In this document: positions 1 through 34,813 of the stretch, piece by piece
How positions within the stretch are numbered: the first letter of the stretch is position 1
Layout: each line of letters starts with the position of its first letter
Source: Gammaproteobacteria bacterium
GTDB lineage: Bacteria > Pseudomonadota > Gammaproteobacteria > GCA-001735895
Direction: 5' to 3'
NCBI GenBank assembly: GCA_026989015.1
Contig: JALSKD010000006.1
Coordinates: 1-34,813, forward strand
Length of the DNA: 34,813 bases
Translations under genes and position numbers: made by a program
Notes under the pieces: model-generated
The model's database searches: none
What the model saw: the letters and a program-made list of their open reading frames with translations, nothing else
What the model was told of the DNA's origin: nothing

Positions 1-716
1 CGGCCAGATGCACGGCGGCGGCCACTTCCCCGAAATCCATGGCCATCACGGGTTGATGGTGGTAACAGACCGGCTGGTGGATCGATTCCGGTACCCGCCA
101 GCGCTGTAACAGTGCACCTCCGGCTTCGGCATGGCTGTAACCCAGCGCGGCCTGTTCCAGGCGGTACAGCGGTGTCTCGACCCGTTCCCGTTGCAGCAGG
201 AGTTCAGCCATCAGCCCCGGCAATTTGAGAAAGAAGGCCAGCCGTCCGATGTCGTGCAGCACACCCGGCCACATAGTAGCGTTCCGGCTGACGGCGGTGG
301 GCCTGCTGTCCGATGCACTTGGCCATCACCCCGGTGGCCACCGAATGGGTCCAGAAGCCGTGCATGTCGATCATGCCCAGTGGGACCCGGGAGAAGGCAT
401 TGACGATACTGGTCGCCAGCACCAGTTCGCGGATCTGCCGCAGGCCGATCACCTGCACCGCCTGAGCGATGGATTCGATGCGGGTGGGAAAGCTGTAGAA
501 GGCGCTGTTGGCCATGCTCAGCAGGCGCGCACACAGATCCGGCTCGCTGGCCAGCAGACGAGCGATGTCCTGCAGGCTGCTGCCCGGCTGTTCGATCAGC
601 GCCTCCAGACGGTAATAGACATCCGGCAGGCTGACCAGCCGGTCCACATCCTCGATCAGGCGTTGCAGATTGTCACCGTGGTAACAGCCCAGTTCCTTGT
701 GCCGTGTTGTCGCCAT
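1..716 (-). pseudogene. HDOD-domain signalling protein, frameshifted, cut by window edge
   Basis: HDOD proteins are non-catalytic relatives of HD phosphohydrolases used in signalling and regulation. The first part of the protein (from the ATG at 716, with AAGGAA upstream) reads as a typical HDOD start: SLPDVYYRLEALI, then LARLLASEPDLCARLL-like helices and ANSAFYSF. Near position 263 the frame breaks inside the conserved VAGVLHDIGRLAF motif. Dropping one T at about 263 restores a perfect HDOD reading (LHDIGRLAFFLKLPG, then GYSHAEAGGALLQRW, then YHHQP) that stays open to base 1. Either the gene carries a real one-base insertion or the base is a sequencing error. As written, the protein would stop after 170 residues. 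The 3' end lies outside the window. Family assignment is secure; whether it is functional is not. Confidence 0.8.
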
Positions 717-853
717 TGTTCCTTTTCCAGTGCAGGGTCATGACTGACTATAGACCAGTCTGCCAACTCCATCCGGATTGCCTCAAGTCAAGGCGGCGGT
801 ACGAGGGGCGCACTAGAGTGATGGGGTGCTCAAGAGCCGAGAGGTGCGCCATC

Positions 854-1336
854 ATGATCGATTGCAAGGACATCGACAGCGTCGAAACCTTCCTCGCACT
901 GTCGCTGCTGCTGGAATACGAGTCCGCGGACCGGCTGAAAGAACTGGCGAAAGCCATGCGCGAGCAACAGGCCGATGCACTGGCCGAACTGCTGGACCGG
1001 CTGGCCGGCTACAGCCGCAAACACGCCGAGGAGATCCACGAACGGGCCGAGGGTCGGGTGCTGCCCGAACTGGCCACCACCGACTTTGCCTGGGAGGGAC
1101 CGGAAGGCCCCGAAACCACGGCCTTCGAAGCGGTAAACGCCGGCATGAGCCGCGAGGAGATGCTTCAGGTTGCGCTGAACAACGAGATCCGCGGCCAGGA
1201 ATTCTATACCCGCATCTCGCTCGAATCCCCCAACGCGGCGGTCCGTGAGCTGGCCGCGGAATTCGCCGGCGAGGAAAACGAGCATGTGATGCTGCTGCAG
1301 CAGTGGATCGACAACGAAGGCCGGCAATCCGCCTGA
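854..1336 (+). CDS. Ferritin-like (rubrerythrin-type) domain protein
   Basis: A 160-residue protein that looks like a four-helix ferritin-like fold. Helix 1 carries E21/E23 (LLLEYESADRL), helix 2 has H58 (YSRKHAEEI), helix 3 has E111 (NNEIRGQEFY), and helix 4 holds a clear ExxH pair, E141 and H144 (GEENEHVMLL). These match metal-ligand positions of di-iron ferritin-like proteins, although helix 2 lacks a clean ExxH. No rubredoxin domain follows, so it is not a full rubrerythrin. The ATG at 854 is chosen because GAGAGG lies about ten bases upstream; a longer in-frame ORF from 704 has no such site and runs through the HDOD promoter region. A role in iron or peroxide handling is family-level inference. 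It stands alone, 58 bp before pdxH. Confidence 0.75.
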   Translation: MIDCKDIDSVETFLALSLLLEYESADRLKELAKAMREQQADALAELLDRLAGYSRKHAEEIHERAEGRVLPELATTDFAWEGPEGPETTAFEAVNAGMSREEMLQVALNNEIRGQEFYTRISLESPNAAVRELAAEFAGEENEHVMLLQQWIDNEGRQSA

Positions 1337-1394
1337 GGCGATTGCCCTCTCCAGCCCTGGACGATACCCTGTGCGCCCTTTATAACCGCCAGGC

Positions 1395-2036
1395 ATGATC
1401 ATGGACCTCGGCCAGATCCGACGCGACTATATATCCGGCCCGCTGCGGCGCGCTGACCTCGACTCCGACCCCCTGCGCCAGTTCGAGCGCTGGTTCCAGC
1501 AGGCCGTAAACAGCGGCATCAAGGATCCCAGCGCGATGAGCCTGGCCACCGCCGGGCGCGACCTGCAGGTGACGATACGCACCGTGCTGCTCAAGCGCTT
1601 CGACGCCCAGGGTTTCGTGTTCTACACCAATTACGAATCCACCAAGGCGCGCCAGATCGCCGAAAACCCGAAGGTGGCGCTGCTGTTTCCCTGGCTGGAC
1701 CAGAACCGCCAGGTGAAGATCACAGGGCTGGCCGAAAAGGTACCGCAAGCGGAATCCCTGAAATACTTCCTCAGCCGGCCGCGCGGCAGCCAGCTCGGCG
1801 CCTGGGTATCGGCCCAGAGCCGGCCGATCCGTTCCCGCGACCTGCTGCTCGGCAAGCTGGAAGAAATCCGCAAGCGTTTCGCCGACGGCGACATCTCGCT
1901 GCCCGAATTCTGGGGCGGATACCGGGTACGGCCGACCACCATTGAATTCTGGCAAGGCCAGCCGGATCGCCTCCACGACCGCTTTCGCTACACCGCGCAG
2001 GCCAACGGCTGGAGCATCGAGCGACTGGCACCCTGA
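1395..2036 (+). CDS. pdxH: Pyridoxamine 5'-phosphate oxidase
   Basis: Catalyses FMN-dependent oxidation of pyridoxine or pyridoxamine 5'-phosphate to pyridoxal 5'-phosphate, in the cytoplasm. The 213 residues match the family length (E. coli about 218). Visible signatures are the N-terminal IRRDYISGPLRRADL, the FMN-binding stretch around RTVLLKRFDAQGFVFYTN and KARQIAENP, the SRPRGSQLGAWVSAQS segment, and the C-terminal WGGYRVRPTTIEFWQG and DRLHDRF motif that is diagnostic of PdxH. The start is ATG 1395 or ATG 1401 (MIM); neither has a strong ribosome-binding site. It ends three bases from the convergent Na/Pi transporter gene, leaving no room for a separate terminator. Confidence 0.95.
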   Translation: MIMDLGQIRRDYISGPLRRADLDSDPLRQFERWFQQAVNSGIKDPSAMSLATAGRDLQVTIRTVLLKRFDAQGFVFYTNYESTKARQIAENPKVALLFPWLDQNRQVKITGLAEKVPQAESLKYFLSRPRGSQLGAWVSAQSRPIRSRDLLLGKLEEIRKRFADGDISLPEFWGGYRVRPTTIEFWQGQPDRLHDRFRYTAQANGWSIERLAP

Positions 2037-2039
2037 GCC

Positions 2040-3626
2040 TCAGGCCGACCGCGCCAGGTAGTGCGCAATGCGGTAGAGGTGACGGCTCACCCGCTGCAGC
2101 CAGCGCAAGGCCTCGGCCTGGCGCTGCGCCTCTCCGACCGTCAGATCCCCTTCCGCCACCTCCAGGTAGAGGGCATCCCGCAGCGCATCACTGGCGTTGT
2201 CCATGTCCTCACTGAGCGCCCGGGCCAGCGCCTCCAGACGCGCGCTGTCGCCCGACTCCAGGCACATCAACAGAGACTCGATGGCATCGTCCAGCGCCCG
2301 TTCCAACTCGATCAGAATCGCGCTGTCCCGCGCGGCTTCGGCGCGTTCGGCGTCCTCGGCACAGCGGTCGTACAGGCGCTGCAGGTGATCCGCCGCATGC
2401 AGCAAGGCCGTCAGCCGCCGTTGCCCCGGCTGGCGCGGGTCGGGAATATGGATCTCATCGAGAAAGACCTGCAGATGCCGCAGATCCTGTTGCCACCGCC
2501 GGGTCTGCACCGCATCCGGCTTCTGACCCCGTTCCAGCAGGTCGTCCACGCATTCGAGCAACTCGGCAAACAGCCGCCGCAACACCTGATCCGCCGCTTC
2601 GAGCGCCGCCTGCGGTTCGCTGAGCAGGGCCGCATCCAGTTCGCGTTCCACCCGGCTCGGCGATTCCGGTATCAGCCGTTCGATCCAGCGCGCGAAGCGG
2701 TGGGCAAACGGCAATACCAGCAGCACGCCGAGGGCATTGAAGCTGCTGTGAAAACCGACCAGCGCGATTTCCGGATCGCGGCGGATCGCCTGCGGGAAGG
2801 CCTCACCCAGCCAGTAGCTGTAGGCGTCGATCCACAGCAGCGCGCCGACCGCGGTCATCAGGTTGTAGATCACATGCGAAAGCCCGGTGCGGCGCGCGCC
2901 GATGCTGCCGCCGATGGTGGCCAGTGCCGCGGTCGCGGTGGTGCCCACATCCATGCCGATGACCAGTGCCGCCGCCTGCCCGAACTCGATGGAACCGGCA
3001 TGCAGCGCCGCCAGGGTCGCCGCCACCCCGGCGCTGGACGACTGGGTGACCAGCGTCACCAGGATTCCGATGCCCACCAGGCGCAGGCGTGTCCAGAGGC
3101 TGTCCGGAGGAAAGTCCTGCGGATCGAACAGCGGCCCGTAGCCGGCCATCGCCTGCTGCAGCAGGTCGATGCCGATGAAGATCAGGGCAAAGCCGGCCAG
3201 CGCGTGACCGATGCGCGCACCGCGGCCCGGCGCGAACAGCCTCAGCATCACGCCGATGAACACCAGCGGCATCGCCAGCAGGCCGAGCTGGAGCTTGAAA
3301 CCGAACAGGGCCACCATCCAGCCGGTGATGGTGGTACCCAGATTTGCCCCGAAGATGATGCCCAGCGCCTGCGAGAAATCGAGCAGGCCGGCGCCGACGA
3401 AGCCCACCGCGGCCACCGTGGTGGCGCTGGAGGATTGCAGCAGCGCCGTCCCCAGGGCGCCAGTGAGCGCGCCGCTCCACGGACTGCGCGTGGAATGCAC
3501 CAACCAGTGACTGACGCGCGCGCCGGCCAGCGCCTTGAGCCCTTCGGTCATCACCAGCATGCCAAGCAGGAACACGCCGATTCCGCCCAGCGCCTGGGCC
3601 ACCACCATAACGCTCAAGCCGCTCAT
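2040..3626 (-). CDS. Na+/phosphate cotransporter family protein with PhoU-like tail
   Basis: Inner-membrane protein of the NptA/YjbB (Na/Pi cotransporter II) family, about 528 residues. The N-terminal ~310 residues are hydrophobic and contain the two inverted-repeat QSSS motifs typical of the family: LLQSSSATTVAAVGFVGAG and LVTQSSSAGVAATLAAL. From about residue 330 the protein is soluble, charged and helical and resembles a PhoU-like domain, as in YjbB. ATG 3626 is preferred; a GTG lies one codon upstream. The likely ribosome-binding site GAGGTG overlaps the stop codon of pyk, so the two genes form one leftward operon. A link between phosphate transport and glycolytic flux is suggested only by this pairing. 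Whether it imports or exports phosphate cannot be told from sequence. Confidence 0.88.
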   Translation of the reverse strand: MSGLSVMVVAQALGGIGVFLLGMLVMTEGLKALAGARVSHWLVHSTRSPWSGALTGALGTALLQSSSATTVAAVGFVGAGLLDFSQALGIIFGANLGTTITGWMVALFGFKLQLGLLAMPLVFIGVMLRLFAPGRGARIGHALAGFALIFIGIDLLQQAMAGYGPLFDPQDFPPDSLWTRLRLVGIGILVTLVTQSSSAGVAATLAALHAGSIEFGQAAALVIGMDVGTTATAALATIGGSIGARRTGLSHVIYNLMTAVGALLWIDAYSYWLGEAFPQAIRRDPEIALVGFHSSFNALGVLLVLPFAHRFARWIERLIPESPSRVERELDAALLSEPQAALEAADQVLRRLFAELLECVDDLLERGQKPDAVQTRRWQQDLRHLQVFLDEIHIPDPRQPGQRRLTALLHAADHLQRLYDRCAEDAERAEAARDSAILIELERALDDAIESLLMCLESGDSARLEALARALSEDMDNASDALRDALYLEVAEGDLTVGEAQRQAEALRWLQRVSRHLYRIAHYLARSA

Positions 3627-3638
3627 CACCCCGGCACC

Positions 3639-5072
3639 TCAGAAACGCAGGATCTTGAGCACCGGCTGATCCTTCTGCCCGCTCTTGCCGAATCCGGACA
3701 GCACGGCCAGCGAACGGTCGTTCAGCGACAGCCCCAGGCGCCGTGCGACAATTCGGCTCATACGCTGCCAGTCGGCGATCTCCGCCGGCTTCAACTGCAT
3801 CGGTATCACCCCCCAGTTAAGGGTCAGCACCCGCGCCGTGCGCGCATCGGGGCATACCCCGATCACCGGGGCCGAGGGCCGGAATGCCGACACCACCATC
3901 GCCGTGGTGCCACTGCGCGTCGGCACCAGCAACGCCAGCAGTCTGAGGTCCCGTGCAATGCCCATCGCCGCATTGGCCAGCGCGCGGCGCGGTGACTCGG
4001 CCACCCGCATGTCCAGATCGTCTCCGCAACGGGGGCTGCGCTGACGCCACTGCTCGGCTTCACGCAGGATTGCATTCATGTAACGCACGGCCTGCAACGG
4101 ATAACGGCCCACCGAGGTTTCTCCGGAGAGCATCACCGCATCGGCACCGAGCATCGCCGCATTGGACACATCGCCCACCTCGGCCCGTGTCGGGCGCGAG
4201 GAGTCGATCATCGATTCCATCATCTGGGTGGCAACGATCACCGGCTTGCAGGCGGCCCGCGCCCGGTCGATCAGTTCCTTCTGCACCATCGGCAGACGGG
4301 CGGGATCGATCTCGATACCCAGATCGCCGCGTGCGATCATGATGCCATGGGCTTCCTGCAGGATGCCGTCGATGGCTTCCAGGGCCTGGGGCTTCTCGAT
4401 CTTGGCGATCACGGGCAGCTCGCCGCCGTGCCGCCGGAGGTAACGCTTCAGCGCCAATATGCCCTCCGCGCTGCGCACGAAGGACAGCGCCAGCAGGTCC
4501 ACAGCCTGTTCCAGCGCGAAGCGGGCATCGCGACGATCGGCGTCGGTCAGCGAGGGTGCCGAAACCCGACTGTCGGGCAGGTTGATGCCCTTGCGGTCGG
4601 TCAGCACGCCGCCATAGATCACCCGGCATTCGATGTCGCGCCCCTTCACCGACAGCACCTTGAGTTCCAGCTTGCCGTCATCGAGCAGGATGCGGTCTCC
4701 GGGCTTGACGTCCTTGTGCAGTGCCCCGTACTGGCTGGGGATTACCCCGTCGCGGCCGGTCACCCGGCGCGTGGTCACCACCACCACGGAGCGCGCCTTG
4801 AGTTCCATTGCGCCCCCGGCCAGGGTGCCCACACGGATCTTGGGACCGCAAAGATCACAGAAGATGGCGGCATGAATGCGCATTTTCGATGCCAGTCGCC
4901 GTATCTGCCGGATGCTCTCCGCATGCTCACGATGACTGCCATGGGACATGTTGAGGCGGAAGACATCCACCCCCGCCTGCAGCAGGCGCTCGATCATCCC
5001 CGGTGATTGCGTGGCCGGTCCCAGGGTGGCGATGATGCGTGTTTTGCGCCCTGTATGTATGTTCCTGCTCAT
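3639..5072 (-). CDS. pyk: Pyruvate kinase
   Basis: Converts phosphoenolpyruvate and ADP to pyruvate and ATP, the last step of glycolysis. The 477 residues carry all family landmarks: the N-terminal RKTRIIATLGPATQSP, FRLNMSHGSHREH, FCDLCGPKIRVG, the catalytic AKIEKPQALEAIDGIL, the metal-binding IMIARGDLGIEI, and the signature ATQMMESMIDSSRPTRAEVGDVSNA followed by GADAVMLSGETSVGRYP. The C-terminal domain is complete. ATG 5072 is preceded by a strong AGGGGGG ribosome-binding site. Upstream, a CRP/Vfr-like site at 5124-5139 lies between pyk and a rightward transcript and could affect either. The sequence does not clearly separate the PykA from the PykF type. Confidence 0.97.
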   Translation of the reverse strand: MSRNIHTGRKTRIIATLGPATQSPGMIERLLQAGVDVFRLNMSHGSHREHAESIRQIRRLASKMRIHAAIFCDLCGPKIRVGTLAGGAMELKARSVVVVTTRRVTGRDGVIPSQYGALHKDVKPGDRILLDDGKLELKVLSVKGRDIECRVIYGGVLTDRKGINLPDSRVSAPSLTDADRRDARFALEQAVDLLALSFVRSAEGILALKRYLRRHGGELPVIAKIEKPQALEAIDGILQEAHGIMIARGDLGIEIDPARLPMVQKELIDRARAACKPVIVATQMMESMIDSSRPTRAEVGDVSNAAMLGADAVMLSGETSVGRYPLQAVRYMNAILREAEQWRQRSPRCGDDLDMRVAESPRRALANAAMGIARDLRLLALLVPTRSGTTAMVVSAFRPSAPVIGVCPDARTARVLTLNWGVIPMQLKPAEIADWQRMSRIVARRLGLSLNDRSLAVLSGFGKSGQKDQPVLKILRF

Positions 5073-5123
5073 GGCTCATCCCCCCTGATCTGTCATTGGT
5101 ATTAACCCGGCACAACCCGAAAA

Positions 5124-5139
5124 TGTGAAAGCTATCACA
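5124..5139. promoter_or_regulatory. CRP/Vfr-type binding site
   Basis: TGTGA, six bases, TCACA: both half-sites and the spacing match the CRP consensus exactly. It sits between pyk (leftward) and the candidate small RNA (rightward). Relative to the -10-like TATAGA at 5158-5163 its centre falls near -38 to -41, the position used for class II activation. It could also serve pyk. The protein that binds it is inferred (CRP/Vfr family). Confidence 0.7.
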
Positions 5140-5168
5140 CTCTCTGCCAGCCGGATGTATAGACTTGT

Positions 5169-5253
5169 GAACACGCATTGCGAACCTGTGCCTGAGCTCA
5201 GTCAAGCTTCTGAGTTCGGTTTCCGCCAGCCCCCTCGGGCTGGCGTTTTTTTT
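5169..5253 (+). ncRNA. Candidate small regulatory RNA with intrinsic terminator
   Basis: A rightward transcript of about 85 nt is predicted. A -10-like TATAGA lies at 5158-5163 with the CRP-type site over the -35 region. The RNA would have a short unpaired 5' end, a 10-bp stem (5192-5201 with 5210-5219, two G-U pairs, 8-nt loop), then an intrinsic terminator with a T8 tract. No ORF of coding quality lies within it. This architecture is typical of Hfq-dependent trans-acting RNAs. The alternative is a terminated leader (attenuator) of the lipoprotein gene starting at 5359. It matches no family I can name. Confidence 0.5.
5225..5253 (+). terminator. Rho-independent terminator
   Basis: Perfect 8-bp stem GCCAGCCC (5225-5232) with GGGCTGGC (5237-5244), four-base loop CCTC, then G and eight T residues. 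No rightward protein gene ends upstream, which is why a small RNA is proposed. Confidence 0.9.
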
Positions 5254-5260
5254 GCCCGTC

Positions 5261-5282
5261 CGAAAAAACATCCGTTTTTTCG
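5261..5282. repeat. Inverted repeat CGAAAAAA/TTTTTTCG
   Basis: Perfect 8-bp arms (5261-5268 and 5275-5282) around CATCCG, just after the terminator and before the lipoprotein gene. It could be an operator, or a weak terminator on either strand. Confidence 0.45.
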
Positions 5283-5358
5283 CAGCCGTTGTCATCCCTT
5301 TTCCCTGTTCGCGCGTTATGCCCGGTACCGAAGCACAACAACCGATGAGGAAAACGAC

Positions 5359-7203
5359 ATGTTACAACGACTGAACACCGGACTGGGGCGCAGCGTCTGG
5401 CTGCCGCTGCTGCTGAGCGCCGGGCTGCTGGGAGGCTGCGGCGGCTCATCCAGCGAAGAGGATACCGGCGCCCTCTACATCTCCCTGACCGATGCCGAAG
5501 GCGACTTCAACCAGTATGCGGTGGATGTCACTTCGCTGCGCCTGTACCGGCCGAACGGTGCGGTGGTCGAAACCCTACCTAGCACCACACGGCTGGACTT
5601 CACCCGTTACATCGATGTCAGCGAATTCATCACCGCGGCCACCGTGCCCTCGGGCGCCTATACCCGCGCCGAGATCACCCTGGACTTCGACGAAGCTGAA
5701 ATCACCGTGGAAAATGCGGATGGCAACTCGGTACCGGGCACGGCGGTCGACCGTCAGGGCGAAACACTGGGCAGTCTGACCCTGACCGCCACCATCAACG
5801 GCGGCGAGGGCTTTGTCATCAGCCCCGGCCAGCTGCGCGACCTGACCATCGACTTCGATCTCGAAGCCTCCAATGATGTGACCCTTGCCGACGACGGCCA
5901 GAGCGCCACGGTGGTGGTGAAGCCGGTCCTGTCCGCCACCACGCAACGCGACTTCGACGATGAAAAACTGCGCCGCGCGCGCGGCCTGCTCGACAGAGTC
6001 GATACCGAAAACCGCAGCTTCGTGATCGACATCCGTCCGTTTCAGGTACGCCACCGCAGTCACGGCGAGTTGACGGTATGGACCGACGACGACACCCGCT
6101 TCGAAATCGATGGCGTAGCCTACACCGGCGATGAAGGCCTCTCCGCACTGGCCGCGCTCGGCACCGGCACGCCGGTCGTCACCCTGGGCCGTTTCGACAG
6201 CGATGCACGCCGCTACCGTGCCGAGGAAGTATTTGCCGGTGAAAGCGTACCCTGGGATGACCGCGATGCCGCGCGCGGCTCGGTCATCGTTCGTGACGGC
6301 AATCGCCTGACCCTGCTCGGTGCGGCCATCGAGACCGGCAACGGCGTGATCCGCTTCAATGACGAACTGACGGTGTTGATCGATGAAAGCACCCGCGTCC
6401 ACAAGCAGGGGAGCGCCGATAGCGCGGACATCACCAACATCAGCATCGGCCAGCACATCAGCGTGATCGGTCGCTTCAACGACGAAGGCGAACTCGATGC
6501 CACCGGCAATGCGGAAGGCGTGGTTCGCATGAAATACAGCGACCTCGCGGCCAGCGTGGTGGACAAGGGCAATGGCCTGGTGGTGGACCTGCAGAGCATC
6601 AACAACCGCAGCGTCAGCCGTTTCGATTTCACCGGCACCGGCAGCGATGCCGCCAATGACGCCGATCCGGATGCCTACGAGGTGGATACCGGCACACTGC
6701 CGCTGCACAGCATCGACCTTTCCGACCCGGTGTGGATCCGCGGCTTCCCGACCGCCTTTGGCAGCGCACCGCCGGATTTCGAAGCCAAGACCGTCATCGA
6801 TGTCAGCTCAATGCTGACCAAAATGCTGATCTCCTGGGAGCCGGATGGCAGCACCACCGCCATTGCCGAACTCGACGGCAGTGGCCTGCTGCCGGCCATC
6901 GAGGATGCCGGCAAGCTGCACCACCTGAAGCGCGCCGGTGTACTCACCGACCTGAGCGATCTGCAGACCCTGCCGCGCATCGTGCCGCAACAGGGCAAGC
7001 CGGGCCTGTACATGATCAGCGAAGGCCCCACCGTCAGCGTGTTCCACGACTGGAGCCATTTTGCCGGCGAATTGCAACAACGGCTGGAAGAAGGCAGCCC
7101 GGTACTGTTGATCACCGCCCAGGGCCGGTATGACCCGCAGGCCGCCGAACTGGCCAGCCGCAAGGTGGTGGTCCGCCTCGGCGGGCTGGCCTGGCCGCTG
7201 TGA
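5359..7203 (+). CDS. DUF4382-containing lipoprotein
   Basis: Predicted 614-residue lipoprotein. The N-terminus has a signal peptide ending in lipobox LLGGC with Cys27, followed by a Gly/Ser linker. Residues about 37-200 resemble DUF4382, a beta-rich domain of secreted proteins (GALYISLTDAEGDFNQYAVDVTSLRLYR is the typical opening). The rest is acidic and beta-rich with repeated strands such as TRVHKQGSADSADITNI and GQHISVIGRF, resembling DUF5666-like barrels. ATG 5359 is chosen because GAGG lies just upstream and the signal peptide begins there; the reading frame extends to 5125 only through the intergenic RNA region. Function is unknown. It is probably anchored in the outer membrane or faces the periplasm. 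Confidence 0.8.
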   Translation: MLQRLNTGLGRSVWLPLLLSAGLLGGCGGSSSEEDTGALYISLTDAEGDFNQYAVDVTSLRLYRPNGAVVETLPSTTRLDFTRYIDVSEFITAATVPSGAYTRAEITLDFDEAEITVENADGNSVPGTAVDRQGETLGSLTLTATINGGEGFVISPGQLRDLTIDFDLEASNDVTLADDGQSATVVVKPVLSATTQRDFDDEKLRRARGLLDRVDTENRSFVIDIRPFQVRHRSHGELTVWTDDDTRFEIDGVAYTGDEGLSALAALGTGTPVVTLGRFDSDARRYRAEEVFAGESVPWDDRDAARGSVIVRDGNRLTLLGAAIETGNGVIRFNDELTVLIDESTRVHKQGSADSADITNISIGQHISVIGRFNDEGELDATGNAEGVVRMKYSDLAASVVDKGNGLVVDLQSINNRSVSRFDFTGTGSDAANDADPDAYEVDTGTLPLHSIDLSDPVWIRGFPTAFGSAPPDFEAKTVIDVSSMLTKMLISWEPDGSTTAIAELDGSGLLPAIEDAGKLHHLKRAGVLTDLSDLQTLPRIVPQQGKPGLYMISEGPTVSVFHDWSHFAGELQQRLEEGSPVLLITAQGRYDPQAAELASRKVVVRLGGLAWPL

Positions 7204-7242
7204 TCCGCGGCGTTCATGTCCGATGAAGTTGCCGCTGGTACA

Positions 7243-7268
7243 ATCCCCTCATCCTGTGATGAGGGGAT
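7243..7268 (+). promoter_or_regulatory. Perfect hairpin over the ribosome-binding site of the sigma operon
   Basis: An 11-bp perfect inverted repeat (7243-7253 with 7258-7268, loop CTGT). Its right arm contains GAGGGGA, the ribosome-binding site for the ATG at 7272, so in RNA it would hide that site. A -10-like TACAAT (7239-7244) overlaps its left edge, so at the DNA level it could instead be an operator placed at the transcription start. Confidence 0.65.
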
Positions 7269-7271
7269 TCC

Positions 7272-7505
7272 ATGCCCGCGCCAAGCCTGATCCTGCTGCT
7301 GTTGCTCTGCCCTCCGCTGTGGGCGGACGACGCGCCGCCACCCAGTCTGGAACTGCTCGAGTTCCTGGCGGATTTCGGCGACATCGACCGCCAGACCCTG
7401 GAGCTGATGGAATACCATGCGCAAAAGGACCTTCTGCGCCGTTCCACCGCTCCGGACGAGCAAGCACCGCAACTCAACGAGGAGGACACATCCAATGAAG
7501 ACTAG
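7272..7505 (+). CDS. Small secreted protein, first gene of sigma-factor operon
   Basis: A 77-residue protein with a signal peptide (residues 1-18, LILLLLLCPPLWA) and an acidic mature part containing SLELLEFLADFGDID. Small proteins with this LELLEFL core occur at the head of gammaproteobacterial operons that also contain DUF3106 and sigma-factor genes (recollection, not searched). Its stop overlaps the start of the DUF3106 gene by 11 bp, which suggests translational coupling. Its own ribosome-binding site lies in the hairpin at 7243-7268. No enzymatic motif is visible. Confidence 0.75.
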   Translation: MPAPSLILLLLLCPPLWADDAPPPSLELLEFLADFGDIDRQTLELMEYHAQKDLLRRSTAPDEQAPQLNEEDTSNED

Positions 7506-7965
7506 ATCCCTGCTGGCTGCATTGCTGGGCTGGATGCTCCTCGGCCCGGCCTCGGCGCTGGAGTTCGAACGCCTGCCCGAAGACCTGCGCCAGCTGCTCG
7601 CCCCCTTCGAGGAGCAGTGGCGGCAACTGCCCGAGCAGCGCCAGCTGAAACTGCAGCAGGGTGCCCGACGATGGCTGGAGATGGATGCGGAACAAAGACG
7701 CCAGGCCCGGGACAACTTCCGACGCTGGCAATCGCTGGATGCACAGCAGAAAGCGGCAATCCGTGCCCGCTTCCAACGCTTCCGGCAACTGCCCGCGGAG
7801 CGTCAGCAACAGCTCAAGCGCAGCTTCCAGCGTTTCCGTGCCCTGCCGCCGGCCGAACGCAAGCGTCTCAAATCCCGCTGGAAACGGCTCACCCCGGCCC
7901 AGCGCAAGCAGCTGCTCCGCCATCCGCGTTTTCCGCGCCCGTCGAAGGGTGGCGGCAAGGGCTGA
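7495..7965 (+). CDS. DUF3106 domain protein
   Basis: A 156-residue exported protein. After a signal peptide (MKTRSLLAALLGWMLLGPASA) comes a very basic, Gln/Arg-rich helical region built of repeats of roughly 15 to 25 residues with the pattern LPxERQQxLxxxFQRFRxLPxxxR. This is the DUF3106 repeat pattern. The charged helices resemble those of periplasmic metal- or stress-sensing proteins such as CpxP/CnrX relatives, but this is only a resemblance. GAGGAGG lies at 7481-7487, supporting ATG 7495. It is the second gene of the operon leading to the sigma factor at 8838. Confidence 0.85.
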   Translation: MKTRSLLAALLGWMLLGPASALEFERLPEDLRQLLAPFEEQWRQLPEQRQLKLQQGARRWLEMDAEQRRQARDNFRRWQSLDAQQKAAIRARFQRFRQLPAERQQQLKRSFQRFRALPPAERKRLKSRWKRLTPAQRKQLLRHPRFPRPSKGGGKG

Positions 7966-7968
7966 ACC

Positions 7969-8856
7969 GTGCCTGCACTGATGCCGCTGTTGTGTCTCCT
8001 GCTCCTGCCCCCGGTGGCCGGAGCGGACAACGATGACTGGTCGCTGGGCGACGATCAGGCGTTTCCGGCCACTTCCCCCGTGGTCGCCGGCCTGCTGCTC
8101 GGCACGGACCCGCAGGACAGCCAGACCCTGTCGGCCTGGCTGCTGCTGCCGCTGACGCCGGACACCGAACTCGACCTCGACTATGCCCGCACCCGCATCG
8201 ACGACGGGGACGACGCCTTCGACAGCAACGACCTCGGAGGCCGGCTGAGCTACTGGATCGGCGACCGGCTGGGCCTGTACGCCGGCTACCGCTTTCAGGG
8301 CCAGCGCGACGCACTGGAGATCGAGCGCCTGCGCATCGGCATCAGCCGCTTGTCGGCGCGCGGCCGCATAGACCTGTCCCTGAGCCAGGGCGACATCGCC
8401 ATCTACACCCGAGGCGACCTGCCACCGCCGCTGCATCTGCCGTCACGCTTCACCAGCGACAGCAACAGCATCGCGCTGGAACTGGCCCATCGCTTCGGCG
8501 CGGGCGAAGGCATGCTGTCGGTCGAACGCTTCGACTACGACCGAGACCTGAGTCCGCTGCATGCACGCCCGCTGTTGCAACGCATCATCAGCGCCAATGC
8601 CCTGCAGCAGAGTGGCCTGCTGCTGCGCCAGCAGTGGCGGATCGGGTGGGCCTGGCAAGGCGCAACGCGCCACTACAGCCTGCAATGGCTGGACAGCCAG
8701 AACGACATCGACGGCGCGCACAGCCGCAGCCTGCTGTTTGACCTGCGCCAGCCCATCGACGGGCCACTCGATCTGCTGCTTGGCGCCGGACTCGACAACG
8801 ACGACGGCATCCGGATTTCGGTGAGCGCCGGTGTGGAATGGACCGGCACCCGCTGA
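7969..8856 (+). CDS. Predicted outer-membrane beta-barrel-like protein, unknown family
   Basis: A 295-residue protein starting at GTG 7969, three bases after the DUF3106 stop. A signal peptide (LMPLLCLLLLPPVAGA) is followed by alternating hydrophobic/polar strands rich in Asp, Arg, Gly and aromatic residues, for example GGRLSYWIGDRLGLYAGYRF and TRHYSLQWLDS. The last strand is GIRISVSAGVEWTGTR. The pattern is that of a small outer-membrane barrel, but I cannot name a family and the C-terminus does not end in the usual aromatic residue. It overlaps the sigma-factor start by 19 bp. Its place in the operon suggests it is an output or sensor of the same stress pathway. Confidence 0.7.
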   Translation: MPALMPLLCLLLLPPVAGADNDDWSLGDDQAFPATSPVVAGLLLGTDPQDSQTLSAWLLLPLTPDTELDLDYARTRIDDGDDAFDSNDLGGRLSYWIGDRLGLYAGYRFQGQRDALEIERLRIGISRLSARGRIDLSLSQGDIAIYTRGDLPPPLHLPSRFTSDSNSIALELAHRFGAGEGMLSVERFDYDRDLSPLHARPLLQRIISANALQQSGLLLRQQWRIGWAWQGATRHYSLQWLDSQNDIDGAHSRSLLFDLRQPIDGPLDLLLGAGLDNDDGIRISVSAGVEWTGTR

Positions 8857-9395
8857 GCGAGCGGCGAAGAAGGCTGGATGCCTTCCTCGCCGCCCAGCAG
8901 ACACGCGCCTACAGCCTGGCCCATGCAATGACGCGCAACCCCGACGATGCGCTGGACCTGGTACAGGACAGCATGCTGCGCCTGGCGCGTCATTATGGCG
9001 AACGCCGGGAGGAGGAATGGACCTTGTTGTTCTATCGCATTCTCAACAACCGCATCCGCGACTTCCACCGTCGGCGCACACTGTGGCGCTGGCTGCCCTT
9101 CAGCGAGGCGCTGGACGGCCCGGAGGAACACCCCGCCGCAGGCACCTCCAGCGACGATCCGCAACGGCAGGCGCAACAGGATGGCGAAGTGAAACGCATA
9201 CACCAGGCACTGGCCCGGCTGCCACTGCGTCAGCAACAGGTGTTCCTGCTGCGCGCCTGGCAGGAATTCTCCACCGCCGAGACGGCGGCGGCTCTCGGCA
9301 TCGCCGAAACCAGCGTCAAAACCCACTACCGCCGCGCCATCAGCCGGCTGCGGCAACTGCTGAACACCGACGGAGTACCCGATGAAGACCGATGA
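8838..9395 (+). CDS. RNA polymerase sigma factor, sigma-70 family (ECF type)
   Basis: A 185-residue ECF-type sigma factor. Region 2 lies at about residues 17-85 (LDAFLAAQQTRAYSLAHAMT, then DDALDLVQDSMLRLARHY and FYRILNNRIRDFHRRR). Region 4 lies at about 120-178 (ALARLPLRQQQVFLLRAW, then the helix-turn-helix EFSTAETAAALGIAETSVKTHYRRA). There is no region 1 or 3. The reading frame starts inside the preceding gene and ends inside the next one (14-bp overlap), so sigma factor and downstream membrane protein are tightly coupled. This order is the usual layout for an ECF sigma and its regulator. Confidence 0.93.
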   Translation: MDRHPLSERRRRLDAFLAAQQTRAYSLAHAMTRNPDDALDLVQDSMLRLARHYGERREEEWTLLFYRILNNRIRDFHRRRTLWRWLPFSEALDGPEEHPAAGTSSDDPQRQAQQDGEVKRIHQALARLPLRQQQVFLLRAWQEFSTAETAAALGIAETSVKTHYRRAISRLRQLLNTDGVPDEDR

Positions 9396-9723
9396 AGACG
9401 TGATCCAACGGCTGCGCGAGGGCCTGGCCCAGGACCGCCCCGATGCCTTGCAGCACCAGCGCCTGCAACGGGCGCGCCTGGAAGCGCTGGACGCCCTCGA
9501 GCACGGCCGGAGGGCAACCCCTCGGCCCTGGCTCCGCCTCGGCCTGGCGGCCGCCGGCATCGCCGCGCTGGCCCTGCTGCTGGTGCCCGCGTTGCGCGCG
9601 CCCTCCGCCATCGGCCCCGAGGATGCCGTCGACGGCTTCGAGATCGCCAGCAGCGGCGTACCGCTGGAATTCTACGAAGACCTGGAATTCTACGCCTGGC
9701 TGGAGCAGAACGGCCCCGGCTGA
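9382..9723 (+). CDS. DUF3619-like membrane protein, possible anti-sigma factor
   Basis: A 113-residue protein with a charged helical N-terminus (KTDEDVIQRLREGLAQ), one membrane segment at about residues 52-70 (LRLGLAAAGIAALALLLVP) and a short periplasmic acidic tail (EFYEDLEFYAWLEQ). Length, topology and position just after an ECF sigma gene fit DUF3619-type proteins, often proposed to be anti-sigma factors. No zinc-binding HxxxCxxC motif is present, so it is not a ZAS-type anti-sigma factor. It ends four bases from the convergent fructokinase. Confidence 0.75.
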   Translation: MKTDEDVIQRLREGLAQDRPDALQHQRLQRARLEALDALEHGRRATPRPWLRLGLAAAGIAALALLLVPALRAPSAIGPEDAVDGFEIASSGVPLEFYEDLEFYAWLEQNGPG

Positions 9724-9727
9724 CCCC

Positions 9728-10651
9728 TCACCACAGCCAGGCGGCACCGCGCACACCACTGGAATCGCCGTACCGCGGCGGACGGATCGGCACATCCACG
9801 AAGTCGGAGAAGACATAACGCCCGAGCAGCGGCGGCACCTCTGTGTACAGGCTGTCGATGTTCGACATGCCGCCACCAAGCACGATCACATCCGGATCCA
9901 GCAGGTTGATCACATGCGCCAGCGCCCGCGCCAGCTGGTCGTGGTACTGCTTCATCTGACGCTGGCAGAGCGCATCACCCGCGGCGGCACGCTCGGCGAT
10001 CCCCCGCGCATCCAGCTCCAGGCCGGCGTCGGCGCGGGCATTGGCGGCGAAGCCGGGGCCGGAAAGATAGGTTTCGATGCAGCCGCTGCGGCCACAGTAG
10101 CAGGGCCGCGGGTGATCGAATGCCTGTGGCCAGGGCAGCGGATTGTGCCCCCACTCGCCGGCGATCGCGTGGCGTCCGGTCAGTGGCGCGCGCTCGATCA
10201 CCAGCCCGCCGCCGGTGCCGGTGCCGATGATCACCCCGAACACCACCCGGCCGTCCGCCGCCGCCCCGTCCACTGCCTCCGACAGGGCGAAGCAGTTGGC
10301 GTCATTGGCAATCCGCACCGGCCGCTGAAGGTGCTGTTGCAGGTCTTCCAGCAACGGACGACCGTTCACGCACCGGGTGTTGGAATTGCGCAGCAGACCG
10401 CTGTTTGGCGATACCGCACCCGGCGTGCCGATACCGACGCGCAGTGCCCGACCGGCGAACTGCTCGGCGCGCCGCAGCAGACTCCGGATCGCATCCAGAA
10501 TCGACGCATAGTCGTCGGCCGGTGTCGCCACCCGCTCGCGCCAGGCCATCCCGCCCTGCCCGTCGAGCAGCGCCGCCTCGATCTTGGTACCGCCCAGGTC
10601 GATGCCGAGGCGCCACTCACCTGTAGCCGATTGCCGTAACTTTTCAACCAC
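9728..10651 (-). CDS. mak: ROK-family fructokinase (Mak type)
   Basis: A sugar kinase of the ROK family, 307 residues from GTG 10651. It closely follows E. coli Mak: the phosphate-binding GIDLGGTK, IGTPGAVSPNSGLLRNSNT, ANDANCFALSEAVDGAA, VIIGTGTGGG, GEWGHNPLPW, and the zinc-binding CYCGRSGCIETYLSG. The end GDSSGVRGAAWLW is also Mak-like. The GTG is preferred because GGAGA lies seven bases upstream. A longer frame (ATG 10684, or further to 10816) reaches into the nrdA control region and has no ribosome-binding site. Fructose to fructose-6-phosphate is the likely reaction; glucose or mannose are alternatives seen in the family. Confidence 0.88.
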   Translation of the reverse strand: MVEKLRQSATGEWRLGIDLGGTKIEAALLDGQGGMAWRERVATPADDYASILDAIRSLLRRAEQFAGRALRVGIGTPGAVSPNSGLLRNSNTRCVNGRPLLEDLQQHLQRPVRIANDANCFALSEAVDGAAADGRVVFGVIIGTGTGGGLVIERAPLTGRHAIAGEWGHNPLPWPQAFDHPRPCYCGRSGCIETYLSGPGFAANARADAGLELDARGIAERAAAGDALCQRQMKQYHDQLARALAHVINLLDPDVIVLGGGMSNIDSLYTEVPPLLGRYVFSDFVDVPIRPPRYGDSSGVRGAAWLW

Positions 10652-10785
10652 CGTTCGTCTCCAATCGATTTTTTCTATACCCATCGACACGCCGATAATC
10701 TGGGCAAATATCAGCGTTTTTTCATGTACGGCGCAAAGCCTTTGGCCATGCGGTTCACGCTCATTCAACGGTATTTTCGCACAAC

Positions 10786-10794
10786 TTGTCCACA
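10786..10794 (+). promoter_or_regulatory. DnaA-box-like site
   Basis: TTGTCCACA matches the DnaA box TTATNCACA except for one base. It lies about 77 bp upstream of the predicted nrdA start of transcription. DnaA control of nrdAB is established in E. coli, so the position is plausible, but one imperfect box is weak evidence. Confidence 0.4.
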
Positions 10795-10812
10795 GCCTGT
10801 TCACGGCCGCAT

Positions 10813-10828
10813 ACACAAGATAATGTAC
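10813..10828 (+). promoter_or_regulatory. NrdR box 1
   Basis: ACACAAGATAATGTAC agrees with about 12 of 16 positions of the NrdR consensus (ACACWAYATATWGTGT style). It starts exactly 32 bp before box 2, about three helical turns, as is usual for paired NrdR boxes. It lies just upstream of the -35 element. Confidence 0.75.
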
Positions 10829-10856
10829 TTGACCCGGGCATCAGACACACTATATT
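10829..10856 (+). promoter_or_regulatory. Sigma-70 promoter of nrdAB
   Basis: TTGACC (10829-10834), 16-bp spacer, TATATT (10851-10856). Transcription is expected to start near 10863, giving a leader of about 290 nt before the nrdA ATG. NrdR box 2 covers the -10 element. Confidence 0.8.
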
Positions 10857-10860
10857 GTGG
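10845..10860 (+). promoter_or_regulatory. NrdR box 2
   Basis: ACACACTATATTGTGG agrees with about 14 of 16 positions of the NrdR consensus and overlaps the -10 element. NrdR is an ATP-cone repressor of ribonucleotide reductase operons, so binding here would block the promoter. The nrdR gene is not in the window. Confidence 0.85.
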
Positions 10861-10862
10861 TC

Positions 10863-11154
10863 CCTGTTCTCGCCGGCCCCAGAGGGGCTGTTTTCGGCGA
10901 AGGAATCCACAGGCTCCGGCGTTGCCGCGGCGCTGCGGATTCACGGGACCCAGGCCGCAACGACGAAGCCGGGCCCGGCAGCAACCCGTTCCTGCCCCGA
11001 GGCAGTGACGAGGGGGACAGTCACCACCATCGACCCACAGCGACGCCGTATCCGACCCGGCGCCCGCGCCCTGCGCGCCACTTTCGATGCCGTACTGCCC
11101 CGCCCCTGGCCAGAAAACGACTCAGACGCTCACAATAAAGGATTCATCAACGAC
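10863..11154 (+). promoter_or_regulatory. Long structured leader of nrdA
   Basis: About 290 nt between the predicted start site and the nrdA ATG, without a convincing gene. A nested hairpin is visible near the 5' end: CGCCG (10871-10875) with CGGCG (10895-10899), enclosing GCCCC (10876-10880) with GGGGC (10884-10888) and TGTTTT. A further GTGAC/GTCAC stem lies around 11006-11025. I recognise no known riboswitch. The frame stays open upstream of nrdA only because of high GC. Confidence 0.4.
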
Positions 11155-14010
11155 ATGCAGAACATCGACTCTCCGCTGACCCTCGAACCGACCACTCCTC
11201 GCCTCGACCTGGAACCCGAAGCCCCCGCCGAGACGCCTGCGCCCGCCAGCAAGTGGCAGGTGCTGCGCCGCAACGGCAAGCTGACCGGTTTCGACCGCGA
11301 GAAGATCACCGTGGCCATGACCAAGGCTTTCCTCGCCGTCGAGGGCGGCCAGGCCGCGGCCTCTTCCCGCGTGCACGAGACGGTCGCCCGGCTCACCGAC
11401 ATGGTGGTGGACAACCTCAAGCGGCGCCAGCCCAACGGCGGCACCTTCGTGATCGAGGACATCCAGGATCAGGTCGAACTGGCGCTGATGCGCAACGGCG
11501 AGCACAAGGTGGCCCGCGCCTATGTGCTCTACCGCGAGCAGCAGGCACAGAAACGCGCCGAGGAGCAGACCGCCGAGCCGGAGCAGGCCGAGCCGCTGGA
11601 GCGCGTGCTGCAGGTACGCCACGAAAACGGCCAGCTGGAACCGCTGGACACCGAGCGCCTCAAGCGCGTCATCGCCGAGGCCTGCGAGGACCTGCCCAAC
11701 TGCGATCCCGAGCGCCTCTACAACGACACCCTGCGCAGCCTGTTCGACGGCATGGCGGAGAAGGACGTGCAACCGATGCTGGTGATGAGCGCCCGTTCGC
11801 TGATCGATGTGGAACCGGACTACTCCCGCGCCGCCGCGCGGCTGCTTCTCGACAGCCTGCGCCGCGAGGCACTGAGCTTTATCGGCGACGGCGCGCCCAC
11901 CGCCACCTTCCGCGAGATGAGCGCCCGCTACCCCGAATACTTCGCCAACTACATCAAGAAGGGCGCCGAACTGGAGCGGCTGGACACCGAGCTGCTGAAA
12001 TTCGACCTGACCCGTCTCGGCGAGGCGCTGAAGCCCGAGCGTGATCACCTGTTCACCTACTTGGGCCTGCAAACCCTCTACGACCGCTATTTCATCCACC
12101 ACGGCGATATCCGCTTCGAACTGCCGCAGGCCTTCTTCATGCGCGTGGCGATGGGGCTGGCGATCAACGAGGTGGACCGCGAAGCCCGCGCCATCGAGTT
12201 CTACGACCTGCTGTCCTCCTTCGATTTCATGAGCAGCACGCCGACCCTGTTCAACTCCGGCACCCTGCGTCCGCAGCTCTCCTCCTGCTACCTGACCACC
12301 GTGCCCGACGACCTCGACGGCATCTTCAGCGCGATCAAGGACGACGCCCTGCTGTCCAAGTTCGCCGGCGGCCTCGGCAACGACTGGACCCGGGTGCGCG
12401 CCCTCGGCTCGCACATCAAGGGCACCAACGGCAAGAGTCAGGGCGTGGTGCCCTTCCTCAAGGTGGCCAACGACACCGCGGTGGCGGTCAACCAGGGCGG
12501 CAAGCGCAAGGGCGCGATGTGCGCCTACCTGGAAACCTGGCACCTGGACATCGAGGATTTCCTCGAACTGCGCAAGAACACCGGCGACGAACGCCGCCGC
12601 ACCCACGACATGAACACCGCCAACTGGATTCCGGACCTGTTCATGAAGCGGGTGGCCGAAGACGCCGAATGGACGCTGTTCTCGCCTAACGATGTCCCCG
12701 ACCTGCACGACCTCTACGGCGTGCGCTTCGAAAAGCGCTACCGCGAATACGAGGAAAAGGCCGATCGCGGCGAGATCACCCTGTTCAAGCGGGTCAAGGC
12801 CCAGGACCTGTGGCGCAAGATGCTCGGCATGCTGTTCGAGACCGGCCATCCCTGGATCACCTTCAAGGACCCCTGCAACCTGCGTTCGCCGCAGCAGCAT
12901 GTGGGTGTGGTGCATTCCTCCAACCTGTGCACCGAGATCACGCTCAACACTTCCGACACCGAGATCGCCGTCTGCAACCTCGGCTCGGTCAACCTGCCGC
13001 AGCATGTGGGCGAGAACGGACTGGATCTGGAGAAGCTCGAGCGCACCATCAACACCGCGATGCGCATGCTCGACAATGTCATCGACTACAACTACTACAG
13101 CGTGCCGCAGGCGCGCATCGCCAACCTGCGTCACCGCCCGGTGGGACTGGGCGTCATGGGCTTCCAGGACGCGCTGTTCAAGCAGCACATCCCCTACAGC
13201 TCGCTGGAGGCCATCGAGTTCGCCGACCAGTCGATGGAGGCGGTCAGCTATTACGCCATCAAGGCCTCCACCCATCTGGCCGAGGAACGCGGCACCTATT
13301 CCAGCTTCCCCAACTCGCTGTGGAGTCAGGGCGTGCTGCCGATCGACTCGATCCAGAACCTCAAGGACGCGCGCGGCGACTACCTGCAACAGGACATGAG
13401 CTGGACCATGAACTGGGACAGCCTGCGCGAGCGGGTGATGACCGTCGGCATGCGCAACTCCAACACCATGGCCATCGCGCCGACCGCGACCATCTCCAAC
13501 ATCTGCGGGGTATCGCAGTCGATCGAACCGATCTACCAGAACCTGTTTGTCAAATCCAACCTGTCCGGCGAGTTCACCGTCATCAACGAATACCTGGTGC
13601 GCGACCTCAAGGACCGCGGACTGTGGGACGAGGTGATGATCAACGACCTCAAGTACTACGACGGAAGCGTACAGCAGATCGACCGGGTACCGGACGACCT
13701 CAAGCAGCTCTATGCCACCGCCTTCGAGATGGATTCGCGCTGGCTGGTGGAGGCCGCCTCGCGCCGACAGAAATGGATCGATCAGGGGCAGTCGCTGAAC
13801 CTGTACATGGCCGAGCCTTCCGGCAAGAAGCTCGACAACCTCTACAAGCTGGCCTGGGTGCGCGGCCTCAAGACCACCTACTACCTGCGCTCACTGGGCG
13901 CCACCGCGGTGGAGAAGACCTCCGCCACCGAACGCGAGGAACCGTCCGAGGCCAGCGAAGCGCCGAAGGCCTGCTCGATCCTCGATCCGGATTGCGAAGC
14001 CTGCCAGTAA
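11155..14010 (+). CDS. nrdA: Class Ia ribonucleoside-diphosphate reductase, alpha subunit
   Basis: The catalytic subunit that reduces ribonucleoside diphosphates to deoxy forms, 951 residues. Two tandem ATP-cone domains (about 33-127 and 149-240) precede the barrel, as in Pseudomonas NrdA; the first is the more canonical (WQVLRRNGKLTGFDREKITVAMTKAF). Active-site residues are visible: C378 (LSSCYL), N590, C592 and E594 (SSNLCTEITLN), C607 (AVCNLGSVNL), and a C-terminal redox pair C947/C950 (CEAC). ATG 11155 begins the acidic, Pro-rich leader that precedes the first cone; AAAGGA lies rather far upstream. It forms an operon with nrdB (40-bp gap), behind the NrdR-controlled promoter. Confidence 0.97.
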   Translation: MQNIDSPLTLEPTTPRLDLEPEAPAETPAPASKWQVLRRNGKLTGFDREKITVAMTKAFLAVEGGQAAASSRVHETVARLTDMVVDNLKRRQPNGGTFVIEDIQDQVELALMRNGEHKVARAYVLYREQQAQKRAEEQTAEPEQAEPLERVLQVRHENGQLEPLDTERLKRVIAEACEDLPNCDPERLYNDTLRSLFDGMAEKDVQPMLVMSARSLIDVEPDYSRAAARLLLDSLRREALSFIGDGAPTATFREMSARYPEYFANYIKKGAELERLDTELLKFDLTRLGEALKPERDHLFTYLGLQTLYDRYFIHHGDIRFELPQAFFMRVAMGLAINEVDREARAIEFYDLLSSFDFMSSTPTLFNSGTLRPQLSSCYLTTVPDDLDGIFSAIKDDALLSKFAGGLGNDWTRVRALGSHIKGTNGKSQGVVPFLKVANDTAVAVNQGGKRKGAMCAYLETWHLDIEDFLELRKNTGDERRRTHDMNTANWIPDLFMKRVAEDAEWTLFSPNDVPDLHDLYGVRFEKRYREYEEKADRGEITLFKRVKAQDLWRKMLGMLFETGHPWITFKDPCNLRSPQQHVGVVHSSNLCTEITLNTSDTEIAVCNLGSVNLPQHVGENGLDLEKLERTINTAMRMLDNVIDYNYYSVPQARIANLRHRPVGLGVMGFQDALFKQHIPYSSLEAIEFADQSMEAVSYYAIKASTHLAEERGTYSSFPNSLWSQGVLPIDSIQNLKDARGDYLQQDMSWTMNWDSLRERVMTVGMRNSNTMAIAPTATISNICGVSQSIEPIYQNLFVKSNLSGEFTVINEYLVRDLKDRGLWDEVMINDLKYYDGSVQQIDRVPDDLKQLYATAFEMDSRWLVEAASRRQKWIDQGQSLNLYMAEPSGKKLDNLYKLAWVRGLKTTYYLRSLGATAVEKTSATEREEPSEASEAPKACSILDPDCEACQ

Positions 14011-14050
14011 CCCGACAACCCACGATACCGAAACACGAAGAGGACATGAC

Positions 14051-15295
14051 ATGCTGAACTGGGACGACCCGCTGGCCCCGCTGCCGGCCGACACCACCAG
14101 CCCCAAGACCGCGCCCGCCGAGCCGGCAACGGCCGCTCCGGCGCCCGTCGACACCGCGCCTCCGGCCTCCGCCGAAGCCGTGGCCCCGACCGCCGAACCC
14201 GCCGTCGCGGCCGAACCCGAGACGGTCGCCGCCGAACTGCCTCCCATCGCCCGGCCCGAGGTCAGGCGCCCGGAGATCAACCCGGTGGCCGCCAAGCCGG
14301 TCAACCCCGAGGACAAGCGCGTCGTCAACGGCATGACCGACATCAACCAGCTGGCGCCCTTCAAGTACCCCTGGGCCTGGGAGTACTTCCTCAACGCCAA
14401 CAAGAACCACTGGACGCCGCTGGACATCAACATGTCGCAGGACATCCACGACTACAACCACAAGCTGACCCTCGAGGAACGCCACCTGTACGAGAATGTG
14501 CTCTCCTACCTGACCACTTCCGACATCCTGGCGATGCGCAACATCGGCCTGGCGGTGATGGAGAAAATGACCGCGCCGGAGCTGCAGATCTACCAGGCAC
14601 GGCAGGTCTACGAGGAATCCATGCACACCTGGACCTACCAGCACTGCATCGAGACCCTCGGCCTCGACCAGGGCGAGATCTACAACCGCTACCGCGTGGT
14701 GCCCGAGATCCACCACAAGATCAACCTCTGCAACAGCAAGCTGGATTCGGTGCTGCGTGCCGACATCGACCTCAACGACCGCGACGAGCTGGAAAACTTC
14801 GTCATGGCCTACACCTTCTTCGCCGGGGTGTTCGAGGGCACCTGGTTCTACAACGGCTTCACGCCCATCTTCGCGCTGCAGCGGCGCGGGCTGATGAAGG
14901 GCACCGCCGAACAGTTCCAGTACATCATGCGCGACGAGGTGCTGCATGCCTCCTTCGGCATCCGCGTGTGCAACCAGATCATCAAGGAAGAGAACCTGAA
15001 GATCGATCCGGTGGCCATCCAGCACATGTGGGAGGAAGCCGAGGCCGCCGAAGAGGCCTATGCCCGCTTCCTGATGCCCGACCCGATCCTCGGCTACAGC
15101 GCCGACGACCACATTGCCCAGTTCCGTTTCGTGGCCAACCGGCGCGCGCGCAAGCTCAACCACAAGGAGCCTTTCCCCGGTGCCGAGAACGCACTGCCCT
15201 GGCTTGACGAGCAGGCCAACCTGAAAAAGGAGAAGAACTTCTTCGAGACCCGGGTCACCGAGTACCAGACCGGCGGCGCGCTGAGCTGGGACTGA
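14051..15295 (+). CDS. nrdB: Class Ia ribonucleoside-diphosphate reductase, beta subunit
   Basis: The radical-generating di-iron subunit, 414 residues. Ligands align with E. coli NrdB: D158, E189, H192, E262, E296 and H299, with the radical tyrosine at Y196 (EESMHTWTYQHC). The C-terminus ends in ETRVTEYQTGGALSWD, the tail that docks on NrdA. The first ~85 residues are a low-complexity Pro/Ala/Glu extension, also found in some Pseudomonas-type NrdB proteins and probably disordered. ATG 14051 follows GAGG at about 14040; an ATG at 14046 is out of frame. The operon ends in the hairpin at 15304-15327. Confidence 0.97.
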   Translation: MLNWDDPLAPLPADTTSPKTAPAEPATAAPAPVDTAPPASAEAVAPTAEPAVAAEPETVAAELPPIARPEVRRPEINPVAAKPVNPEDKRVVNGMTDINQLAPFKYPWAWEYFLNANKNHWTPLDINMSQDIHDYNHKLTLEERHLYENVLSYLTTSDILAMRNIGLAVMEKMTAPELQIYQARQVYEESMHTWTYQHCIETLGLDQGEIYNRYRVVPEIHHKINLCNSKLDSVLRADIDLNDRDELENFVMAYTFFAGVFEGTWFYNGFTPIFALQRRGLMKGTAEQFQYIMRDEVLHASFGIRVCNQIIKEENLKIDPVAIQHMWEEAEAAEEAYARFLMPDPILGYSADDHIAQFRFVANRRARKLNHKEPFPGAENALPWLDEQANLKKEKNFFETRVTEYQTGGALSWD

Positions 15296-15303
15296 CCCCC
15301 ACC

Positions 15304-15331
15304 CCGCGCCCGGACCTCCGGGCGCGGTTTC
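15304..15331 (+). terminator. Terminator of nrdAB operon
   Basis: CCGCGCCCGGA (15304-15314) pairs with TCCGGGCGCGG (15317-15327). The stem is very stable, though only TTTC follows, so termination may be only partly factor-independent. Confidence 0.75.
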
Positions 15332-15373
15332 ATCCACCGGGCTTCGGCTCACAATAACAACAGGAGCATATAC

Positions 15374-15592
15374 ATGAACGGCGACATGGACATGGCGGCC
15401 GGATTCGGCCTCGTACAACTGATCTTCATGCTGGTCTGGATCATCCTCATCGTGCTTCCGTTCTGGAAGATCACCTCCAAGGCGGGCTACTCCGGCTGGC
15501 TTTCCCTGCTGATCCTGATTCCTCTGGCCAACATCATCTTCCTCTATTTCCTGGCCTTCTCGAAGTGGCCCAGCCTGTCCCGCGGTGACTGA
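15374..15592 (+). CDS. Small two-helix membrane protein
   Basis: A 72-residue protein with two membrane helices: about residues 12-30 (GLVQLIFMLVWIILIVLPF) and 42-62 (WLSLLILIPLANIIFLYFLAF). Between them is WKITSKAGYSG, a short loop common in small bacterial membrane proteins of unknown role. AGGAG lies about eight bases before the ATG. It has its own terminator, so it is probably an independent gene between nrdAB and nhaA. No function can be assigned. Confidence 0.8.
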   Translation: MNGDMDMAAGFGLVQLIFMLVWIILIVLPFWKITSKAGYSGWLSLLILIPLANIIFLYFLAFSKWPSLSRGD

Positions 15593-15598
15593 ACCGCT

Positions 15599-15636
15599 GC
15601 CGCCGCAGGCCCGGTGGCCGCGGCGGCTTTCCTTTC
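15599..15636 (+). terminator. Terminator after small membrane protein
   Basis: GCCGCCGC (15599-15606) pairs with GCGGCGGC (15620-15627). The stem continues as GGCC/GGCC around loop CGGT, with one bulged A. TTTCCTTTCC follows. Confidence 0.8.
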
Positions 15637-15776
15637 CGGTTGCCACCTTCCGAGGCTGAACGCGGCTTACCCGCGGTATTTCGTCGCGCTTGAACTATAC
15701 TGGGCGAGACGGCTCTCAAGAATCCAAGACATCACCATCAGAACAGCATCCGCTTTCCACCCCGGTACCGCCTCCA

Positions 15777-16949
15777 ATGAAATCCATCATCGACGAATTC
15801 ATCCAGCGCGAATCCTCCGCCGGCATCCTGCTGATCTTCACCACCGTACTCGCCCTGCTGTTCAGCAACAGCTTCCTGGCGCCGTACTATCAGGGCTTTC
15901 TGCACATCCCGGTGGAAATCCGCGTTGGTCCGCTGCAGCTCGACAAATCCCTCTACCACTGGGTCAATGACGGCCTGATGGCCATCTTCTTCCTGCTGAT
16001 CGGCCTGGAGGTGAAACGCGAGATCCTTGAAGGCCACCTGTCGTCGATCCAGCAGGCGGCGCTGCCCGGCATTGCCGCGATCGGCGGCATGGCGGTGCCG
16101 GCCGTGGTCTACCTGGCCTTCAACCTGAACGACCCGGTGGCCTCCAACGGCTGGGCAATCCCCACCGCCACCGACATCGCCTTCGCGCTCGGCATCCTCT
16201 CACTGCTGGGCAAGCGGGTACCGGTTTCGCTGAAGATCTTCCTGATGGCGTTGGCGATCATCGATGACCTCGGCGCCATCGTCATCATTGCCCTGTTTTA
16301 CACCACCGACCTGTCGGTGACCTCGATCAGCGTGGCCGCAGCGGCACTGACGGTGCTGGTGTTGCTCAACCGCTTCGGCGTGGCCAGGAAGGCCGCCTAT
16401 TTCATCGTCGGCACCGTGCTCTGGATCAGCGTGCTGAAATCCGGCGTGCATGCCACGCTGGCGGGCGTCGCGCTGGCCTTTACCATACCGCTCAACGCCC
16501 GTGATGAAGAAGGGCAATCCTTTTCCCCGCTCAAGGACATCGAACACGACCTGCACTACTGGGTGGCCTTCTTCATTCTGCCGTTGTTTGCCTTCGTCAA
16601 CGCCGGGGTCGACATGCGGGAAATCTCCCTCGACCAGATGGCCGGCCCGGTGCCGCTGGGCATCCTGCTGGGCCTGTTCATCGGCAAGCAGCTGGGCGTC
16701 TTCGGCTTCAGCTGGGTCGCCATTCGGCTGGGGCTGGCCAGCCTGCCGGAAGGGGCCGGCTGGCGCCAGCTCTACGGCGTGTCGGTGCTCACCGGCATCG
16801 GTTTCACGATGAGCCTGTTCATCACCTCGCTGGCCTTCTCCGACGACAGCCTGTTCCAGTTCACCGACCGGCTGGCAATCCTCACCGGTTCCTTCGCCTC
16901 CGGCGTGCTGGGCTATCTGCTGCTGCGCGGCTCACCGGCCCGAGCGTGA
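15777..16949 (+). CDS. nhaA: Na+/H+ antiporter NhaA
   Basis: Inner-membrane antiporter that exports sodium in exchange for protons. From ATG 15777 it is 390 residues (E. coli 388). The key residues even keep E. coli numbering: D133 (ATDIAFALG), D163 and D164 (IIDDLGAIVIIALFYT), and H225 (KSGVHATLAG). K304 in FIGKQLG corresponds to K300. About twelve hydrophobic segments are visible. The frame also opens at 15690, but those 29 residues are polar and unlike the family, so the later ATG (MKSIIDEFI) is preferred, although its ribosome-binding site is weak. The ClC gene follows after 50 bp. Confidence 0.96.
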   Translation: MKSIIDEFIQRESSAGILLIFTTVLALLFSNSFLAPYYQGFLHIPVEIRVGPLQLDKSLYHWVNDGLMAIFFLLIGLEVKREILEGHLSSIQQAALPGIAAIGGMAVPAVVYLAFNLNDPVASNGWAIPTATDIAFALGILSLLGKRVPVSLKIFLMALAIIDDLGAIVIIALFYTTDLSVTSISVAAAALTVLVLLNRFGVARKAAYFIVGTVLWISVLKSGVHATLAGVALAFTIPLNARDEEGQSFSPLKDIEHDLHYWVAFFILPLFAFVNAGVDMREISLDQMAGPVPLGILLGLFIGKQLGVFGFSWVAIRLGLASLPEGAGWRQLYGVSVLTGIGFTMSLFITSLAFSDDSLFQFTDRLAILTGSFASGVLGYLLLRGSPARA

Positions 16950-16999
16950 TGGGGAGATAGCGGAGCTGTTATAGTGTCGCTTTTGGCGACGCATCCGGC

Positions 17000-18313
17000 T
17001 TGGAAAAACTGACCCTCCGCATCGTGCTGCTCGGCAGCCTGGTCGGCCTGATGGCCGGGGCGCTGGTGATCCTGTTCCGCCTGTCCATCGAGCAGGTGCA
17101 GATGGCCACCCTGCCCGACGGACGGGTGGGCAACTACGAGGCCCTGCCCGGCTGGCTGCAGTTTGCGCTGCCGGTGGCCGGCGCACTGCTGCTGGGCCTG
17201 CTGTTCGACCGCCTGCCCCCTGCGCTGCGCGCGGTGGGCATCGTCCATGTGCTCGAATTCCTGCGCTTCCGCAAACAGCGCCTTCCCTTCCGCAACGCCC
17301 TGGTACAATTCGCCGGCGGCTGGCTGGCTATCGTCAGCGGCCAGTCGGTGGACCGTGAAGGCCCGGGCGTGCATCTGGGTGCGGCCAATGCGGCGCTGAT
17401 CGGTCAGGGCTTTCGGCTCAAGGAGGACGAACACTACCTGCTGGCCGCGGCCGGCGGCGCGGCAGCCATCGCCGCCGCCTACAACACACCACTGGCCGGC
17501 GTCATCTTCGTCATCGAGGTATTCCGCCTGCGCTATGCCATCCACTATGTGGTGCCGGTCATCGTGGCTACGGTAATGGGCGCGGTCATCAGCCAGCTGG
17601 TCTATGGACCTCACCCGGCCTTCTCGGTGCCTCCACTGCCGCGCGATTCACTGGCCGATCTGCCGGTGATCGCGGTGATGGGCCTGCTGATCGGCCTGCT
17701 CGCCGCAGTGTTCATTGGCAGCGTCAACCGGGTGGCACGCCTGACCATCGCCTGGCGTCCACGCGTGATGTTCGTCTGTGCCGGACTGGTGACCGGCCTG
17801 CTGGCACTGGCGGCCCCGGCCATCATGGGAGTCAGCTACGATGCACTGAACCGCATCTTCCAGCAGCACTACGGCCTGCAGGGGCTGGGGCTGCTGCTGT
17901 TCGCCAAGTTCATCGCCACTGCCGTTTCGGTGGGCGCCCGCTTGCCCGGCGGACTGATCGGCCCTTCACTGATGCTCGGCGGCGCGGTGGGAGGCATCAC
18001 TGCAAGCCTGGTCGGCATCCAGTGGCCCGCGCTCGGCGCTTCGGTGGGTCTCTATGTGCTCACCGGCATGGTGGCGATGATGGGAGCCATTCTGCATGCG
18101 CCCCTGGCCGCGCTGGTGGCATTGATGGAGCTGACCGGCAACATCAACATCATCCTGCCGGGCATGATCGCGGTGGTCGGTGCCGAGGTGGTGACGCGGA
18201 TGCTGGTCGGCGACGGATCGGCCTTCACCACACTGCTGGAGGTGAAGCACGAGCGGGAGGCACGGCAGGCAGTCGAGTCCGCCGGCGGAGAGAAGATCAG
18301 CCCCGGTTCCTGA
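17000..18313 (+). CDS. ClC-family chloride channel/transporter
   Basis: A 437-residue ClC membrane protein. Family motifs include the gating-glutamate loop (QSVDREGPGVHLGAANAAL, corresponding to GREGP with its Glu kept), the AAAYNTPLAGVIFVIE segment, and the chloride-binding loop GARLPGGLIGPSLMLGGAVGG. The N-terminal GSGIP-type motif is not obvious. There are no C-terminal CBS domains. The start is TTG 17000 (MEKLTLRIVLL); no in-frame ATG or GTG fits before the first membrane helix. A small hairpin (GTCGC 16976-16980 with GCGAC 16986-16990) sits just upstream. It ends overlapping the convergent double-hydrolase gene by 17 bp. Channel versus Cl-/H+ exchanger cannot be decided here. Confidence 0.9.
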   Translation: MEKLTLRIVLLGSLVGLMAGALVILFRLSIEQVQMATLPDGRVGNYEALPGWLQFALPVAGALLLGLLFDRLPPALRAVGIVHVLEFLRFRKQRLPFRNALVQFAGGWLAIVSGQSVDREGPGVHLGAANAALIGQGFRLKEDEHYLLAAAGGAAAIAAAYNTPLAGVIFVIEVFRLRYAIHYVVPVIVATVMGAVISQLVYGPHPAFSVPPLPRDSLADLPVIAVMGLLIGLLAAVFIGSVNRVARLTIAWRPRVMFVCAGLVTGLLALAAPAIMGVSYDALNRIFQQHYGLQGLGLLLFAKFIATAVSVGARLPGGLIGPSLMLGGAVGGITASLVGIQWPALGASVGLYVLTGMVAMMGAILHAPLAALVALMELTGNINIILPGMIAVVGAEVVTRMLVGDGSAFTTLLEVKHEREARQAVESAGGEKISPGS

Positions 18314-20132
18314 GCAAGGAGTGGAGTTCCGGGATCAGCCGTTGCTGGAACCAGTCCAGCAGTTGCTGGCGGGCCTGCCATCGTGACAGGGTGTGGTCGG
18401 CATTGTGGATCAGCAGCATCTCGGCGCTGCCACGCCGCTGCATGGCCCGCACACGGCTGCCGGCCTGTTCGCGGAGTATCGCCAGCCCCGGGTCGCCTGC
18501 GGCGAACACCAGCGAAAGGCCCACACCCCGCTGCTCGATCTTGCGCAGGCTGTTGCCGAGGCTGGGCGATATGCGGTTCGGCGGACTGTTCTCGAAGTGT
18601 TCCAGCAACCGCCGCCCCCGGCTGTGCAGTTTGAGCGCAAGGCGCTTGAGGACGGAGCGGGCGATCGGCCAGGGATTTATACGCCCGCTGAGCAGCCGCT
18701 TCCAGCGGTCGGGATCGCGCAGCGATTGCTGGTACCAGTTCCATTCACCGTATTGTACGCTCGGCGCATCTTCCAGTTGCATGCCCTGCTCCCAGTAGAA
18801 GGTCAGCGGGTTGATCAGCACCACCCGTCGGATATCCGCCTGCAGCTCGATGGCGCCGAGAAAGGCATGGTAAGCACCGGAGCAGAGCCCGATCAGCACC
18901 AGCGGCCGCTGGCGCAGCTGCAGCCGGTCGATGACCCGTTGCAGGGCAGCAGCGGGCTGCGGCGGATAGGGCAGGTTTTCCTCGACACCCTCCGCGGCCG
19001 GAGTCTCGCCGAGCCCCGGCAGGTCCAGCCTCAGGGATTCGATGCTGGCCTCGGCCAACCGCCGCGACAGGGTGATGTAGAGGCGATTCGGTCCCACCTG
19101 GTGATTGGAACCGGAATTGAGGAACAGCACCAGCGGATGGCGGTCGCCACCCCCGGTTTGGGGCTGGCAGTGGATGGCGAAATCGGCACCATCGATGAAG
19201 CCGGCGGTCTCGATGATGCTGAAGGCCTCCCCGCTCCCCTCGGGACAGGCCCGCATCGGCAATGCTCGGCCGAGGCCGGAGGCCGTTGCCGGCTGGGGAT
19301 CCTCGCTTGCCGGAGGCGTATCCGCCCAGTCGCGGATGGCGGCGATGCCCTGCCGGGGCAGCCGGGTCAGATGGGCATCCACCAGCATGTCGGCGCTCTC
19401 CTCGTTGGTCAGATAACCGACTTCGCACCCGCCGTCACGGCGCCAGGTCTCCGCCAAGCGGCGGCTGCGGCCGGCGGATTCGCCATCGAGTATCAATACC
19501 CGGTCAGCCCTGGGCTTCAACCCGGTCAGATCGATGGCCGACACGGCGTCCTGGGTTTCCGCATTGAGCACCCAACCGGCCGCTTCCAGAAAATCGCCTC
19601 CGGCACCCTGTTCGGCGCTGTTCTGCAACAGACGGGTCTGGCGGATCAGCTGCGCGCCCTTGACCACCGGCGACCAGCAGATCAGCGCATCCACCGCCGA
19701 TTCGGCACTGGCCAGCGCGGCCAGGGTCGCTCCGAAGCGAAAACCGATCAGCCCGATACCCTCGCCCGGCCGCTGGGCGCGCACATGGTCCAGCAGGCGC
19801 AGGATGCTGCCCACCCACAACGCCGGCTGGTCGGCCGTGGACGGATCGGCGGAGGCCCCGGTCTGCGGATAATCGAAGCGCCAGAGTTCATGACCGTCGG
19901 TCACCAGCCCTTCGGCCAGATGACGCAGCCCCCGGTAGGCATTCAGGTAGTCGATGCCGACCGGCGGACAGAGGATCCACTGCATGCCGCGGGGGGACTG
20001 CAACGGGCGGTCGTTGAGCACCAGCAGGGCCTGTTCCCCGTCCCCGAGCTGCCCCGCCTCGCGCACGGCCGTCCGCGTTTCCCGTGCCGTGCCGGCCGGG
20101 CGGTATTCGCGTTGCGCGTCAAGCGTCTTCAT
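18297..20132 (-). CDS. Tandem alpha/beta-hydrolase protein
   Basis: A 611-residue protein with two alpha/beta-hydrolase domains. Domain 1 (about 35-270) resembles exosortase-system-associated hydrolases (PPVGIDYLNAYRGLRHLA, then DALICWSPVVKGAQLIRQTR) but has Arg132 where the nucleophile should be (GFRFG). Domain 2 (about 330-611) has GLCSG with Cys417 at the nucleophile position, and a late His in HNADHTLSRW. So domain 1 looks non-catalytic and domain 2 may use Cys. The start ATG 20132 overlaps the upstream GH2 stop as ATGA, giving translational coupling; a longer frame to 20273 lies inside that gene. It is the last gene of the six-gene operon. A hydrolase or acyltransferase role is inference. 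Confidence 0.82.
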   Translation of the reverse strand: MKTLDAQREYRPAGTARETRTAVREAGQLGDGEQALLVLNDRPLQSPRGMQWILCPPVGIDYLNAYRGLRHLAEGLVTDGHELWRFDYPQTGASADPSTADQPALWVGSILRLLDHVRAQRPGEGIGLIGFRFGATLAALASAESAVDALICWSPVVKGAQLIRQTRLLQNSAEQGAGGDFLEAAGWVLNAETQDAVSAIDLTGLKPRADRVLILDGESAGRSRRLAETWRRDGGCEVGYLTNEESADMLVDAHLTRLPRQGIAAIRDWADTPPASEDPQPATASGLGRALPMRACPEGSGEAFSIIETAGFIDGADFAIHCQPQTGGGDRHPLVLFLNSGSNHQVGPNRLYITLSRRLAEASIESLRLDLPGLGETPAAEGVEENLPYPPQPAAALQRVIDRLQLRQRPLVLIGLCSGAYHAFLGAIELQADIRRVVLINPLTFYWEQGMQLEDAPSVQYGEWNWYQQSLRDPDRWKRLLSGRINPWPIARSVLKRLALKLHSRGRRLLEHFENSPPNRISPSLGNSLRKIEQRGVGLSLVFAAGDPGLAILREQAGSRVRAMQRRGSAEMLLIHNADHTLSRWQARQQLLDWFQQRLIPELHSLLRNRG

Positions 20133-22642
20133 GAGTTCAGACGCACCCGCAGGGCTTCGCTCAGGTTCAGGGCGTCCAGCGTGCAGCTGAAGCGGGCCGG
20201 TGCGCCAGGCAGCGGCTGCAGCAGGATCTCCCTTTCCTCGCCAGGCGCCAGATGAAAATCGTTGTCGCTGCACCGGTAGCCCCTGGCTTCCACATGCAGC
20301 GCATGGATCAGGCGCTGCGCCTGCAGCTGCAGCCGCACCCGGCCATCGGTGCCGGCTTCGGCGCGGGCCTGCAGCGCCGAGGCTTCGACCGGCTGCGGCA
20401 GCGCGGCCCGCGGCAGATAGTGGTCGATAAGGCGCTCACCGTCTTCAGCGAGCAGCTCGACGGTGACCAGTTCATGGGCCAGCGGTCCGAAGCGGTAGGC
20501 ATAGGTCAGATCGAAAAAGCGCCCGATCAGTGCCGAGCTGTTGACGGTGATCCGCTCGCGGGGCGCGAGTTCGATATCCTGCCCTGCCTCCAGCAGCTGC
20601 GTCCCGCGCTGCCCGAACACCCGCAGGCGCAGCCGGCCACGCAACGGCAGCGCTGATTCGTTGAAGACATGCACATCCAGACCGTTGAGGTTTTCGTCGG
20701 TGACGCACAGGCCGCGCGACTGCCAGATGCGCCTGAGCGCATACCAGGCCGACTTGGGTTCCCCGTCGCTGTCGATGATGCCCCAGCCGGCTCCGGCCCA
20801 CAGATCCTTGAGGAACCAGACCAGCGCCCCCCGGCAGCGGCTGTGAACGCTGCGCCATTCGGCGAACACGCGGCGCATCACCTCACCGCTGACGAAGGCA
20901 CTGACCCGCCAGTAGAACTCGGGCTGTTCGTAGCGCAGCCGGGCGGCGTCCAGCCCCAGCAGTTGCCGCAGGTAGTGGTCGCGCACATCCTCGAAATCCC
21001 AGCCTGCATTGGCATCGCGCGGAGTGCGCTGCTTCCACAGCGGATGATGCAGCACCGCGGTCTCGTTGTTGAACAGGGCCTTGCGCTGGGCCAGTCCCGG
21101 GACATGGGCGAAGCCCAGCGCTTCGGGTGAAAAGCGCACATCATGCGCGCGCAGTTCGCTCAACGGCCGTTGATAGGCTCCGATACCGTAATAGTGGGTC
21201 AGACCGTCATCCGTGCTGAACGGCAGGCGCTCCGTTTCCGCGCTCCAGGGGGTAGAGGGCACATAGGACACGCCGGGATGAAGTTCCGCGACCCAGCGCG
21301 GCAGTCGCTCATAAAACAGCGGATGACGGGCGGCCGCCGGTTCGATGCCCATCATCGCCGCCTGCTGTTCCACCTCGCTGTTGCCGCACCAGACGGCGAT
21401 GCAGGCGTGGGACGACAGCCGCCGCAGCTGATCCCGTGCCTCGGCGGCGACCGTGGCGTCGAAGTCCGCATCGTCCCTCGGGTAGTCCATGTTGGCGAAC
21501 ATGAAGTCCTGCCAGACCAGTATCCCCAGCTCGTCGCAAAGGGCATAGAAGGCGTCCTGCTCGTAGGTCATGGTGCCGCCGACGCGGATCATGTTGGCGC
21601 CGGACTGCTGCATCAGGGTCAAGGTATCACGCAGGCGATCGGGATCACCATCGAGCGACAGCATGTCATTGACGGTCCAGCAGGCGCCGCGGCAAAACAC
21701 GGGCACCCCATTGATGCGCAGCGCAAAATCTCCGTCCTGCCGGTCCACCTCGACGGCTCGGAAGCCCGCTTTCGGCAGATCCAGCCGCAGCTGCTGTCCG
21801 TGGGCCTCGATATCCAGCTGCGCGTCGTACAGCCGGGGCCGACCGTGGGTGTGCGGCATCCAGGGCTCGACCGCGGGCAGCGGAATACGGGCGTCCAGCC
21901 GCCAGCCATCGCCCTCGGGCTGAGCCTGCAGCGGATAATCGACACCGTCGAAACACAGCGTCAATCCCGGTGCCTGCTCGAGATCGGGCCAGGTGGCACG
22001 CAGAACCAGCGAGGACTCCCCGGCATCGAGCCGGGGCAGGCACTGCAGGCCCCGCGGCTGCAGGGCGCTGTGCAGGGCGACACCGCGCCAGGGACCGACC
22101 GGAACTGCCGGTGGCGACCAGCCCGGAATCCGCCCCAGCAGGGTCGTACGGTGAAAGCGCAGGTTCTGATGACGCACCAGACGCGTCTTCCAGGCCGGAC
22201 GCGGGCGCCGCATGGCCAGTGCCGGGTTCAGTGAACGGAAGCGCAGCAACAGCAGGTTGCGGGTCCGCAGACGGCCGCCCATATCAAAACGGTAGGCGCG
22301 GAACATGTTGTCGGTCTCGCCCAGCTTCTCACCGTTGAGCCAGACCTCACAGAGCGTGGCCAGCCCTTCGAAGGCCAGCGTCTGCCAGACTGCGGCATCG
22401 CCACCGTCGAAGCGGCAGGCATACCACCAGTCCGAGTCATCGAGATCGGGAGCACAGTCCCAGCGCCATTCGCCACGGGCATTCAGGGTCTGGGCCACGG
22501 TCCCGGGCACCGTGGCATCGATCCAGGCATCCGCGCTCAAGGGCGGGAGGTCGTCCGGCGTGGGCAGGCTGTCGGGGGCGCAGCGCAGCAGCCGCCAGCC
22601 TTCATTCACGGAATCCAGACGGCGGATGGCGGGCGCGTCCAC
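20129..22642 (-). CDS. Glycoside hydrolase family 2 protein, beta-mannosidase-like
   Basis: An 837-residue glycosidase with the GH2 layout: an N-terminal sugar-binding jelly roll (to about 190), an Ig-like domain, a TIM barrel (about 305-640) and C-terminal Ig-like domains. The acid/base is E423 in VWCGNSEVEQQ, matching the GNNE motif of beta-mannosidases. A likely nucleophile is E507 in RFSPEALGF, corresponding to the SEFGF motif. The barrel also shows ANMIRVGGTMTYEQDAFYALCDELGILVWQDFMFAN, typical of mannosidase-like GH2 enzymes. No signal peptide is seen, so it should act in the cytoplasm. It starts at GTG 22642, GAGG just upstream, seven bases after the DUF1839 stop. A mannosidase specificity is only suggested. 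Confidence 0.88.
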   Translation of the reverse strand: MDAPAIRRLDSVNEGWRLLRCAPDSLPTPDDLPPLSADAWIDATVPGTVAQTLNARGEWRWDCAPDLDDSDWWYACRFDGGDAAVWQTLAFEGLATLCEVWLNGEKLGETDNMFRAYRFDMGGRLRTRNLLLLRFRSLNPALAMRRPRPAWKTRLVRHQNLRFHRTTLLGRIPGWSPPAVPVGPWRGVALHSALQPRGLQCLPRLDAGESSLVLRATWPDLEQAPGLTLCFDGVDYPLQAQPEGDGWRLDARIPLPAVEPWMPHTHGRPRLYDAQLDIEAHGQQLRLDLPKAGFRAVEVDRQDGDFALRINGVPVFCRGACWTVNDMLSLDGDPDRLRDTLTLMQQSGANMIRVGGTMTYEQDAFYALCDELGILVWQDFMFANMDYPRDDADFDATVAAEARDQLRRLSSHACIAVWCGNSEVEQQAAMMGIEPAAARHPLFYERLPRWVAELHPGVSYVPSTPWSAETERLPFSTDDGLTHYYGIGAYQRPLSELRAHDVRFSPEALGFAHVPGLAQRKALFNNETAVLHHPLWKQRTPRDANAGWDFEDVRDHYLRQLLGLDAARLRYEQPEFYWRVSAFVSGEVMRRVFAEWRSVHSRCRGALVWFLKDLWAGAGWGIIDSDGEPKSAWYALRRIWQSRGLCVTDENLNGLDVHVFNESALPLRGRLRLRVFGQRGTQLLEAGQDIELAPRERITVNSSALIGRFFDLTYAYRFGPLAHELVTVELLAEDGERLIDHYLPRAALPQPVEASALQARAEAGTDGRVRLQLQAQRLIHALHVEARGYRCSDNDFHLAPGEEREILLQPLPGAPARFSCTLDALNLSEALRVRLNS

Positions 22643-22649
22643 GGTGGCC

Positions 22650-23621
22650 TCAGCCCCGCAGCCGTTCGTCGATGCGCTGCAGCGCCGAGGACCAGTGCGC
22701 GCTCATCTGACGCAGAGGCGACAGGTCCAGCGGCTTGCGCCGGCTCATCGCCCGCGCCAGCTGGAACTGATAGACCTTGGACAGCGACGAGATCGCCGCC
22801 AAGTCGTCCCGCGCCTCGTGGAAGCGCGTTTCGCCCAGCGATTCCAGCCAGCCGAGGTAGTTGGCGGCCAGTTCGTAACAGGCACCGAACTGGCGGAAGG
22901 TGGCAAAGGAGTAGGCATGGAAGAGTTCGAGATCCCCGTCCATCAGCTGCGGCAGGTCGGCTTCGAAGCGCTCGGCGAAACGGTCGAAGGGATTGGCCTG
23001 CGGCACCAGCCGCAGCTGGCGGCGCAGCAGGTCGAGCGAGATCGCCATCAGCTCACGGTCATCGCTGGCCGGCGCCGGATGCCGCTTGACGATCTCCACA
23101 TAGGGCGGCAGGCGGGACGGATCGTCCTCGCCCAGGTAGAAGACCCCGTCGAAGTCCGCGCCTTCCAGCTCGTAATAACCCTGACCATGGAAATAACCCA
23201 TGCGCCGTGCGTCCCGGTCGAAGGCATTGACCGCTACCGTGGATTTGACATGGGCCAGTCCGTAGGCCGAACCCTCGGTATCCGGCAGGTGCCAGGAATC
23301 CAGCTCGACCAAGACTGGCTTGCCGTGGCGCAACTGCTCCTCGATGTGCTCGGTGAGCGGTCGCCACAGGGCCAGTTCCTGCACTTCCAGGCCGTAGAGG
23401 TCGAACAGGTCGCCCAGCGGCGGCTTGAAAAAGGTCCACTGATCGTCCTCGAAATCGATGGCCAGGGTGAAGGGCATCACCGCCAGGGGTTCATGACCGA
23501 GCGCGTGCAGCAGTTCGATCCAGATGTCCACATAGCAGTTGGTCTCGGCCCAGTCGCGCTGCTGGCTGTGCAGGCGGTGGGGGGCGTAGTCCCGCGGATC
23601 GATGTCGATCAGCTGGAGCAT
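22650..23621 (-). CDS. DUF1839 protein, candidate carrier-protein-dependent acyltransferase
   Basis: A 323-residue protein of the DUF1839 family. It shows three landmarks in the order of a papain-like catalytic triad: C29 in ETNCYVDIWIELLHALG, then D108 in KPVLVELDSWHLP, and H124/D135 in AYGLAHVKSTVAVNAFD. This resembles the N-terminal domain of BtrH, which moves an acyl group from a carrier protein to an aminoglycoside (family recollection; similarity judged by eye). The rest is helical. It lies four bases after the flavoprotein and seven before the GH2 gene. Genes of this family are known to me next to stand-alone carrier proteins. Transferase activity is inferred, not shown. Confidence 0.8.
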   Translation of the reverse strand: MLQLIDIDPRDYAPHRLHSQQRDWAETNCYVDIWIELLHALGHEPLAVMPFTLAIDFEDDQWTFFKPPLGDLFDLYGLEVQELALWRPLTEHIEEQLRHGKPVLVELDSWHLPDTEGSAYGLAHVKSTVAVNAFDRDARRMGYFHGQGYYELEGADFDGVFYLGEDDPSRLPPYVEIVKRHPAPASDDRELMAISLDLLRRQLRLVPQANPFDRFAERFEADLPQLMDGDLELFHAYSFATFRQFGACYELAANYLGWLESLGETRFHEARDDLAAISSLSKVYQFQLARAMSRRKPLDLSPLRQMSAHWSSALQRIDERLRG

Positions 23622-23625
23622 GGCC

Positions 23626-24789
23626 TCAGCGGTCCTTGTGCATCAGCAACAGGGTGGAGTTGTGCAGCATGATGCGGTCATTGTTGACCATCAGCGCCGC
23701 GCCATAGGCGTCGCGGATGTGGCGCGCCAGGCTGTACTCGGAGTGATTCAGGTAGCCCTGGATGCCGCAGATCAGCATCGCCTTGCCGACCACATCGACG
23801 ATCAGTTCGGAACTGGCGATCTTCAGGTTATTGATGCGGATGCCGAAACCGAACTGGGTGAAGGCGTTGAAATCATCCCGGTCGAGCAGACCCTGGTATT
23901 CCTGCATCGCCTGCTGGATGTTGCTGCGCATCGTTTGCAGAACGGAGTCCACCTCGCCCAGGCGGATTGCCGAGATGGGCGGCATGTCGAGGTTGCGCTT
24001 TGCCTCTTTCTTGACGAAACGACGCGCCTTGTCCACCGCATCGGCAGCGATGCCGGACCACAACGACGACCAGGTGATGTGGGCATAGGGATGCATGGTC
24101 TGGCTGAGGATGTCGGCGAAGGGCACGGGCAGGATCTGCTCGGCCGGCGCTTCGCCAGTGACCACATAGCCGTCGCTGCGGGTTCCGCGAAAGCCCAGCG
24201 CATCCCAGGTGGCAATCTGTTCCAGTTGATACTGGCCTTCGAGCAGCAGCACATGGACCTGGTCGCTTTTCGGCGCATCCGGATCGCGGCGCGCGGTCAG
24301 AATCAGGTCGTCGGCATCCTCGCCGTAGGAGATCACCGGTGCCTTCTTGGTGATGCGGAAACCGTCGCCGTCCTGTTCCACCGCGCAGATGCTGCTGCGC
24401 AGGTCACCGCCGACACCGATCTCGGTGGTGGCCGAGGCGATCAGCCGCTGTTCCTCGACCAGGCGGCGCAGGTACCCGGTGAAGAAAGGCTGCTGCCGGT
24501 GGTGATGAGCGATGCAGGCGACCTGGATCTGGTGCATCGCAAAAATCATCGCGGTGGAGCCGCAATAGTGGCCGAGAATCTCGCAGATTTCTGCGATCTG
24601 AGGCAGGTTGAGCCCCATGCCGCCGAAGGCCTCGGGGACATAGGCGCTGAGCAGGCTGGCCTCTCTCAACGCATCCATGCTCTCCTTCGGGAAGCGGGAA
24701 TGCTGATCGACATCGTCGGCATGGACGGCGAGTACCTCACGGCCGATGCGGTGCGCCTGCTCGCGCAGGGCTTCTGACAAGTGGTGCAT
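23626..24789 (-). CDS. Acyl-CoA-dehydrogenase-like flavoprotein
   Basis: A 387-residue protein with the acyl-CoA dehydrogenase fold: N-terminal helices (PEAFGGMGLNLPQIAEICEILG), a beta domain (TTEIGVGGDL, then GFRITKKAPVISYG, WDALGFRGTRSDG), and the C-terminal helical bundle (QGYLNHSEYSLARHIRDAYGAAL). The usual catalytic Glu of the YEGT motif is Val368 here (MVNN), and the alternative Glu position of isovaleryl-CoA dehydrogenase is also empty (around W244). So it may act on a carrier-protein-bound substrate by another base, or not as a dehydrogenase at all. It starts 32 bp after the carrier-protein gene. Comparable pairs desaturate prolyl-carrier proteins in pyrrole pathways. Confidence 0.88.
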   Translation of the reverse strand: MHHLSEALREQAHRIGREVLAVHADDVDQHSRFPKESMDALREASLLSAYVPEAFGGMGLNLPQIAEICEILGHYCGSTAMIFAMHQIQVACIAHHHRQQPFFTGYLRRLVEEQRLIASATTEIGVGGDLRSSICAVEQDGDGFRITKKAPVISYGEDADDLILTARRDPDAPKSDQVHVLLLEGQYQLEQIATWDALGFRGTRSDGYVVTGEAPAEQILPVPFADILSQTMHPYAHITWSSLWSGIAADAVDKARRFVKKEAKRNLDMPPISAIRLGEVDSVLQTMRSNIQQAMQEYQGLLDRDDFNAFTQFGFGIRINNLKIASSELIVDVVGKAMLICGIQGYLNHSEYSLARHIRDAYGAALMVNNDRIMLHNSTLLLMHKDR

Positions 24790-24821
24790 GGGAACCCCTC
24801 CTGGGAGTATGAAGATTCGGT

Positions 24822-25061
24822 TCAGCCCTGCAGTTCCTCAACGGCCTCCTGGATGGCCTCGATGCTGCTGAAGGTCTGGCGGCCGAGCATGGCGTCGGGA
24901 AATTCGATATCGAATTCGTCTTCCAGTGCCAGCATCAGGCCCACCGTGGCCAGCGAGGTCAGGCCGGCGTTGTAGAGGTCACTGGCGGCATCGAGCTCGG
25001 AAACCGGGGTCGACAACCGGCCGTGTTGTTCGAGGATGGATCGGATGGCGGATTCGGACAT
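24822..25061 (-). CDS. Stand-alone acyl/peptidyl carrier protein
   Basis: A 79-residue carrier protein. The phosphopantetheine attachment serine is S36 in LYNAGLTSLATVGLMLALEDEF; the usual DSL is TSL here. The acidic helix II/III surface (EDEFDIEFPDAML) is typical of carrier proteins. AGGAA precedes the ATG. It lies between the ligase and the flavoprotein in the same operon, so it is the likely tether for the ligase product rather than a fatty-acid ACP. It would need a phosphopantetheinyl transferase, not encoded in this window. Confidence 0.92.
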   Translation of the reverse strand: MSESAIRSILEQHGRLSTPVSELDAASDLYNAGLTSLATVGLMLALEDEFDIEFPDAMLGRQTFSSIEAIQEAVEELQG

Positions 25062-25176
25062 GTGTGCGTTCCTGTAATCGTCTTTAATCGTATGCCGGCA
25101 TTGTAATCATTGCCGACCGCGCAACAGTGACCGCTTTCGCAATGAGGGCATTTCCCTTCCACGGTTCCAGGGCCGC

Positions 25177-26721
25177 TCAGTCGCCGGAAAAGACCTGTGG
25201 CCGGATGCGTTTGCGGTCGTACTTGCCGTTGGGTGTGCGCGGAAATTCACCGCTGTGCAGACGCAGACGCGTGGGAATCATGTACGCGGGCAGCACGGCC
25301 TTGAGCTGCTCCTGCAAGCCGGCAATGTCACGCCCTTCCAGGCTGACCAGCGCACCGATCTCTGGCGGTCGTGCGCCACCCTCACCGTCATCGAACACCA
25401 CCACGCATTCCTCCACCCCATCGAGGCTGAGGATCCGAGACTCGATCTCGCCCAGTTCGATGCGGTAACCAAGGTACTTGATCTGGTCATCGGCGCGCCC
25501 CAGAAAATGGCAGTCGCCATTGCCATCGATCTCGACCCGATCTCCGGTGCAATAGAGTGGATCGTGAAACAGCGGATTCAGCGGATTCTGGATGAAGCTG
25601 GCGGCGGTCTTCTCGGCATCGCCCAGATACCCGTAGCTGACCGACAGGCCGCGCACCAACAGTTCGCCCTGGGCGCCCGGCTGCTGCGACAGCCGCCCTT
25701 CATCGTCACGGACGAACAGCTCCATGTTGGGCCGGGCCTTGCCGATGGGAATGCGCAGGGCATCCTCGGCCGGTACCTCACGGATCACATGGTAGCTGCA
25801 GTCCACGGTGATCTCGGTGGGGCCGTACATGTTGGTGTACTGGATGTGCGGGTAGTGCTGCATCATGTAGCGCACCGCTTCCGGTGGCAATGCCTCGCCG
25901 GCGCAGATCAGATGGCGCAAGCGGCTGAACTGGCCGGCCTTGAGGCGGCGAGACCGGATGAACAGGGTCAACACCGAGGGCACGCAGAAGAATACGGTGA
26001 TGCCCTCGTCGTCGATCCAGCGGATCAGCCGAGGCAGCACGCTGTTGAGTTCGTCCGGCACCAGATGCAGGGTGGCCCCCGCCTTGAAGGCGGTGTACAG
26101 GTCGAAGGTGGAGTTGTCGAAATACAACGGCGCATGATTCGAGACATGGTCCCGTTCGTCGATGCCGTAGAAGTCCACGCACCAGTCGATGTAGTCGATG
26201 ATCGCCTGATGCGGAATCATCACGCCCTTAGGCACGCCGGTGGAACCGGAGGTGAACAGCACATAGGCCAGGTCGATGGACAGGGTCGGGTCGTCCAGCG
26301 GGCCATCGTCCTCGCTGGACGGGTTGAAGGCCTCGATATCGATGACGGTCAAACCTTCTCGCTCGGGCAACAGATCACGCAGGCGCTCGGCCGACGCACG
26401 GTCGGTGACGATCAGATCCGTCTGCAGGCTGTCGAGTATGGACTCCAGCCGTGCGGCCGGAGAAGCGACATCGATCGGCACATAGGCGCAGCCGGCCTTG
26501 AGTATCGACACCAGCGCCTGGATGGCGGGTATGCCCTTGGGCATGAAAAAGGGCACGAAACGCCCGCGAACGGCGCCCTGCCTTATCAGAAAACGGGCGA
26601 AAGAATTGCCAAATGCGTCAAGTTTTTGATAGGATAGCGACGCGTTCCGACAGGTCACCGCAGTTCTGTCGGGAAATCGTCTTGCGGATTCCGAGATATA
26701 GTCCTGCACTCTGGTCGTCAT
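25177..26721 (-). CDS. Stand-alone adenylating ligase (NRPS A-domain / DltA-like)
   Basis: A 514-residue ANL-family ligase that should activate an acid as its adenylate and load it on the carrier protein. Core motifs are present: LFTSGSTGVPKG (A3, 156-166), NMYGPTEIT (A5), CTGD (A7, 391-394), the A8 hinge GRADDQIKYLGYRIE, and A10 NGKYDRK with K500. The A4 Asp is D202 (FDNSTFDLY), as in enzymes that bind an alpha-amino group. Residues at the GrsA pocket positions read roughly D, N, F, S, I, A, M, V, K; this matches no specificity I know with confidence. It is the first gene of the operon. The ATG at 26721 follows GGGTAGG. A 115-bp gap separates it from the carrier protein. Confidence 0.92.
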   Translation of the reverse strand: MTTRVQDYISESARRFPDRTAVTCRNASLSYQKLDAFGNSFARFLIRQGAVRGRFVPFFMPKGIPAIQALVSILKAGCAYVPIDVASPAARLESILDSLQTDLIVTDRASAERLRDLLPEREGLTVIDIEAFNPSSEDDGPLDDPTLSIDLAYVLFTSGSTGVPKGVMIPHQAIIDYIDWCVDFYGIDERDHVSNHAPLYFDNSTFDLYTAFKAGATLHLVPDELNSVLPRLIRWIDDEGITVFFCVPSVLTLFIRSRRLKAGQFSRLRHLICAGEALPPEAVRYMMQHYPHIQYTNMYGPTEITVDCSYHVIREVPAEDALRIPIGKARPNMELFVRDDEGRLSQQPGAQGELLVRGLSVSYGYLGDAEKTAASFIQNPLNPLFHDPLYCTGDRVEIDGNGDCHFLGRADDQIKYLGYRIELGEIESRILSLDGVEECVVVFDDGEGGARPPEIGALVSLEGRDIAGLQEQLKAVLPAYMIPTRLRLHSGEFPRTPNGKYDRKRIRPQVFSGD

Positions 26722-26796
26722 GACCTACCCTTTTGTTTTATGAACGGACACGACAGCCTAGACTACCAGCGGGCACCGCGTCTGTGAAACAGCGCA

Positions 26797-26816
26797 AACC
26801 GGCGGCACAGCCGGTT
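26797..26816. repeat. Inverted repeat in the divergent promoter region
   Basis: AACCGGC (26797-26803) and GCCGGTT (26810-26816) around GGCACA, between the ligase operon and the lipoprotein gene. It could be an operator shared by the two divergent transcripts. Confidence 0.4.
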
Positions 26817-26848
26817 CCACTCAGGCACAGGTATTCTTGAACCCACAA

Positions 26849-27256
26849 ATGACACGCTCAGCAACGCAGTACCGGCATCACCCGCTTCTTGTCCTCATTG
26901 TTCTGCTCTCGCTGGCTCTCACCGCATGCGGTGGCGGAGGCGATGTTCTCCGCAGCGGCAGCGGCGAAGTGGTGGCGACCCTGACTTGGGTGCCGCCTGA
27001 GGAGAACACCGACAACACGCCACTGGAAGACCTCGAGGGCTACCGTCTGTACATGGGCGATTCACCGAACAGCCTGCAACCGGTGATCGACATTCCCGCT
27101 TCGACGACCCGCTTCGAGATCACCGATGACGATGTCTTCTCCGCCATCGGCAGCACCGCCACCGGGCGCAGCCTGACGGTCTACTTCGCCCTGACGGCCT
27201 ACAATTCGCTGCGCATCGAGAGCAGCCTTTCGGAGATCGTCTCCAAGGCCTTCTGA
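26849..27256 (+). CDS. Lipoprotein with fibronectin-III-like domain
   Basis: A lipoprotein of 135 residues from ATG 26849. The signal peptide (LLVLIVLLSLALTAC) ends in lipobox LTAC, followed by a Gly-rich stretch. The mature part is a single Fn3-like domain: VATLTWVPPEENTDNTPLEDLEGYRLYMGDSPNSL, then a typical last strand YFALTAYNSLRIESSLSEIVSKAF. Small proteins with this domain are common in Gram-negative bacteria as surface or exopolysaccharide-associated lipoproteins. A TTG at 26837 could also start it. It is transcribed away from the carrier-protein operon from a shared intergenic region, so a functional link is possible but unproven. Confidence 0.78.
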   Translation: MTRSATQYRHHPLLVLIVLLSLALTACGGGGDVLRSGSGEVVATLTWVPPEENTDNTPLEDLEGYRLYMGDSPNSLQPVIDIPASTTRFEITDDDVFSAIGSTATGRSLTVYFALTAYNSLRIESSLSEIVSKAF

Positions 27257-27272
27257 ACCGCTGCGCAGCGGT
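27257..27272. repeat. 16-bp perfect palindrome
   Basis: ACCGCTGCGCAGCGGT starts at the base after the lipoprotein stop codon. No T-run follows, so it is a poor intrinsic terminator; it could be a protein-binding site for the downstream gene. Confidence 0.45.
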
Positions 27273-27315
27273 CGGCGATCTGCTAGTATCCGGCGCTTTG
27301 CTTGCCGGCACAGCC

Positions 27316-28059
27316 ATGATCAAGCCATTCCTGATCCTTCAATTGCGCCCCGAGGACGATACCTCGGACGACGAATACGCCGCCATCTGCCGCTACGGCG
27401 GACTGCCGCCGGAACAGACCCGGCGCATCCGCATCGAGCGCGAGGGCATCCCGTCCGACCTGCGTCTCGAGGATTACTCCGGCGTCATCGTCGGGGGCAG
27501 CCCCTTCGACATCAGCACGCCCGATGCCGACAAATCATCCCTGCAAAAGAAAATCGAAAGCGATTTCTACCGGCTGTTCGATCGCCTGGTGCCGGCCGAC
27601 TTCCCCTTTCTCGGTGCCTGCTCTGGCAACGGCCTGCTCGGCTCCTGGCTCGGCACCCCCATCACCCCCCGGTACGGCGAACCGGTGGGCTGTTTCGAGC
27701 TGGAACTGACCGCCGAGGGCCGCAAAGACCCACTGCTTGCCGGATGTCCGCCGCGCATCCCGGCCCTGCTCGGTCACAAGGAAGCCTGCGACCGCCTGCC
27801 CGACGGCGCCACCCTGTTGCTGCGCGGCGAAGCCTGCCCGGTGCAGATGTTCCGCGTCGGCGAGCATGTCTATGCCACCCAGTTCCATCCGGAAGGCGAT
27901 GCCGAGGGCTTCATCCTGCGCATTCAGGCCTACCGGCACCACGGGTATTTCCAACCCGAGGAAGCCGATGCGCTGATCGAACGCATCCGCCCCGCCCGCA
28001 CACCCGAGGCCAACGCGATTTTGCACCGTTTCGTCGAGCGCTACAGCCAGCAGCAATGA
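27316..28059 (+). CDS. Class I glutamine amidotransferase domain protein (GuaA-like)
   Basis: A 247-residue stand-alone class I glutamine amidotransferase. The catalytic triad is visible: C102 in FLGACSGNGLLG, H191 and E193 in YATQFHPEGD. The N-terminus (ILQLRPEDDTSDDEYAA) and the YSGVIVGGSPFDIS segment are typical of the family annotated as GMP-synthase-like glutamine amidotransferase. No synthetase domain follows, so it is not GuaA itself. Its partner enzyme, if any, is unknown; the ATP-grasp protein at 30293 is the nearest candidate but belongs to a different transcript. ATG 27316 is preferred to TTG 27298. Confidence 0.9.
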   Translation: MIKPFLILQLRPEDDTSDDEYAAICRYGGLPPEQTRRIRIEREGIPSDLRLEDYSGVIVGGSPFDISTPDADKSSLQKKIESDFYRLFDRLVPADFPFLGACSGNGLLGSWLGTPITPRYGEPVGCFELELTAEGRKDPLLAGCPPRIPALLGHKEACDRLPDGATLLLRGEACPVQMFRVGEHVYATQFHPEGDAEGFILRIQAYRHHGYFQPEEADALIERIRPARTPEANAILHRFVERYSQQQ

Positions 28060-28120
28060 AAAGGCCCTGCGCCGAATGACGAGGCGCCCCGGCACTACAC
28101 GCATCGACAGACTGCGGGAA

Positions 28121-28408
28121 TCAATCCCCTTCCAGGGCCAGCCTCCGGTCTTCGCCACCGAGGACACGGGGATCCACCGGCGGCTGTTGTGACGCATAGC
28201 GGGAGGCCTCGACCTGCTCCTCGAAGGTTGCGATCATTTCCTGCTGCATGCGCTGCTCGATACGGTTTTCCAGTTGCTCGCTGGCGCGCGCTGTCCAGTC
28301 CATGAGCGGGGCCTGGGACGGCGGTTCGGCCAGAAGCGTCTGGCTGCTTCCGGCCATGGCCAAAAGGGCAAGGAGCAGTCCTTTCATGGGGAGGCTGGTG
28401 TGTTTCAT
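28121..28408 (-). CDS. Small secreted protein, unknown
   Basis: A 95-residue protein with a signal peptide (MKGLLLALLAMAGSSQTLLA, with an upstream ATG at 28408 preferred because AGGA precedes it) and a highly charged helical mature part (ARASEQLENRIEQRMQQEMIATFEEQVEA). No domain is recognised. It is the only leftward gene between the amidotransferase and the next rightward operon. A -10-like TATAGT lies about 40 bases upstream. Confidence 0.65.
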   Translation of the reverse strand: MKHTSLPMKGLLLALLAMAGSSQTLLAEPPSQAPLMDWTARASEQLENRIEQRMQQEMIATFEEQVEASRYASQQPPVDPRVLGGEDRRLALEGD

Positions 28409-28571
28409 GGTTGCATTGATCCTGAATTGTTGTGCCGAGTGGAACTATAGACGGCAATTCTCAGCCATCGGCGGTCTTCGACCGGCGGAGCCACCTCCGC
28501 GACAAGAGGCGCCAATTGACGGACCGGCTGTGCACCTTGCCGTCGCCGCAGGCCCCGGTTAGGCTAGGGTC

Positions 28572-29021
28572 ATGGCGTTCTCCCCCCTGCGCATCCTGTT
28601 TCCAAAACAGTTCCGCGATCTGCCCCACCGCCGGCTGATCCTCAATCTGCTGCGCTCGGCCCACATCGTCTGTTTCAGCCTGCTGATCGGAGGACTGTTC
28701 CATGGCCTGCCCGAAGAACAGTGGCAACCCTGGCTGATCGGCACCCTCCTCTCCGGCTTCGGGCTGTTCGCGGTGGACCTCTACGGCAGTTTCCTCGCCC
28801 TGTTCGAGGTGCGCGGCGTCAGCGTGCTGTTCAAGCTGCTTCTGCTGTCGCTGCTGCCTCTGCTCGGCGAGCCGGCACGCATCGGCGGGTTGATCTTCAT
28901 CATTGTCTTTTCATCGATGATCAGCCACTCTACGCGCCGCTTCCGCCACCGCAGCCTGGCTCCTGCCACCTTCTTGCACAAATACCGACCACGGGACGCA
29001 TGGGAAGACCGCGACAGATGA
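28572..29021 (+). CDS. Polytopic membrane protein, unknown, first gene of DUF364/ATP-grasp operon
   Basis: A 149-residue integral membrane protein with three to four hydrophobic segments: AHIVCFSLLIGGLFHGL, WLIGTLLSGFGLFAVDLYGSFLALF, VLFKLLLLSLLPLL and IGGLIFIIVFSSMISH. The C-terminus is basic (STRRFRHRSL). No family is recognised. TTAGGCTAGGG lies upstream of the ATG. Its stop overlaps the start of the DUF364 gene as ATGA, the first of several coupled junctions in this operon. Position suggests it acts together with the downstream genes. Confidence 0.75.
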   Translation: MAFSPLRILFPKQFRDLPHRRLILNLLRSAHIVCFSLLIGGLFHGLPEEQWQPWLIGTLLSGFGLFAVDLYGSFLALFEVRGVSVLFKLLLLSLLPLLGEPARIGGLIFIIVFSSMISHSTRRFRHRSLAPATFLHKYRPRDAWEDRDR

Positions 29022-29869
29022 AACTGAGTCAGGAATACCGCATGCTCGCGCGGCGCATCGCCAGCCATATCGAGTTGCCCGCAGTGCACGGACTGCATCT
29101 GCCGCACAGTGTCGAGGAGGCCGAGAAACCGGACGAATTCGGCTTCGTGTTTCTCGAGGACGGCAGCGTCGGCCCCTTCTACACCAGCCTCGATGACAGC
29201 CTGCCCAGGTTGTGGCACCGCTATCCGGATCCGTCGGCGCTGCGTACCGAGCCGCTGTCGCTCATCGAGCGTTTCGGTTCTGACGATCGGGCCGAAAGCG
29301 CACTGGCGCTGGGCGCCTGGAACGCGATCAGCCAGCACCTGATGAAACGCGCCGGATTCTCGCCCTCGGCAGCCAGTACCAGCACGGCCAGCACCGGCAT
29401 TGGCCAGCCGGCAGCCGGCGAGCGTGTGGGCATGGTGGGTTATTTCTGCCCGCTGGTGGAACGACTGCTGGAGAAGGGCGTACAGGTACTGGTGGTGGAG
29501 AAAAAACCGGAGCGGGTGGAGATCGTCGAAGGGGTGGACCTGGCCGCCACCCCCGCCGAGCTGGCGCACTGCGATCAGGTGCTGTGCACCGCCTCGACAC
29601 TGATCAACGACAGCCTTGAGGACATCCTCAAACACAGCCGCGGCTGTGGCCGCTTCAGCCTGATCGGCCCCAGTGGCAGCGGATTGCCGGATCTGTTGTT
29701 CGAGCGCGGCGTGGATTCGGTGGGCGGCATCGAATTCACCGACCTGGACGCCCTGCATGAGGCGCTGGCAGAACAGGTATCCTGGGGACATGCCGGCCAC
29801 AAGTACCAGTTGACTCCGGACCGATATCCCGGTGTCGGCGAGCTGCTGCGCCGGGCGCGGCGGCGCTAG
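29018..29869 (+). CDS. DUF364 (Rossmann-like, putative metal-chelation) protein
   Basis: A 283-residue protein of the DUF364/DUF4213 type. The N-terminal part (IELPAVHGLHLP, then PDEFGFVFLEDGSVGPFY) resembles DUF4213. The C-terminal half has GMVGYFCPLVERLLEKGVQVLVVEKKPE, then CTASTLINDSLEDIL and FSLIGPSGSGLPDLLFERGVDSVGG, which is the DUF364 pattern, a fold proposed to bind heavy metals. A Ser/Thr-rich linker (ASTSTASTG) separates the halves. ATG 29018 overlaps the preceding stop. The frame is open further upstream only as a shadow of the membrane-protein gene. The biochemical role of DUF364 is unresolved. Confidence 0.85.
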   Translation: MKLSQEYRMLARRIASHIELPAVHGLHLPHSVEEAEKPDEFGFVFLEDGSVGPFYTSLDDSLPRLWHRYPDPSALRTEPLSLIERFGSDDRAESALALGAWNAISQHLMKRAGFSPSAASTSTASTGIGQPAAGERVGMVGYFCPLVERLLEKGVQVLVVEKKPERVEIVEGVDLAATPAELAHCDQVLCTASTLINDSLEDILKHSRGCGRFSLIGPSGSGLPDLLFERGVDSVGGIEFTDLDALHEALAEQVSWGHAGHKYQLTPDRYPGVGELLRRARRR

Positions 29870-29882
29870 CCGGGGACCGGGC

Positions 29883-30296
29883 ATGGTCGGCATCGGTCCC
29901 AAGGCTCCAGACCAGCGCGCCCTGCTGGAGCGCGCGCGCAGCAAGTCGATGCGGGTGCGGCCACGCAACGAGTTGGAGATTTTCAGCGGACTCTGCGTCG
30001 GCCGCGTGTTTTACCAGAGTGCCGAGCGCCGGCTGTTCTTCGTCGATTCGCACAACCTGTCGATTACCGACATCATCCATACCGTGTTCGCAGGCATGGC
30101 GCAGCGGCCGCGCATCCGGCAGTTGTACATGGACGAACATAACCTGATCAAGGCCGCATTCAGCATTGCGCTGACGCCGCGTCAGGCGCGGCGTCTGCTG
30201 GTGGCCTTGCGCCTCAACGGCATCGTCATCGACAGCGACGGCGAATTCTGCGATCATCTGCCACCGATCCCCGAATCCGGCACGGAACCGTCATGA
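29883..30296 (+). CDS. Conserved-looking hypothetical protein, 137 aa
   Basis: A 137-residue protein with no domain I recognise. It is basic at the N-terminus and has a beta-rich middle (GRVFYQSAERRLFFVDSHNLSITDIIHTVF). The end, FSIALTPRQARRLLVALRLNGIVIDSDGEF, could be a helix-turn-helix-like segment. ATG 29883 follows the DUF364 stop by 13 bases; the frame extends back to 29832 within that gene. Its stop overlaps the ATP-grasp start as ATGA, which supports that it is a real gene. Confidence 0.7.
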   Translation: MVGIGPKAPDQRALLERARSKSMRVRPRNELEIFSGLCVGRVFYQSAERRLFFVDSHNLSITDIIHTVFAGMAQRPRIRQLYMDEHNLIKAAFSIALTPRQARRLLVALRLNGIVIDSDGEFCDHLPPIPESGTEPS

Positions 30297-31198
30297 AAGT
30301 CGCTTTGCTGTACGAGCACCCGAGCTGGTCGGAGCGGCTGATCGCGACACTGGTGGACGACGGCATCGACCTGCTGCCGATCAATTCCGCCGAACTGGCC
30401 TTCGATACCGGCGCAGTGGGGCCTCCCTACGACCTGCTGATCAATCGGGTCAACATCATGCCTCACGCATCGAGGCACCCGAGCCTGGCCTTCCATACCC
30501 TGCACTTTCTCGGCTGGCTGGAGCAGACCCAGGTACGCGTGCTCAACGGCTACCGCTCCCATGCCATTGGTGCTTCCAAGGCCATGCAGAACGGGCTGTT
30601 TGCCCGGCTGGGCCTCAACCATCCGGCCGCGATCGCCATTCACCACCCGGAGGACACCCTGGAGGCAGCCGAACGGATCGGCTTTCCGCTCATCATCAAG
30701 CCCAATCTGGGCGGATCCGGAAGCGGAGTGGCGCGTTACGACGATCTCGCAACACTGCAGCGGGATGTCAGGTTGAAGGCCATCGATCTCGGCATCGACC
30801 GCAGCGGCATCGTTCAGCGTTACATCGAGTCCGACGGTTTCGTCTACCGCGTCGAACTTCTGGGCGACGCGCTCTTCTACAGCATTCGCCAGCCTATCAT
30901 GGACAACCGCTTCAATTACTGCGCCGCCGAGGGCTGTGCGCAGACGCCACATCAGGAGGGCGGTATCGAACTGCATCATCCGTCCCCGGCTGTCCTGGAT
31001 CAGGTTCGCGCCATCCTGAAGGCTGCGCAGGCCGATTTCGGCGGCGTGGAGTACTTCATCGAAGCGGACAGCGGCGCTCCCTGTTTCTACGATTTCAATC
31101 CCTATTCCAATTTCGTCGCTGGCGGCGAAGACCTCCTCGGATTCTCGCCCGAACAGCGTTTCGCCGGCTTTGTGCGCACACACATGGAGACACTCTAG
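30293..31198 (+). CDS. ATP-grasp (RimK-like) ligase
   Basis: A 301-residue ATP-grasp enzyme of the RimK/LysX type, which forms amide bonds through acyl-phosphate intermediates. Visible elements are the N-terminal Rossmann-like MKVALLYEHPSWSERLI, LLINRVNIMP, the central lysine K136 in FPLIIKPNLGGSGSGV with its glycine-rich flap, VQRYIESDGFVYRVELLGD, and the metal-binding D267 and N269 in FYDFNPYSNF. The substrate is unknown. It overlaps the preceding gene by ATGA and abuts the permease (stop 31196-31198, start 31199). The neighbours suggest a small peptide- or amino-acid-derived product that is moved by the permease. Confidence 0.9.
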   Translation: MKVALLYEHPSWSERLIATLVDDGIDLLPINSAELAFDTGAVGPPYDLLINRVNIMPHASRHPSLAFHTLHFLGWLEQTQVRVLNGYRSHAIGASKAMQNGLFARLGLNHPAAIAIHHPEDTLEAAERIGFPLIIKPNLGGSGSGVARYDDLATLQRDVRLKAIDLGIDRSGIVQRYIESDGFVYRVELLGDALFYSIRQPIMDNRFNYCAAEGCAQTPHQEGGIELHHPSPAVLDQVRAILKAAQADFGGVEYFIEADSGAPCFYDFNPYSNFVAGGEDLLGFSPEQRFAGFVRTHMETL

Positions 31199-32515
31199 AT
31201 GTACCGACCCGGCAGCAAACCCATCGGCCTGTGGTCGGCGGTATCGATGGGCATCGGCTCCATGGTCGGCGCCGGCATCTTCGCCCTGCTCGGCGAGGCC
31301 AGCGCCATTTCCGGCAGCGCGGTGTACCTGTCCTTCATCATCGGCGGCATCATCGCGCTGTTTTCAGGCTATTCCCTGGGCAAGCTCGGCGCCCGCTACC
31401 CTTCGGCCGGTGGCATCGTCGAATACCTGACTCAGGCCTTTGGCAGCGGCCTGTTCACCGGCGGCATGAGTATCCTGCTGTACCTGACCGCTGTGATCTC
31501 CCTGAGCCTCATCGCCAAGGCCTTCGGCAACTACGCCACCACCTTCATGGCCGACGAGACTTCGCCTCTATGGCGGCATGTGTTCAGTGTCGGCATCGTG
31601 CTGCTGTTCGTCGCCATCAACCTGCGCGGCGCCCGTGATGTGGCGGTGTGGGAGCGCATCATCGTGTTCGTCAAGTTCAGTGTGCTGGTGGCTTTTGCGG
31701 TGGCTGGCATCCTCTATCTCGACCCAGCACTGCTGTCGCCGAAGGACTATCCGCCGGTCAGGGACATCTTCTTCAGCCTGGCGATCACCTTCTTCGCCTA
31801 TGAAGGCTTCCGTGTCATCACCAATACCGCCGAGGACATGCCGGACCCGGCACGCCAGTTGCCACGGGCCATGGTGATCTCGATCCTGCTGGTGATGCTG
31901 CTCTATGTGGGCATCGCCTTCGCCGTTTTTGGCAACCTGCCGACCGAACGGGTGATCGCGGCCAAGGATTTCGCACTGGCCGAAGCCGCCCTTCCGGTAT
32001 TCGGCCATATCGGGTTCACCGTGGTGGCCATTACCGCACTGATCTCGACCGCATCCTCGATCAATGCCAACCTCTATGCGGTGACCAATGTCACCTACCA
32101 GCTGGCCAAGGACGGCGAATTGCCAGCCCTGTTCGGCAAGCCCATCGGGCACAGCCGTGAAGGGTTGCTGGTCAGCGGGATTCTGATCATCCTGCTGGCC
32201 CTGCTGTTCGACCTGTCGGAGATCGCCGCCATCGGATCCATTTCCATCCTGTTCGTGCACGCAATCACCCATATCGGCCACCTCAAGCTGCTGCGCGAGA
32301 CCGGCGCATCCCGTGTGGTGATCCTGCTGGCCATCTTGGTGACCCTGACCGCCGCAGGCCTGGCCCTGGACTATGCCAGCCGCAGCTCGGACCGGGTGGC
32401 AGTGATTCTGGGCGCCTTTTTCGCCGTCTCCTTCTCGGCGGAATGGCTGCTGCACCGGCTCACCGGGCGACGCATTCTGCCACGCATCCCCGCCGGCTGG
32501 AGAACACCGAAATGA
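31199..32515 (+). CDS. APC-family amino acid permease
   Basis: A 438-residue amino acid/polyamine permease with about twelve membrane helices. The N-terminal signature is SVSMGIGSMVGAGIFALLGEA-like (the GSxxGAGIF motif of helix 1). Also visible are FFAYEGFRVITNTAEDMPDPARQLPRA, a strong APC match in helix 6 and the loop after it, and ISTASSINANLYAVTNVTYQLAKDGELP. It starts directly after the ATP-grasp stop codon and ends overlapping the next start by ATGA, so it is fully embedded in the operon. The substrate cannot be read from sequence. It may import a precursor or export a product of the ATP-grasp enzyme. Confidence 0.92.
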   Translation: MYRPGSKPIGLWSAVSMGIGSMVGAGIFALLGEASAISGSAVYLSFIIGGIIALFSGYSLGKLGARYPSAGGIVEYLTQAFGSGLFTGGMSILLYLTAVISLSLIAKAFGNYATTFMADETSPLWRHVFSVGIVLLFVAINLRGARDVAVWERIIVFVKFSVLVAFAVAGILYLDPALLSPKDYPPVRDIFFSLAITFFAYEGFRVITNTAEDMPDPARQLPRAMVISILLVMLLYVGIAFAVFGNLPTERVIAAKDFALAEAALPVFGHIGFTVVAITALISTASSINANLYAVTNVTYQLAKDGELPALFGKPIGHSREGLLVSGILIILLALLFDLSEIAAIGSISILFVHAITHIGHLKLLRETGASRVVILLAILVTLTAAGLALDYASRSSDRVAVILGAFFAVSFSAEWLLHRLTGRRILPRIPAGWRTPK

Positions 32516-33480
32516 ACTACGCCGTACTGTTGTTCTGGCTGGCCGCAACGAGCGTGAGCGCCGCCGCAAGCGAACCCGGAACCTGCCCGACCCAGGGCAA
32601 CTGGCTGCAGGTACTGGGCTCCGGCGGGCCGGAAGTGCAGGACCGGCGCGCTTCAACCAGCTACCTGATCTGGATCGACGGCAAGGCGCGCCTGCTGGTG
32701 GATGCCGGTGGCGGGTCAGCGCTGCGCTTTGGCGAGGCGGGTGCAGGGGTGAAAACGCTGGACGCGGTGGTCTTCAGCCATTTCCATGTCGATCACAGCG
32801 CGGACTTTCCGGCGCTGGTCAAATCGTCCTTCTTCGAAGGGCGCGAGCGGGGGCTGCCGGTACTCGGCCCGTCGGGCAACCACTTTCTGCCTTCGGCGAC
32901 CGAATTCGTTCAACGCCTGTTCGACGCTGAAAACGGAGTCTGGCCCTACCTGGCTCACTTCCTCCCGGGAGAGCGGCATTTTTCCTATGCCCTCGAGCCG
33001 CAGGACATCGACGCCGAGGCCGATGACATCCGGCAGGTATGGGAAAACGAACGCATGACGCTGAGCGCAGCCCGCGCCCACCACGGTCCGCTTCCGGCCC
33101 TGTCCTGGCGGGTGGATATCAAGGGCGGAGGATCCGTCACCTTCAGCGGCGACATGAGCGGCCGCTATGCGCAGCTGCCGGAGCTGGCCCATGGCAATGA
33201 CCTCCTGGTGGCTCATCATGCGATTGCCGAGGACACCACCGGGGTCGGCCGCCTGCTGCACATGCCGCCTTCGCTGATCGGCGATTTCGCCGCCAGGGCC
33301 GGAGTTGGCCGCCTGATCCTCTCGCACCGCATGCTGCGCAGCCTCGGCCGCGAAGCCGAGAGCCTGGCGCTGATCCGCAAGCGCTACACGGGCCCGATCG
33401 ACCTGGCCGAAGACCTGGACTGCTATCCCATCGTACCGGCAGCCACAAAAAAACCCGCCGCGGCGGGTTTTGTACACTGA
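32512..33480 (+). CDS. Exported metallo-beta-lactamase-fold hydrolase
   Basis: A 322-residue protein with a signal peptide (MNYAVLLFWLAATSVSAAAS) and a metallo-beta-lactamase fold. The metal motif is H90-F-H92-V-D94-H95 in VVFSHFHVDHSADFP, followed by later ligand candidates in VTFSGDMSG and LVAHHAI and a last His in LILSHRM. The arrangement resembles RNase Z-like members, but export argues for a periplasmic hydrolase. Its ATG overlaps the permease stop as ATGA. The last codons (KKPAAAGFVH) are read through a perfect palindrome that looks like the operon terminator. Confidence 0.88.
   Translation: MNYAVLLFWLAATSVSAAASEPGTCPTQGNWLQVLGSGGPEVQDRRASTSYLIWIDGKARLLVDAGGGSALRFGEAGAGVKTLDAVVFSHFHVDHSADFPALVKSSFFEGRERGLPVLGPSGNHFLPSATEFVQRLFDAENGVWPYLAHFLPGERHFSYALEPQDIDAEADDIRQVWENERMTLSAARAHHGPLPALSWRVDIKGGGSVTFSGDMSGRYAQLPELAHGNDLLVAHHAIAEDTTGVGRLLHMPPSLIGDFAARAGVGRLILSHRMLRSLGREAESLALIRKRYTGPIDLAEDLDCYPIVPAATKKPAAAGFVH
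33450..33471. terminator. Terminator palindrome inside the last codons of the hydrolase gene
   Basis: AAAACCCGCCG directly followed by its complement CGGCGGGTTTT: perfect 11-bp arms with A and T tracts, which can terminate transcription in both directions. It lies before the stop at 33480 and close to the convergent zinc-ribbon gene. In RNA the central pairs must open to form a loop. Confidence 0.75.
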
Positions 33481-33494
33481 CCGCGTTCCGGCCG

Positions 33495-33689
33495 TCAGTC
33501 CTTGCGTGTCATGTCCTGACCACAGCACATCGGCGACTTGATCATGCCGTGTCCTTCCGGACATTTGGCCACATGGACCACCTCGCCTTCCTCGGTGGTG
33601 ATGCTATCATGCACCAGTTGTTCATCGCAGGTGCCGCAGGTCATGGTGCCCAGGCTCATGCCACAGACTTCACAGACATAGATGGCCAT
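33495..33689 (-). CDS. Small zinc-ribbon-like protein
   Basis: A 64-residue protein with seven cysteines: C6 and C9 (YVCEVCG), C18 and C21 (TCGTC), C43, and C55/C56 (SPMCCGQDM). C6/C9 and C18/C21 form two knuckles of a zinc ribbon or rubredoxin-like site, and a second metal site may use C43, H47 and C55/C56. GGAGG lies about nine bases before the ATG at 33689. A longer frame to 33869 runs through the promoter and the opposite gene. Related small proteins occur in sulfur-metabolising proteobacteria (recollection). Function is unknown; metal or electron handling is plausible. Confidence 0.82.
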   Translation of the reverse strand: MAIYVCEVCGMSLGTMTCGTCDEQLVHDSITTEEGEVVHVAKCPEGHGMIKSPMCCGQDMTRKD

Positions 33690-33708
33690 TGTATTTCCTC
33701 CAGTGTAA

Positions 33709-33727
33709 GGCCGGACATGATCCGGCC
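33709..33727 (-). promoter_or_regulatory. Hairpin in the leader of the zinc-ribbon gene
   Basis: Perfect 7-bp inverted repeat GGCCGGA (33709-33715) and TCCGGCC (33721-33727) with a five-base loop, just upstream of the ribosome-binding site. A -10-like TATTAT lies further upstream on the minus strand. It could be an operator or an RNA hairpin. Confidence 0.45.
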
Positions 33728-33862
33728 GCATAATACCTGCTGAATACCGACCGACGGACCGGTGGTCATTCAGCGCCTTGCCTGAAGTGTGTCGCAACTC
33801 ACATTTTTTGGCAACTCGATTTCTACAATGAGCTGTCCGCCACACCGCAGTACCGACACAGC

Positions 33863-34066
33863 ATGACAACCGACGACACCGTTGTAGACCTCCACCCCGA
33901 ACTCAACATCGACGACGACGCCACCCTGTGGCAGAGCGAGGAAGACAGGGAACGCCTGCTCGACCACGAGCTGGACGATGACGACACAACACTCGTCGAT
34001 ACCACCATCGGCCTGGTCGAGACCGCCGCCCGCCGCCAGCCCTTCTGGCGACTCGCGTTCGGCTAG
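33863..34066 (+). CDS. Small acidic protein, unknown
   Basis: A 67-residue protein dominated by Asp and Glu (DLHPELNIDDDATLWQ, then LLDHELDDDDTTLVDTT) with a basic-aromatic end (ARRQPFWRLAFG). No domain is recognised. It is divergent from the zinc-ribbon gene. The ATG has no clear ribosome-binding site, so confidence is moderate; amino-acid composition and codon bias look real. A -10-like TACAAT lies at 33824-33829. Confidence 0.5.
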   Translation: MTTDDTVVDLHPELNIDDDATLWQSEEDRERLLDHELDDDDTTLVDTTIGLVETAARRQPFWRLAFG

Positions 34067-34505
34067 CGGACTGGCAGCTGCCCGCCCGGCTTTCTTATCG
34101 AGCGCCGGGCGTGGCGTTCACGGGTTGACCCTCACCAGGGGGATGTTCCCCCGGTGGCTTTGCCGCAGCCGGCGGGCACACATTCGCCGCCCTGGACCAT
34201 CAGGCCTGTCAGGTACGCCGACCGGCCGTATGTCTTTCTGCTCGCCCATACCGGCAGCGGGCAGGCGTCCCTCCCTCTCGATGGATGGCGCAACCCGACA
34301 ATCCGCCCGGCAAAAACCTTTCTCCTGGTCTCTTTCACCTCATCCGGATACGAGCCTGCCGACAACCGGTAGGATACGCGGATGAAAAGCAGCGCATTCC
34401 CTTTATAATCCGACCATGGAACCGCCTTGTCTGCTCAGCAATGGAGATGCGACATCGGTCTCTGAACCCCCACTTACCGACCAGATACCGCAGGACTCAC
34501 CCGCC
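34067..34505. other. Gene-poor structured stretch
   Basis: No convincing gene in about 440 bases. It contains two stable inverted repeats: GCCCGGC (34084-34090) with GCCGGGC (34104-34110), and CACC-A-GGGGGA (34133-34143) with TCCCCC-GGTG (34147-34156). A perfect -10 TATAAT (34404-34409) probably serves the gene at 34506, though its -35 is weak. Short ORFs on both strands here lack ribosome-binding sites and coding character. Confidence 0.5.
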
Positions 34506-34706
34506 ATGAATCTATCACGCAGAACCTTCCTGTCCCTCCCCCTGCTGCTGGCAGCGAGGCCCGTCCCGGCTCAACAACCGGCACCTGGAAACGAACTCTG
34601 GATGATCCAGCCGCAACTGCCCACTCCGCCGCTGCGTTACCGCTACGCCTATCCTGGCATCGAATATGCCGTTCCCTTGGCCGCCAGTGGGTTGCCCCTC
34701 GAATAA
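34506..34706 (+). pseudogene. Tat-exported Ig-like protein, apparently truncated by an insertion sequence
   Basis: The 66-residue ORF starts with a twin-arginine signal peptide (SRRTFLSLPLLLAARPVPA). The mature part (LRYRYAYPGIEYAVPLAASG) reads like the start of a putative Ig (He_PIG) domain, which normally continues as AASGG with PPY. Instead the sequence diverges at about 34691 into LPLE and a stop, just before a transposase gene. This suggests that an insertion sequence entered at about 34691-34694 and supplied the stop codon. The rest of the gene would lie beyond the window. An intact 66-residue protein is a less likely alternative. Confidence 0.55.
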
Positions 34707-34813
34707 ACTGGACACAAATTTGGTCGTAGAGTGAAGTAGCGACAGGAGGTGTCCATGAGTGAGAAGAAGCAACCGAAACGGTGGTCGGCGAAGCGCAAGC
34801 AGGAAGTGGTGCT
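34691..34813 (+). mobile_element. Left end of an insertion sequence (partial)
   Basis: Inferred from the disrupted gene on the left and the transposase start on the right. The sequence holds an inverted repeat TGGACAC (34709-34715) with GTGTCCA (34749-34755) around the transposase ribosome-binding site. The exact terminus is uncertain: about 34691-34694 if judged by the loss of the Ig motif, or 34709 if judged by the TGGACAC repeat. The right end is outside the window. Confidence 0.5.
34755..34813 (+). CDS. Transposase, N-terminal fragment (cut by window edge)
   Basis: Only the first ~20 residues are present (MSEKKQPKRWSAKRKQEVV...). A basic start of the type RWSAKRKQE is typical of the helix-turn-helix OrfA-like proteins of IS3-like insertion sequences. 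AGGAGGT lies seven bases before the ATG. The family cannot be fixed from so short a piece. It continues past the window. Confidence 0.6.
   Translation, partial: MSEKKQPKRWSAKRKQEVV

Follow-up and report, generated by a model that had tools for sequence, protein, structure and literature searches.

A predicted CRP-activated small RNA gene between pyk and a lipoprotein gene in a clade of uncultured Gammaproteobacteria

CyaR of the enterobacteria is a small RNA that is activated by CRP and binds Hfq (PMC4098024), while Spot 42, AzuCR and VcdRP are RNAs repressed by CRP (PMC8672173); in the parts of these two papers drawn on here, the CRP-controlled small RNAs come from enterobacteria and vibrios. 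The window, that is, the whole stretch of 34,813 nucleotides analysed in this study, contains a locus which, judging from comparison with related genomes, is with high probability a real and conserved small RNA gene switched by CRP. We consider it probable that this locus is a stand-alone small RNA gene of about 82 nt, activated by cAMP-CRP in the class II manner and most likely acting in trans with Hfq. It is like CyaR in its proposed activation by cAMP-CRP, its size class, its terminator with a T-run and the presence of Hfq in the genome, but it differs from CyaR in its neighbours and its sequence, and the CyaR model does not match it. With Spot 42, AzuCR and VcdRP it has in common that a small RNA gene is read by CRP; in contrast to these, the CRP site here replaces the -35 element, which is an activating place, and there is no Rfam match. 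The RNA would work like CyaR rather than like Spot 42, AzuCR or VcdRP.

The Rfam scan gave no match at the gathering scores and no family in it covers the RNA, and for the CyaR and Spot 42 models no match was listed at an E value of 5. The best match below threshold was anti-hemB of Burkholderia (RF02837), with 34 bits in the window and 31.6 bits in the relative G001; it was rejected, since neither score reaches the gathering threshold of 49.5 and the other six relatives gave no listed match at an E value of 1. Membership in the RyhB family was also rejected (19.7 bits versus 55). A search of openly licensed papers found no report of this RNA. On sequence grounds, the best reading is that the RNA represents a new family belonging to a small clade of uncultured Gammaproteobacteria; if this is true, a separate RNA family in that clade is under the same CRP switch, and its promoter, ends, pairing region and relatives are defined well enough for direct testing. 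Elsewhere, a coronavirus 5'UTR model scored 22.9 bits, versus a gathering score of 150, on the minus strand of a bacterial contig (L071:1376-1592), which was taken as a chance match.

The CRP site and the predicted promoter

The locus lies between the pyruvate kinase gene pyk (3639-5072, minus strand; PF00224, PF02887 and TIGR01064) and a DUF4382 lipoprotein gene (5359-7203, plus strand; PF14321, 31.6 bits versus a cut-off of 25), and on the plus strand between them stand, in order, a CRP site, a -10 element, a stem-loop and a terminator. As the two flanking genes diverge, no gene ends at the terminator (5224-5253), in agreement with the initial annotation, and a transcript terminated there would be expected to start between them. 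The CRP site, TGTGAAAGCTATCACA at 5124-5139, is the perfect palindrome TGTGA-N6-TCACA that had been described from the window, in which it occurs once versus 0.01 times expected from shuffles. A perfect site with 10 of 10 positions was found between pyk and the RNA in all eight genomes that carry the RNA, and G004, which does not carry it, has no such site. In the whole 2.9-Mb genome the perfect palindrome is present at three places. The second (L002:1501-1516) stands, as we read that contig, about 140 nt ahead of an open reading frame that presumably has a lipoprotein-like start further inside, and the third (L003:1149-1164) adjoins what we take to be a type IV pilin-like gene cluster.

A -10 element at a class II distance from the CRP site had also been proposed, and the distance is indeed kept in the relatives, but the conserved element is TAGACT at 5160-5165 (plus strand) and not the overlapping TATAGA at 5158-5163; both are contained in TATAGACT, which spans 5158-5165. 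On the RNA side, a TANNNT sequence is found 20 nt after the last base of the CRP site in six of the eight genomes (TAGACT in three, TACACT in two and TAGAAT in one), while it is found at 21 nt in G012, and G016 has TATAAT at 32 nt. Six of eight genomes at a common offset were reached in none of 20,000 shuffles of the flanks, these being simple base shuffles that do not control for kinship. In the seven genomes with 20- or 21-nt spacing, no more than three of the six bases of TTGACA are matched at the -35 position. A generic sigma-70 scan found no promoter in the RNA region, as is expected where CRP stands in for the -35 element.

When the -10 element is set at -12 to -7, the centre of the CRP site falls at -40.5, and the usual class II position is -41.5, as given in the part of PMC2859248 that is relevant here. 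The site thus lies where it overlaps the -35 region with the -10 element downstream, and the spacing is within 1 nt in seven of the eight genomes and departs in G016. In the latter the CRP centre is at about -52.5, and, since CRP is described in the same part of that paper as activating only weakly near -50 (PMC2859248), G016 is a true exception. With TAGACT as the -10 element the start moves from the earlier estimate near 5169 to near 5172-5173, and the RNA becomes about 82 nt long instead of the approximately 85 nt first suggested. The models for CRP, Hfq and a class III cyclase had matches above their cut-offs in all ten genomes tested. The CRP protein sequence was inspected in G016, and we take its recognition helix to resemble that of E. 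coli CRP.

We propose that, at high cAMP, CRP would bind at 5124-5139, take the place of the missing -35 element and recruit RNA polymerase to the -10 element at 5160-5165 in the class II manner. An RNA of about 82 nt would then be made, starting near 5172 and ending with the terminator at 5253, and this RNA would act in trans together with Hfq, with GAACCUGURCC ahead of the stem-loop pairing with mRNAs. Transcription, activation over repression, Hfq binding and pairing in trans are all steps that we infer.

Structure and distribution of the RNA

The predicted RNA extends from 5172 to 5253 on the plus strand, its ends being taken from the positions of the -10 element and the terminator; the fold and the matches of the covariance model support it further. 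The region 5165-5253 folds at -37.1 kcal/mol (z of -4.5 versus 200 dinucleotide shuffles). The likely pairing region, GAACCUGURCC (5182-5192, plus strand), is kept in seven of the eight genomes, G016 being the genome without GAACCUG. It is followed by a 10-bp stem-loop at 5192-5219 (plus strand; arms 5192-5201 and 5210-5219) and by an intrinsic terminator at 5224-5253 (plus strand) made of a 9-bp stem (5224-5245) and eight T residues (5246-5253), so that the 10-bp stem-loop and the terminator with T8 are both present in the order in which they had been reported. The stem-loop is paired in 98.8% of the cells across the eight genomes, and a single pair carries changes in both partners, but its covariation was no greater than that of shuffles (166 of 500); therefore, it is conserved more than it is covarying. 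The minimum-energy fold of G016 departs from those of the other genomes in this stem. The terminator does covary: its six basal pairs are paired in all eight genomes and four of them are changed on both sides, and none of 2000 shuffles was as well paired, with the arms aligned by hand from predicted folds. As far as can be judged from the nucleotides, this is a free-standing short unit with an intrinsic terminator and a long T-run, as is expected of an Hfq-dependent small RNA acting in trans.

The comparison is based on eight related genomes of one family, the window's species and seven related species, in which the RNA, the CRP site and the -10 spacing are kept together; this conservation strongly supports the initial annotation of a CRP-activated small RNA gene. 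When 57 genomes were searched at the DNA level, G001 and G008 matched clearly and G016 over a short stretch. With a covariance model built from four sequences, from four of the eight RNA-carrying genomes, the RNA was found at 55-89 bits in eight of nine full loci of pyk orthologs (G000, G001, G002, G006, G008, G012, G014 and G016), so that the check proposed with the initial annotation, conservation of the stem beside pyk in relatives, came out in its favour. The matches in G002, G006, G012 and G014, at 55-68 bits, are independent of the sequences used in the model. The pyk orthologs used in this comparison have 62-100% identity. The remaining full locus, in G004, has no RNA by the covariance model, and G010 was left out of the count, its pyk ortholog being partial and its upstream side missing. 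The comparison of these loci indicates that the RNA is a conserved unit whose direction and terminator are defined.

Across 41 genomes of the order, one strong copy was found in each of the eight genomes, together with two weak matches of about 27 bits (L074 and L075) that were rejected as ordinary terminators, since they follow protein-coding sequence and have no CRP site. In 369 genomes of the class, with 12 candidates per genome scored, a search with model R1 found the RNA in G000 and G002 alone, both of its own family, though weak copies may escape such a search. An exact pattern run over the contigs of GTDB r220 had seven matches, of which six were relatives already known, all titled Gammaproteobacteria; the seventh, in an Acidobacteriota contig (L082), had no CRP site and 12.7 bits and was rejected as an unrelated chance match. 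The same pattern had no match in viral contigs.

Other readings of the locus

CRP-repressed small RNAs are known from the portions of PMC8672173 and PMC4098024 considered here, and CRP could repress this RNA too, as with Spot 42 and VcdRP. However, the seven genomes with 20- or 21-nt spacing have no -35 element and the CRP site is at the class II activating position, which makes repression improbable. It is about equally improbable that the CRP site serves the divergent pyk gene and that the stem-loop and terminator are incidental. The site is palindromic and upstream of pyk in all eight genomes, and some relatives have TACAAT-like boxes nearer pyk; yet no TANNNT is found at a common offset on the pyk side, where each of the offsets from 10 to 44 is represented by at most one genome, the distance from the site to the conserved pyk motif varies from 82 to 256 nt, and G004 lost the site and the RNA together but kept pyk. 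One CRP site may nevertheless control both the RNA gene and pyk. In L038, L041, L042 and L043, another CRP-like site, weaker and with 8 of 10 positions matched, is found between pyk and the perfect site; it reads TGTGAA...TCTACAAT or similar towards pyk and overlaps a possible pyk -10 element, and could let CRP hold pyk down.

The stem-loop and terminator might also form an attenuator in a 5' leader that controls read-through into the DUF4382 lipoprotein gene, which is indeed the next gene on the same strand in G000, G001 and G008. In G002, G012, G014 and G016, however, the next gene is an opposing gene of 141 aa, and the RNA is still kept. The lipoprotein gene thus follows in three of the seven assessable genomes and the opposing gene in four (G006 was left out because of a contig end), and since the following gene varies and no open reading frame is conserved, the RNA is not a leader; the attenuator is largely refuted and we give it very little weight. 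In the window, an open frame does extend from 5125 across the RNA and on into the lipoprotein frame, as might be expected of a short coding or dual-function mRNA. In contrast, no closed open reading frame of at least 8 aa is common to the predicted transcripts of the eight genomes, and five of the eight have none at all, so that the small-protein reading was rejected and coding function appears extremely unlikely. By these comparisons the RNA neither codes for a protein nor serves as the leader of one fixed gene.

Possible targets and the exchangeable front part

For the preferred reading, a stand-alone small RNA acting in trans, exact 9-nt complements of the pairing region were searched. In all, 152 sites were examined (57 in G014, 50 of 69 in G012, 33 in G002, and 12 among the sites listed for G006 and G008 together), as well as a further 16 in G000 and G001, and among them no conserved complement near a start codon was found. 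Sites common to several genomes fall inside conserved coding sequence, one of the genes concerned being presumably ribosomal protein S15-like. Between the sites of G000 and G001 there was one weak protein match, located deep within coding frames. When the lipoprotein start of the window was paired with the RNA, the loop ranked 12 of 200 and the 5' part 77. In seven of the eight genomes, pairing between the pyk 5' region and the RNA did not exceed that of shuffles (G006 ranked 12 of 200). This pairing result and the lack of a -10 element at a fixed distance facing pyk leave unsupported both pyk as a regulated target and the link to carbon metabolism that had been drawn from its adjoining position.

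Between the CRP site and the conserved RNA lie 57-63 nt in four genomes, and 118, 162 and 180 nt in three others. In G006, G012, G014 and G008 the conserved RNA starts far behind the predicted transcript start, which counts against the preferred reading, as do the exception in G016, the stem-loop that covaries no more than shuffles, the lack of a conserved target among the sites examined, and the restriction of the comparison to eight genomes of one family. The front part is a short 5' end in G000, G001 and G002, a leader about 60-120 nt longer in G014, G012 and G006, and a protein gene in G008. In the last, a PEP-CTERM gene of 194 aa (PF07589; L006:930-1514) lies between the CRP promoter and the RNA, and it starts 21 nt after the point where transcription is predicted to begin; its stop codon is inside the conserved RNA, and therefore the RNA would be the 3' end of the PEP-CTERM mRNA. 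The CRP promoter and the RNA are constant while the part between them changes, which suggests that longer transcripts may be processed to yield the RNA in these genomes. It is thus conceivable, although we hold this only tentatively, that the locus is a CRP-driven unit in which the front is exchangeable and the RNA forms a constant 3' end, and that the mature RNA is cut near AAAGAACCUG by a ribonuclease. If this is true, the transition between an intergenic and a 3'-UTR-derived small RNA can be seen within one clade under a single CRP switch, and in one relative, G008, the RNA would have become the tail of an mRNA. On the other side of the RNA, the terminator is followed in L005, L007, L038 and L042 by short repeated words, such as CCATGGATGG, GGCCAGGGAT and CACAGGGATGTG, that are like dispersed genome repeats.

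Follow-up and report, generated by a model that had tools for sequence, protein, structure and literature searches.

The window, i.e. the whole stretch of 34,813 nucleotides that was analysed, raises the question of which pathway is served by its six tightly packed open reading frames (ORFs) of the minus strand, which encode an adenylation domain, a carrier protein, an acyl-CoA-dehydrogenase-like flavoprotein, a DUF1839 protein, a GH2 family protein and a tandem alpha/beta-hydrolase. The six leftward genes and their junctions, as reported by an earlier sequence-only reading, are all present at the coordinates listed below, and their domains have been verified by Pfam and NCBIfam; from the adenylation domain to the hydrolase, the junctions computed from the ORF coordinates measure 115, 32, 4, 7 and -4 bp.

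25177..26721, minus strand: stand-alone NRPS-type adenylation (A) domain, 514 aa, predicted to take the role of amino acid:[carrier protein] ligase (Pfam AMP-binding, 2.7e-75)
24822..25061, minus strand: stand-alone carrier protein (CP), 79 aa, NCBIfam PRK07081 family (Pfam PP-binding, 1.8e-8)
24954..24956, minus strand: codon (TCG) of CP Ser36, predicted phosphopantetheine site, conserved in the alignment
23626..24789, minus strand: acyl-CoA-dehydrogenase-fold flavoprotein, 387 aa (Pfam acyl-CoA_dh_N, 3.9e-14)
24079..24081, minus strand: codon of flavoprotein His237, invariant, adjoining the isovaleryl-CoA-dehydrogenase-type Glu position
22650..23621, minus strand: DUF1839 (PF08893), 323 aa, predicted papain-fold CP-dependent amide synthase (Pfam, 8e-117)
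23535..23537, minus strand: codon of DUF1839 Cys29, predicted nucleophile (alignment and PMC10318531)
23187..23189, minus strand: codon of DUF1839 His145, invariant, predicted partner in a Cys-(Ser/Thr)-His triad (alignment and PMC10318531)
20129..22642, minus strand: GH2 family protein, 837 aa, GTG start, closest to beta-mannosidases (GH2 N-terminal domain, 6.8e-22)
18297..20132, minus strand: tandem alpha/beta-hydrolase, 611 aa (Pfam alpha/beta-hydrolase matches in both halves)
18882..18884, minus strand: codon of tandem hydrolase Cys417, predicted nucleophile (alignment)

The start of the tandem hydrolase is most likely the ATG at position 20132, with a 4-bp overlap with the GH2 gene. No convincing promoter was found upstream: sigma-54-like matches did not exceed those of shuffled sequences, and the intergenic gaps held no sigma-70-like match. 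A small ORF with a lipoprotein-like start and no family match (26837-27256 of the window) is located divergently from the operon; another lipoprotein-like ORF (7591-8262) is located upstream of the operon of locus L029.

The conservation of the operon has been assessed by scanning the GTDB representative genomes with the DUF1839 alignment, which gave 579 confirmed stretches, the best 80 of which were analysed. The 80 loci are the relatives nearest to the window, and fractions counted among them do not hold for DUF1839 genes at large. Homologs of the flavoprotein are found in 75 of them, of the CP in 74, of the GH2 protein in 73 and of the tandem hydrolase in 54; the CP, the flavoprotein (ACD), DUF1839 and GH2 occur together in 67 of the 80, including 37 loci with the exact order CP-ACD-LIG-DUF1839-GH2-HYD. 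The 67 loci span at least nine phyla (Pseudomonadota, Actinomycetota, Planctomycetota, Myxococcota, Verrucomicrobiota, Acidobacteriota, Chloroflexota, Gemmatimonadota and Abditibacteriota). Because these four gene types co-occur so often, the operon grouping is not due to chance, and the proposal that the window's six genes belong together is borne out, five of the six gene types co-occurring strongly across genomes. DUF1839 itself is uncommon: out of 398 genomes sampled for the phylum 16 have it, and within the order of the window it is found in only 2 of 41, both of the window's genus. At six loci (L065, L067, L074, L077, L078 and L080) the CP gene is located between DUF1839 and GH2 (ACD-LIG-DUF1839-CP-GH2).

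Amino acid:[carrier protein] ligases were reportedly described in 2010, and the window, with a PRK07081 CP (108.4 bits, cut-off 72; Ser36 conserved in 75 of 75 aligned sequences), a flavoprotein, DUF1839 and a glycosidase in one operon, has the gene content of the canonical operons of these ligases. The Bll0957 and Atu2573-Atu2574 operons likewise combine a PRK07081-family CP, a redox enzyme, a glycosidase and the conserved, uncharacterised ORF Atu2574, which we take to be a DUF1839 protein from its place beside Atu2573. The sequence-only reading had pointed to dedicated amino-acid ligases in rhizobia, and rightly so, as the ligases found there belong to the same operon family. The genome of the window differs in that it has no synthetase-like ligase and carries a dedicated NRPS A-domain instead.

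The canonical ligase, a gene of about 310 aa that is normally located between the flavoprotein and DUF1839 genes, is present in 70 of the 80 loci and missing from the window operon. It is a PRK07080 amino acid--[acyl-carrier-protein] ligase (423-448 bits, cut-off 357) and a class-II tRNA-synthetase homologue (E 5e-75 against PDB 4h2w/3mey, the Bll0957 family); Cys, Glu and Cys residues at the positions of the zinc ligands of Bll0957 are invariant in 54 of 54 sequences. The substrates reported for the Bll0957-family ligases are Gly and Ala. No PRK07080 gene was found in the window operon or anywhere in the whole genome of the window. The ligase is also missing from six loci where the flavoprotein gene still adjoins DUF1839 (L023, L029, L038, L049, L053 and L054), and no PRK07080 gene was found in the whole genomes of these six. 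Five of the six encode an A-domain that is 57-78% identical to that of the window, while none of the 31 genomes with the canonical ligase holds an ortholog (best match 37% identity, 304 bits); A-domain-like matches in the genomes of L021 and L041 were judged not to be orthologous (36-37% identity). With the window included, the A-domain is thus present in 6 of 7 ligase-less genomes and in 0 of 31 ligase-bearing ones. The Gemmatimonadota operon at L054:636-6870 comes from a genome, possibly incomplete, in which neither type of ligase was found.

The window and L053 carry the A-domain gene in the operon itself; in L038 and L049 it is a few kb distant, while L023 and L029 have it at another place in the genome. 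This lack of linkage in two relatives, together with the 115-bp gap between the A-domain and CP genes of the window, would suit an A-domain that belongs to another pathway and adjoins the operon by chance, with the CP loaded otherwise or not at all; the near-strict complementarity with the synthetase-like ligase makes such an arrangement most improbable, as does the fact that the A-domain hardly occurs where the operon is missing: among the 369 genomes of the class, only those of the window and L023 have an ortholog, and both carry a DUF1839 operon. Fisher's test on the complementarity gives 2.5e-6, a value that ignores kinship; of five independent pairs, 4-5 support the complementarity and none contradicts it (p 0.06-0.125, where fewer than six pairs cannot reach 0.05). 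In the DUF1839 tree, at least five changes on supported branches are required to account for the ligase-less operons, and their grouping as one clade is rejected (AU p < 1e-50); therefore, the exchange of the ligase, or the transfer of operon parts, has probably happened several times.

The A-domain of the window scores 360.9 bits against TIGR01733 (cut-off 317.4), and its pocket code is DNFFIAMVDK, with DNFF[IL]AMVDK in all six A-domain sequences. Pockets for alpha-amino acids usually have Asp at their first position, and the large Phe and Met residues predicted here suggest a small side chain; taken together with the substrates of the ligase that is replaced, the pocket residues make a small amino acid, Gly or Ala, the most likely substrate.

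The next enzyme, the flavoprotein, bears on whether the operon follows the pyrrole pathway of PltF/PltL/PltE, to which it had been likened before, i.e. whether a loaded proline is oxidised by the flavoprotein to a CP-bound pyrrole. The same three folds are found there (A-domain, stand-alone CP and acyl-CoA-dehydrogenase fold), and the PDB matches of the A-domain include an L-proline--[L-prolyl-carrier protein] ligase (6o6e). The classical catalytic Glu of the acyl-CoA dehydrogenases is however found at neither of its two sites in the aligned family: the isovaleryl-CoA dehydrogenase position (IVD-254) is occupied by Ala236 in the window and by Ser, Ala or Thr in all 75 sequences, and the other possible position (MCAD-376) by Val368 in the window and by Val, Ile or Leu in all aligned members. 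Since both catalytic Glu residues are absent, the PltE-like analogy fails, and the flavoprotein reaches 35.7 bits with the RedW model of prolyl-PCP dehydrogenases (NF045652, cut-off 650); moreover, relatives fill the same place in the pathway with a Bll0957-family ligase, for which Gly and Ala are reported as substrates. We thus regard a carrier-bound pyrrole as a very unlikely product. The model of the flavoprotein (pLDDT 93) has the acyl-CoA dehydrogenase fold with Z up to 42.7, next to flavin monooxygenases of the same fold at 39-41, and the fold comparison (Foldseek, VIA) does not separate the two classes at Z 39-43. The flavoprotein is likely to oxidise the CP-bound group, and an oxygenase, oxidase or His-assisted reaction is more likely than the classical Glu-dependent dehydrogenation; His86 and His237 are invariant in the alignment. 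At residue 204, in the motif RGTCS, Arg occurs in 2 of 75 sequences (the window and L053) and Cys in 73.

The step that would follow, the transfer of the acyl group, is assigned to DUF1839 (PF08893, 390.4 bits, cut-off 22.5), a family that has been classed as papain-like with a Cys-(Thr/Ser)-His arrangement and for which glycan processing has been guessed (PMC10318531). The AlphaFold2 model of the window protein (mean pLDDT 95) finds its best solved matches in CcbD (Z 19.5 over 282 of 323 residues), AziU3 (18.4) and CtaG (18.0), the next family being at 7.5; the match takes in both the papain core and the C-terminal helical domain, near full length. A sequence search of the solved structures gave no match for DUF1839, and therefore the relation to CcbD rests on the fold. 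In the alignment of 81 sequences, Cys29 (81 of 81), His124, His145 and Arg290 are invariant, and position 127 is Ser or Thr. Cys29 is missing only from the second DUF1839 copies L017:1465-2451 (ANRHIDLW) and L018:1471-2451 (ANQQIDLW), and in G328 a Cys-less copy is located about 5 kb from an intact one; such copies may be non-catalytic partners.

CcbD/LmbD, the condensing enzyme of lincosamide biosynthesis, resembles DUF1839 in its fold, in its catalytic Cys and in having a stand-alone A-domain and a CP as partners. CcbD transfers a CP-bound prolyl group to its Cys and then to the amine of a thiooctose, an amino sugar, and Arg residues in its C-terminal part contact the CP (PMC12945683). The two differ in that CcbD has a Cys-His-Glu triad while DUF1839 has the invariant Cys29 and His145 with Ser/Thr127, and the accessible text on CcbD names neither a flavoprotein nor a GH2 protein or tandem hydrolase as its partner. 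AziU3 (azinomycin) and CtaG (closthioamide) share the DUF1839 fold over 268-285 aligned residues at Z of about 17-18, but are only about 9-13% identical to it and belong to other pathways with other products. BtrH (butirosin) is also papain-like and acylates an aminoglycoside from a CP-bound donor (PMC10318531), although its Pfam family is separate from DUF1839 and the likeness is one of description. The modelled fold thus lends support to one part of the sequence-only reading, namely that the CP is charged with an amino acid, which DUF1839 then passes on.

The products of the last two genes of the operon are predicted to act on a glycoside or an acyl product. The best PDB matches of the GH2 protein are beta-mannosidases, and both of its catalytic Glu residues are intact, the predicted acid/base Glu423 being conserved in 62 of 66 sequences and the nucleophile Glu507 in 66 of 66; on the basis of these residues and of the beta-mannosidase likeness, it is plausible that GH2 trims a glycan. 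No evident signal peptide was found in its sequence, and GH2 is therefore probably cytosolic. The N-terminal half of the tandem hydrolase (GFRFG) has no nucleophile, with Arg or Gly in the elbow, and resembles XrtA-associated hydrolase 2; the C-terminal half (GLCSG) has Cys417 at the nucleophile elbow in 51 of 51 sequences and resembles XrtA-associated hydrolase 1. These likenesses, together with the theme of an AMP ligase and a CP, recall the XrtA/PEP-CTERM exopolysaccharide systems, and in a Reinekea relative XrtA exopolysaccharide genes are the neighbours of the operon and the A-domain; in contrast, the window hydrolase is below the cut-offs of both TIGR03100 (66.6 bits, cut-off 168.45) and TIGR03101 (40, cut-off 202.75), and no XrtA gene was seen in the window. 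In the same Reinekea relative, a FkbH-domain protein and a second tandem hydrolase are encoded between the operon and the A-domain gene (L128:5063-8399, the same as L049:15411-18747). Another contig of the window's genome carries an exosortase-like gene (111.6 bits, cut-off 208), with a PrsR regulator above its cut-off and PrsK/PrsT-like genes below theirs as neighbours.

No glycan gene was recognised near the operon within the window, and other genomes suggest that the acceptor is an amine that is probably part of a glycan. The genes that neighbour the operon in the 80 loci, whose clusters were identified by Pfam from one member of each, include family-4 glycosyltransferases (21), ACPS-type phosphopantetheinyl transferases (19) and polysaccharide deacetylases (10), as well as sugar-nucleotide enzymes. 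The product could instead be a soluble small molecule, i.e. a signal or an antibiotic-like aminoacyl glycoside, and not a modification of a surface glycan: CcbD, AziU3, CtaG and BtrH are all from secondary metabolism, a GH2 protein without an evident signal peptide would probably act on a small glycoside in the cytosol, and no glycosyltransferase or exporter gene is found inside the window operon. On the other hand, the operon is little changed across at least nine phyla, which is unusual for a specialised metabolite, and many loci adjoin exopolysaccharide genes; a soluble product is possible, but we hold it to be unlikely.

From the gene content, orthology, active-site conservation, ligase exchange and fold match that we have observed, we infer the reactions, the amino acid, the chemistry of the oxidation, the acceptor and the order of the steps as follows. 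The A-domain would adenylate a small amino acid, with Gly or Ala the most likely ones, and attach it to the phosphopantetheine arm that is borne by Ser36 of the CP, filling the job that the Bll0957-type class-II tRNA-synthetase homologue has in most relatives; the flavoprotein would then oxidise the CP-bound aminoacyl group, and DUF1839 would take the acyl group on Cys29 and pass it to an amine, probably that of an amino sugar. The beta-mannosidase-like GH2 and the Cys-nucleophile tandem hydrolase would process the glycoside or the acyl product, probably for a surface or exported glycan. That the operon is a variant of a widespread aminoacyl-CP pathway with these steps of loading, oxidation, DUF1839 transfer and glycoside or acyl processing is, in our judgement, rather probable; counting against the mechanism are the unlinked A-domain genes of two genomes with the swap, the genome of L054 with neither ligase, and the catalytic order of DUF1839 (Cys, Ser/Thr, His) as opposed to that of CcbD. 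Of the interpretation given by the sequence-only reading, amino-acid loading and transfer stand and the pyrrole analogy falls, while the A-domain as a replacement of the ligase, and a mechanism predicted already, had been overlooked.

The mechanism of the canonical operon was predicted in 2010 (PMC2922099). Our findings agree with that prediction, to which they add the fold evidence, i.e. structural support for DUF1839, the loss of the catalytic Glu in the flavoprotein and the replacement of the ligase by an A-domain; the structural support and the recurrence of the swap are new here. A literature search that covered few subscription journals gave no functional study of DUF1839, Bll0957, Bll6282, Atu2573 or PRK07080/07081, and none of the papers found in it names the product of the pathway of the amino acid:[carrier protein] ligases; we class the operon as a variant of a known system with no described function.

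The exchange suggests that an NRPS A-domain, a member of a well-understood enzyme class, can stand in for the amino acid:[carrier protein] ligases, and so makes the substrate easy to approach and provides a natural way of testing the partners of the CP. The fold match between DUF1839 and CcbD gives the 2010 prediction a structural support that it apparently lacked before, and CcbD has been solved in complex with a CP and with an amino sugar. In its fullest form, our reading, which we put forward tentatively and at somewhat less than even chances, is that a tRNA-synthetase homologue and an NRPS A-domain have repeatedly been exchanged on the same CP, feeding an undescribed pathway of at least nine phyla in which an oxidised aminoacyl group is passed to a sugar amine by a CcbD-like papain-fold enzyme; if true, this would be a common but undescribed aminoacyl modification of sugars in many bacteria.
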